This document shows, piece by piece, positions 1 to 64,000 of a stretch of 64,000 nt of DNA (within the stretch, counting starts at the first letter, position 1; each line of letters starts with the position of its first letter). Below the pieces are notes generated by a model that was given only the letters and a program-made list of their open reading frames with translations, was not told the origin of the DNA and ran no database searches. Origin of the DNA: Salminus brasiliensis (Eukaryota > Chordata > Actinopteri > Characiformes > Bryconidae). A program made the translations under genes and the position numbers. The stretch is taken from contig NC_132901.1 of assembly GCF_030463535.1 (NCBI RefSeq), positions 6,171,364 to 6,235,363 of the forward strand. The letters are read 5' to 3'.

Positions 1-1189
1 CAAACTTGTGAATTTGTGAGTTTTAACAATGTTTGAGTTTTACATGTGGTAAACTTATTTTTTTTAATTTTATTATTTATTTATTTTTTTTACTAAACCT
101 TTTTTACTGTACCTCTTCTCGTTTAAGTGCTAACCAGCAAACTACAGTTTGAAGCAGTTACTTTGCTGATTATTTGGTCTGTCGCTACTCAACCTTTCAA
201 AATCTGTAAGTATGACACTTGTTTGGATATCTTTTGATTGTGATGTCAACTAGTGCTGCCACTAATGGCTTTTTTTTCTATTGGACAAATCTATTATTTT
301 GGCAAAACTGCAAAAAAAGATTTACATATTAAGTGCAAAGATGTAAACAAGCATTGCAGTGGGGTATTTGTACCTGTGTGCGATCTATTGTATTTGTCAT
401 TCCCTGTACACAGAAATGGTAAAATAATGGTTGAAATGGAGTAATTAGATATGGTTTATATCCAGTCAAGCCCAAAGTGCATGAGCACACACTGGCACCA
501 AGGGAAAGGAAATGCAACTACACAGCACCACAAAATATTTTTGTGTGTGTGTGTATGTGTGTGTGACATAAGTTGTAAGGTCTGCATCTCTGGTGATTAA
601 GCTAAAACTGGAGATTTTTCAGTTACTTAAACCATGCCACCAAAAGGACAAACCACCCATGCCTTTTCATTTAATGGTCAAATCAGCTGCACTATAAATC
701 TAGATGTGCATATAAAAATGCATGTATTTTACATGTACGTGTAATAACCCCCCCAAAAAAAAAAAAGCAGAGAGAATGGGAGACATGCTGCATTCATGAC
801 ACACGGTATGTTCTATCACAGTGTAATAATGGTTATCCCCATCATTAGTCCGCAACAACCAGGCACAGGTTCCATCATGATGTCAGCTTTTTCCAGAACC
901 TGCATTTTTCCACATCCATATGAAAATGCTGATAATGTAGTTCTCAAAAATCATCTCTCTGGAGTTTTTTCAGAAACACTCAAGCCAAAATGCAGGCTAG
1001 GTTAAAATAAATAAATACATTAAAAAATTAAATATAAATGTTTTTAATTAGCACATTGAGTAAACCTCCATAGTGCAAGTTAGAAACAGTAAGCAAACAT
1101 CTGTGTAATGTAATCTCCAGGAGCAGCACTCTATCTTTTGCTGGTGTTTTGCCCATTAAATAAAGCCATAAAAAGCCTGGTTACTGTCT
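1..1189. other. AT-rich intergenic sequence
   Basis: No coding exon, RNA gene or recognisable transposon is supported here. A short (GT)n run lies at about 542-566. The short open frames lack family motifs and splice context. Confidence 0.5.
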
Positions 1190-1440
1190 ATGCAAACCAC
1201 TTTCAAAAGATCACAGATGTGATATAAAGAAGCAAGGGCTACATGGGCATTGCTAAAGACCTAGGTGTACATCAATTTATTGTACACATTGTCTACAAAT
1301 GAAACAAATTCCTAAGGTTAACAGTTCCACTATGTGCCCACTATTAGAGAAATGCTGAACTTAAATGTTCATGAAGGACACCATGAAGCTTCTGCTATCC
1401 AAAAAAACAAAACAAAACAAAAACGTTGCTGCGAGTTAGC
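1190..1440 (+). mobile_element. Tc1-like transposase relic
   Basis: Read on +, the stretch resembles the N-terminal to middle part of a fish Tc1 transposase: a GYMGIAKDLGVH-like helix-turn-helix segment near 1238-1275, then a tract like the usual 'HEGHHEASAIQKKN' region near 1370-1420. Stops and frameshifts break it, and no terminal repeats were identified. It is a dead fragment of a DD34E element. The assignment rests on remembered family resemblance, not alignment. Confidence 0.5.
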
Positions 1441-1916
1441 AGTGTGCACAGTCACCATGTGCATAGACCAAAGGCATACATCGCTCCTGTGAGTGTGAGA
1501 GTGATCAAAGGGCAAGCCTTTGTGAAATACCAACTTTGCTGCTTGCCACAAGCTCCCTGCCACTAGTCATGTCATAAACAATCCCCTTTGTTTGGCTCAC
1601 TTTCTCAACAGCTTTTTAATATTCAGATCATCTTTGATGCTCACTCTGGCATTTAACAATTATCTTTCATTTGGAAGAGGAAAACCCCAGTTCTACAGAT
1701 TTTTAAGGTTGACGGAGGTTGACAAGCCATTCCTTAAACCATCTGAATCTCACTGTGAGATTTCCATAGATGTGTTGTGCTGGCTAAACTATTGCCAGTC
1801 AATCAGTCTGCCAGACTTAAACATGTTCTGTGGTGAGCAGAATGTGATCATGCTATCTAAGCTACTGCTAACCAGACAGTTCAAAATGAATTGAATTATT
1901 GATTTGAGTTGGGGAC

Positions 1917-3830
1917 AGTCAAGTCAAGTGGGTTTTATTGTCATTTCAACTACATACAGAGTACACAGTGAAACGAAACAACGTTCCTCCAGGACCATGG
2001 TGCAACATAGACAGTGCATACAAGACACAAGTGCAACACAAACAAGTGCGGACAGACAACACAACACAGTACAGACCAGAGAATAATAAATAATTGACGG
2101 CAGTGTGCAAATTGTGCAATGTGTCCAGTGAGGTAGTAAAGTAAAGTTATTAGTGCAATGTTTTGTGCAAAAATGCTTCCCCTTTTTTCCTGGGGTAAAT
2201 GGTTGGAGAGAGAGAGAGAGGGAGAGTGTACATGTACCAGAAAGATATCAGTTCAGAAGTTGAGTTGTGTTGAGGAGTCTGATGGCTTGGGGGAAGAAGC
2301 TGTTGCAGAGTCTGGTCGTGTTGGACCGGATGCTGCGGTACCTTCTTCCTGATGGCAGGAGGGAGAACAGTCTGTGTGAAGGGTGGGTGGAGTCATCCAC
2401 AATGCTGGTTGCTTTGCGGATGCAGCGGGTGGTGTAAATGTCCATGACGGAGAGGAGAGAGACTCCGATGATCCTCTCAGCTGTCCTCACAATGCGTTGG
2501 AGGGACTTGCGGTCAGAGGCTGTGCAGGTCCCAAACCAGGCAGTGATGCAGCTGCTTAGGATGCTCTCTATGGTTCCCCTATAGAAGAGGGTGAGGATGG
2601 GTGGAGGGAGACGGGCCTTTCTCGGCTTCCGGAGGAAGTAGAGACGCTGCTGGGCTTTCTTGGCTGTAGAGCTGGTGTTCAGGGACCAGGTGAGGTTCTC
2701 CGCTAGGTGGACACCAAGGAACTTGGTGCTCTTAACGATCTCCACAGAGGAGCCGTTGATGTTAAGCGGAGAGTGGTCCGGTCTTGATTTCCTGAAGTCA
2801 ACAACCATTTCCTTGGTCTTCTCTACATTCCAGTGAAGGTTGTTGACTGTACACCAGTCTGTCAGCTGCTGCACCTCCTCTCTGTATGCTGACTCGTCGC
2901 CTTTGCTGATGAGACCCAGCACAGTTGTATCATCGGCGAACTTTATGATGCTGTTAGAACTGTGTTTCGCAACACAGTCATGAGTCAGCAGGGTGAACAA
3001 CAGAGGACTCAGTACACTGCCCTGGGGTGCCCCAGTGTTCATGGTGATGGTGCTGGAGCTGCTGTCCCCGAACCGGACTAACTGGGGCCTCCCTGTCAGG
3101 AAGTCCAGGATCCAGTTGCAGAGGGGGGTGTTGAGGCCCAGCAGGCTTAACTTCCTGGTAAGGTTCTGTGGGAAGATGGTGTTGAATGCTGAACTGAAGT
3201 CTATGAACAGCATTCTGACGTAGGTGTCCTTCTTCTCCAGGTGGGTAAGGGAGAGATGAAGGGTGGTGGTGATGGCATCGTCCGTGGAGCGGTTGGGACG
3301 ATATGCAAATTGCAGGGGGTCTAATGAAGAGGGCAGTTGGTTCTTGATGTTCCTCATGACTAACCTCTCGAAGCACTTCATGATGATGGGCGTGAGAGCT
3401 ACGGGACGGTAGTCATTGAGGCAGGACACCGTGGACTTCTTCGGCACGGGGATGATGGTGGTGGTCTTGAGGCACGTTGGGACAGTGGAGCTGCGCAGGG
3501 AGACGTTGAAGATGTCCGTGAGAACATCTGTCAACTGGTCTGCACACTCTCTGAGCACTCTGCCGGGGATGTTGTCTGGTCCTGCAGCTTTCCGTGGGTT
3601 GACTCTGCGCAGAGTTTTCCTCACGTCCACTGCAGTCAGGCACAACACCTGCTCGTCCGGCTTGGGTGTGATCTTTCTCACCAGCGTGTTGTTCTGTGCC
3701 TCAAACCGTGCATAAAAGTCGTTCAGGGCATCGGGGAGGAAGGCATCACTGTCACAGGACGGTGGCATTGTCCTGTAGTTTGTGATTTCCTGGATGCCCT
3801 GCCACATGTGCCGTGTAGGCAAAGTACATT
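1917..3830 (-). mobile_element. Rex1/Babar-like non-LTR retrotransposon, 5'-truncated
   Basis: A LINE copy on the minus strand. Its 3' end is at about 1917, marked by the short tandem motif (TCAAG)n seen in reverse and a 3' UTR containing a (GA)n run at 2207-2222. The RT frame lies at 2248-3858. Similarity to LINE protein stops near 3830 and no endonuclease domain follows, so the copy is 5'-truncated, as is usual for target-primed insertion. A near-identical copy of the 3' UTR is nested at 13256-13724. The Rex1/Babar name is from memory of fish RT proteins; another CR1-group LINE is the alternative. Confidence 0.8.
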
Positions 3831-3858
3831 TTATATTTAATCTGTTTTGAATGTTCAC
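2248..3858 (-). CDS. LINE reverse transcriptase, long open frame (536 aa)
   Basis: Retrotransposon reverse transcriptase, which would copy LINE RNA into DNA at a nicked target. Visible motifs in order: NPRKAAGPD (fingers), [46 protein letters not shown], the catalytic FADDTTVLG box, and the thumb region [13 protein letters not shown]. It ends in the usual C-terminal [16 protein letters not shown] block with stop TGA at 2248-2250. About the first 11-15 residues read into non-LINE flank, so the annotated start is not a true start. The frame is unbroken over more than 500 codons, unlike the other LINE pieces here, suggesting a young copy. It lacks the apurinic endonuclease, so it is unlikely to move by itself. 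Confidence 0.85.
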
Positions 3859-3989
3859 TCACATTTTCTAGCATGCATTGAGGGGGTTTACTCTGTGCTT
3901 TGTAAAAAAAAAAAACTGTGTTTAGATGTTTATAAATATGACTTGGCTATCGGACCATGTTTTATTAGTAATCAAAAACCATGTATAAA

Positions 3990-4190
3990 GTACTAGAGAC
4001 CCAGACTTGAGTAAAAGTACAAGTGCTCTATCAAAAAAGTTACTTGATTAGAGTGTACTTTAAACACCACACTTAAGTGGAAGTACTAAAGTATTCACAA
4101 TTTTTGTACTTAAGTGTTGCAAGTAGCTTATTCTAAAATGTACTACTTAAGTACTGAAAGTAAAAGTACAAGGATTGTATTGTGTAGTAA
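3990..4190. repeat. Fish MITE rich in 'acttaagta/aaagtac' motifs
   Basis: The stretch is full of TACTTAAGTA-like palindromic steps and 'gtaaaagtac' motifs in both orientations (for example near 4007-4025 and 4135-4170). This is typical of a very common non-autonomous DNA-transposon family in fish, usually grouped with hAT. No coding capacity. Boundaries are approximate. Confidence 0.5.
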
Positions 4191-4199
4191 AATAAATTT

Positions 4200-5049
4200 G
4201 ACTTGACTTATTACAGAAAGCAGTCAAAAGTTTAAATATCATTGTTTATATAAATTCAAATGCTCGGACTTAAGGACTACCACAATACCTTTGGCTGTAT
4301 TACAAGGACAGGAATGTACAAGACATGTACATGGAGTCTTCAATTAACTCAACTTGTCCAAAAGAAAGGCTAAACAGAATTGACAACAACATGCCACATG
4401 CAAGTGTTTTGTATGTAAAAACGAGTGAGGAGAGCAACTTTAAAACACTGAGCTTAACTCTTTCTAAACAAAACTGCAAGAAGGTGAAGGTGAAGGCTGT
4501 TTGTTCTTCCTTCCCAAAAAGAAACTATCAAAGCTTTAGCATAGCGGAGTGAAAGGAAGAACGGCAGCATGCACGCTCATGGCTTGATCGCTTGTTCTGC
4601 TCAATGTTGAGGCGGCTTTATCAAACCCGGTGACAGTGCCATCTACCACTCTGCCAGTGATGATGTGGGTTTGAAATGATTCATAGCAGTAACATGCACA
4701 AATCTCTGTCTGAAAAACTGATTAGTTTTCTCGTTGGAGCATTTGCACAGCTTATAACTGCGCACCTAATGCTGTTAATGAGCTTTTAACCATACTGCTA
4801 GATCAAAACAGCATATACAGTTGCAAATACTAGTAGGTATGTTTTTTTTTATTTTTATTGTCTTGTTTTTATAAATTATATTATAAATTAGGAAATTTCA
4901 ATTCAAATCAGTTGGTGTACTTTAAGGGATATATCCTGACTTGTATAAAACTGCCTTGTTATTGACTGTTCTTAATACATTACCAATCTGTGGGTGTGTT
5001 TCACTTTTTAGCGTTTTGCATTAAATGTTTTTTCTTTTCTCTCCTGCAG
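4200..5049. other. Sequence upstream of ZNF-1 exon
   Basis: No coding exon is supported. It ends in a pyrimidine-rich tract and acceptor (5030-5049) that enters the ZNF-1 exon, so at least its right end is probably intron. The promoter and 5' exons of ZNF-1 were not identified. Confidence 0.4.
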
Positions 5050-6247
<1,198 letters not shown>

Positions 6248-7121
6248 CAGAGTCCAGAAATTCTTCATGGTTGGTTTCGTTCTTTAGGATAGTAGAAACT
6301 GCAAGATTATGCAGATCCCAGAGGAAGCAGTGCTAATTAACATTGTGCCACATCTTGAATTATGTTTTTCATGTGGATCATTTTAGGTACCATAAAATGT
6401 TTATCATACGAGATTGTTTGAATAGATGTGAAATATATAACAACCTTTGAGAAGTGGCTGTATGATCTGCAGTTTTGTTTTTGCATCAGAGTGCTCTATT
6501 CATGCAGGTGGTGCTGAATCATTTTATGGACAGTTCCATGAGGAAGCCAAGATTTCACACTGCAAAGTGCCAACTCTTAAGTACTGACCAATTACACCTG
6601 GGGTTGCTTGTTTTCTTCAATTACTTCATTTTGTTCAACAAAGCCAGGTGAACGTCATCTCCACAAAAAGTATGTGGAGGCCCATGGAGCATCAAGTGAA
6701 ATCCAGGCTTTAAGCCACCTCTCAAGAAGGACATGCCCTACTCATGCATTTTTGGACAAGCTGAGAGATCCAGAAGAGTGTCTGAGGTGGTCCAACAGCT
6801 AACAATGTAAAGTAACAGCTTGAGCAAAGTTACATAGTTCTGTTATCAGCCTTCCAGAGTAGCAGCGATAGAGTTGCTATTCTTATTTTTTCAGTAAGTG
6901 GAGCATCACAATGATTTTGAAGTTTAATTTCAGATTCAGATGAAACATAATTATATAATGTTTTTGGATTAATTTAAAAGGTTGAATGATGCATGCATAC
7001 GTACATGTGTTCAGGGCAATGCACAAAATAAAGTACATTTGTGGTGCATCAACAATGTTAGAGCAGAAAATTGGCTGTTTTTGGAATTCCTCACACCTTT
7101 GGCAACTAGATGTAATGGAAG
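6248..7121. other. ZNF-1 3' flank / probable 3' UTR
   Basis: No further coding sequence is seen. An AATAAA hexamer at 7027-7032 is a candidate polyadenylation signal for ZNF-1, with another at 7812-7817. Which one is used cannot be told from sequence. Confidence 0.4.
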
Positions 7122-7400
7122 GTTAATTGCCAATGTTTAACTGGTAATAGTGTGATAGTAATAGTTTTGCTGCTGCTGTTCATTTTTACTAAAATAATTC
7201 CCTGAGTCTTGATGCAGAGCCGTAGTGAAAAGATACAACATAATTTACAGTCCCCCCATATGAAAACCTTTACATAGACATTTTATTTAAGCAATGGAGG
7301 TAATATAATTAAACTTAACACGTTTTAAAAATTATTTGTAAAATGTAAGTAACAGCAATGCAGTTTGCTGAAGTGAGTTGTACTACCGTGGTGGGATCCA
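7122..7400 (+). repeat. Local direct duplication, copy 1
   Basis: This block matches 8313-8640 in the same order: an 'aattgcca..gttta.ctg.taatagtg' start, a gttttgctgctgc stretch, a tcttgatgcagag stretch, an acagtc junction, then a Tc1-like interior ending in gcagtttg.tgaagtgagttgta. The copies differ by many substitutions and small indels, so the event is old. Confidence 0.65.
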
Positions 7401-8041
7401 TGAAGCATTATAAATTCATATTTATTTTCTTTTGATATTAAAAAATATTTGCTTGAAATTTATATCAGCTGAATGCATTTTTACCGTACATCATGTTGAA
7501 ATGACACTAGCTATTAATTCTCTACATTGTGGAGCTATTAGCACTCAACTAGCTCCATGTGTATCCTTAATAGAGAGATAGAAAGTGAAGACGAATCACT
7601 TTAACAGCAGAATGCATGCATACTTACTTAACTAGAAATAAACATGTTAGTGATCCTTTTTAGGCTGTAGAGTCATCCTGCTTCTATTACCTTTTTTAAA
7701 AACGTGCTTGTAATGTGTACTTTAACTGTAATGAAACCGTTACTGTTTAGTTTTTTTTCCTGTTTATGTAACTGTCACATTTCTACCCAATCCTGTATGT
7801 CAGACATCCCAAATAAAGATGTGCTGTTATATAGTTATTAAAATATTTTTGTGTTTTGGTTATGTTTCAACAGTTTAGGACATTTATTATAATCAAAGCT
7901 GAACCAGAGTCATCAGCAGTTTTTTGCTCACAGTGAAGAATGGGGAAAATTGAGTGAGACAGAACAGATTTATTAACAGCAACCATGTTTTTACTGAAGT
8001 AACAAAGTTACAGAGAGGATTACCTGTTAATTAATTATGGG
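7401..8041. other. No gene seen
   Basis: AT-rich sequence between the two copies of the local duplication. It carries an AATAAA at 7812-7817 but no coding exon. Confidence 0.4.
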
Positions 8042-8312
8042 GCAGTGGTGGCTCAGCGGTTAGAGCGCCGGGATATCGATAACAGGGTTGTGGGTTCGAT
8101 TCCCGGGCTCGGCAAGTTGCCACTGTTGGGTCCTTGAGCAAGGCCCTTTACCCTCTCTGCTCCCCGGGCGCTGGAGTTGGCTGCCCACCGCTCTGGGTGT
8201 GTGTGTACCCTAACACGTGTGTGTGTGTGTGTGAGTGTGTGTTCACTACCAGATGGGTTAAATGCGGAGGACACATTTCGCTGTACAGTGACAAATACGT
8301 GCACCTTTACCT
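8042..8312 (+). mobile_element. tRNA-derived SINE
   Basis: The head has a pol III internal promoter: box A-like TGGCTCAGCGG at 8049-8059 and box B GGTTCGATTCC at 8093-8103, spaced as in a tRNA. The body (ccttgagcaaggccctttacc, then gctccccgggcgctgg) and the ending 'acagtgacaaatacgtgcac' belong to a SINE family I recognise as common in ostariophysan fish. A (GT)n run at 8216-8240 sits inside. It lies immediately left of copy 2 of the local duplication. Confidence 0.82.
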
Positions 8313-8640
8313 TTAATTGCCAGAGTTTACCTGTAATAGTGTAAAATAGTTTTGCTGCTGCCATTAATTTTTTTTCAATAATTCTCTGAATCTTGATGCA
8401 GAGTTGCAGTGAAAAGTGCAAACAAGGCAGTCTTGCATCATTTACAGTCATGTGAAAAAATAGTAGGACCCCCTATAAAACATCTCCAAACACAGACTTT
8501 TGTTTTTCATTTTAGCAATATTGAGATATGGAGGTAGTGGAACTAAACAAAATTTAACATGTTTTAAAACATTTGTAAAATGTAATTAACAGAAATGCAG
8601 TTTGTTGAAGTGAGTTGTATCACCATGGTGAAATCCAAAA
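8313..8640 (+). repeat. Local direct duplication, copy 2
   Basis: Diverged partner of 7122-7400. This copy keeps more of the Tc1-like element that begins around 8445. Confidence 0.65.
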
Positions 8641-8760
8641 AGCTCTCTGAGGCCTTCAGAAAGAAGGTTCTAGATGCCTATGAGTCTGGAAAGAGAGTTA
8701 TTTATAAATAGAAATCAGTTGTTCTACTGTCCACAAAATAATTTAAAAGTAAAAGAATTG
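8445..8760 (+). mobile_element. Tc1-like transposon fragment with transposase N-terminus
   Basis: After a degraded terminal repeat ('acagtcatgtgaaaaaatag' near 8445) comes a leader and an ATG at 8625 opening MVKSKKLSEAFRKKVLDAYE, the start of a fish Tc1 transposase DNA-binding domain. The frame stops after 26 codons (VIYK then TAG). The rest of the transposase is missing. Confidence 0.65.
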
Positions 8761-10030
8761 TTATTATGACTTATTATGACTTGCTACTGCTCCTGTTCTC
8801 CCATGAACATGGAGAAATTGAGCTGAGGAAAGAAGCAGCAGGAACAAAAGAACAAGCAGTAATTCAGGAAGTGGGATAGCTGACCCCTATTGCAACGTTT
8901 GCATTCAGCAACACCCCAATTGCCAATTGTAGTTTCTGCACAGGGCCAGCACACATACAGGAATTATATCCATTTAATTGTGTTAATTGTTGATGCAATA
9001 AGCAGGTGTTTAAACGAAGACACAGTGAACAGTATAATCTGACTATACTTATTGCCTATGTTTTGATGATAATAATGCAATTGTGTACTTCCAGGGTAGC
9101 ATCATCTTGTGTACCTCCACTGGAAGCTGCTTCAGTGGGAATATCAAGTGTCTTCTTTTGTTTCATCTGGTATTTGGACAGGCAGCAAGATGGAGTCACA
9201 AAATCAGTTCCTCAGGGCACGAAAGAAAAGAGGATGCAGCCAGAGACCTTAAGGCCACCTGGAGCATCCTGTTTAGGCCAACCTGGTACTTTCCACTTTT
9301 GCTCTGTTAGATTGCTAGCTTCCCTACCACACTCAATCATATTGGGGAAAAGCAGGGAGTGAGTGCCTTTTTGTTTCCAATGTTTTCTAAGAGGGAGTTT
9401 TTTTGTATTATTTCAGGTATTCCAGTTGTGTTTTCAGTAGTTGTTCATGTTTGTTATCTTGGCATATGCTTTCCTTCATTTACAGACAACTCTCAGTTCA
9501 TACAACTATACAGTTTTTTTAGTCCTAACAGTGACGTAAAGCTTATGAGCCACATTTTACAAGTTGCAAATTAATGCTGATACATAAAATATTGGAAAAT
9601 GAAAAAGGAATTTAAAACAAGTAAAATAATTAATTTATGATAGTTAAATCCGAAAGTAGAAATGTACTTCAAGCAAACCATAAAAATAGTAAAAGTGAAA
9701 GAACAAAAACATCAAAAAATAAACAGAAGAGAGGGAACATACAACTAAAAGCTATAGTTAAGCAGTGACTAAAAAGAATATAAACTCTCTTGTTCATGTC
9801 ATCTACTCACACTTTCGAGCGCGTGAACAAAAAACAAAACAAAAATCACCCCACTTGTCATGTACAGTGGCATATAGTAAGTAAGCGCATTAAAGATACA
9901 CAACAAAAAACGAAAGCTTTCAGTGTGTCTGCAAATACATGTCTGTATATCACATCACCGTAATCCAGAATATATCTGACATTGTTAACATTATTATAGC
10001 AGCAAACTTTTTTTTATATAAAGATATAGT
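8761..10030. other. No recognisable gene
   Basis: An open frame at 9083-9310 lacks family motifs and a convincing splice context. Nothing else in this stretch could be named. Confidence 0.4.
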
Positions 10031-10330
10031 GGAGTTCAAAAAATGAAGTCACACTCCATCTGTATGTGTTTTTTTTCTGCTCTTTGTGTTCATTGCCTGT
10101 CCAGCCGGACATGCATGTTGTCCCACATTCTGTGGAAAGGTACACCCTACCCAAGAGATGGTTCCACGCTGAAATTCACCCAGTTCCTGATTTATTCCCC
10201 ATTTATTTACAAATGTTTGTAGAAGCAGTCTACATTCCTAGGTGCTTGGTTTTACACACCTGTGGGCATGGAATTGATTGGAACACCTGAATGCAATGAT
10301 TCGGATGGGTGAGTGAATACAATATAGTAT
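10031..10330. repeat. Probable non-autonomous Tc1-type relic
   Basis: The motif order 'ggttttacacacctgtggg...ggaattgattggaacacctga' near 10250-10290 is a familiar interior of short fish Tc1-type elements. Ends are not well defined. Confidence 0.35.
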
Positions 10331-10439
10331 AATGTTTAAAATAGATTAAATAAGAGCTCAAGAGGGGAACAGAAGAAGGTTCTGTAAAACACATTTTCAT
10401 TTGATCAATTATTAATTACATTCTGTTCTTCTTTGAACT

Positions 10440-10584
10440 GGACTGGAGTTTTTTCTCTCAAATTCAGTAGAAGGAATTCTGGCATGGCTTCTGGCCATTC
10501 CTTCCCAGCTGGGGACCAGTTACCACACAGTCCTGTTAGTCTTTTAGCCACCCACCATTATTGGGCTGACCACTCTTCCAGTAC
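10440..10584 (-). pseudogene. Decayed C-type lectin domain exon
   Basis: Read on -, an acceptor-like CAG ends at 10585 and the next bases give YWKSGQPNNGGW, then LKD, a stop, and QDCVVTG. This lines up directly with the last exon of the lectin gene at 46075-46249 (NWEEGQPNNGGW...QDCAVT), including the same phase of one leading base. Beyond QDCVV the frame shifts: GK-EWPEA replaces the usual GK-TWxD, and the C-terminal cysteines are lost. No companion exons were found nearby. It is therefore a single leftover exon of a dead lectin gene. Confidence 0.7.
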
Positions 10585-10599
10585 CTGAAGCAATATAGA

Positions 10600-11076
10600 C
10601 AGACTACAGACTTTATGTACTGTAATTTTCATGCATGAAAGACATGAAAGAGCAAGAACCCAACAGCATGTTTATTAAATCAGTTACTTTTTAATGCCAG
10701 AATATAGATTGTGATGTTAATATCAGAGATATATCCATAGAATCATCTAATTTTGAAAACTAGTACTAAATTGTTGCATCAAAACAACAAAAAAAGTCAA
10801 AATATTACATCCACCCCTGGTGTGGAATAAACTCAGCCGGTTTTATTAGCTCAACTTACCATATAGGAGCACTGTGTAGATCTATAATTACAGTAGTTTC
10901 TTTGCATACTTTGTTAGCATTTTTTCACCCTGTTCTTCAATGATCAGGAACACCCCAGGACCACCACAGAGCAGCTATTATTTGGGTGTTAGTGTGTGTT
11001 GTGCTGGTTTGAGCGGATCAAACACAGCAGTGCTGCTGTGTCCACTCACTGTCCATGCTATTAGATGCTTCTTTCT
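10600..11076. repeat. Intergenic sequence with dispersed fish repeat fragment
   Basis: The part at about 10930-11060 (caggaccaccacagagcagc ... cacagcagtgctgctgtg) is a fragment of a common dispersed fish repeat. No coding exon. Confidence 0.4.
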
Positions 11077-12370
11077 ACACTGTATGCACAATTATTAATA
11101 AATAAAAACAAATGTGAATAAACCTCAAACATGAATGTTTAAGAAAGTGAAAGTGAGGTTTTGGCTTTCTTAGGAGAATCAATATATGCACACATTATTG
11201 GGCAACTAGTATTGTGTAAAATTATTATGCAGCCAAATGACATTTTCCCATCTCACTTTTTTATTTTCATCTGTTCAAGTGAGAATTATAAAGAAACAAC
11301 TCAAAACTTTCTAATAAACATTTCTGACATATATATAAAAAAAATCAGTCACCGATATAGCCACCCTTCTTTTCAATAACAGTGATAAGCCTTCCAATAA
11401 TGGAGTCTGTCAGTTTTTTGATCTGTTGACGATCAACCTTTTGGGTAGCAGCAACCACAGCATCCCAGACACTGTTTAGAAAGGTGTGCTGTTTTCCTTC
11501 ACTGTAAATCTCCCGTTGAAGAATTGCCCACAAGTTCTCAATTGGATTCAGTCAGGTGAGGAAGTGGGCCATGTCACACGTTTTTCCTCTTTAATGCCTT
11601 TACTGGCTAGCCATGCAGAGTAGTACTTGGATGCATGTGATGGAGAATTGTCCTGCATAAAATTCATTGTCTTTTTGAAAGATGCAGACTTCTTCCTGTA
11701 CCACTGCTTAAAGAAAGTGTCTTCTAAAAACTGCCAGTAGGTTTAGGAGTTGATTTTGAGCCCATCTGGCCCAAGAGTCCTAACACTACATTGGCCCTCC
11801 TCTGTAATGTGACTAACCTTGTAAGTCGCTCTGGATAAGAGCATCTGCTAAGTGGCATAAATGTAATGTAATGTAATCCTGGACCAGTCTAGACGCTTCA
11901 GCTTATATGTCTTGTTCAGTGGTGGTCGGGTTTCAGTCTTCCTTACCTTGGCCATGTCTCTGAGCACTGAACATTTTGTACTTCTTGGTACTCCAGGTAT
12001 GTTGCAGTTCTGGAATATGACAGAACTGGAAGATAATGGATTCCTAGCAGTTAATTTGTGTCTTTTTTCTTGCGACCCTGTTGACAATTTTAGGATTGCT
12101 GTATCCCTCTTAGAAACTTTTGGTAATTTTTGACTTTTCAGAATCTCTCATAAATCTCCCATTTAGCCTAAAGAAAAAAGCTGCCTGCTATTGCCTGCTA
12201 CCTTGATATAGGATGTTGACCTCCTTAGGCCACACCCTCACTTATTACACAGACACACATCACCTGCTATGCTAAGTATTCACATTTATTCAGCCTGGAG
12301 TTAGAAAATATGCCTAAGAATGCTAATATGGTGAAAATACTCACTTGCCAAATACTTGTGAACACAGTAT
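11077..12370 (-). mobile_element. Tc1/mariner transposon, internally deleted
   Basis: Ends are 'tacactgtatgcacaattatt' at 11077 and its partner 'ttgccaaatacttgtgaacacagta' near 12346-12371. Read on -, the N-terminal transposase part (12087-11880) has LTARNPLSSSSVIFQNCN and LRDMAKVRKTETRPPLNKT. The C-terminal part (11560-11345) has LNPIENLWAIL, with the catalytic glutamate of DD34E, and ends KKGGYIGD. The middle, including the first catalytic aspartates, is missing and a SINE tail sits at the break. The element is dead but well preserved at both ends. Confidence 0.8.
11745..11878 (+). mobile_element. 5'-truncated SINE tail inserted in Tc1 element
   Basis: It carries 'agtcctaacactacattggc' and the conserved tail GTAAGTCGCTCTGGATAAGA followed by (taatg)n, closely matching the 3' half of the full SINE at 31059-31280. 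It sits exactly where the host transposase loses its middle. Confidence 0.75.
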
Positions 12371-12419
12371 AGTTGGTCCGCATTCTGTTGCTGCACAGTT
12401 TGTATTGGTCATCCTCTAG

Positions 12420-12695
12420 TCCTTTATTAGTGGTCACAGGACACTGCCCACGGGACGCTGGCTATTTCTGGTTTATAGATTATTCTCAGTCCAGCAGTGA
12501 TGCTGAAGAGATCTAAGCCTTTTCTTATAAAGAACCCCCAACTCTGGAATAACCTTCCAGATAATGTTTGGGACTCAGGCACAGTCTCAATCTTTAAATC
12601 TAGGCTGAAAACACATCTGTTTAGTTTAGCTTTTGGTTGTGTTTCCCTTCAGAAGGTTCCAGATCCAAGGGTTGATCCAAGAGGGAATTATAGTA

Positions 12696-12753
<58 letters not shown>

Positions 12754-12960
12754 TACTGAGAGGCTGGAGCTGTTGTCTCACTGCTTCCACTCAATTACAT
12801 GGTTTGTGGATGCTGGACACAAGACTGGATGGGAGAAAGGAACAAGGGCCCATGACTGGAAACAGACTGAGAGGCCAGTCTAGACATAGCTCTGGATGCT
12901 GACTTAAATGGATGACCTGGCACAGAAAGGGGAAAGGGGACAGAATCAGATATAAGCTTG
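12420..12960 (+). mobile_element. L2/Maui-like LINE 3' fragment
   Basis: Codons near 12497-12630 give RSKPFLIKNPQLWNNLPDNV and FKSRLKTHLFSLAFG, the conserved C-terminal tail of fish L2-type reverse transcriptases. The following sequence ('actgagaggctggagctgtt' after the TA run) matches the downstream part of the larger L2 copy at 29545 onward. The copy is 5'-truncated and split by a microsatellite. Confidence 0.75.
12691..12758. repeat. (TA)n microsatellite with palindromic ends
   Basis: A pure TA run flanked by tagtatac on the left and gtatactg on the right, so the whole tract is self-complementary. It lies inside the L2 fragment. Confidence 0.9.
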
Positions 12961-13039
12961 ACCAAAATTTTTTTTTTAAAAATTCAGCGGTAAGTACAGG
13001 CCATGTGCTGAGGTACTGAAAGCTATTTATTTATATATA

Positions 13040-13565
13040 CAGTGGGGAAAAAATATTTAGTCAGTCACCAATTGTGCAAGTTCTCCCACCTAAAAAGATG
13101 AGAGGGGCCTGTAATTGACATCATAGGTAGACCTCAACTATGAGAGACAAAATAAGAAAAAAAATTCTGAAAATCACATTGTCTGATTTTTAAAGAATTT
13201 ATTTGCAAATAATGGTGGAAAATAAGTATTTGGTCAATAACAAAAGTTCATCTCAAGTCAAGTCAAGTCAAGTCAAGTGGGTTTTATTGTCATTTCAACT
13301 ACATACAGAGTACACAGTGAAACGAAACAACGTTCCTCCAGGATCATGGTGCAACATAGACAGTGCATACAAGACACAAGTGCAACACAAACAAACAAGT
13401 GCGGACAGACAACACAACACAGTACAGACCTGAGAATAATAAATAATTGCCGGTAGTGTGCAAATTGTGCAATGTGTAATAAATAGAGTCCAGTGAGGTA
13501 GTAAAGTAAAGTTATTAGTGCAATGCTTTGTGCAAAAATGCTTCCCCTTTTTTCCTGGGGTAAAT

Positions 13566-13605
<40 letters not shown>

Positions 13606-13908
13606 TACATGTACCAGAAAGATATCAGTTCAGAAGTTGAGTTGTGTTGAGGAGTCTGATGGCTTGGGGGAAGAAGCTGTTGCAGAGTCTGGTCGTGTTG
13701 GACCGGATGCTGCGGATGCTGCGGATCTCAATACTTTGTTATATATCCTTTGTTGGCAATGACAGAGGTCAAATGTTTTCTGTAAGTCTTCACATGGTTG
13801 GCACACACCGTTGCTGGTATGTTATCCCATTCCTCCATGCAGATCTCATCTTTTTAAGTGGGAGAACTTGCACAATTGGTGACTGACTAAATACTTTTTT
13901 CCCCACTG
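13040..13908. mobile_element. Non-autonomous Tc1 element (MITE) carrying a nested insert
   Basis: Inverted ends start CAGTGGGGAAAAAA and continue 'ttagtcagtcaccaattgtg' on both arms (13040-13101 and 13848-13908), flanked by TA at 13038-13039 and 13909-13910, the usual Tc1 target duplication. No transposase is encoded; without the nested insert the element would be about 390 bp. Confidence 0.88.
13256..13724 (-). mobile_element. Rex1-like LINE 3' fragment nested in the MITE
   Basis: A copy of the LINE 3' UTR seen at 1917-2335, in the same (minus) orientation, with five or so copies of the TCAAG end motif at 13256-13277 and a longer (GA)n run at 13571-13597. It is flanked by a six-base duplication ATCTCA at 13250-13255 and 13725-13730. 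Removing one copy restores the uninterrupted element. It is strongly 5'-truncated (469 bp). Confidence 0.9.
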
Positions 13909-13910
13909 TA

Positions 13911-13912
13911 TA

Positions 13913-13974
<62 letters not shown>
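13911..13974. repeat. (TA)n microsatellite
   Basis: A long TA run abutting the right end of the MITE; TA-rich sequence is the preferred Tc1 target. Confidence 0.9.
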
Positions 13975-13975
<1 letters not shown>

Positions 13976-14485
13976 TTACCCATTATATACATACCCATTT
14001 CTTACCACTGCTTTGGGTTTACACAGTTTTGTGTACAGTGTACAGTTTGCTGTGTGGTTTGATACTAACACACAGTCTATTTACTGGATTACAGATTATA
14101 GACTTATAGATTTTTGTAGACTCATGTCTACTCATATATTACTCTATATAAAATCTGTATAAATGGGTGTGGATAATCTGCTGTTGGCCAAATAAGTGGA
14201 AATATGTAGATATATTGATTTTCATGATGCCAAAAAAATAAGAACTATAACTGTAAAGTTAGCATGTTTTTATACTATGTTCACAAAAATGAACATTTTA
14301 TTCTCACACACACATTTATATGAATAATCTCCTCTCACAGATGTAAAAAAAGACAAACAAAAAAAAACTTATTACAGGAAAAACCAGCCCAGCTGCCTAG
14401 CTGTTTACAGGATCAGACACATACCCAGTGACAACGCGGTCTTCATCTACTTTATGACTGCTGGGTTCTCCACGATTCCAGAGTC
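13975..14485. other. No gene seen
   Basis: AT-rich sequence with no coding exon or named repeat. Confidence 0.4.
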
Positions 14486-15440
14486 TCAATGTCTGTCAAA
14501 GCAATGAGGAGTAAGAGTCAGCAACAGCATTATCATCAGGTCAGTGCTGAGCTGTCCACCGCCGCGGTCGTCGACCAGGAATGGGAGAATTTGACCCTTC
14601 CATGAGCGGACCGATGAGGCGGGCCGCAAAGCCCGCGGACGTGAGAGGCCCCCACGGGCGGGTGCGCGTGACTTCCTGGGGTGCCCGCGAGGCCTGGGAG
14701 CCGGCTTATCCAGGTAGCGCTCGTAAAACTCCCGGACCAGGGCCGGGTCCAGAACGTTGCTAGCCGGCTCCCAGGAGTGCTCCTCCGGGCCAAACCCTTC
14801 CCAGTCCAGGAGATACTGAAGTCGGCCCCCGTGCCGTTGGGAGTCCAGCACTCGCCGAACCGTGTAAGCGGGGATCCCCTCGACCTCCACCGGCTCTGTG
14901 TCCGCCAGGGTGGCTTTGTCCAGGGGCCCCGGGAACCACAGGCTTTAACTGTGAAACATGGAATACTGGGTGAATACGTGAATAGGGGGGGTAAATGTAA
15001 TTTAACAAAGACATCATTTATGTGCTTGACCACAACAAAAGGACCCATGTACTTAGCTGCCAGCTTCTGTGATGGGAGCCCCATACGGCGGTCTCGAGTA
15101 GAGACCCATACACGTAGGATGGGGTCTCCCCATGCTTACAGTCGGCCTGCGCCTTGTATCGCTGCAGGAAGGTCTGGATGTGTTGATGGGTCTTGGTCCA
15201 GGCGGCTTCACTGCGGCGCATCCAAGTGTCGACTGGTGGCACCCGGGTCTTCGCAGCAGTCCAAGGGGACAACAGGGCCTAACACACTGATAGGGGGTCA
15301 GGCCAGTGGTTGCGCACCTCAGCGACCAGTCGCTGGGGTAGTCGTGACAGTAGAGTCGCAAAAATTTCCCCAGGACAGTCCAGCAGGACTCTTTGAACCG
15401 TGACAGACTCTCGTCGACGTCCTCGTGAAGCACTAATAAG
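14486..15440 (-). pseudogene. Ty3/gypsy retrotransposon fragment A: integrase C-terminus and chromodomain
   Basis: Read on -, integrase-type segments at 15440-15050 (RLYCHDYPSDWS, TGLTPYQCV, AAWTKTHQHIQTFLQRYKAQAD) lead to LAAKYMGPFVVVKHIN and [13 protein letters not shown], the usual C-terminal integrase fold. A chromodomain follows at 14890-14700 ([34 protein letters not shown]). Chromodomains steer integration by reading histone tails. Several frameshifts separate the parts, and RT and gag are missing. The block is noticeably more GC- and CpG-rich than its neighbours. Confidence 0.85.
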
Positions 15441-16204
15441 ATCCTAGATTACTTGGACAGATGCCAACACTCCAGGTTGGCTCAGAATGACAAATTCTCG
15501 GCAAAGGGGTGTTTGCGTTAGCTCCCTAAATACCCCAGCCTCAGGTGAACCAAATTAATGAATGCAAATCAGACACGTGTGAACTCATGACACATGTGAA
15601 CATGTAAAACATGGCATGATACATGAGCAACTGTCAACCTAAAAGTCCGTGGCAAGTGACATGAACTTAAAGTCTGTGAGTGAGTAAATCAACCGAACAT
15701 CAACTTAAGTCCTGAGGAGCCTGTGGACCGCGGACCGGAACTGCCCAACTTATTGGCCGCATCATCAAGAGAATAAAACAATTTGTCTTCATCTGCTCTT
15801 CTGTTTGTTTGTAATATAAGTTGTATTTTTTTGTCTGACAACAAATGCTGTAAAAGACTGAGGTAATAATTGGGACACCCTCCTTGCACAGGTTAATCTG
15901 TTTCCAGCAGTTTTTATCTCAGGGGAAACCAAAAGTGAGAGCTCTAAAGTCTGCAAGTAAATATTCTTTTTTTTCCCTCACTCACATCTTGCTGTCGGCG
16001 CTTAACTTGCTAGAACGGCCTGACCTGACCATGTTGGCAGTTGTTTTAAATGTTCTTCACTTGTAAATGATTTTGTGAACAGTGGAACAGCTAAGTTCCA
16101 TAAACAACCCTATTTCCTAAGGCTTCTTTGGATATCATTGTGGTCATGTCACTCATTTCAATAATCAAGAGCAAACCAAAGTAAATGTCTGACATTTAAA
16201 TAAT
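15441..16204. other. Possible gypsy LTR remnants, no gene
   Basis: A stretch at 15520-15600 ('aatgaatgcaaatcagacac', 'gtgaactcatgacacatgtg') resembles gypsy-type LTR ends but no pair was found. No coding exon. Confidence 0.3.
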
Positions 16205-16330
16205 AAAGACTAGGCCTGGGGGCCCGTCTACCAGGGTTATGGGCATGAAACTCCTGGATCAACACCGGATCCAGGATGTGATCGGCCGGCACCCAGTCTA
16301 GAAGATACTGTACTCGTGAAGCAGGTCTTC
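16205..16330 (-). pseudogene. Gypsy chromodomain remnant
   Basis: Read on -, with one or two frameshifts, it gives LDWVPADHILDPVLIQEFHA followed by a proline/arginine-rich tail. It parallels the end of the chromodomains at 14486-14890 and 18233-18463. A third, independent copy of the same gypsy end. Confidence 0.65.
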
Positions 16331-16701
16331 AGTCCATTTCCAGTGTTCATGTCAGAGAAAAGATTTCTACATACAAACATAAACTAAATATCAGTATCAG
16401 TAAATGCTTTGGTTAGTAAATAGGCATAATATACAAAAAGTAAACGTTACTGTGAGTCATAGACGTCCATATTTAACAGCTCATAATGAAACCGTCTTCG
16501 AACACTGGAGAGAGGTCTCCAGTAAAGTAAGTCTCCAGTGAATATTTTATTCATTCAGATCTAGGATGTGTTATTTGAGTGTTCCCCTTATTTTTTTTGA
16601 GCAGTGTATTCTTGGTATATAATAAATTTATAAAGTGGTTCCACAAATAAGGTCCTGAAAGAAAAGTGTTCAAATATGTCTCCTGTATACAGACACCTCT
16701 A
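16331..16701. other. No gene seen
   Basis: AT-rich spacer between a chromodomain remnant and a dispersed repeat. Confidence 0.35.
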
Positions 16702-16950
16702 TAGTCAAGTCAAGTCAAATTTATTTGTATAGCGCTTTTTACAACTGTTGTGTCACAAAGCAGCTTTACATAATTAGTACTTAATAAAGGACAGAGACAG
16801 AGAAGAAAGAAGAAATAACATGAAGGGTCAAAGACCCCCGTGAGCAAGCCAACGGCGACAGTGGCAAGGAAAAACTCCCTCAGAGCTGGAGGAAAAAACC
16901 TTGGGAGGAACCAAGACTCACAAGGGGGACCGATCCTCCTCTGGCCAGAC
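16702..16950 (-). mobile_element. Dispersed fish retroposon 3' end with (TCAAG)n terminus
   Basis: It begins 'agtcaagtcaagtcaaattt' then 'atttgtatagcgctttt', and contains 'gacagtggcaaggaaaaact' and 'accttgggaggaaccaagac'. This is one of the commonest fish repeats, read here from its 3' end. It has the same terminal pentamer as the Rex1-like LINE. Confidence 0.7.
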
Positions 16951-17118
16951 TATTTAAACATTAATGATAAAAAAAAAACAACAACAATGATGATAATAAT
17001 TCTACCACAACTCGTACTATTGATAATACTTTTTATATTTTATTATTAGGGATATTTACTTATTATTATTAAAACATTGACTTGCAAGATAATAAACATA
17101 CATTCTAGGCATTGTTTA

Positions 17119-17140
17119 ATAATAATAATAATAATAATAA
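17119..17140. repeat. (AAT)n microsatellite
   Basis: A short AAT run in AT-rich sequence. Confidence 0.8.
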
Positions 17141-17269
17141 AACAGCAAAGCTGGATAGAGAAACCAACATTAATATGGTATGTTTGTTAATCAATCATTA
17201 ATTTCTGCTCTCTAAATATTACAGTGCCTTCTGAAGCATGTAGTCGACAAAAAGATCATACTAGTATAG

Positions 17270-17510
17270 TATTTAAGCCCGGGCTTTAGGTTAGCTTATT
17301 GCAAGGTATTGTCTTCCCAATCTGGTGAAACTACTGAGCGTTCTATTTGTTTTACTATTCCCGTGTATGACCTTTTGTTTTTCTCGACAAAGCCTTTTGT
17401 CTGCCTGTGTTTTGAAAATCTGGACTTTGACCTTTTGTTTGTACTTTGAACCACGCTTTGCCTCTTCCCACTCTGACTGTTTGCCAGTGTTATGTGTTAA
17501 ACAACAGGCA
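17270..17510 (+). mobile_element. Gypsy LTR-like piece (R/U5 type)
   Basis: The order 'tatttaagcccgggcttt', 'gcttattgcaaggtattgtc', then repeated 'gaccttttgttt' resembles the TATA-to-U5 part of fish gypsy LTRs. It runs directly into RNase H coding on the same strand. A U3-like start (TGTCACACTCCTGGG on -) is found at 18089 in the opposite orientation, so the LTR looks broken and partly inverted. Moderate confidence. Confidence 0.45.
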
Positions 17511-17516
17511 GATGGT

Positions 17517-17965
17517 AAACATCCCAATGTTAAACATCACGATCCATCACAACCCTTTATTATAGCGGTGGATGCATCAGAAACCATTATAGGAGCTGTT
17601 TTGTCACAGCGTGATCTCCCAAAACTACATCCTATCACTTTCTATTCTCATAAACTAAAAATCATAAATCACCCGCCAAACAAAACTATGGAACTGTGGA
17701 CAGGAAATTATTAGCAATTAAGTTGGCCATAGAAGAGTGGCGACACTGGTTAGAGGGGGCAAAACATCCTTTTTCTGTGATAACAGATGATAAGAATTTA
17801 GAATATCTGCCTAACTACCAGGATCTAGAAATACTAAAGCAGACACTGTCCTGTGTTTATCAAGATGATCAGGCAACCGATGTGCCAGTTACTCGTATTT
17901 TTGCTCCGGAAATCAGAGAAATGAAGAGAAATAAAAAACAGATTATATTAATTAGTATTCGGTGA
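17517..17965 (+). pseudogene. Gypsy RNase H fragment on the plus strand
   Basis: Two frames joined by one frameshift near 17700 give [30 protein letters not shown], then [20 protein letters not shown] and [13 protein letters not shown]. These are the RNase H/connection domains of a Ty3/gypsy polyprotein, including the catalytic aspartates of DAS and TDD. The adjacent element B is on the other strand and lacks this domain. Confidence 0.8.
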
Positions 17966-18232
17966 TGCTGATCATGAGAACCTTCCCTGATTGGTTGGCA
18001 GAGGGCTTGTGACTGTTGCGGAAGTCCTTGAAGCATCATGGGTAATCTGGTGTCGAGAGGGACAGGAGGCGAACCCAGGAGTGTGACAATACTTCCCTTC
18101 AAGGAGTCCGGGACAATCAAGGAATGAGGATGACCACAATGACGCAAACCCCCTTGCACACTGCCGGAACTATTGTGGCGCTGGACAGCATAGCCTTGAC
18201 GAGGACAACTCCTGGACTGAACCCCAGGCCTG
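17966..18232 (-). mobile_element. Gypsy pol 3' end and LTR start
   Basis: On - the sequence leaves the chromodomain frame at 18233, runs on through a short spacer, and reaches TGTCACACTCCTGGG at 18089, a plausible LTR 5' end (TG...). It ends where the plus-strand RNase H piece begins. Confidence 0.4.
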
Positions 18233-18887
18233 TCAGTCAAAGGGCCAGCGAATGAATCCTGGGCGACTCCTAGAACGTGGGGCTGGACGTTCAAGGTGAC
18301 ATTGGTGGAAATCTGCAATCAGACCCTGATCCAGAACATCCTGTGCTGGAACCCAGTGGTGTTCTTTAGAGCCATAAACTTCCCAGTTCACGAAGCACTG
18401 CAATACCCCTTGTCTCCTGGAGTCCAGCAACCGTCTGACGCCATACATTGGAGCACTGTCCATACTAAAAACGCCATACCTGTTGCGGAACTAACCAATG
18501 AATTCTGTGCTATCTCGGCCCAAGGAAAGTATCAGGGCCAGTCTGTCTGATTCTCATGACGATTCATTCGGAAGAATTTCCTGAGTTCCTTGTTCATTCT
18601 CTCACATTATCCATTAGACTGGGATGGTATCCTAATGTGAGACTAATTGTCACCCATAATTGTTCAAAAAACACAGACCACACCCTAGAAGTAAATTGTG
18701 GTCAATCATCAGATACTATATCTTCATGGATACCAAAAAATATACTCTCAGCTGTCTGAAAAGCGGTCAAAATATCAGTGTAACCATCAGACACCCGGTC
18801 AGATCAGCAAATCAACAGCTAAATGAGACCAGGGATGGAATGGGCAATGGCACAAGTTTTAGGGGTTTTATACTGAGCACAAACAGT

Positions 18888-19177
18888 ACATTTACATTTA
18901 AGGCATTTAGCAGACGCTCTTATCCAGAGTGGCTTACAAAAGTGCTTTGCTATTTATCCGAGAATAACCTCAGCTAGTTTGAATAGACTAAAAATTCAAA
19001 AATACCTCTAAGTTTAGACACTACTAAACACAAGTCAATAAGGTGACCACTCTACTATTCGCCCAAGTATTCTCTGAAGAGGTGGGTCTTCAGTCTGCGT
19101 TTAAAGCCAGCGAGCAACTCTGTTGTTTGGACACCCAAGGGAGGTTGGTTCCACCACTTTTGTGCCAGGACAGAAAA
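18888..19177 (-). mobile_element. 5'-truncated LINE inserted in gypsy B
   Basis: On - it reads [20 protein letters not shown] and then [16 protein letters not shown], an RT C-terminus of a fish LINE. A 3' UTR follows, ending in AAGCCACTCTGGATAAGAGC-type tail and (taaatg)n. The tail is the one used by the SINE at 31059-31280. The left part of the combined frame (to AAPL) is gypsy RT and the right part is LINE, fixing the junction near 19177. Confidence 0.82.
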
Positions 19178-20489
19178 AAGAGGGGCAGCTATACTGCTGT
19201 AGTTATGGATAAATCGGCAGTAGAAGTTAGCAAAACCCAAAAACCTTTGCTATTCTTTTAAGACCCAGTTTACCATAGCTTCTATTTTCCTATCATCCAT
19301 TAGAACGCCTCCCTGATTAATGATATATCCAAGAAACGAAATCGTGGAGAGATGAAACTTTAACGTTCTAACATTAGTCTAATAATCTGGGAATAAATCA
19401 AAATATCATCAATACAAGCAATAACATAATGACCCAGCATATCTTTAAGCACATCATTAATGAAGGCCTGGAAAACCGAAGGTGCATAGCGTAATCCGAA
19501 AGGTATGACCAGTGCCCCTAGTGGTGAGAAAAGCAGTCTTCTTTTCATCACCTATCTTTACTCTCAATAGGTAGTGTGCACTCCTAAGATCTAATTTAGT
19601 AAAGATTGTCGCCCCATGAAGCTGTTCTAACGCTACAGGGACCAGAGGCAAGGGATAAGAGTAAGCTTTAGTCAGCTGGTTCAGACCTCTATAAGCAATA
19701 CAGGGCCTTTCTTCTTTAAAAAGAAAAAGCCAGCAGCAACGGGAGAAGTGGAGCTAAAGCTTTCCATATATACTCCTACATAGCCTGCTCCTCGGCTTGA
19801 GTTAGCAGGCAGAACAGCTCCTTCTACCAGATCTATAATACAATTATATTTCATATGAGGAGGTAGTTTATTGCCATTCTTTTTACTAAAGACCTCCCTT
19901 AAATCTCTGTACTCTGTGGGATATAAAGTGGCTTTTAATTGTGGTAGAAGGGGAACTGTGGGAAAAGTCAGAAAATTTCTCAGACAATATGGATTCCAGG
20001 ATACCAATTTCCTTCTGGGGCGTGAGATGAAGGGATCATGCTTTCTCAGCCAAGGCAACCCCAAAATAATAGCATATTCAGATGTAAAACAAAAAAAAAG
20101 TATGTCCTCTGAGTGTAAAGCACACTCAGACAGTTGAACAGGTTTAGTCAGTGACAACTCCCTCTCCTACTGGACTACAGAGGCAGACTTAAGGCAGTCT
20201 TAAGTTATGGAAAGGAAGAATCATCTTGATACCAACCCCAATGTGGGAATACTCACCACATTAGTGTGAGCAGGCAGCATGTACCATCAGCCACCAGCAG
20301 GGGGCCAGCAAAGTATTAAAGCTGGTGGGGTTGGAGCAAAGAACTCCAAGCCCCAGAATCCCCTGCGGTAATCACCGCTGACCAGACCCACCTGTGTGGC
20401 ACGGTATAAATACACCCAGCCAAACACAATTCCCCATCGCACCTTTGTAGAGGGGCGAACGGTAACAGTGGGTTTAAGTGAGAACAGTG

Positions 20490-20612
20490 AAGAAAAGCTG
20501 AAGTTAAAAGAGAAAACAGCTTAAGTTGTGAAAAGCTGAAGTTAAGAGAAAACAATTTAAGTTGGAAACAGCGAAAAACTGAAGTTAAAAGAGAAAAGCA
20601 TTTGAGTTGCTG
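20490..20612. repeat. Minisatellite, about 40-bp unit, three copies
   Basis: Three imperfect units built on 'aaaagctgaagttaa(aa)gag' followed by 'aaaacagcttaagttg'. It follows a TATA-like 'ggtataaatacacccagcc' at 20403-20421, so it may sit in a retroelement leader; not proven. Confidence 0.7.
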
Positions 20613-21240
20613 TCTTTTGTTTGAGTAAACACCACTCCTGTTTTTTCCTTTTTGTTTTCCTGCCATTTTCCTATAGTGTTTATACTGCCACCTCCCACAG
20701 CTGTGGTGGTGCAGTGGAAGTACATGGGGCTCCCATTACCAGGGTTGGTAACCAAGTCACCAAGTCACAGTCACCAATCTCACCAAGCACACACCATAAA
20801 AGGGGTATAATAACATTTAATAATAATAAAGCAAAAGTTTAACTGCACTTGAGTCCAAACCCTACACCACACCATAACAATTAGCACATGAAGTAGACTC
20901 CACACGGTTTCCTGGAGCTGATGCCTGACATTTGTGTGGACATTCCCGACAGTCACACAGGAGATGACCAACTGCGCCACAATACAAACGCAGTCCTTCT
21001 TATTACAATCAGTGCTTCTCCTCAGGTGACAGACAGAATGCATCACCTTGCATAAGTTCAGGACAATCATCCTCCTCAGAGACTGATCTGGGACGTGCAT
21101 TGAGCAGGTGAGAAGGTGGACGGACTTTGCGAGCTGAGGCTGATACTATGGTCTTCCGAGGGCATCGCCTATGCTTGAGTTGTGACAAAGTAGTCTGTGA
21201 CACAGGTTCGACAAACCAGACGCTCGCGGATGTGAAAAAA

Positions 21241-21689
21241 AAAGATCTTTAATGAACAGAGGTTGATCCACACAGCAGGTAAAGATACGGTCCAGGTCAA
21301 ATAACTGTACAAATAACTGTTAACATTTAGTTCATTGTGTTCACTAACAAAGAAGATTTGCTAAAATACAATTTCCAAATATTTTTCTGATGTTGCAAAA
21401 CATGAGTAAAACAAACTATGAGAAAGAATGTAACATTGTTTTACTTTTTCGTTTTGGTCTGTCATTCAGAACACAACTAACTATTGTTTGTACATAAACA
21501 TTAGAAACTTTTGTATTTCTAAACTGCTCAGTTTAATGGAGAGAAAAAGGCCTTTTTCTCAATGTTATTAACCAAACTTTGCTCATAACAATTTGAATGA
21601 ATGGTGAATGAATTAACGTTAATCTTAGAGTTTAGCATTATAATCACAAACATGAGTAAGTCTGTCCCACCGTTCTGCCCTGCATTCAC
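21241..21689. other. No gene seen
   Basis: AT-rich sequence beyond the gag end of gypsy B. No LTR pair was identified. Confidence 0.35.
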
Positions 21690-21960
21690 TCTGGTTCAGA
21701 ATAATTCTCGTACACAGTGGAGCAAAGTTACGCTCCTTAAGGACCATGGTACAACATGGAACCAAAAAATACAATACTACAGAAAGTGGAAACGTGCAAA
21801 AATTTATTTGCAAACATGGAACCAGAACAATACAATAAATGGTCTAATATTAAATAAATATGATAATTACATAAGACATTAGACACAGTAAACAGACAAA
21901 ACAGTGCCGACACAGCCCTCAGTACTGAATGTGAGGTGGTGAAGATAAGGTGCACAAAAA
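21690..21960 (-). mobile_element. Old relative of the Rex1-like LINE 3' UTR
   Basis: 'acacagtggagcaaagttac' and 'aaggaccatggtacaacatg' parallel 'acacagtgaaacgaaacaac' and 'aggaccatggtgcaacatag' of the LINE at 1957-2010, in the same order and orientation, with heavy divergence. Confidence 0.5.
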
Positions 21961-22249
21961 TCTAATAGGCTATGACATGGTTTACACCGTCAGCTTATAA
22001 CATTATAACATAAAGTAGAAGAATACAGTACTTGTAGGCCTGTCACAAAACCGTTTATTGGGCAATATATTGTACCTGGATTAGTTGCTGTCAATAATAT
22101 TGTTTTTATGCCACTGATATAATGATAATATAATCGCATAATAATAAAATTACACCCATTTAAAGAGCAATGAACCTTAAGATTCATTAAGATGTGCATT
22201 GGAGTTGCAATATAAAAAGTGTCAAACTGATCCAAACATAAACTTTGCT

Positions 22250-22930
22250 CTCAACTGACACACCAGAGTGATGCAAAAAAGTAGCATCTTGGGGTTTTTC
22301 TCACTTCCAAGCACCAAGACCAAGATAGAGCTCCTTGGCAATGAACTATAAGTGGGTATAGCCTTCCAACAAAAGATGAGTATGCGGAAAATGACCTCAT
22401 TCTCTTCCAAAGGCCCCCGGTACCTTGTTAGGGTGCATGGCATCATTAACTTTTTAAAATACCAGGATATTTGAAATCAAAATTTGGAGGCCTCTGCCTG
22501 AAAGCTGAAGATGGGTCGTCACTGGGTCTTTCAGCAAGGTAATAGCCATAAACATGTGGCCAAATGTACACAAAAATGTTTCGCCAGACACAAATTTAAG
22601 CTCTTCTCATGGCCATCTCAGTCCCCAGACCTCAACCCATTTGAAAACCTGTGGGGTGCGCTGAAGAGGAGAGTGCATAGAAGACCCAGGACTCCGGATG
22701 ATTTAGAGAGATTATGCAAAGAGGAATGGTCGAAGATCCCTTTCTCTGTATTCTCCCATCTTGTGAAATTTTATAAAAGTGCTGTCTTGTTGGCAAAAGG
22801 GGGTTGTGCAAAGTATTAACTTCAGGGGTGCCAATAATTGTGGCACACATGGTTTATTATTTCTCTATATGGACTTTATTCCCACTACATAAATGCACTT
22901 GAATTATTTTTTTGCATTGTTGTCCTATAT
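22250..22930 (+). pseudogene. Tc1-like transposase, C-terminal third
   Basis: The readable part (22511-22819) gives HWVFQQGNSHKH, then LFSWPSQSPDLNPFENLWGA with the DD34E glutamate, and the usual C-terminal region to a natural stop. The second catalytic aspartate in the FQQD motif is G here, so the enzyme would be dead. Upstream to about 22250 only frame-broken middle sequence is seen. The end 'ggggtgccaataattgtgg' at 22826 looks like a terminal repeat. Confidence 0.8.
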
Positions 22931-23695
22931 TATATAGATATATATAGATAGTGTATGTGCCCCAAACAAGGTTGCAATCGAGGTTGAGCCCACATGCACA
23001 CAATAGAGATAGTGTTTACATGCGTTTTAACGATTGTACACAATTTTAAACATGGTGACCACCAGTTTAGCGGGTGAAGCTGACCGACTGTACGAAAGCT
23101 GCTACTGTTTTTAGCTTTATAAATATTAACTAATTTGGCTATATTTCAGTTATAGGAAAGATTGCATGCAAAGATTTCTTCAGATAAAGGGTTCTTTATC
23201 TAAACTATGCCTAGATGTTAAGGTTACAGTCTCACGTGATAGATATTTTCTTAAAAATATCTGAGGGTTGTCACCCTCAGCTGAGTCTGGAGGTAATTTT
23301 TAACATTCCTTGAAAAATGAAGATTCTTGATGCGCTGTCCAGGTCCTCACCTAGGAAGGCTCATCCTTCTGGCTCCTGGTCTAGAAAAAGTTGTTTACAA
23401 GCAGAGATGTTTGCTTCATTGATTTGGGTTGTGGCCACCTGTTGCACCTTTTGTAAATTATTGGGCCAATATTATTTAATTTCTAAATTAATGACATAAT
23501 TAATGTCGCCACCATTGTCAACTAAAATATCGCATTGTCGCAATTCTGTACTGCTCAGCTGACCACGTTGTAGTGGAAACAATCTGCATATTAATCAAAT
23601 TACAACTATTTTTAAAAATGTAAGTCTTTAAAAAAAATTCAGATCATCTAACATTGATTTTTATATTTTTTAAATCACAACCCTGAAGGGATCTG
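22931..23695. other. No gene seen
   Basis: AT-rich with small low-complexity tracts. Tracts near 22030 and 23450 resemble weak fragments of common fish DNA transposons, not named. Confidence 0.35.
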
Positions 23696-24060
23696 GCGTA
23701 GAAAGAGTTAGGACATATAAGTACTCTGGCGTATGGCTAGACAACAATTTTTTAAGTACTACTCTCACAAGCTTGGCAGTTTCCCTGTACATACAATAAA
23801 ATGATTGTTAAAGCAACATTGTTGTCTGTTCTGGATTATAGTGATGTGATATACAGATATGCATCAGCAGCTACCCTTAAACCTTTAGACTCTGTATATC
23901 GCTCTGCTTTAAGGACTCCTACTGGTTACTCCCACATCACTGTATAGTGTGTGAAATGGTTGGTTGGTAATCTCTTAATGTGTGCCGAGAAACACATTGG
24001 CTTCTCTTTATTTTTTATGATTTTAAACTCTTAGTCTCTAACCACATCAACATGGCCTGT
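23696..24060 (+). pseudogene. LINE reverse transcriptase C-terminal relic
   Basis: Frame-broken codons give GVERVRTYKYSGVWLDNNF, then ATLLSVLDYSDVIYRYASAA, TLKPLDSVYRSALRTPTG and CAEKHIGFSLFFMIL. This is the thumb/C-terminal region of a fish LINE different from the Rex1-like and L2-like ones. Terminal repeats are not seen. Confidence 0.7.
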
Positions 24061-25475
24061 GACTGTTTTTATTAGTTTTTAATTTAATGTTTCATATGAT
24101 TTTAGTATGTTTTAGTTGTATTTTTAAGTTGTCAGGTTACCTCAGCTAACATTACTATCCCTGCTTTGTACAGCTAAATGTTTATTTTATATTCAATACA
24201 TTTAAAGTGACAGTTTTTAGATTGATATTGTTTGATTAGTAATTGAAATTAAATATTCTAATTTGAGATTCTGGAAGATTTTCATACATGCTTGCTGCTG
24301 CTGAGCTGGGTGAATTCCTACATGTGAAATACTATGCCCACACTTTAAATCTGGGCTCCTAGCAAATGCTCAAGTTACCCATTGTGTCAGGTTTTTTTCA
24401 CATAATTTGTTTTTATTATAAAAGATAAATTAAATTCAATCTGGCTAAATAAAAATACTTTTTTTAAAGTACAAAGTAGACAAAATACACAGTAGAAAAA
24501 ATACCTTCCTCAAATTCCTGCAGAGAATTATGAAGGTCTCTATGTCTTGACAGACCTTTGTGTCTTTATAGATGGTTCAATGAGAAATGTCAACAAAAAG
24601 ATACATGTGCATTTTGGCAACAGAAGTTATAATTTATTTAATTGAGCCACTTTGCTGATTCCCTATTTTTAATATATAAATCAACAATAAAGGACAACAA
24701 GAACATATTTCACATTTTTACAAGTTAGTACAGAGTGATGATACAAATGCGTGGATTTAAAGAAATTTCAAAATAAAAGTCGCAACTGTAAGAGTGGAAT
24801 ATCCACCTTATTGTCCAATGGGGGTGGCCAGTAGTATAATACCCTTGTCCAGTATGCCAGAAAGTTGGTGACAAATTCCACAGGTCCTAGGAACGGTTGA
24901 GTTGAGTAGGCTCCCTCCTCTGAAGTCTCATGTTTGCCTGCCTGAAGATCTCCTGCTGCCAGAACAAACTGCACTAGATGTGACTTCCCCCACAGTATAG
25001 TGGTCTGAGTATCAGGAGGCTGGGGCACTCAACCGGTAGAACTACTATGACCATTGGTGTTCACAAAAGTAAGAAAGAAATAGGTGTACCATATAGTGCC
25101 ACTCTTTATCTCTCCAGTGTGTGTTTACATCTAAGATCAATCTAATCCTGTTCAAGATGAAGACTACACAGTTTATTAAACTCACATGTGAGCTACAAAT
25201 GTTTACTAATTTAGTAGTATCTAAGCTAAGGTATCTTTTGGATCCTTTTTTGTCAGTGGTCCACAAAATAAACCAACACTACAAAAACAGATGAAAATGT
25301 CAATGTCAATTCATAAACTATATGAATGCTTATGCAACTGTGGTCTGAAAATCTCGAAAATGCTAATCTTCAAGATTTTCTACACTCTACTGCTACTGGT
25401 AACCTTCCTGGCCTTTGTTTCTGTTTCTGTGTGGACACAATGGACCACTCTAAATCTACTTAGTAGTAATTTCTT
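24061..25475. other. No recognisable gene
   Basis: Unassigned AT-rich sequence downstream of ZNF-2. An 86-codon open frame on - at 24768-25028 has no motif I recognise. Confidence 0.4.
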
Positions 25476-26272
<797 letters not shown>

Positions 26273-27374
26273 CTGAAAGTGAAAAAGAAAAAAATTGAAA
26301 TTTCAATACCAAATTCAATAAATGTGACACAAACCAGCACTTAGGATATGGCATTAAATAAGTTAACTGGAAAATAAACTGTTTAGCAAAAGGGTCGATA
26401 AGGCAGCTTAACAAATAAAAATGACTTATAATTTTAGCAAACTGCACTGATATTACATTTAGAAATGTAATGTATGTAAAAGAGTTTTTAATATAGGTAC
26501 TGTCCTTCACAACAACATAATGTGCATATTTTAGATAACTTAAAATATGAATAAACCTTATCTAGAGCACACTATGCCTTCACTTTACCTTATATAATAA
26601 TAAAAAAAATGTATTCAATACTCATACTTGAAACATCCTCTTTAATGAGCCATTTAACACTGTTACCTAAACACATCTCTACCAAAGCATCTTGGTACTT
26701 CTCAGTGCCTATTTACAATACTTCACTACTAATGCTAAAATAATTAAAATTAATTAATGAAAAGCCTGCAACTGCGTCCCTGATGCACAGAAACGCAGAA
26801 AGCACACAGCTAGATAAATATGAAAGGTTGAAAGTCTGGATTTACTTCAAAAAGTTGCCCAAAACAGTTCCAGGTGCAACAAGTGCAGAGTAATACATCA
26901 TATCAGATGAAACATTTAATAATTAAGGTTTTATAATTGAACTACTTGCATGTTGAAGGCTTTGAGAGTGCTAGGGCCAGTTCTACTTGAACTAATGCAG
27001 TTGTTTTCACTGTAGCAGAAAAGCTTCAGTCGAGAGGAGGAAAGAATGTCACAGTACAGTAACCATTGTTATTATTAAAGGACTACAGTCCTTTTTGACT
27101 GCTGAACCTCCCTGATTAAGAATATGTGAGGTAGATCATTTGTTTTATCCCTCATATTCACAAAGCATAAAGTATGTCTACTTCTAATAGTGGTTAAAAT
27201 AATATGTTGGTGTTTTGTGAATATGTTTTTTCTGTGTTTTATTTATTCTCAGAGATGACAAAACCACAAAAGTATCAGTCCCCATCAACCTGCCAAAAAG
27301 CATCAAATAGTGCAATGCCTTGGACAAGGTATGAAAACATTATGTAGATTTACTATTTTTATGAGCAGAAACGG
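26273..27374. other. ZNF-2 upstream intron sequence
   Basis: AT-rich sequence with no exon found. It is probably intron of ZNF-2 if the upstream block at 34919-35300 is its 5' end. Confidence 0.35.
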
Positions 27375-27630
27375 TTACAGTTGGTCCAGACATGCATAAA
27401 GACTAAACAGTCTTGTTTACTGATGAGTGCCGTGGATGGCCATCATGTCCCAACAAGGCTGCGACGCCAGCAAGGAGGTTGCGGAATCATGGGGAGAGAA
27501 CTGGTAGGCCCCTTTAGGGTCCACCATTCTTCCCTGACCTCAACCCTATTGAAAACCTTTGGAGTATCCTCAAGCAAAAGGTCCATGAGGGTGGAGGGCA
27601 TTTCACTTCAGCTAGTTAACTCTTTGGTGG
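27375..27630 (+). pseudogene. Tc1-like transposase relic, internally deleted
   Basis: SCLLMSAVDGHHVPTRLRRQ then GGCGIMGRELVGPFRV matches the middle of a Tc1 transposase. It jumps to a frame reading FPDLNPIENLWSILKQKVHE with the third catalytic residue. The segment between is deleted. Confidence 0.75.
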
Positions 27631-27697
27631 TTAAAGTGGACCAGTTAGAGATGTGCATCATTGGTTTATTAAAAGATAGAGAGCAAGAATCACTGTT

Positions 27698-27743
27698 AGC
27701 AGCCCCGGATGCATTAGGGAGAGCTAATGCATCCGGGGCTGCT
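27698..27743. repeat. Perfect 20-bp inverted repeat with 6-base loop
   Basis: Left arm AGCAGCCCCGGATGCATTAG at 27698-27717, loop at 27718-27723, right arm the exact reverse complement at 27724-27743. It is GC-richer than its surroundings. Function unknown; it could form a stable hairpin in RNA or a cruciform in DNA. Confidence 0.95.
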
Positions 27744-27755
27744 ACCCAGGTTTAA

Positions 27756-28334
27756 CTGAAATGAGACTGTGTCTGTGCCCCGAATTAAACCCAAACATAG
27801 AACATCTAAATCAGCTCATTTTAATATATCAGAAAACATCGAAAGCAGTCATTGTAAATGAAATTAAGTGATCAGAAATTGTTTTTTTGCTGAAACCTGG
27901 ATTAGACCAGATCAGTATTTAGCAGTAAATAGAGTTTAGATTGTCTGCCTGAGCCCGAGCCCAAATTTTATATTTTATATTAAGCTATGGCGTGATAACC
28001 ACAATATACCAACGTAATAAATCACACTGTGATTGTAATAAAATAAGTAAGAATGTTATAATCACGCATAATCTCATAATTATTCTTTATCTTTTTATGT
28101 TGTAAATTAAATGCAGGATGAATGTGTGCAATAGCGTTATTCATTTGCGGCGACCTAAGCATTTGCACCAGCCTATAGCCTATTTAATTATTTTTGATTA
28201 GACTACCGTTTGTTTCATTATACATTTGTTTTTTATCTAAACCATATTTATTTTGCATGTAAATTATGATATTGTTTAATGATTGTGCAAGCTTTTTGCA
28301 CTTAGGCTATACACTTATAGAAATTCTCAGTGTC
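27756..28334. other. No gene seen
   Basis: AT-rich spacer within the ZNF-2 upstream region. Confidence 0.35.
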
Positions 28335-28510
28335 ACAACAGAAAGGGATAGCAAGACACTCAGTTAAAAAACGTAGATAAATAAATTACACTATATACAC
28401 AATATAAATAAGAAATAAAAAAGGAATAACAATATTATTTACAGGTTACTGCAAATGACCCTTAATTGCATGTGTGTGGGGGGGGGGGGGGTATTGCACA
28501 TAGTATTTAG
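28335..28510 (-). mobile_element. LINE-type 3' tail copy
   Basis: 'agggatagcaagacactcag' and 'aatattatttacag', 'tgacccttaattg' match 52495-52680 in order. This copy lacks the (GATAA)n terminus seen there. A poly-G run sits at 28477-28490. Confidence 0.6.
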
Positions 28511-28599
28511 CGTCTGCTAAATGCCTTAAATGTACAGTAAATGTAAATATTTTTTGTTTGTTCAGAAAGTATTTCATATTCTTAAACCTTACGAAATTA

Positions 28600-29710
28600 T
28601 ATTTGATTAATAAGATTATTAATATTAGATATTAAGAGTAGAGAAAAGTCATTCAGACATCATGTGGATGTTAATTTGCGTTGTTATGCAGATGACACAC
28701 AACTTTATATATCAGCCAAACTTGACGATAACTATAGATTAAAGAAAATTGAGGACTGTGTAAAGGATGTACAACTCTGAATGTCACAACTTCTTTTTAA
28801 CAGTAACAAAACAGAGGTTCTCCTTTTAAGTCCAAAATACACTAGAAATAAACTTAATGTTAGACTTGGCTGATTTTTCCATTATTTATGGTCCAGAAGC
28901 TAAATATCATTGTGTCCTATTTGATTCAGATCTATCATTTGAGCAACATATAGCTAATATTAGTACAACAGCGTAACTTATGAACATTGCCAAACTAAGA
29001 AATTCCTTATCTCTGCAGGATGTAGAAACGCTAGTCCATGCTCTTATTACCTCAAGGATTATTCCAACACACTATTGTCAGGTTGTTCCAGCAGGCACCT
29101 AAATACACATCAACTAGTTCAACATGCTGCAGCCAGGGTCCTTACTAAAACTTGAACATTTTATCATATCAGTCCAGTTCTATCAGCACTGCATAATTCT
29201 GTATTAAGTATAAAATTATTCTGCAAATAACTGCAAATTCCGTATTAACTATAAAATTCTTCTATTAACATACAAAGCCCTCAATGGCCTCACGGGTACC
29301 TGTGTGATCTTATGGATCCTATTATGATCCATCAAGATTACTTAGATCACAGGGTGTTGACTTCTTACTTGTTTCCAATTAAGAAAGCTTCAGCAGGGGA
29401 AGAGCCCTTTCTTATAAAGTCCCCCAACCTTCCAGATAATGTTCCAGACTCAGACATAGTCTCTAGGCTAAAAACTCATCTGTTTAGTTTAGCTTTTGGT
29501 CATTAATGTTTCCCCTTAGATAAGGGTTGCAGATATAGGGGATTGTAGTACACTGAGATGCTAGAGCTGTCCTCATGCTGCTTGCACGTGATCACTCTTC
29601 ACTTTGTGGACAGTGAAGCAGATGGACGCTAGTGTTTCAGGGTGCTCCCGTGGCTCCCTGTGTTACTTTCAAATGACCATTTTCAGTTCTTTACAACCAA
29701 TTATTAGTTT
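28600..29710 (+). pseudogene. L2/Maui-like LINE, 3' part of RT
   Basis: Codons with many stops give RCYADDTQLYISAKL-like (YADDTQLY, the catalytic DD), then LFNSNKTEVLLLSPK, then SRYHSNTLLSGC-like and HQLVQHAAARVLTKT, and finally SFLIKSPNLPDN and RLKTHLFSLAFGH at 29400-29505. This is the standard C-terminal half of an L2-type RT, heavily mutated. The 3' UTR resembles 12755-12930. Confidence 0.8.
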
Positions 29711-30054
29711 TGAAACTGTTCATGTGCATAATAATATATTTAATTATAATTATATATATATTTTTTTTTTTTTTGATTGTTTAATACAATTCAATTTATA
29801 CTCTAACAGTTGATGACTTAAAAAAATTCTGACTTCATTTGCATCAACCATTTAGGAAAATCTGAGAAAAATATAATTTGCATAATAATTTGCAACACCG
29901 TGTATTTCAGATTGAACAGCATGAGACAAGGACTTCAAGAAAGCTGAGGACTTCATTAGAGTAACACCCAACTTCTATGCAGATCTTGCCAATCATGGCG
30001 AAACTCAAGAACTATTTTAAAATAAGAGAAGAGGACATAATCTTCACTGCCACT
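29711..30054. other. No gene seen
   Basis: AT-rich with a poly-T run near 29761-29774. Confidence 0.35.
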
Positions 30055-30258
30055 TTAAAAGAAAAAGTGCAGAATTACATTTCTCAACGTTATCAGGTGT
30101 GTAGGGGCACGGCCATGCTGGAATAGAAAAGGGCCTTCCCAAAACTGTTTCCACAAAGCCGGAGGCATGCAATTGTTCAAAATGTATTGATATGTTGAAA
30201 CATTAAGATTTCTCGAAGTGCATGATTTTATACACCAATGAAAGTGGTGATCACTCAA
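30055..30258 (-). pseudogene. Tc1/mariner-type transposase relic
   Basis: On -, NLNVSTYQYILNNCMPPALW then FLFQHGRAPTH resembles the DDE segment around the second catalytic aspartate (normally FQQDxAPxH), which is G here. Only about 60 codons survive. Confidence 0.5.
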
Positions 30259-31058
30259 TATTCTGACCTCATTTAGTCGCTAAATGCAATCAAATCCTGA
30301 CAACAATGTTCCAACTTCTAGTAGGAAGCTCTCCCTTGGACTGTACTCAAACAAAAGCACAATAAGTTCTTTTTGATACCCTTGATTTCAGAAAAAAACA
30401 ATGACTGAGCCCCTATAGTGACTGTTGTCCATATAGTCCACTTTTTAACATTTGAATCTTCTTTTTTGTCTCTGGCATTCCATTTTATTACTAGCTATCT
30501 GTGCTATCTGTGACCCCAATGTGTTGTAATTTGCCCAAATGCCAACACACTGCGTTAAACAGCAATTAGGCTAGTTTAAAAAGCAGCAATTAAGATATTA
30601 ACTGTTGCTGCTAGGCAAAAACATGCTTTGTCTTTGACTTTCTCTACTTATTTATTTACTAATACTGTTTGTGTGGGACTACATGGAGACTTCCTAAAAT
30701 ACACAACAATATCCATAACATTCAAGTAAAGGAATGACTGGTCACTCCACAACAAAAAGTCAAGGTCATGGTCTTGGCTCATTAGTATACAAAATATGGT
30801 ATACACAATATAAAGAACATGGAAAAAACAAGACTCCTGAGGAGAGCCCAGAGAAGTTTTTTTTATTTGTGTTATCTAAAACTGTATTATAAAAATATTA
30901 TCCGGTTAACTATCAAAACAAAAAAGACAAATAGAGTCGAGAGAGAGTAAAGAATTAGTTCCTGGAGACTCCAGGCAAAACCCTAATGGATCAAACTTGT
31001 TTTCTATTAATTTTGTTCTCTGCAACTACGTAGTAATATACTACTACTACTACTACTA
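30259..31058. other. No gene seen
   Basis: Unassigned AT-rich sequence, ending in a short (CTA)n run at 31039-31058 just before the SINE. Confidence 0.35.
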
Positions 31059-31280
31059 TAGTGGTTGGTGTGGCGCAACAGGTAACACCACTACCTGCCA
31101 GTGAGCTACCACACCACTGGGGTTCGATTGGTGACTGGTCTGGGTGACTATGATGCGCTACACCAATAAGAGTCCTTGGGCAAGACTCCTAACACTACGT
31201 TGGCCCACCTCTGTAATATGAGTAACGTTGTAAGTCGCTCTGGATAAGAGCGTCAGCTAAATGCCACAAATGTAAATGTA
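31059..31280 (+). mobile_element. tRNA-derived SINE with LINE-type 3' tail
   Basis: Box A-like TGGCGCAACAGG at 31071-31082 and box B GGTTCGATTGG at 31121-31131 give a pol III promoter. The body 'ttgggcaagactcctaacac' leads to the tail GTAAGTCGCTCTGGATAAGA (31230-31249) and a short (taaatg) end. The tail is shared with the LINE at 18888-19177 and fragments at 11821 and 57249, which implies that the LINE machinery mobilised it. Confidence 0.85.
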
Positions 31281-31848
31281 CTAAGCAAATACTAGTGAAC
31301 TTAGCTGTTAGCAGGCTTGCTGAACATGATTGCTTACAAATCAGAATTGAGTTGCACCAAAGTGACTACCACAAGTTAATTTGCCAGTTTTTTCGCCATG
31401 ATAGACCTGGCAGTACCACCTAGTTACCACATTTAATGGTTGAAGAGGAAGAGGAGACTACTTTTAGTAGAAGGAAAGGAAATGACACCACCAAATATGT
31501 CAACCAGGACAGATCATGGCAGTGCGTAATATCAGGTTGACAAAGAGCAAGAACAATGAGCTGATCCGTCAGTCCAACTGCAGAGTGCCTGCACACATCA
31601 CCAGTGTAATACAACGTACCTTATGTGACGGACTTATAAACACTCTTTAAGAACACACTTATAAATATAATTCTGAAAAAAAAAAGAATATTGAAAGTGT
31701 ACTTAACTCCAGTAATGCCAGTATAGGAGTGGGAGCCCAGGTGATCTTGTCCTTTTCTGAGTCCAGAAGGGTCCAAGATAGTCCACAGAAAGGCAGAACC
31801 TATGGAAAAAAGAACAAACTTGTTAGAGCATGTTCAGTAAATGATATA
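31281..31848. other. No gene seen
   Basis: A 64-codon open frame on - at 31420-31614 shows no recognisable motif. Confidence 0.35.
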
Positions 31849-32510
31849 CAGTCATGGCTGAAAGTGTTGGCACCCCTAAAATTGTTTCCAGAAAATTAAA
31901 AGTATTTCTCCAAGAAAATTATAGCAATTACGCATTTTATTATACATGTTTTGTTGTGTGTATTGGAACAACACAAAAAAAAGAGAGAAAAAAATATTGA
32001 TGTAATTTCACACAAAACAAAATGGGCTGGAAAAAATTATTGGCACCCTCAACTTGATATTTGGTTGCACACCCTTTGGGGAAAAAAACTAAAATTAATC
32101 GCTTCCTATAACCATCAACATGCTTCTTACACTTCCAACTGGAATTTTAGACCGCTCCTTTGCAAACTGCTTCATATTTGAAGGGTGCAACAGCAATTTT
32201 AAGATCTCTCCACAGGTGTTCAATGAGATTTAGATCCCAGACTCATTGTTGGCCACTTCAGAACTCTCCAGTGCAATTCCATTCCATTTCTGAGTGCTTT
32301 TTAAAGTATGTTTGGGGTCATTGTCCTACTGGAAGACTCATGACCTAGGACGTAAACCCAGCTTTCTGACATTTTTAAATTGCCCAACACGAGTTGCTTG
32401 CCAGGTAACGAGCATCATATGCTTGAAAGTTATTTACCCACAATTTCCTTCTCTGCTTTTCTGTGTTGTTCCAATATACAAAGCAAATAATTTTATAGGA
32501 GAAATAACTA
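31849..32510. mobile_element. Tc1-like non-autonomous element, decayed
   Basis: It starts CAGTCATGGCTGAAAGTGTTGG after TA. 'gtattggaacaacac' at 31961-31975 reappears inverted at 32463-32478 ('gtgttgttccaatat'), and 'aattttcttggagaaata'-like sequence reappears inverted near 32488-32507. The interior (agatcccagactcattgttg, tgtcctactggaagactcat) is the antisense of a Tc1 transposase. The outer part of the right end is lost. Confidence 0.65.
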
Positions 32511-32648
32511 ATGCTTATAAGAGGGGGGAGACAGTAGTAAAGGGAACTGCTTGTTTTGAGGGTTCTTTGTGGCTGCACAGTCCCAGACTTGTGCACACTT
32601 GGATAGCTGAGATCCAAAATGCTAGAATAACAATCTTATGTTGACCTA

Positions 32649-33870
32649 CAGTGGTGCTTGAAAGTTTGTGAACCCTTTAAAATGTTCTATTTTTTTTTTC
32701 ATCAGATTTTCATACACGTCCAAGGAGAACAAAATCAAGTAAATAAAAAAAATTAGTTGGTCTTTGATTTATTGAGGGAAATTATACAATATTACAGATC
32801 TGTGAGTATGTAAACCTTTAGTATTAACAGACAATTTTAAGGTGAACTTATAGTCAGGCGTTTTCAATCAATGGGATGACAACCAGGTGTGAGTGGGCGG
32901 CCTGTTTTATTTAAGAGTGGTTAATGCCCATCAGGCTGCCATCTCTAAAGAATCAGGACTCCACCAATCCAACTTCAGACAGAATGTCTACAAAGACCAT
33001 TATTATCCTCTACAGGAGTGGTTGTCCAACAAAGAACATGCCAAGAGCATAGTCTGCAAGGTCACAAATAAACCCAATGTAACCTCAGACTAGGAGACCA
33101 CTGAACAACAATGGTGTGCATGACAGGGTTCCAAGAAAAAGGCTGCTCTCCAACAAGAACATAGTAAACACTACAGTTTACTAAAGATCACATGGACAAG
33201 CCAGAGGGCTATTTGAACAATGTTCTGAGGAGGGATGAGACCAAAATAAATCCTTTTGGTTTTACTGAGCAGCGTTATGTATGGAGAAAGAAAAAACTGC
33301 ATTCTAGCACAAAAATATTTTTCTTATACGTACACGGTGGTACTATCATGGTCTGTACCTGTTTTGCTGCATGCATGTTTTGCAACTAATTAGGATGGCT
33401 TGCCATAAGTGATGGAATAATGAATTTTCAGTTATACCAGCAAATTCTAACGGAAATTGTTAGGACATTTGTCTGTGAGCTGAATCTCAAGAGAACATGG
33501 GTGAAGACAATGTGCAAGACAACGTGCAAGACAAGTCATTCTACCAAAGAATGTTTAAAGAAGTTAATGTTTTGAAATGGCCAAGTCAAAGTTGTGACCT
33601 TAATCCAACAGAAATGTTGTGGAAGGGCCTAAAGCAAGCAGTTCATGGACGGAAACCCATGAACATTATAGAGGGGGTCATTCCAGATAATGGTTCACAT
33701 TTTTGCCACTCACAGATGGTGGTCAAGTCTAATATTTCTGTCTCATTTGATTGATTTGGTTCTTCTTATCTACTTTTAGGCCTTGTGCGAAAACCTGATC
33801 AACTTTTAGATTTAAAATGTATGCAGAAATGTAGAAGATTCTAAAAGGTTCACAAGGTTAAACAATGTTA
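32649..33870. pseudogene. Tc1-like transposon with wrecked transposase
   Basis: The left end 'cagtggtgcttgaaagtttg' and right end 'agaagattctaaaaggttca' near 33834-33857 belong to one Tc1 family. The transposase on + survives only as pieces: a start region AHQAAISKESGLHQ-like, GYLNNVLRRDETKINPFG (first catalytic D), then LKWPSQSCDLNPTEMLWKGLK (third catalytic E) at 33570-33630. Frameshifts separate them. Confidence 0.8.
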
Positions 33871-34918
33871 TTCTTTGGACTGCTCAACTTTAATTTCTTT
33901 TCTTTTTTTTCTCTTGCAAGCCTGTGTGCGTATCTTCAATAAAATACAAGCACAGTTCTGATTATTATTCAGTGGCCTCCTATACACAACCTAATGTGTA
34001 ACATTGCATTCTCATCACAATAAGTAAATATTTTATACCATAGCCAAATATATATTGAGGTTCAGCTATTCAGATATCCATATTCAGACAACACACAACA
34101 GTTGGCTAGTAGTTCACAACAGGGGTCCACTGACTGGCTCACATCACTGTAGTAACCATAACACATTGTGTGAAATGCTCTACATCAATAGCACATTACC
34201 TTGTGTACAGATGCTTTTCTCCTTGCACATCTTGCACAACAGAGAATGCTAATGGTGAAACTGTCTGTAGAGATATACTGAATTAGTCCTGGTGATCAGA
34301 ATAGAGGACACCACTTTTCTTTCTCTCGTTTTAATCCATAAATACTTACTTACAAAACAAACATAACCAACAATCAAACAGTCATATGAACACAATTTGT
34401 CACTTTGCCTCTGTACACCAACCCAATGGATTTTGCACCACCAGCACTTCAATTACATGATTAAATTACAAATGTTTCCAGATATCAAAATGTCACTCCT
34501 CTCAGTAACTTAACCTTATCAAAATATTCCTTACAGAAACCGTAGGCTGCTGGGGGTAATGATGATAATGCTCAGGAGTGCTAAAATACTAAAGGTTGGA
34601 TACATAGTATGTAAAGTAGCAAATAATTTATGTTTAACATATTTTAACAATGAATGTATAATATGGGGATATGGGGAAAAAACTAATAAATAATCACTAA
34701 TGGAGCTTAGCTCTTGACCAGCATAGATAATGTTTTTGTTTGAGAGCAAGCAAAAAGATTTATTGTGGCTAAAGTGGCAAAAAAAAAAAAAAAAGGTTAA
34801 GGGAGTTCATCCTTTCAGATACAGTTCTCCGGATGTATTTTATGCCAAAATGGTCTGTGTGCTCAGTGTGGCTAAGACGTGCTGCATTAAAGCACAAATG
34901 AGGCCCTGATTTTAGCAG
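33871..34918. other. No gene seen
   Basis: AT-rich sequence with a poly-A tract at 34780-34794. Confidence 0.35.
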
Positions 34919-35300
34919 ATTAACTAATAGCTGAGAGACTATACGCTGAATTACGCTGTGAACAAATATGCACCAATAAGTGCAAGTTTATTGTCTGTTT
35001 AGCCAACAATGCTAGCTAATGCTAACCCTAGCTGACAGCGGCTAATCGCAATGCTAATATGCGATGCCTAATCAGCCATGCTAAGTTTAGCTCAGTACTA
35101 CAAGAACAGTAGCGCATACACACCAAAATCACATGATAGATAGACATACTATTAGATGCAGACTCGCTGAACAGAAAGTAAGGGGGGACCCGATCTGCGT
35201 CGACTACCCGATTTGAACTGCGCACGCGCATAACTCCATGCAGAATGACGGTAGCCAATGCAGAACTACTTACGTCACGTGGATTTCCGATCTGCGTTGT
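34919..35300 (-). promoter_or_regulatory. Putative ZNF-2 5' region, paralogous to 41832-42012
   Basis: The block 34919-35085 shares a series of words with 41832-42012 in the same order (ttaactaat, ctgaga, attacgctg, agcttatt-like, agccaa/agccac, gctagctaat, atgctaatatg). Both lie upstream of a minus-strand ZNF gene. The right part (35160-35300) is CpG-rich and holds a CCAAT word at 35255-35259 and a compound site CACGTGACGTA on - (35271-35281), an E-box overlapping a CRE-like half site. Promoter activity is inference. Confidence 0.45.
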
Positions 35301-35973
35301 CTTATAATGCATTCTGAATGATGACATATTTATTATTGATTTTTGTTTTTCTCCAGAATTGAAAGGCTACTAAAGCTATCACAATTCTATACAGAGTTTT
35401 TATTTACTTATAATTAACACCATATAAGGGGTGCTATACAAGTCCTAGAGCCTTAAGGCCATCACACACCAAACACGCCATAGAGCGCCCAAAATTGTTT
35501 CAACGGAGGGACAAACACCCTCCATTGGTTCATTGGTGCTCACATGTCTGGCTTGCAATGGCCTTTAGAAATGGCTTTCTTACTTTTTTTTCCCAGACTG
35601 GCACACAAAACCTACAAGAATGTTATGTCCTTTAGGGTGACGTTTTTATGTTTACCTGCTCTTTCTTTGTCTTGTTCCACCTGTGCTTTAATAGGATCTG
35701 CGTTTGGAGGAGTTTTGAGTTTTGATTTGTCGCATCAGGGGCGCTCCAGCTAGTTAAGGCCAAGAGAAGAGCTAAATGGTGTTGACACACCACCAACACA
35801 GGTATCAAGAGTATATGATTCTGTCAAACCCTCACCCATTCCAGCCTGGAAAGTAGGGACAGGAGAAATGCCTCTGCATGTGCTGCGATTGGTGCTGACT
35901 GCGGCTTAACTCATAACATATATGGCAATAACAGCTAGTAGAGCAGGTGGATCAGGACACGACTGTCACATTA

Positions 35974-35976
<3 letters not shown>
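35301..35976. other. No gene seen
   Basis: A stretch at 35455-35500 looks like a fragment of a fish DNA transposon. No exon. Confidence 0.3.

Positions 35977-36036
<60 letters not shown>
35977..36036. repeat. (TA)n microsatellite
   Basis: A pure TA run. Confidence 0.92.
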
Positions 36037-36037
<1 letters not shown>

Positions 36038-36762
36038 CATTCGCTTTTTGTAATCACCTGTGGGCAGCACAGATTGATCTGCGTATAGTGATTAGGATTA
36101 CACAAAGAAGACTGTGAGTATGTGACAACAGAAGTACAAAAACATCACTCTGCTTGTTTGGTTTGGTCTTGGAAATGTGATTTAGCTGACAGTTTTTAAT
36201 CACAGTTGATGGCATGCCTTAGACCTACTTTGCCAATCAAGGTTTTTGAGATAGATAAGACTAGAGCTTTGTTTTGTAATAAAGTTGCATTTTTTATTAC
36301 GTTTTAGAATAAAAAATGTATCTGCCTTTTAAAAAATGCTGAAATGTTTCTGAAATGATAAAACCAATGCTGAAATCTGATAAAAACATGTAAAATGTTA
36401 TTTCAAAGATCATTTTGAAAAATGTATTATATCTTTCTGTAGTTCACAAATATTTTACTATAAGTATAAATATAAAAATATAAATATAGTAGTTCACATA
36501 TATTTTGCCTTTAAAATCTTGCATTTTACTAATGCAAATGAGTAATTAAATGAGCATATTACGTAATGTTTATGAACTGTAACTGCTTTAGAATTTTATA
36601 ATTGTAAACATTGCTAGCATCAGAATATAATTTGATTGCACAAGTCATTCACTTGTTGGAAACATTTAAACTTTTTTTATTTAAAAAAATTGTTTTAAAC
36701 AGGAAGATCTTAATATTCACAGCAACAAAAAAAAAAAATCTAGCAGGGCATCACAGTTAGCC
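36037..36762. other. No gene seen
   Basis: AT-rich spacer. Confidence 0.35.
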
Positions 36763-37004
36763 CATTCATTTGGGCAAAACCAATTTTAACCAAAAAGTCT
36801 TCTAGCATGATATTGTATAATGCTTTAAACGTTTGATAATTAACACTCAAAAAAACATACAATATAAAAAAAAAAAAAGAAGAAAAAAATAATCTATCAT
36901 AATGAATTAAATATTTCTACAATCTACCAATACTGTTGGACTTACTACAGTAGAGGAGCGCTGACAAAGTACTGAGTGTATAAATAAGCATATTGTCAGA
37001 CTGT
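36763..37004 (+). repeat. Recent direct duplication, copy 1
   Basis: 242 bp nearly identical to 37307-37548, with a shared poly-A tract and ending gcatattgtcagactgt. Only scattered substitutions and short poly-A length changes separate the copies. Confidence 0.95.
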
Positions 37005-37306
37005 AGAAGAATAAGAGAGAGAATGTTAGTGAGTCCATCATAGGGCATGTTTTTATGTACATGACCAGATTTTTGACTACACAACACTGAACCATTAGAA
37101 TCCAGCTACTAGTAAAAGCTGGTCTTGAAAAATCTTTTTGTTTTTTTTTTGTTTTGTTTTTTGTCACTCCTTTTTGACTAGCAGACAGAATGAGGCCGGT
37201 TGTGCTCTTCAGGATTATCTACCAAATATAGACTACAAAAGTCAAGTAAAAAATGTCTTCCAATGCTGAAATAAACAAATGAAATAAGTGTTCAATATGA
37301 ACTTAA

Positions 37307-37548
37307 CATTCATTTGGGCAAAACCAATTTTAACCAAAAAGTCTTCTAGCATGATATTGTATAATACTTTAAACATCTGATAATTAACACTCAAAAAAAC
37401 ATACAATATTAAAAAAAAAAAAGAAGAAAAAGATAATCTATCATAATGAATTAAATATTTCTACAATCTACCAATACTGTTGGACTTACTACAGTAGAAG
37501 AGCCCTAACAAAGTACTGAGTGTATAAATAAGCATATTGTCAGACTGT
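37307..37548 (+). repeat. Recent direct duplication, copy 2
   Basis: Partner of 36763-37004, offset 544 bp. It lies in the 3' flank of ZNF-3. No terminal repeats or target duplications were noticed, so it is more likely a segmental copy than a transposon. Confidence 0.95.
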
Positions 37549-37995
37549 GGACTTTTCTGTATTGTACATTCTTTTTTGTTTGATCTTATGAAATATTCTA
37601 ATAATTTAAGATACTGTATTTCTGATTTCCATGAGTTATAAGCCATACTGATAAAAAAAGGGCTTGAAATGTTACTTGTTACAGGTACTTGTTACGTGTA
37701 ATGAATATAACATATTCATTACATGTTTTTAGCGTACAAGCAAAAGCCTTTAGAGCCCCAAAGTGTGATGCGGACAAATGCAATGTCTGTCTTGGAAGAA
37801 TACAATGTTGAGACAATATTTCTCCAGGATATGCATTAGTAAGACTAGAGAGCGTCCACATTGTAAATACACTTGTAAAAACTGCAACTGGACAGTTTTC
37901 ACCCCAATCAAAATGATAAAGAATTTCTATTTAGACATCATAGAACAAAATACATGTTCACGTACAGTGTAGATGTCCAACTCCTGTATACTCTG

Positions 37996-38761
<766 letters not shown>

Positions 38762-39654
38762 CTGCAGAAGAAAAGAAAAAAATGTTTAGTCACATACTAC
38801 AAAAGCTATTGCTTTATATGTAAACATAATAATAAATCAATACAAATGTAACCAGTATGTGGCAGGTGGGTGAAAACAGGTCTAATCTGGACAGTTTTCT
38901 TAACATTAAATTTAAAACTACTGCTGCTGTGGGATCTCAGAATATCACTAAAGCATCCAACCAGCATTACTGTAATCCAATTTTGATACATACAATACAG
39001 ACGTGCAATCATTTCTTCACCGGTCTGTATATTCCTGAACCTGACAACTGTACAATAATAGTAACTGAAAAATTTTATTTTCACAAAGACAACAAAGCAA
39101 CCATCAAAACTCATTTTTAATGTTCTTAACATTACTGGGCAAAATATTAAGTTTTGTCAGCATCAAGCGAGTGAATATTATTTGGCATCTAACCTCTAAT
39201 AGTTTTTTTATACAGTATTTGATTATAGCACATCATGAATGTTTCCCATATAAACAGCCATATAAACAGACTGTCAAAATAATTAAGAAATACAAATGTA
39301 GCAGTAATGCAAAATAAGACATTGGTGTCTCACATTTGTCTTCCTCTTTTCTTTTTTGCTGATCTGCAAATAATACGGAAAAACTAATAATACAAACTAA
39401 GGGAAAACTGATTAATGTTTATTGTTTTATTGCTGCTACTTTGTACATCCTTGACTATAGTTGAGATAGAGTTAGAGTTCATTCATTCATATGGTCTTTA
39501 TTGTCAGTTAGCAAATGCATAAAACAACCACAAGTTAAATCTCATGAGTTATTCCATAAATGAGCCATTCATAATCTGAATAATTGATTCTTGTTAGTTG
39601 CAGTCCTAAAGAGCAGAAATCATTGTGTGCTATTTGTGTGGAAACATCTTTAAT
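38762..39654. other. ZNF-3 upstream intron sequence
   Basis: No exon found. 39475-39545 ('atatggtctttattgtcagt') resembles the end of a LINE 3' tail, weakly. Confidence 0.35.
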
Positions 39655-40350
39655 GTTGCAGAAGGTATTTCCAAATAGCAATATACACATAAATGAGCCA
39701 AAATGTTATGGCCACCTGCCTAAAATGCTGTTAGTTTTTGCTTGCCACCTTAACAGCTCGCTCTACAAGATCTCCAAAGGTGGTCTGTGGTATCTGGGAC
39801 CAAGGCAATACACCTAATTCTGTTAGGAAAATTAGTTGGACATTTTGTTCAAGTGCATCCCACAGGTAAAATGGCATGCATGTACCCCCTCCATCCATGT
39901 TATACAAAATAACACTCACTGGAGCAGGCTGCCTTATTCCATTGCTAGGCCTAGTTTAAACACTTGTGTGTCCATTATAGGCACTTTCAATAGTTGACAA
40001 GGGTTAGCAGAAAGATGACTGGCTACATAGACCCATATGCAGAAGGCTACAACGCACTGTGTGGTGATAAACATTACTCCCATAGCAATCATTCAGAATT
40101 AATAGAACTAGCCACAGTAACCATTCTGATTGTGTTTGGAGAAGATTTAGCAGTCTTGGGCTCCAAACACCCTATCACCAGTTAATGATTGATCTCTCAT
40201 CTTGTCACAGTTGACAGGTATTCAGCATTGGGATCCATACATCTAGTCATTTCTGAGATGCTGTGACCCAGTCACCTAGCCATAACAATTTGGCCCTTGT
40301 CAAAGTCACTTCATGCTGATCCAAAACTACATCCACCGCGTAGACTGGGA
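39655..40350 (-). pseudogene. Tc1-like transposon relic
   Basis: The antisense of a Tc1 family whose left end reads 'atgagccaaaatgttatggc cacctgcc'-like. The interior keeps 'ggtatctgggaccaaggcaa', 'tttcaatagttgacaagggt', and 'cctagccataacaatttggc ccttgtc'-like, the latter encoding the transposase start (FDKGQIVMAR-like) on -. No intact frame. Confidence 0.65.
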
Positions 40351-41831
40351 GAACCAGTTATGGTATGGTGGGGAGGTAGTTTTTGTTGCAAAAATAATGC
40401 CTTGCATAGATCAAATCAAAATGAATTATTCTTCTAGAACTTCCATTGCAAATAAGGTTTATTAGTAACATTTTTAACAACTTCCAACTGTTTGCAATAG
40501 GGCAATCAAACAACAAATTAAATAACTCAACACATCTACTAAGTGTTTCCCAGCTTCTTCAACAAAAAATTGCCACGTTTAATAACTACTGCAGTCTCAG
40601 AATTATTCAGCCCTTCATGACCTAGTAGAGTAATTTTAATTGCAATTTGAATTTTGAGTGTTTAAAAGATGACTAAAGAAAATATTGAAATTTTAAGAGA
40701 AACATTCACTTTTTTATTATTATTATGGTTATATTAATGTTATTGAGAGTGCATCAACACACACAGCTTATTAGAATTATCAATAAATTAGTCATTCAAT
40801 TTATCAGCACAAACATCATTAGGTTAAATCAACAGTCAATGAATAGGTGCAGCCCTAGTTTGGTGAAAACATTACCAACATACTGACTTTTCCCATGATC
40901 AACATTAATGAAAGGATTGTTTAAAAAACGAATGCTCCCAGTAATCTGATAATGCTACATTAAATAATGAACTAATTTGATGCCAAAGCTATTTTTGCCA
41001 TCCGTCACCCATAAACTGTTTTTCATTTATTTATTTAAAAGTTATTTTCACATCTGAACTGTTCCTTGAGAGATCTTATCACACTTTTCTACTACACAGT
41101 GTGGTATGGTGGTAATCTCCTCCATGCAGGGAGAAAGACTTCACCTCCAAAGCCAAATAGACCATTTAACGTTTTTCCAAACTCATTTAAGCAGCTGAGT
41201 ATTCAGACATAGTTTGTGTTTAATTAAGCAATGAATATGAAATTTATATATATATGTGTGGTCTTTGACTAACATCAAGCTACAGAAAGTTAGACTGTTC
41301 ACCAATTTGATATAAATTGCACACAAAAAAGCACACAAAAAATTGTGAAAAGGCTCAGGTGTCAAAGATGTTTATTTATGGTTGATAATGCAGTGTTTTC
41401 CATGTTTGTTCAGGGTTTTTTTCTTTAATAAAATGTTTTATATTCTATGTACTCTTGAAAAAGAGAATAAGCCCATACCCATTACAACTGTTCACACTCA
41501 TTACCTAATGAAGACTGGAGCAGTCAACCTCCATCCCTGACTGGCGCAGTAGATGTTTAAGATCCGAAACCCTGAACTTGAATCAAACGTTGCCATGGAA
41601 CTTTATTTCGGTAAAAAGTGACAAACCATCATGAGACACTAATTTCAGATTAGAAGTTTGTTTACAGTACTCAATCAGCTCATTCGCTCCTGTATTGATG
41701 CATTTGCAAATACATACGCTAGCTAGCTATGCTAAGTATTTGAAAGCTGAAGCTGATCTTTGTAAGCACTAGCTAGCATCAGAGTAACGGTACTTGAAAT
41801 TAAAACTTATATAAACAGCTAGCTCTTAGCG
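40351..41831. other. No gene seen
   Basis: AT-rich; the stretch ending 'gaataggtgcagccctagtt' at 40860 resembles a common fish hAT-type repeat end. Confidence 0.35.
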
Positions 41832-42012
41832 TATTAACTAATGTCTGAGAAAACAAAAACAAGCGTGCATTACGCTGCCAACTATTATGCATCAAGAAAC
41901 ACAAGCTTATTGACAGTAAAGCCACAAAAGTTTTAAGCTAGCTAATACTAAAACTACTAGTTAGAAGATCCTCACGATGCTAATATGTTAACGCTATTTA
42001 GTCGTGCTACAA
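41832..42012 (-). promoter_or_regulatory. Putative ZNF-3 5' region, paralogous to 34919-35085
   Basis: See the block at 34919: the same ordered words recur here 3.1 kb upstream of ZNF-3. It lacks the strongly CpG-rich extension. A promoter or first-exon role is inference. Confidence 0.4.
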
Positions 42013-43789
42013 AACCACGTTTCAAAACCAGACTGATAAACTTACTGCTGATGCAAAGACGTTTAATAGAAGGACACTCTTTAAATGGACACTCTTTAAA
42101 TGTATGTTACTGATTCTAAATCATTTTTGTATCAGATAGCAGGAGAACGTTTGACCAATCAAGTGGCACACTGGCGGCTGCCCCCCAACAGTGCACTGGC
42201 TTTTTACTCATCCTTTACTCAGGAGGAAAATTTAACCAGCTAGGTTAAAGTGATGTTATACTGATTTTCGACTTTAATGTTTTAAATGAAATTGTACTAC
42301 TGATTTGGGACCTAAACTAATGGGCATGGAACAACCTCACGACATTAAAAAATAAAATGGATATTTTAGCTATATGTAGTTTAGCATGCGATTTTGATCA
42401 TATTATAGCCACTCAGTTATGGAAGTTTTAATTTTCAAATTTCTTGTATTGCAGCATAAAAATAATATTTAATAAATTGTACAAAAACTGAGAGAAGTTA
42501 AAGCTTTGTTAAAATCAAGTAAAACATTTTTAGGGACACGTCAATGTTTTGTATGTATAGTTTGTTTACATAAATCAGATTTTTGATGTATGAATGTAGC
42601 TAATAAATCTGTGTTAATGCATTTTGCTATATGCTTTTATGTAATTATTTTACTGTGCTGATGTTTACTGATATTTCGGAAAAAAATATTATTTACAGTA
42701 CAATACATCTTTTTTCACTATTCTTTTTGTTAATTACCCTTGTTGTTCATAAGGTGGTTTTAACATATTTATGACCATTATATTGACCAGTTTATTTACC
42801 AGAACTACAAGCAGCTTGTAGCTTGCCTCAATAAATGAACCCCAAAACACCCCAAAACTTTTTAATTATGTGATTCAGCCACTCCCTTCCCCCAAGTAAC
42901 ACATAAATTATACAAGTTGTTGTTGTTTTTATAAAATTTGTGGCAAGTAGCCTAGCCTCAAATTCAGTATAATCCTATTTCCAAATGTGAATCACCATTA
43001 CTAGTCCAGTTTATCCCTAAACTTAATTAACCTGTATCTTTGAACACATAGGATTGGATTTAGTTCCACTTGGCTCCACTTTGACAGTTTTAATATGAAA
43101 TACTGGGTTTACTCTGCTGCTCAAGACATCATTGCATTTGTGGTCCATTGCTCATTTAATAGCGTTAATCATTTTAATAATCAGTACACGCACACCTAAT
43201 TATGTTTTTCTAGTCTACTCTTTTCTGGTCTCCCCGAGGAGAATGGGGTAATGGCTTGCTTAGGAAGTGGGCTGTAGACACCAGAATTTCAGCTGTTCTC
43301 TGGCCGTGTGGACCCCAGAATCTTATCTTTTCTGGGCCTGTAAACCCTAGAGCTCTAGCTTTTCTGCTGTGTTATGATGATGTAGTACGTTTGAGATACA
43401 GGAGATGTGCAAGAGGACAAGCAAACAATAATGCTCTTTTTGATGGCAACATAATAATTAGAAAATTATTGGCTTGCCAGAGAAAACGGAGGGCTCCACA
43501 CCACTAAATTAATGATGTGGAGCTCACCACTCCCTAAGCTCAATGGCATTAGGTCTTTCCGCTTAGGGGCATCCTTACTGACTAATTAGATATGGTTGGT
43601 TGTACTGTTAGTTTGGGATACAGCAAGACAGTCTCACATGGGTTAGTAGCTTAGCATTGCGTTTCGAAATAAAAGTCCTTTTTGATGTTTAAAGTCATGT
43701 TATTATGCATGATTATTGCAAACCAAAGCACTGTATTGTGTATCCCTTGGTGTCTTCTTCTTCTTCTTCTTTTTCTTCTTCTTACAGGA
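42013..43789. other. No gene seen
   Basis: Unassigned. A small hairpin-forming pair (gctccaca / tgtggagc) occurs at 43491-43522. Confidence 0.35.
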
Positions 43790-44470
43790 TTAATAACTCG
43801 GGGAACCACTCAACCTGAACCTTTGTTCAAACTTTGTTGCACAGGTCCCATAAATTACACAGCGGCTATGACTTTATTTTCAATGCTTCATACTTTTGTT
43901 GAGATATTAAAGAACAACTAGGACAATTTTCCCCTAAAACAAGCCACTGTCGCTTGTCTATTCTTGTCTAAATCTAATAGCCAGCCATACTGGATTGTTG
44001 TCCCAAACATCTTTTGTGCAAAAGTGGTGGCACCTTACATTTCACCAGATGTTTATGGACACAGCTCTATTAACAAAATGTATTGAATGAGCTTTTGTCC
44101 CAAACATCTTTTGGGCAAAGGTTTCTGGACACAGCTCTATCCTCACCCTAGAAACCCACCCACTTACAGCTTCTGCAGGAACTGCACTACTTTTTAACTT
44201 TTTCATTTTTTATTTCACATTTTTTAAAATATTTTTGCTTTAATAGCATTAATATTTCCTTCAGGATATCTAGTTATTATTACATTGCTTGCTTTTCTTG
44301 GTTTCTTTTTCTTCCAGGATCAATAACTCAAGAACAGCTTAAGATGGAAACATCATTGTGTAGGTCTTATAAATGTCACAGAGGCTATTTTTTATTATTC
44401 ATACTTATTAAGATATTTAAGAGAACTAGGACAATTTCCCCATATACATTTAATGTGCCACTGTGACGTC
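43790..44470. repeat. Diverged direct repeats of a fish satellite-like unit
   Basis: 43790-43960 ('caggattaataactcggg', 'caggtcccataaat', 'gagatattaaagaac', 'aggacaattttcccc') is matched by 44318-44470 ('caggatcaataactcaag', 'taggtcttataaatgtcaca', 'agatatttaagagaacta'). The family commonly precedes TAGCAAC repeats in fish, as it does here. Confidence 0.7.
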
Positions 44471-44689
44471 ACTGTCATGTATAAACTGGCTTGAACCCGC
44501 TCTTCACTTTCGTTCTATTAATTTTAAGCCTCACTTTCTATGTCCCTCTCACTATAACTATATTACTAGAGTCTCCAGAACCTCTGTCTGTCTAACCCTC
44601 TACAACCCTCTTTTTCTGTTTGGCTAGCTATTTATCTATAGCTATCTATAACACACACTGCACACTCCACACACAGCACAAACACAACA

Positions 44690-45030
44690 CCATATTACCA
44701 CCTAGCAACAACTTAGCAATCACATCGGATTCTGCAGGAACAGCCTAGCAACACCTTAGCAACCACCTGGGGTAAAATAGCAACACACATATCAATATTG
44801 TTCATATTGGACAGTATAGCAACAGCCTAGCAACACTTTTACAAGCACCTGAGATAAAATAGCAACCTTCTAGCAATAGTAGCCACATAAGATACTATAG
44901 CAACATCCAAGCAACACCTGGCATACGATAGCAACCACTTATTAACAAAGGCCTAGCAACCAATACTTACAATCACATGGGATGTTTTAGCAATAACCTA
45001 GTGACAACCATAGCAACCACTTGGAATATT
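44690..45030. repeat. Degenerate TAGCAAC tandem repeat
   Basis: Many irregular copies of 'cctagcaacaccttagcaac cac'-type words. Non-coding. Confidence 0.85.
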
Positions 45031-46074
45031 GGGAAAATTGTTCTGACAAAAACAACTGCAAGTGACAAATTAACCCCTTAATCCCTTTTAGCTTTCCCAC
45101 ATTCATTATCAACAAAGATAATGTTATTCAAACACTCATTTAGAAATATTTTAATAGTTCTTGTCACATAAACTCACTTCAATTGTGGATTTAAGCTTAT
45201 TCTATTAAAATATCTGTCTTCCTGTATAAAAAAAATGACCAGTCAAAAAAACATCCCAAAGCATCTATTTGAGTGATCTTATTCATATCATACAATTGGA
45301 GAAGACAAAATACTCACTTATGGGTTCAGAAAGAAATTGCTTTCCATCTGGGATCCAGTTTTTAGGTATATAGGTAATCTGAAATGTATGCCTGATTTCA
45401 CCTAGAAAGGTTCCACAATTTAGAACCAGATCAGACCCACTTAATTATAATAAAAGGGAATTCTTAATTATATGTAAATAGTTGCTAAGTACCAGTCACT
45501 TTAGTTTAGTTTTGTTCTTGGTATCATCTTATCAGTTTATATTTACTTGTAATGAGGGAATAATCAGTATAGGGTACACTATGGGGTAACACCCCTATAT
45601 GTGTATTACATTTACAATGTTTTGAAGTATGTAGATGTATACAGATATTTGTATGTATATAATTGTGTTTGCATACATGTGTGTCTATGTGTACTGGTGA
45701 AACTGGAAATGGATGTTGATGTGCCAATGATTAACCACCAGTGCAGATCCTTGGTGCACCCACAGGCATTGATCATGATAATGACAAAGGTACAGATTAC
45801 ATATTAATGTACTAGTGGTTCTCAAATCAATCTGTCTCAAATTGTCCATGCGTTTTCTGTTCTAATGCCAGACATACCAGGAAATGTCCTACTAAGAACA
45901 ATTGCTACATGTTACATGTGAACTAGGAGATGGACTAGAGGAAGACCCTAACAACTGAGAAACACAGAATTAAACAATGCGTGACATTCATTTTTAAAAA
46001 GGAGATAGCTTTTATTAATTAACTCCAACAATGATGATGAACTTGTTTGAAAGAGCATGTAGAATTAATAGTGA
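45031..46074. other. Lectin 3' flank
   Basis: No exon found. This is downstream of the lectin stop on -. AATTAATTAAAAGC-like sequence near 46000-46020 could hold a poly-A site but no canonical AATAAA on - was fixed. Confidence 0.35.
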
Positions 46075-46249
46075 TTATGCACTGCTGTCATAATCTAAGA
46101 AGCGAGTTTTTTTCTCACAGATCCAGTAGTTACTTTCATAGCATGACACATCATCCCATGTCTTCCCACGTCGAGATCTGGTTACAGCACAGTCCTGCCT
46201 GAATGCCCATCCACCATTGTTGGGCTGGCCTTCCTCCCAGTTGCTGAAG
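46075..46249 (-). CDS. Lectin coding exon 5: last part of lectin domain
   Basis: Acceptor TATGTGTGCAG at 46250 and stop TAA at 46075-46077. It encodes FSNWEEGQPNNGGWAF, RQDCAVTRS and KTWDDVSCYESNYWICEK, then a 13-residue tail. It carries the ligand-loop QPN and the WDD residues. Confidence 0.88.
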
Positions 46250-49142
46250 CTGCACACATAATATCCAATCATAATTTTAATGCCAGATGATATTTATATG
46301 CTAGATGTTAGACTCATGACTAATGAGAACCCAGCAGGCATTATAAGAAAGGTATTTTGTAAGGTCAAAGCTGCGTGTTTTCCAAAAGTTTACAATGAAT
46401 TGGATACAATGCAGCATTTTCAGTTACTGTTCCCAATTATATTGTTATTGTTATTTTGTGAGCATTTCCATGTTAATGTACTGTCTAATTTATCCCACCT
46501 TTAGAAAGATGCCATTGTAACAGGATAAGAAGCTTCAATGATGGATCAAGGTAAACTATTTGTATTAATCCCTTAATGAAGAAAGGCATTTTATTTCGTA
46601 ACTTCTGTTCAAACTTGGTTATAGAAGTTTGTAATAACACTTTTGGACCACCGGCGGGCCATAAAATTACCATCTACAAATGTTGTCTCAAAGCTGCTTA
46701 TATTATTATAGTTATTTTGTGAGCATTTCCCTTAACATACCTTAAAGGTTGTTACACAGACAGACAATGACAATACATGTCATACAACTAACCAACGATA
46801 CACAATCCTAGTCCCTGAGATTTACCAACCTGAAGAGTTTTCCCTTAACCATGTCAAGTCAACTGCATTTTTCTGTTTTGATTTTCCGAAATGGCTGCTA
46901 TGTATGTGTTTCATGACCAGCCACTGAAAGAACTGGTGAGTACTACAGAATGGTAGTCATTGAGGCAGAACACAGATGACGTCTTTAGCACAGGGATGGC
47001 AAACCTGCAGTCACCCACACCTTCTGGTTAGCGCGTATGATGATTGGAAGTCCCATTATCTGTGCACTTGATGAAGCCTGTCAATGACATTTAAGTTGTC
47101 CTGTGTAGCAGACTTCTTTAATAGAGCTCAATATGTGTGTTTACAACAGTCATGGAGTGCTAAGTTGGTTTCAGTGAGATGCAAAAATATTTAGATTTTT
47201 CAAACAAAGAGGTTGTGATGCCTTTTTCTCTAGGTAACCTTTTTTAGGAATAATCTTTTTGCATTTCATGTTTTATGCTTCTTTGTTACTGCAATACTTC
47301 CCCCTTTATTCTCCTCTTTTTTGTTTGAGCATCTGTTTTGACCTCTTTTTAAAGAAGTGTATAGTTAACAACAAGTAACACTTGAAATAACTTTACAGAA
47401 AGTGAGGTGGTCCAGGTTGGCTAAGTTTTTTCATGTTGGCATTAGCTGAATTGGTAGGAGAAAGGTGAAGTCGCTGCTTCATGTGCAATTATTGGTGGAA
47501 TTTCCCCACTGCGGGACTAATAAAGGACTATCTTATCTTAATTACATGCTGGAAGCCTGTTCCCTAATTACAGACAACTGAATCTAAATAGGAAGGTCCT
47601 TCAAGTAGTTGGCCACACCACTCTATGGTTTTATTACACCCCACCCCATGTAAAAAAAAGCACAAAAATGGAAAAGAATTGCAAAAAAAAAGAGCGCAAT
47701 ACATGAAATTCCGAGTTGCAAAAGATTTATCCTAATAAAGTGTTGCAAAAGAAACTCTTCATCTTTGTGATAGTTTTATTTTCTCATCACTAAAGATTCC
47801 CCAGAATTAGCATTCTGTAGGGGCCAAGCAGCTGAGGTAGGGGCAGGGTGCAGCCTTATATATGCCACTGATGTTTGTGTAAACAAGCTACAATGTGTTT
47901 ATTCCATCGAGTCACATAAACAATGTCCTGGTGGAATTTAATCACACTTCAAGTTTGCATGATTAAAAATGTATAAAACAATTGGATCAGGTGCACGGTT
48001 TGTAGGTTACTGACTGGTCCATTAGGTTAGTTCAGTGCTTGTCTTGCATTAGTGCTGTGTGAAATGTACACTGTGACAATGAGAATTACTGTAATCTTCC
48101 ATAATAAATATTAAACCTAAGTATGTAATAAGCCTGGGCATGTAGCTGGGTTAGATTAGCCTGTTTCATGGGTCTCGATTTTTGGGGAAATCTACACAAT
48201 ATAAAACCTCCATTTATAGTAAGGCTTTGTTAAATAAAGACTCAAAGTAAGAGATTAATGACCAGAACTGAATTCCCTAATTTCTTACCCTGTGGACAGT
48301 ATTGAGTTGTCCACCCATTTCCAGGACCCTTCTGTGTCCATGTCAGTCAGACCAATAAAAACATCAGCATCTCTGAAAGAACTCAGAGTATCCACAAAGT
48401 CCTGTAGAGGTAAAATAATACCAAATATGCACTAAATGATGAAAAACTTCCATTTCATATTTACTCATTTTGCTATTAAAGTCACTTAAAGCCAGATTAA
48501 TTAGATGTTTGTAGCATATGTTGCATGCACTGAAGCACCCAGAGCTCATTTATCAACATGTGTACAGAAACCTTTTGCACATGTACAATTAAGGGAGTAG
48601 ACTATGCAAATATGCAAACATATATTTATAGCCACCAGTAAATATATAACAGCCTGGAGTGAGTTACCAGGGTCCAGTAGATAGTAGATCTAAATAGTAG
48701 GTTTAACAGGCATTCTTTTAGCTCATGGGCAGAAATTATTTTTCTGGATTTAAACATACAAACAAAATAAAAACAGTGTTGTTGTAGTTCAACTGCTTGA
48801 CCACTAAAGACTATCTCCAATCTTGACGTTACCTTTAACCAATAACCAAAATCAGTAACAGCTTTTTTAAGGGAAGTGAGGATGATTATTGAAGTTGATT
48901 AGTGTAGCTTTGCCATTCTGGACAGCATGAGCAGTTCTATCTTTGAGTTTATTTTTGATGTTCCAGGTCTTCTTCACAGGCACAGATCCATTACTGATCT
49001 TTATTTGCACAAACATTAGTAAAACTGGTAGCTTTGGGTATAGATATTTTGCAAGAGACATAAACAGCAGCTTAGCATTTCTCAAAAAAAATGTTTTTAA
49101 AAAGGTTTTACTGTTTAATAGATGGTTATGTTTTACATGTAC

Positions 49143-49193
<51 letters not shown>

Positions 49194-49696
49194 CATAATA
49201 ACATACCTGTTCCTCTTTGCTGTTTATGATCACCAGGTGTCCTTGTATACTTTCACATTTTTTTTTGCTCTCAGTCCAGCTCTTCCTTTCAGTAGAAATG
49301 TGGTAAACACTGCCGTTGAAATATATCCATCCCTGCTTGGTGAAACTGTCTGTATATTACATTACCAAACACAAACACTTACATTACTCATTACAGCCAG
49401 CAAGGCATGTCTGCTTCTTACTGTATTCAATAAGTATTGAACTATTAAAGCCCCTGCGAACAGTTTAAATGTTCAAATTTTTGTTTTAATAGTACAGCTG
49501 TGAAATACTTTTTTACCAGTGTCATATTTGAGAACTATATACAGTTGCAAGCAAAAGTTTGGACTCCTAATTTCTGTTACTATCATTAGGTATGAAATAT
49601 CAAACTATCCTATACCCTATAAATTATCAAAGGGTATACAATAAAAAGAACTATAGAATTATAATATAATATAACATTATATAATATAAAATAATC

Positions 49697-49779
<83 letters not shown>

Positions 49780-52700
49780 TATGCCTGCAAAGCTGTGGAA
49801 AGATGTAAAAATAAAGCAAAATATTTTTGTGACACCTGCACAAATCACCTGAAAGAGTCATTAAAAGAAAACATAATTTAGCCTGAGACATCTTTAAAGG
49901 AACACATCTTCAAGTGTTAAGCACAGAGCTGTATCATTCATGCTGTATTTTTGTTTTGCAACCAGTGCTGGAAACATTTCAGTGGTGGAGAACAGAATAA
50001 ATTCAGTTATATATCAGCAGGTTCTGGAAGCAGACACCACACAGTCTTAAAAAACAGAAAAAGAAAAGAGGGTGGCTTTACAAAATTATACTGAGCCTAA
50101 ACAAAAACATCAAGCTGAAGGTTTTGCCATGACCCTCACAGTTCCCAGACCCTAAACATTATTGAAAATCAGTGAACAGACCTTGGTATTTTCAAACTGT
50201 AAAATGTGGAAATTTAAAGTAAATAAATAAATAAATAAGTAAGCTTAAAAAATAGAAATCTTTAACCTTTTGTCATGTTTTAGCAGTAGCATATTTTTTA
50301 AACATATTTTTAACACAGTATATACACCCTTATTTTTTTGTTACATGGATTCCACACAGTTGGCTGATTAGATAATGCATGTTGGTGTAGGTGTACATGT
50401 GTTTCTCATAAATTTTTTTAAAGCTGAAAAAGCTCCCTGGCAACGTACCAATGGCCAATAATAGAGATGGTACAGATGTCACCTAAGACAAATTTCATTC
50501 TGCCCAACTCAAATCCAGATTTTAAATAACAGGTACATACAGGGGCTTTAATGTTTATCACAATCACATAAAAAGGTCAAAACAGAATTGGTTATTTCAC
50601 ATAGCTAATCATGTTGAATCACATTTTCTCTAATACTTCTTTAGATTAAAAAAACTAATTCAAACAAGCTTTGAATGATAGCACACAGCTCTCTCTGATA
50701 CTCTCATTGCAGCAATTAAAACAGCAATAAAGACTAAGAAGTGTCAAAGCTAAACAAAACAAAATAGGAATGTAAAGATGGGGGGATTTAATATTCCAAT
50801 ATTGTTTCCATGTCACCTGTATTCCAGTCCAAAATACATCTGAAAATAACCCACCAAGCCATGTGAATACATAATAAATAAAATTGTACATATTTTAAAG
50901 AAATTGGTTCTTTACCCACTATACTGAGCTTATTCTGCAGGCCATCTGTCTCAGTCAGGTTGTTGCAACTAGTCTGTAACTGGTCTCTCTCTGCAGCCAG
51001 GTTGTTGTAACTGGTGTGTAACTGGTCTCTTTCTATAGTTAGGTTGTTGTAACTAGCCTGTAACTGGTCTCTTTCTATCAACAGGTCGATGTACCTGGTC
51101 TGTAAATGGTCTCTCTCTGCAGTCAGTCTGCTGTGAACGCTCTGTAACTGGTCTCTCTCTGCATTCACATTGTTGTAACTAATCTGTAAGTGGTCTCTCT
51201 CTGCAGTCACGTTGTTGTAACTAATCTGTAACTGGTCTCTCTCTGCATTCACATTGTTGTAACTAATCTGTAACTGGTCTCTCTCTGCAGTCACGTTGTT
51301 GTTACTAATCTGTAACTGGTCTCTCTCTGCATTCACGTTGTTGCAACTAATCTGTAAGTGGTCTCTCTCTGCAGTCACGTTGTTGTAACTAATCTGTAAC
51401 TGGTCCCTCTCTGCAGTCAAGTTGTTGTAACTGATTTGTATCTGGTCTCTCTCTACAGTAAATTTGGTGCAATGAATCTGTAATTGGTCTCTCTCCGTAG
51501 CCAAGTTGGCATAACTGGTCTTTAACAGGTCTCTCTCTATGGCCAAGCTGGCATAATTGGCCTGTAATCGGTTTCTTTCTATAGCCAGATTATTACAACT
51601 GGGTTGTAACTGGTTTTTCTTTTTAGTTGGGTTATTACATCTGTTCTGTAACTTGTCTGTCTCAATAGTCAGATTATTGTAACTGGCCTGTAATTGATCT
51701 CTCTCAATAGTCAGACTGCTGTAACTGGTCCGCAACTGGTCTCTCTCAATAGTCAGATTGCTGTAACCGGTCTGTAACTGGTCTCTTTCTATAGTCAGGT
51801 GGGAGCATTTGGCTTGTAACTGGTCTCTTTCTATAGTCAGTTTTGCATAACTGGTCTTTAACTCGTCTCTCTTGATCCACAGCAGTGTGATAGCAGTCAG
51901 CTGAAGAACACACAGCAATCCCAGAAACACTGCAGCCAGTCTGTAAAGTCTGCTCCCTGCAGTGGGAAATAGATATAGATATGCATTACTTTCACAATTA
52001 GTAATTGTTATTTCTCTACAGACCCTCTTCACAATAAAACTAATATATTGAGGCACTCTCTCTCTTTCTCCTGTCATTTCTTTTATTTATGTCTCATTCT
52101 TGACATGTGGCATTTGATCACAAATTGAATCGATTGGTTTGATCCATTGGTTTGGCCATATATGACATATATAAATGTTTCCTTAAATGCTTTAAAACTA
52201 AGGGGGGAAATGTGAAAGCTGCTTTTTCACAAGACAGAGTATTTATGAACATGTTAATCTGCACAAGATTTATTTAATCAGAGAATAATAATCCCTTTTT
52301 AAGTAAAATAAGATGAGAGCCTTTTCTTGCTATAAGCGGCAGTTAGCATTGCAGATCAATATGTTATAGTCAATCTATTACACATTTATAATAAATTTAT
52401 CTTCACTGGGCTGATACTGATTAAGATAAGATAAGATAAGATAATTATAATAATAATGTATTAGTCCCACAGTGGCGAAATTCACAGTGTCACCGCAGCA
52501 AAGGGATAGCAAGACACTCAGATGCAAATCGTAGATAAATTACCAACATATACACAATTTATATAATAAAAGTAAAAAAACTCAACAACATTACAATATT
52601 ATTTACAGATTATTTACAGATAATTGCAAACTGACCCTTAATTGTATATGGGGGGGCATTGCACATTGTATTTTTACATTGAGGGACCTCTATTCCCTGA

Positions 52701-54196
52701 ACATGTGTTTATAGTTTAAGTGTGTGTGCATGTGGTCCGCTGGGAGCAGTGCTGGTCGTGGAGTCTGACGGCAGCAGGAAGATATACACACTTGGGGTGA
52801 AGCAGCCTCACTAAAGGAGCTACAACTGAACAATAAGACCAATAACCTATATACTAAGAATGCAAAGGAATAGTTGAAAAATTAAAGTTGATTGATTAAT
52901 GCAGTCGTTTAAGACTGAAGATGATATGCTAGTAATACTGTCACATCTTATCACAGTAAATACATGCAAAAATCTTAATTTGTTTTCTTCAGAAATTGAG
53001 TGAAAAATTATATAAACAAGTTAAACAATTGCATGTTATGAATGGACCTTGTTTAAAAACAAATGTTATCATTTGCATACATCCTGCTTTGTAGCACTAT
53101 TCCACTTTTAAACTGGACCACAATGTTACAAACATTCTAATCAACAGAGTAAACAATTCTAAATTAGCAACTTGGCAAATCGGCCACCCAAATAAAAAAG
53201 CTACTCGTGACAAAAGTGGATTTAGTCAAATTTGAAGGTAACAGTTTGATGTCTGCCACTCAAGAACAAATGTTAAGATCATGTGGTATAAACACAAAGG
53301 GAAATGCTAAAACATAGACACAAAGGCACTCATATTTGTATCAATAAAGGTTTCTCTGAAGCTGTACATTTGAAAAGAAACAAACTCTTACCCTCCAGAA
53401 AATATTCTGGAATTTATCACCAACTCACATATCACCTTAAAAAATATGTTAACTGAACATTTCGTATGCACTAGGTAACAATGAAACCACCATATGAATC
53501 ATTGTTGACCTATTTGAAGCACATAGCATATTAAATCTTATTGTATCAGGGTATGTGTATGTTCACTGATAATAAACTGCTGGAAAAGCGCACTACTTAA
53601 ATTTTGGAACAAAATATCTAAACATATTGGTGTTAATAGAATAATCAAATATCTTCTGCCAAACTAATTAACCTGTATTATACCTTGATTTATTCATATC
53701 GCTCCTATTACAATACCCATTGCAAACTGTTCACATACCTCAAAATTGCTTTGTTAGAATGTTACGGTCAGCAAAATACTTTGCAAGTAAGCAAGTATAC
53801 TTAATGTGTATGAAATTAATCACGATCAAATACAACAGTTTATTATTTTTTTTACACATAACCTCCATCCTGACTGCTTTGAAACCAGCCATTTAGGTGG
53901 TAGCTTGTTCAAAGCTTTTCCCCAAAATCCATGACATGACCTGCCAAACTCTGTAAAATGACATTTACTTAATATTCTTTGTTGCTGACTGACTCTAGGG
54001 TACTAGGATATGTGTTATTACTTTCTCTTCCTTTCTGCATTTCTTGCACTCTTTGCCTGCTAAGATTAGACCAGACACATTTAAAAAGCTACATACCTCT
54101 GTTTGGAATCGCTGATTTCTTCTTTGTGTTGGTGTTCTTCGTCTCTGTGTCATGACCTGTAACAGTGTCTGGACATTCATGTGTAACAACTGCCAT
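46075..54196 (-). CDS. Type II membrane C-type lectin, CD209/DC-SIGN-like, five exons
   Basis: A predicted cell-surface glycan-binding receptor. Coding exons on -: 54097-54196, 50916-51956, 49207-49349, 48289-48401, 46075-46249. All have GT donors and AG acceptors and their phases match (1, 1, 0, 2), giving 523 residues. Domains: cytoplasmic tail 1-39 without tyrosine; transmembrane helix about 40-61 (LAAVFLGLLCVLQLTAITLLWI, 22 residues); stalk 62-369 of 22 tandem 14-residue units of type ERDQLQxSYNNLTx (two heptads each); C-type lectin domain about 386-513 with the four canonical cysteines 412, 486, 502, 510, WIYF near the start and FIGLTD in the core. Calcium-site motifs are QPN (474-476) and WDD (497-499), not EPN/WND. 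Eight NxT sequons lie in the stalk. Mean stalk length is far above that of human DC-SIGN's seven 23-residue repeats. Extra 5' exons cannot be excluded. Gene model is from sequence reasoning only. Confidence 0.85.
46950..47000 (-). mobile_element. Tiny Rex1-like RT relic in lectin intron
   Basis: 'gtagtcattgaggcagaaca' and 'cacagggatgg' match the antisense LINE at 3410-3455. Too short to bound. Confidence 0.45.
47505..47550 (+). mobile_element. LINE 3' terminus in lectin intron
   Basis: 'ggaatttccccactgcggga ctaataaagg' followed by (cttat)n is the 3' end of the same repeat type seen inverted at 52425. Confidence 0.55.
48289..48401 (-). CDS. Lectin coding exon 4: middle of lectin domain
   Basis: Acceptor CCTCTACAG and donor G|GTAAG. 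It encodes DFVDTLSSFRDADVFIGLTD then MDTEGSWKWVDNSILSTG: the FIGL..D....W.W.D core of a C-type lectin domain. Confidence 0.88.
49147..49192. repeat. (TA)n microsatellite
   Basis: A pure TA run in the intron after exon 3. Confidence 0.92.
49207..49349 (-). CDS. Lectin coding exon 3: first part of lectin domain
   Basis: Acceptor ATATACAG at 49350 and donor CAG|GTATG at 49207. It encodes SFTKQGWIYFNGSVYHIS then ESKKKCESIQGHLVIINSKE. The other possible acceptor (AAGCAG nearer GGATGG) breaks the frame from exon 2. Confidence 0.82.
49541..50230. mobile_element. Decayed Tc1-like element in lectin intron
   Basis: The start 'tacagttgcaagcaaaagtt' is a Tc1-type end. The word run 'gaaggttttgccatgaccct' and 'attgaaaatcagtgaacaga' at 50118-50180 is the antisense-free LNIIENxW region of a transposase. 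Interior otherwise unreadable. Confidence 0.4.
49701..49780. repeat. Palindromic (AAT)n/(ATT)n microsatellite
   Basis: About 13 AAT units switch directly to about 13 ATT units at 49741, so the tract is self-complementary over about 80 bases. Confidence 0.95.
50916..51956 (-). CDS. Lectin coding exon 2: transmembrane helix and coiled-coil stalk
   Basis: Acceptor CCCACTGCAG then GGAGCAGAC at 51956; donor GTGG|GTAAAG at 50916. 1041 bases. The transmembrane helix comes first, then 22 units of 42 bp at 50950-51873. Units 11-17 (51160-51453) are the most alike, so the repeat has expanded or been homogenised there. A heptad pattern with L at the d-like positions predicts a parallel coiled coil, as in oligomeric lectin stalks. 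Confidence 0.88.
51160..51453 (-). repeat. 84-bp higher-order repeat inside the lectin stalk
   Basis: Units 12-17 alternate NNVTA and NNVNA, so the recent copying unit is a 28-residue dimer, three times over. Unit 11 is the related NNLTA type. Confidence 0.85.
52425..52830 (-). mobile_element. LINE-type 3' end with (GATAA)n terminus
   Basis: It begins with four 'gataa' copies and then 'gtattagtcccacagtggcg aaattcac'. It continues through 'gcaaagggatagcaagacac', shared with 28335-28510, to 'ggagtctgacggcagcagga'. It lies in the first lectin intron. Confidence 0.65.
52831..54096. other. Lectin intron 1, remaining part
   Basis: AT-rich sequence without a recognised exon or repeat. Confidence 0.4.
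54097..54196 (-). CDS. Lectin coding exon 1: cytoplasmic tail
   Basis: ATG at 54196 (context gacATGg, with an in-frame TGA four codons upstream) to donor G|GTATGT at 54097. It encodes 33 residues plus one base, including HDTETKNTNTKKK, a tail type I recognise in fish CD209-like lectins. No ITAM, ITIM or YxxL motif. Confidence 0.75.
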
Positions 54197-55364
54197 GTCT
54201 TTTGTTCAGCTCCTTAGTGCTCATAAACAAAATCTTCAAGAGTATAAAGATTGACCAAGCACTGTATTACAGTGTCTACAGCTGTACCCCTTTGTCGTAT
54301 TCTAAGTTTAAGTATTTGGCTGCCCTCAGTTCAGGAAGCAATCAGGCGCCAAACATTTCCTTGTTCAGGAGACCAGAGCAGAACTCCAGCTCTTGTGCTG
54401 GAACTATCATGCTGTTGTTGATGAGAGAGGTCAACTAATGGCCAGACTTGTTAGAGCTGATAGGTTACAAATTGGAATTAGCCTGTTTCTCAACACTGTT
54501 TTGATTGTGCTGAAGACACAATTGTTTTAGGTTTAAATATTTCAGAAAACCAACAGTGATATGTACAACAAAGCAAACAATATACAATACCCTAAGCTTG
54601 CAGATGTACTGCTTTTATGCAGCTGTTTTTGTCTGGTCTCACCAGCTACCCCCTGGAGGGAAAAGGAAGGATATTTAAAAATGAGCAGGAAAATGCCATT
54701 GTAAACTTGGACAATGCAATTAAATTAAGGCCACAGGTCAGGCAGTTAAATTATTTTAACCCTTCACAATAACAGCTCAGGCCTTGGCAAAACACCAAGC
54801 TAAACAAAGCATTTGTACATCAATCAAGAATGTCAGTGTAACTGTGATCGTCTTAAAGTTGTTTACTCTGGCGTCTACATGCCGATATGATGAATCTCAC
54901 CTATAGCCTTGCAAAATTGTCAGTGAGCGTGCATCCTCTCTCTAATCACCCTCCCAGCTGTAAGCTGTTAACCAATGACTTGTTCCCTAAAAAGAGAGTT
55001 TTTAAATAATTGTTTTTCCCCCAAAGCCCTGTCAGTTTACTGCTTACCTTTGTATCATTTACTAGGTGTGTCAGAGCATTTTTAAACCTCTGATGGTCTT
55101 CTGTTGTGGACCAGTCATAGTCATAACAAGCTTATTAAATTAAAGCTAACTGATCAAATCTGTGAGCTCTCGGGGTGGCCAATTTTTTCCTTTTTCTTCA
55201 CACTAAAACTGTACAAACCAAAAACATCATACTAATCAGGCTTAAAATGTCGAAAAGAGGATCTCCGGGTGAAGCCTTATATTGTAAAGTTACATAACCA
55301 ACTAAATACAAAAAATGTATTGTACAAATAGCCCCTGTGTCAAAGTTCAAACCAGATGTTTTAG
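54197..55364. other. Lectin upstream flank
   Basis: The promoter and any non-coding first exon of the lectin should lie here, but no TATA or initiator could be fixed. Confidence 0.35.
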
Positions 55365-56060
55365 CTAACCAGAAAAGACATTAGGAACTAATGTAAGGAG
55401 TGGTGTTGTGTCCTCAACTGCATTATCCGAGTTATTGTCTGGTTTGACAGCTGTAGCTGTGACGTGCAAGATGTCACATAAGTGTCGATCAGTCAGTCTG
55501 GACCTCACACAGTTCTTGTTTAGGTTCATAAAAGAGAAGGTCTGTTCACAAATGTACATGGACCCAAAAAAGCTAAGCATTTTCCTGGCATGTTTTCATC
55601 TGGGGAAATCTCTCCTTAACTAGGGGTTGATAAAAGTTCTAAAGCAAGACCTGCTGATAACAGCTGCAAGGTTCATCATTGTACTGCATCTTAATCAACT
55701 TCATCAAAAGCTAATGAGCATCTGGAGCGCTCATTAAACCCCACTGACAGAGATGCAACTGCAATCATATTTTCACACTGCCAAAGTTTTCACTCTCGCA
55801 ACATAGGAAAAGTGTGTTGTGTTTGGCCAAGTTTGAGACAGATGTCTTTTGAATAGTTGGATATGGGTAATAAAGGCCTTGATATGCGCATACATCTGGC
55901 TCACCGCAGAATGTTTTTTCTTGTAGGCTGTTTAGCGCATTCCAGTGCTTCATGATCTCAAATAATAATAATAAAGAAGCTGTATCTGCCAGCCAAACAG
56001 GATCAGACAATTCTTTCACTGAATGTCCCTTTTGGTAAAGGGCTTTGTCGTGAATCAATG
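55365..56060 (-). pseudogene. hAT transposase / GTF2IRD2-like relic
   Basis: On -, 56058-55770 gives DPVWLADTASLLLLFEIMKH then WNALNSLQ, and after frameshifts IKAFIT and THFSYVARVKTL. 55580-55365 gives the dimerisation end FFGSMYICEQTFSFMNLNKN then VRSRLTDRHLCDILHV. This combination is that of hAT transposases related to GTF2IRD2-type domesticated proteins. Broken frames and missing upstream part make it a pseudogene. Confidence 0.75.
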
Positions 56061-57148
56061 GGAGTGGCCAAGACCTGATTAAGTTTTTTTTTTTTTATAA
56101 AAAGTAAAAAATGGAAAAGACTAAAATAGTTAATTGTACATTCATTATTATCAATTGTATATTATATATATATACTTTGTAAATAATATGTTTTATCATA
56201 TATTTTGTAATATAAGTAATAATATGTGGCATAAGATCATTAACAATTATCATTAGATTATAGTCTAATGATAATTGCAGGCATTGTAACTTTTGGAAGC
56301 AATTGATGATGATTCTGGGTGCCTTCTTCCTCAACACTTAATCAGAAGTCAACTGAAACTGAATATAAACTAACAACATCCATTTTATTAAATAATTATA
56401 TTATGTTCAATGTATCTTTCAAGATATCCTCAGTCCAGTTAAGCCATCATGAAAAGAAACAATTAGATCCTTGACCAGTGATACATTGTGGCATGCAGTG
56501 TTCAGAAACTCAAAACCAGTGTTTAGATTTAAGGTACTTTTCTAATCGCATCATTTACTTTTACATTTACATGTGTCGTGTGTCCACTGGTGTATGGTAG
56601 CTTTAAAGGCTTTCTCCACAGGACTAAATCCCTAATCACATTTAGGCATGTGGAGAAATAACCATTTGATTGAATGGATTGTTGATTTTCAATAAGGATA
56701 GTGAAAAATTTTAGTTTCTTGGTAAAGCTACCTCAGACAGACGCACTGCACTTAGCGCACAGAGCCTGCTGGTGTATTAGGCAGTGAAGTTTAATGGCAC
56801 TTTCACCCTACTCACTGACTTTACTGCAAACTAGTGATGTTAATCCCCTCATCTGCCATCGCTGATGTGTGGTCGGTAGCTATTTCAATCAGTTTGTTCC
56901 AGAACATTTTCATTTCTCCAACTGTCGTTTAGACTGAAATGAATCCACTCCTCTTGCCTGGCCCCTGCTGACTCTAAGACTCATTCTATCATCCAACCCC
57001 CCTACAAACATAAGCAGCTAATATCTGAGATCATGAGAGATGAGAATTTGTCACAGACTTTTCTTTAAAAATTGCTTAATAGCGTTAGACGAAAATACAG
57101 GAATTACTCGGCAAAGCAAAAAGCAGCTAAATCATTCAAACGTTAACT
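56061..57148. other. No gene seen
   Basis: AT-rich; 56560-56780 looks like part of an unnamed fish repeat. Confidence 0.3.
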
Positions 57149-57298
57149 AAAGCTGTAGTGTTTAGTAATGTCTAAGCTTAGAGGTATCCTTTGATTTATT
57201 GGTCTATTCTAAGGCTAAGGCTTTTTTTGTGTAAATAGCAAAGCACTTTGTAAGTCGCTCTGGATAAGAGCGTCTGCTAAATGCCGTAAATGTAATGT
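57149..57298 (+). mobile_element. LINE 3' UTR and tail fragment
   Basis: 'gtttagtaatgtctaagctt agaggta' through 'taaatagcaaagcacttt' matches the reverse complement of 18903-19025. It ends in the same GTAAGTCGCTCTGGATAAGA tail (57249-57270). Confidence 0.8.
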
Positions 57299-57719
57299 CT
57301 CTCTACTGCTTATTCCTTATTATTTATTATTACTTATTATTTCTTGAACAGAAATCATTTTGAATAGGGGTTATATTCTTACATTATCCCGTCCTCTAAT
57401 TCTTCCATCTTGTTGCTGGTCATGCTCTTTCATTTTTACCCTTCCATTTCACCAACTGTTCGGTTACTTACTCTAATCTCTGTATACATTTTTATCTTTA
57501 TTTTATTTTATTTTTTTATTCTTTTTTTATTTTAAATATAGACTATTCATCCTATCTGTATTATTTTGCTTTATTTTTTATGTGACAAACCTTTGATTTG
57601 ATATGTTTCAAGAAACCACTTCAGAAGCAGAAAGTTATAATATTTAATTGTTGGACTTTTAAAAAATGTTTTGTTTTTTGTTTGTTTGTTTTTGTTAATA
57701 AAACAACCAGAAGTGACAA

Positions 57720-58570
57720 TTGTTCAACGAGTCAGTAAGGACTTTTATCGTGAAACGCGATGTCAGCGCTATTAAACCACGTGAGACTGTCTCTCTGTAC
57801 TTCGCCAGAGAGGATTCATGCATCATATACGAATCATATACAGTTTACTTTATTTATGATCTTTGACTTCGTCAGGAGGATGGAGCTACTTTGAGGAGCC
57901 GCGCTGAGAGGTTCAGGACATCAGCGGTGAGGCTAAAGACGGTTCATGTCGCATAGGGGCGTTACTGAGGTCTACCAACAGCAGGGGCTCAGCCCAGTCC
58001 GGAGAGGTGGCAGAGGGTGTCAAGAAAAGATAAACAAAAGATAAACTAACAGAGCAACATTTACATCATATAACAAACGTAAACAACCACACACTGCGTG
58101 TTGTTAAGGCTGCTGCCCGCAGTCTTCCCTAAATCAGGATGTTAAAAAACACTGCTGGTCAGTTCCCATAGCTGTGCAGCTTACAGTGAGATATAGTTTG
58201 GTAGTATTTATATTTTGAAACGAAGAGTCTGTAGCGGCTGTCTCGGCCACGTTTAGATTTATCTGCTTAAACCCTCGGAGAACGGAGACTACTCGACTGG
58301 TGAGAGTTAAACCTTTTTTTAGCTCAACGCGCTGCATACAAATCTGCTGCCATATAGCTAGCTACATAAACCCCGAGGGGCTCTGTGGGCAAAGCAGAGA
58401 AGAAAACTCGCAGAAAACAGCTGGGAATGTGTGACAGCCTCTTGCGTGCTGTCAGTGGATCGAATCACAAAGTTTAGACTGGATAGAAACCGAGCCAGTA
58501 AGCAAAGACTCGCTTTCGTGTGCACGCGCGTCACGCAGCATTATGGGCGCAACAGATGACTCGCGATTCC
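57720..58570. promoter_or_regulatory. CpG-rich tract, candidate promoter
   Basis: CpG is frequent here (for example 57765-57790, 57890-57960, 58240-58300, 58500-58570) while flanks are nearly CpG-free. It lies 4.6 kb upstream of the plus-strand ZNF-4 exon, so it may be that gene's promoter and first exon. A donor-like CTG|GTGAGA at about 58299-58307 is compatible with this. Not proven. Confidence 0.4.
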
Positions 58571-59212
58571 TGTTGTTTCTCTTTATAAATAACTTATAAT
58601 CTTACTATTTCCTTCACAGAAAACAGCGAAACATCGTCTTAAATGTTAACCTTTAACAAAAAGACTTTAATACTAGGTGCAGTATTTGGGACTTAGGATG
58701 TTGTTTAGAGAAATCAGTCTGTCAATCAATCAATAAGTTTTTTATAAAAACTCCCCCATTTATAGTATATCCGAGCAGATTCAGAAGCTACGCTGGAGTA
58801 GGCTCCAGTGTGTTTTTGAGTGAAAGCAAAAAATCCTCTGAAGACTTTGAACGTGAATTTGTAAGCAGGTGTTTATTCTTATATATTATATATGAACTAA
58901 AGAGGAAATTAAAGTACATATTTGGATCCCCTTTGCTCGCAATAAGCAGACAACAACAACAAGCCTGCAATCCAATTACATCATCAATTCTTTTGTGATG
59001 CTTTTCCAGACCTTTACCACAGATTACTTTGGTTGTTGTTATTTGTTTTGGATTGTTTCACATGCTAAGTTAAGGGTGGTAATTGACTTGGCCAGTCAAA
59101 AACTTTCTGTTTGTGTTTTGGGACATTGTTGTGATGACACTGGTAAAGTTTCTTCCAACTAGATATTTATATAAATATATCTATATATAGAGAGAGAAAG
59201 AGTATATAAATA

Positions 59213-59261
<49 letters not shown>

Positions 59262-60558
59262 ATTCTGTATAAAGAATAGTGTAATATCAGTAGGTGTCAA
59301 AATAGCATTGCAAATTCTACCCTAACCCCCAGTAAATAGTAAAATGCATTTGAGAGTAACATCTACACATCAGCTGCATTTGATGGTTGTCGGGCTTTAT
59401 ACTTCAAAAATTAAAGGAGGTGGGTAGGGCATATTTTCAGCATGTGTCAAAACAGAGGGTTCAGTAGTATCTATGTCCACTGAAAAAAAAATATAAAGTT
59501 AAGAAAAAATCAGTATGAATATGCAGAAACAGCCAGAAAGCATGCTGTAATTCATATGTTAGTTCTTTAATGTCTTTCATTTATTCAAAATATTTAAGGA
59601 TCCTAATAAAATATGCTTAATGTGAATATGTTTTTTATCCCCCAGGAAAACTTTACAAAGGGTTTTAAAGAACCCTTGGGGTTATAGCCCGGTTGCCTGT
59701 ACCTAGTTATGTCCCTGGAGCTGCTGGTGAACTGTGAGTAGCCTGTTTATTTTCTTTGTGAAATGTACGTTGCAAAACACATTAACCAAAAATATGCTAC
59801 TAAACACTACAGCATATTCAGAAACACAACAGCATATTTTAGAGCATGCCAGCATATTTAAAAATATAAATAAAAATGGTAAAAAAATCAGCAAATGTAG
59901 AAACACACTAGCAAATTCAGGAATGCAAAAGTAGTAGTTCTGTGAGTAATTGTTAGTCAGTCAGTGGCCACTGAGTGTATGAGTGGATTTCCCGAAGCTG
60001 TGGTCTAACAACAGTTATTAGCTTAGTTATTAGCTTAGATTGCAATTGGTTGGGGAAAATGCACCCTAAAAGAGTTTGGGGAAAAAGATGCAGAGAGAGA
60101 ATGTATACGCAAAGCCACTGGCTGATTTGAATGTGAAGGAAGATGGCGGGCAACAGGCATTAAATTCCTGCACAATGAGATGTTCGTAATGAAGTCAGAA
60201 ATTTGTGCCAAACACAAACATTAGGGAGGTGACCATTAAGAAACAAGGTGGTTGGCCAAAGCGTAAGGGATTTTGTGGTTGATTTGGTAAGGGAGGTGCT
60301 GTCTTTGGAAGACTTCCTGCTTCTTGACAGGGTGCATTGAGCCAAATTTGACCCTAGAAAGGAGGTCCATGCCTCCTCATAATGCAGGTACACTATCAGC
60401 ATGTAGAGAACATCATGGAGAATATCATGCGCAAATTTACATTTGCGGTTCAACAATCAGCCTATGTACATGTTCATTGACTTTCCCTCAGTTGTGGTCA
60501 AACCTCTTTATTTTCCAGGCTGTGTTCACTGCCTCATCTAAAATCCTTTTTAGAGTTT

Positions 60559-60590
<32 letters not shown>

Positions 60591-60614
60591 TTACAGGTGA
60601 TGCATTATGATTTT
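58571..60614. other. No gene seen
   Basis: AT-rich, with a (TA)n run at 59215-59258, degenerate 'cagcatatt' repeats at 59790-59930, and a poly-T run at 60570-60593. Confidence 0.4.
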
Positions 60615-60861
60615 CATTTTAGTAAATGGATACGCCAGATATGTAATTCTACTTTCTAGCTAAAGCTAGAGGTACTGTTATTTTCATTCAGTTCCATTTG
60701 ATCAGTGAACAATTGGAGATTAGGATACCCCCCCCCATTTTAGTAAATGGATACGCCAGATATGTAATTCTACTTTCTAGCTAAAGCTAGAGGTACTGTT
60801 ATTCTCATTCAGTTCCATTTGATCAGTCAACAATTGGAGATTAGGATTACCCCCCCCCCCC
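60615..60861 (+). repeat. 121-bp tandem duplication with poly-C junctions
   Basis: Two copies start at 60615 and 60736 with CATTTTAGTAAATGGATACG and end in poly-C runs of different length. Only two or three substitutions separate them (for example gtgaac/gtcaac). Confidence 0.95.
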
Positions 60862-63095
60862 ATAATATCCCCATGACTTTGTTAAACATTTATGCGACAA
60901 ATTATGATAAGCCTTATTAAAATTTATTTCTATATCCCTATAACATGATCTATGGCTATGGTCATTGCCCTGTAACCTTTTCATTAAAATTATAGAATGT
61001 ACAAAAGTCACAAAGTTTCTGGAGACTGAACCCTTAACTACTTACAGATCCAGATTTTTGTATATATATACAGCAAGAAATTCAGTTCTTTTTTTTTAAC
61101 TAATGAATATCTCTAGCTCTACTTTTGGAAACATTTAAGGCCTGCTTGAGGGATTGTGTTATTTTCTTTTAGGCACTGCAGAGAAAGAGAGGCAGGGTGG
61201 AACAAATAGAACTTGAAAATCAAATTTAGATATCTTGTGGACAAACCTCAGAAGCTCTTAGCAAGACAAATCAGAAAATTGGAGAGTAATTGTCCTAGTT
61301 ATAAAGTGAAGTCAGAATCTGGTGAAGTCAGAATCCAGTTTTATGAATTTCTATACTTAGGACTATGAGATGAATGTGCTAGACCTGGTTCAGGTCTAGC
61401 ACATGATGTACAGTACAGTTGTACAGTACAGTTGAGAAGACCACCACAACTATAAAAGCCTTCAAATCTAGTAAAACAAGGCCCACCTGGACTTTGTAAT
61501 GCATTTTGTAAAATGTATGATTTATGATGTATGATCAGTGTAAATACAGACAATGTCCCAGCAGTGGTGTTTGATTATGTTCTACATATTTCAGTACTCA
61601 GACTAATGCTCTTTTAAGACTAGTCTAAGTTACAGAAGAAAATGATGAGTTTGAAGTTTGAAGCTTCACTTAAGAACAAAACATGTCCACATTTTCAGAT
61701 GAGAAGCTCACTATTTATGCTGTGACAACGTCGACAGCAGTAGAGAAATCCCAGGGGAACTGCAAAGTAGCGTTTAACCAGCTTGGCCAAATAGGGAGAC
61801 TCTCCTAAAGCTCTCATTGTCCTTTCACTATGTAATTGAATTTGAGAGGCTTTGCACAGCCTTGTAATGCTGCATCTCCTCCTCTACCACTTGTAAGAAA
61901 GGCTTAAAGGGTGTTGTCTGTTCCGTGGGAAATAGAGTTTCCAAACAGTTCAGCGATCTGTGTTCTTTTGGCTAGAGGTTCTCTGCTTCTCTGTCTCCTC
62001 CCCAAAATCCACTAAACAGCTGCAATATAATGTTATCAGAAATTGGTACAATTAACGTGTCTAACAAATATACAAATCCAGGAGAATGACAAAAAAAATA
62101 AAGCTTCCAAAAACAGGTCATCCATTTAGTTATAGTGAAAGGCTGAAATTCAGTTCAAATAAAACTGATTTATAGAGCATATTTTCACAGCATTTTCTGA
62201 CCAAGGACCATGAAATAAAACAAATACATTATACTTTATGTAATATGTGATAGATTGATTTTTATTAAATTAATTCTGTTTGGATCAAAACTATGTAAAA
62301 CAGCATTATGTTGCATTATATATTATTTTTGCTCAGCACATTCTAACTAACATCTTGTTGTTCAGCTCCGTTAACTGTGCAGTGCTCCACTCTGGCTGCT
62401 TCAACAGCTTGTAAATGAGCACAAACAAGTTCTTATCTCATGTCACTTTGTCCTTCCTCTGGAAACAATCAGTTTCCTTAAGTTCCATCGTTGTGTTTCT
62501 TAAAGTCTCCAAAATGGTCAAAGCAAAGAAATGGGTGAATTGGGGGGAAAAAAGTTTTGCAACATTTTGCCACATAGAACAGGCATACATGGGCTGTACT
62601 TAGATAGCTTTTTGGTTTGTAGTTCATACTCTTGCAACCAAGCTCACTTCTTCAGTTTCAGTTCTGCCCAGCAAAGCAAAGTGTCTTGATAAAAGCTTCA
62701 ACAGAACATCCTTGACAGGATGTTTCCTGAAAAACACCAGCCTACAAAACAGTCTCCAAGGCCTGAACAAAAGGTTATAATGAAATGCACAGCTGAAAAA
62801 ACAGAGAAATCTAATTTTCAAGACCCCTTTCCAGTAAGCCAAATGCAACTGTTGCAAAAAAAATAAAAAATCCAATCTCAAAAAGGGGACCCTATTTTCG
62901 TTGATGACACCAGCAAAAATAAAGAAATAAACTTAGAGATTACATAAGATTGCATGCTTGTAGTAATTGTTAAGATTATCTATTCAAATTATTAAAAAGA
63001 ACAAGTTGTGAAATAACCAGTGACACTTTTCATGACCTAACTTTCTGCCATTGTGTCATATGTTTTGTTTTGTTTTTGTTTTTTTTTTCATGCAG
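60862..63095. other. Probable intron upstream of ZNF-4
   Basis: No exon found. It ends in a long T-rich tract and CAG acceptor at 63095. Confidence 0.35.

Positions 63096-64000
<905 letters not shown>

Follow-up and report, generated by a model that had tools for sequence, protein, structure and literature searches.

The lectin gene in the stretch of fish DNA analyzed here (hereafter the window; 64,000 bp, C28:6171364-6235363 of a 1.07-Gb genome in 103 contigs) is, as far as its sequence tells, a diverged teleost CD209-like (group II) lectin, a known kind of receptor rather than a new kind, and the 42-bp unit from which its stalk is built behaves as a coding minisatellite that lengthens and shortens the stalk largely irrespective of which lectin head it carries. 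Because this unit is a trait of the family, the length of the window stalk is one point on a scale of repeat gain and loss.

Structure of the Lectin Gene

The gene lies on the minus strand, and its five exons join into 1,572 nt, that is, 523 codons plus a stop codon, each of the four introns begins with GT and ends with AG, and the phases fit, which bears out the five phase-matched exons of the original prediction. Exon 1 (54097..54196) carries the start codon and the cytoplasmic tail MAVVTHECPDTVTGHDTETKNTNTKKKSAIPNR and ends at a GT donor in phase 1, and exon 2 (50916..51956; 1,041 bp), which is bounded by an AG acceptor and a GT donor, encodes the membrane helix and the entire stalk. Exons 3 (49207..49349) and 4 (48289..48401), delimited by splice sites and Pfam matches, encode the first third and the middle of the lectin domain, and exon 5 (46075..46249) encodes the end of this domain with the motifs QPN...QDC...WDD, followed by the stop codon. 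A candidate poly(A) signal, AATAAA (46011..46016, same strand), was read about 60 bp beyond the stop codon. The order of the protein is a tail, a membrane helix, 22 in-frame 14-residue units, and a C-type lectin domain, which is the layout of teleost CD209-like group II lectins (short tail, membrane helix, stalk, and a single C-terminal lectin domain). The exon plan (a tail exon, a membrane-plus-stalk exon, and three lectin-domain exons) is likewise a feature of the family: one open frame holds the membrane helix and the stalk in the paralogues also, and homologues of exon 1 lie upstream of paralogues. Judged by its joined frame and splice sites, the gene is genuine, a fish lectin gene of five exons.

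Stalk Units and Predicted Helix

The stalk comprises 22 in-frame 42-bp units of 14 residues each (residues 66–373; 50938..51861, minus strand), identified by frame reading and by TRF, which reported a 42-bp unit in 22.1 copies at 50945-51872. Twenty-two tandem 14-residue units had indeed been predicted, in a unit phase that differs from ours by 12 bp. The coding frame contains no stop in 308 codons, compared with 25 and 19 stops in the 307 codons of each of the other two frames. We also recovered the eight NxT sequons previously counted in the stalk, and a ninth sequon, NGS at residue 392, lies just ahead of the lectin domain.

Column 1 of the unit is Leu in 21 of the 22 units and Ile in one, and in column 8 all but two units have Leu or Val, the exceptions being Pro and Phe. 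In the heptad register d-e-f-g-a-b-c, columns 1 and 8 are d positions and the a positions are mostly Tyr or Cys (column 5) and Arg (column 12); hydrophobic residues occupy 98% of the d positions (43/44) and 45% of the a positions. The hydrophobic pattern peaks at periods of 7.0 and 2.34, and the power at period 3.5 is weaker, being reached by 17 of 1,000 shuffles; for paralogous stalks the corresponding counts per 1,000 are 0 (L044), 1 (L030), and 110 (L043), so that by this measure L043 lacks the 3.5 signal. This periodicity points to a helix bearing two hydrophobic stripes, one strong and one weak. Because hydrophobic residues are in the minority at a, an oligomer of such helices might be a loose one or might not form.

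AlphaFold2 was run on exon 2 alone as a single chain with no alignment and predicted a helix at residues 2–106 of the exon, a break at 107–112, and a second helix at 113–340, covering 333 of the 346 exon residues with the membrane helix included, although two of the five models averaged below 60 pLDDT and lone helices are easily overpredicted. The predicted break (residues 141–146 of the protein) falls in unit 6 (LQNRCNNPTKKKNQ; 51610..51651, minus strand), in which a Pro occupies heptad position d; only two of the 308 stalk residues are prolines, and they are confined to units 6 and 7. The original figure of roughly 45 nm supposed a fully helical stalk, and in this respect the single-chain prediction disagrees. 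A continuous 45-nm helix is accordingly rejected, given the break predicted at the proline-bearing unit 6. At about 0.15 nm per residue, simple arithmetic gives the two extracellular helical parts lengths of about 12 and 34 nm.

The eight sequons per 22 units, the nonhydrophobic majority of the a positions, and the recurrence of NLT in paralogue units would also suit a flexible, glycan-coated spacer, mucin-like in effect, in which NxT glycans hold the chains apart. Such a spacer is, however, difficult to reconcile with d positions that are hydrophobic in 43 of 44 cases and with a helix predicted over nearly the whole exon, and in the register used here the sequon Asn falls at heptad c, a solvent-facing position that could carry a glycan on a coiled coil. 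We consider the spacer unlikely and judge a helical, oligomeric rod with a hinge to be likely.

All six cysteines of the stalk (residues 84, 140, 154, 196, 238, and 364) occupy unit column 5, that is, heptad position a, and the 20 other stalks that we compared have zero to two cysteines each. Disulfide pairing between chains is possible for cysteines at this position of a parallel coiled coil. Tyr and Cys are separated by a single transition, so the stalk cysteines may be the product of drift, and disulfide linkage of the chains is a reading that we hold tentatively, at somewhat under even chances.

Growth of the Array

Units 12–17 (51148..51399, minus strand) were found by unit comparison to consist of three 84-bp double units that are identical at 80–82 of 84 bases; single units inside this tract share 39–42 of 42 bases, whereas all other unit pairs share 21–36. 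The tract is the most recent growth of the array, and the near identity of the 84-bp blocks beside the divergence of the rest indicates recent growth by double units upon an old, diverged set. Near-identical tracts of this kind are also where an assembly could collapse or expand an array, but only six of the 22 units are so alike, and 252 bp of near identity is short for the long reads that 103 contigs over 1.07 Gb suggest; we regard it as highly improbable that the array length is an assembly artifact.

Between units, pN is 0.26 and pS is 0.41, which fits constraint, with the qualification that the columns differ widely and the units are not independent of each other. Column 1 is nearly fixed (pN of 0.04), and column 8, a d position, has a pN of 0.31 and is under no strong constraint.

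Stalk Lengths among Paralogues

A search of the genome with the lectin domain gave at least 153 scored matches, other lectin types among them; among the matches listed, many single lectin exons lie on C28 (4.08–5.12, 6.10–6.25, 23.3–23.4, and 24.25 Mb) and on C9 (9.5–9.75 Mb). A search with the stalk gave 145 matches. The C28 clusters contain the best of these, others lie on C29 and C14, and weak ones probably come from unrelated coiled coils. The window gene and its paralogues share one type of 14-residue unit, LTxERDQLQTSYxN, and NLT recurs in the units of the paralogues.

In the loci examined, we identified by pattern 21 distinct membrane-plus-stalk peptides, counting identical peptides once, and expressed the length of each stalk as the run of hydrophobic residues every seven positions (one miss allowed) divided by 14, a measure with an error of about one unit-length each. 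Further stalk matches lie outside this census, for example, at C28:4368568 (open frame of 306) and on C29 and C14. Within the census, stalks of this one genome range from 1.5 to 29 unit-lengths. Five of the 21 exons reach at least 17 unit-lengths (L051, 29; L050, 27; the window gene, 22; L044 [as L026], 21.5; and L030, 17), a share that is biased upward because L050 and L051 were picked for the length seen in the stalk search, and the other sixteen have 1.5 to 8.5. Both L051 (C28:4811500-4813000) and L050 (C28:4090500-4092000) have open stalk frames followed by downstream lectin exons with the motifs EPN...EDC...WAD and EPN...EDC...WND, respectively. By exon length, L044, whose donor was chosen by frame and GT only, exceeds the window gene (1,074 vs. 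1,041 bp).

The window stalk had been called unusually long, a description that does not survive this comparison: of the 20 other stalks, two are longer than 22 unit-lengths and a third roughly matches it, and we reject the window stalk as the longest of its kind. From the original prediction it still holds that the gene encodes a type II lectin of the CD209-like kind, that its long stalk is made of heptads and has NxT sequons, and that its repeat is unlike the 23-residue one of DC-SIGN. Neither the unit nor a long stalk is special to this gene; both are traits of the family. Our search of open-license papers in PMC returned no paper on this 14-residue stalk repeat, and stalk-unit strings had no match in the paper texts, which is a weak result as such sequence is rarely printed as text.

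A separate array, L049 (C28:24271100-24274100), has about 65 copies of a 42-bp stalk unit after a CD209-like membrane helix and was left outside the count of 21 stalks. Stops in the three frames of this 3-kb stretch number 77, 51, and 35, and frame shifts recur along the array; reading on from the membrane helix, one meets a shift after about eight units. We take it to be a broken, runaway coding minisatellite array.

Lectin Head and Calcium Site

The lectin domain of the window gene matches Pfam Lectin_C at residues 402–512 (e value 7.7e-24), and most of the 16 further Pfam rows are coiled-coil families that fall on the stalk. Among solved structures, the domain is best related to lymphocyte antigen 75 and other mannose-receptor-type chains, Mincle, DC-SIGNR, and DC-SIGN. 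In alignments with the structures, the calcium site reads GQPN...QDC...WDD in the window gene compared with GEPN...EDC...WND in Mincle; over this stretch the best match among the solved relatives is C-type mannose receptor 2, with QPDN...ENC. The original prediction put forward an extended multivalent glycan sensor as a possible role; two calcium-ligand glutamates are glutamines in the window gene, so sugar binding by this head cannot be assumed. The change is common to one neighbor, L029 (QPN...QDC...WND), and QPN is also read in a dead fragment at 10443-10589 of the window. Most other paralogues have EPN with EDC or EHC, and most have WAD at the WND site of Mincle; the exceptions to EPN, EDC, and EHC are L043 and L045 (EPS), L032 (ESF), L046 (ESK), and L031 and L033_2m (ENC). 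Calcium sites therefore vary across the CD209-like family of this genome.

Phylogeny of the Lectin Domains

We constructed a lectin-domain tree from 24 of the 26 gene models after dropping L041_1m and L045_2p, in which an exon is missing; the last exon is partial in the rows L045_1p and L047_1m. The bootstrap of this tree is not settled and the branch of the window gene is long (0.99). The window gene pairs with L029 (99/96; 88/93 in an earlier tree of 14 rows). This sister gene (L029/L015; C28:6253483-6254813) has a lectin domain that is 59–60% identical to that of the window gene and shares its QPN...QDC, but its stalk has about 1.5 unit-lengths compared with 22, and it has WND where the window gene has WDD. 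A second clade (99/94) consists of L052 (the head of L050), L030, and L044, all long-stalked. L053 (the head of L051) lies within a group of six (99/96), and a stalk of 4 units belongs to at least one of these six genes, the first of L036 (as L028). The occurrence of long stalks in three clades suggests that stalk length and lectin head are largely uncoupled, and it may reflect either a threefold gain or repeated loss from one long ancestor.

Cytoplasmic Tail and the State of the Gene

Paralogue tails, of the type MVVEIYESADAVRGHDPNTETEAVNTRRK, have a Tyr where the window gene has a His. Ten paralogue tails from seven of the searched loci were matched at an e value less than 0.05. Nine of them read (I/M)YES and so include this Tyr; the match to the tenth (L043, 1162) covers only residues beyond that site, and another alignment suggests that the Tyr is missing there too. 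Tails were matched only beside short-stalked or other relatives, and at the same threshold the tail search found none for L029, L030, L044, or L050. No tyrosine is encoded in exon 1 of the window gene; the nearest is Tyr38, where the membrane helix begins, and the paralogues share it.

These substitutions could mark a decaying or nonexpressed paralogue in which the frame is still open and the changes in the head, the calcium ligands, and the tail Tyr reflect relaxed selection. The long branch of the lectin domain (0.99), the Glu to Gln changes at two calcium-ligand positions, the Tyr to His change in the tail, the dead relative within the window (10443-10589), and the frameshifted giant array elsewhere on C28 are all in keeping with decay. 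However, every splice site and phase is intact, the 308 stalk codons are free of stops, column 1 of the unit is Leu except for one Ile among the 22 units, and the four lectin cysteines are retained; moreover, the Q-N-Q pattern is also present in the sister L029 and so looks inherited rather than the result of private decay. In our view these observations leave decay an unlikely account of the gene.

Comparison with Known Systems

In Fugu, group II includes DC-SIGN-F1 to F8 together with XLCMCL ("eXtra Large Coiled coil region containing Membrane C-type Lectin"), and the DC-SIGN-type fish subgroup is described as overrepresented, partly clustered, and without clear tetrapod orthologues (BMC Genomics 2004; PMC514892). 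XLCMCL, a group II fish lectin named for an extra-large coiled coil, is like the window gene in kind, so long coiled-coil fish lectins are already known; the likeness is one of name and group (PMC514892). The tongue sole CD209 is also a teleost CD209-like receptor, in which a coiled-coil stalk bears a single lectin domain, but it is shorter (265 vs. 523 residues; coiled coil at 65–122) and, unlike the window gene, retains the glycan-binding residues Glu220, Asn222, and Glu228 (PMC5618497).

The necks of DC-SIGN and DC-SIGNR (CD209/CLEC4M) form tetramers and are built from 23-residue repeats, each with a conserved proline and with hydrophobic residues at a and d; neck genotypes of DC-SIGNR differ between people, and a reach of 328 Å is quoted for these receptors (PMC2971551). 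The window gene resembles them in outline, with lectin heads on an extended repeat neck of helical segments with proline between, and differs in its 14-residue units, in having Pro only in units 6 and 7, and in its many polar a positions. DC-SIGN itself, a tetramer that binds mannose or fucose glycans, has the EPN motif and the calcium-ligand glutamates, and the long-form lectin domain of CD209/DC-SIGN has an extra N-terminal cysteine pair. The window gene has QPN...QDC in place of EPN and the glutamates, lacks the 23-residue proline repeats of CD209 proper, and also lacks the extra pair, with only four cysteines after the stalk (412, 486, 502, and 510). By repeat, EPN motif, and extra cysteines, then, it would not qualify as CD209 proper despite the likeness in outline to DC-SIGN/DC-SIGNR.

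A Model for the Receptor

The explanation that best joins these observations, and that we hold with good confidence, is a diverged CD209-like receptor with a minisatellite stalk that forms a hinged, possibly disulfide-linked coiled-coil rod of about 46 nm. The stalk would form a parallel coiled coil, its d positions filled by Leu, Val, Ile, or Phe (save for the Pro of unit 6) and its a positions mostly by Tyr or Cys, or Arg, and the six a-position cysteines could join the chains covalently. The proline-bearing unit 6 would act as a hinge about 12 nm above the membrane, from which the next 34 nm of stalk would bring the heads beyond the glycocalyx, where the clustered heads would bind a putative ligand multivalently. 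An exon 1 without tyrosine argues for capture or adhesion, or for signaling via a partner, rather than for signaling by the tail of the receptor itself, and the receptor probably acts in one of these ways; capture or adhesion in place of tail signaling is a possibility that we put forward with reserve.

At the level of the family, a more speculative reading, which we think doubtful at present, is that of height-graded sensors: the 42-bp minisatellite would set the distance of the head from about 3 nm (1.5 unit-lengths) to about 60 nm (29 unit-lengths), and length would evolve by slippage faster than the heads, with long forms in at least three clades. To this the window copy would add a hinge, cysteine staples, and a changed calcium site, making it a covalent, long-reach receptor for a new ligand. 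The ligands within reach of a surface lectin should depend on the length of its stalk, and related heads on 1.5 to 29 unit-lengths of one repeat form a natural length series that would make reach versus avidity testable with one repeat and one head. This family-wide series is a more interesting object than the window gene alone.

Other Features of the Window

The dead fragment noted above (10443..10589, minus strand) corresponds to a related exon 5 with QPNNGG and internal stops; it was the sole lectin-exon match in the window outside the gene (tblastn, e value up to 0.01) and was also found in the genome lectin search, as C28:6181806-6181967. Four C2H2 zinc-finger frames with 84-bp repeats lie around the lectin gene (5087-6244, 25479-26156, 37999-38691, and 63179-64000). 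A reverse-transcriptase frame at 2251-3858, followed by a domain that Pfam names ALKBH8_N, presumably belongs to an ordinary element of the non-LTR type. At 60615-60858, TRF identified a 121-bp unit in two copies with a 97% match.
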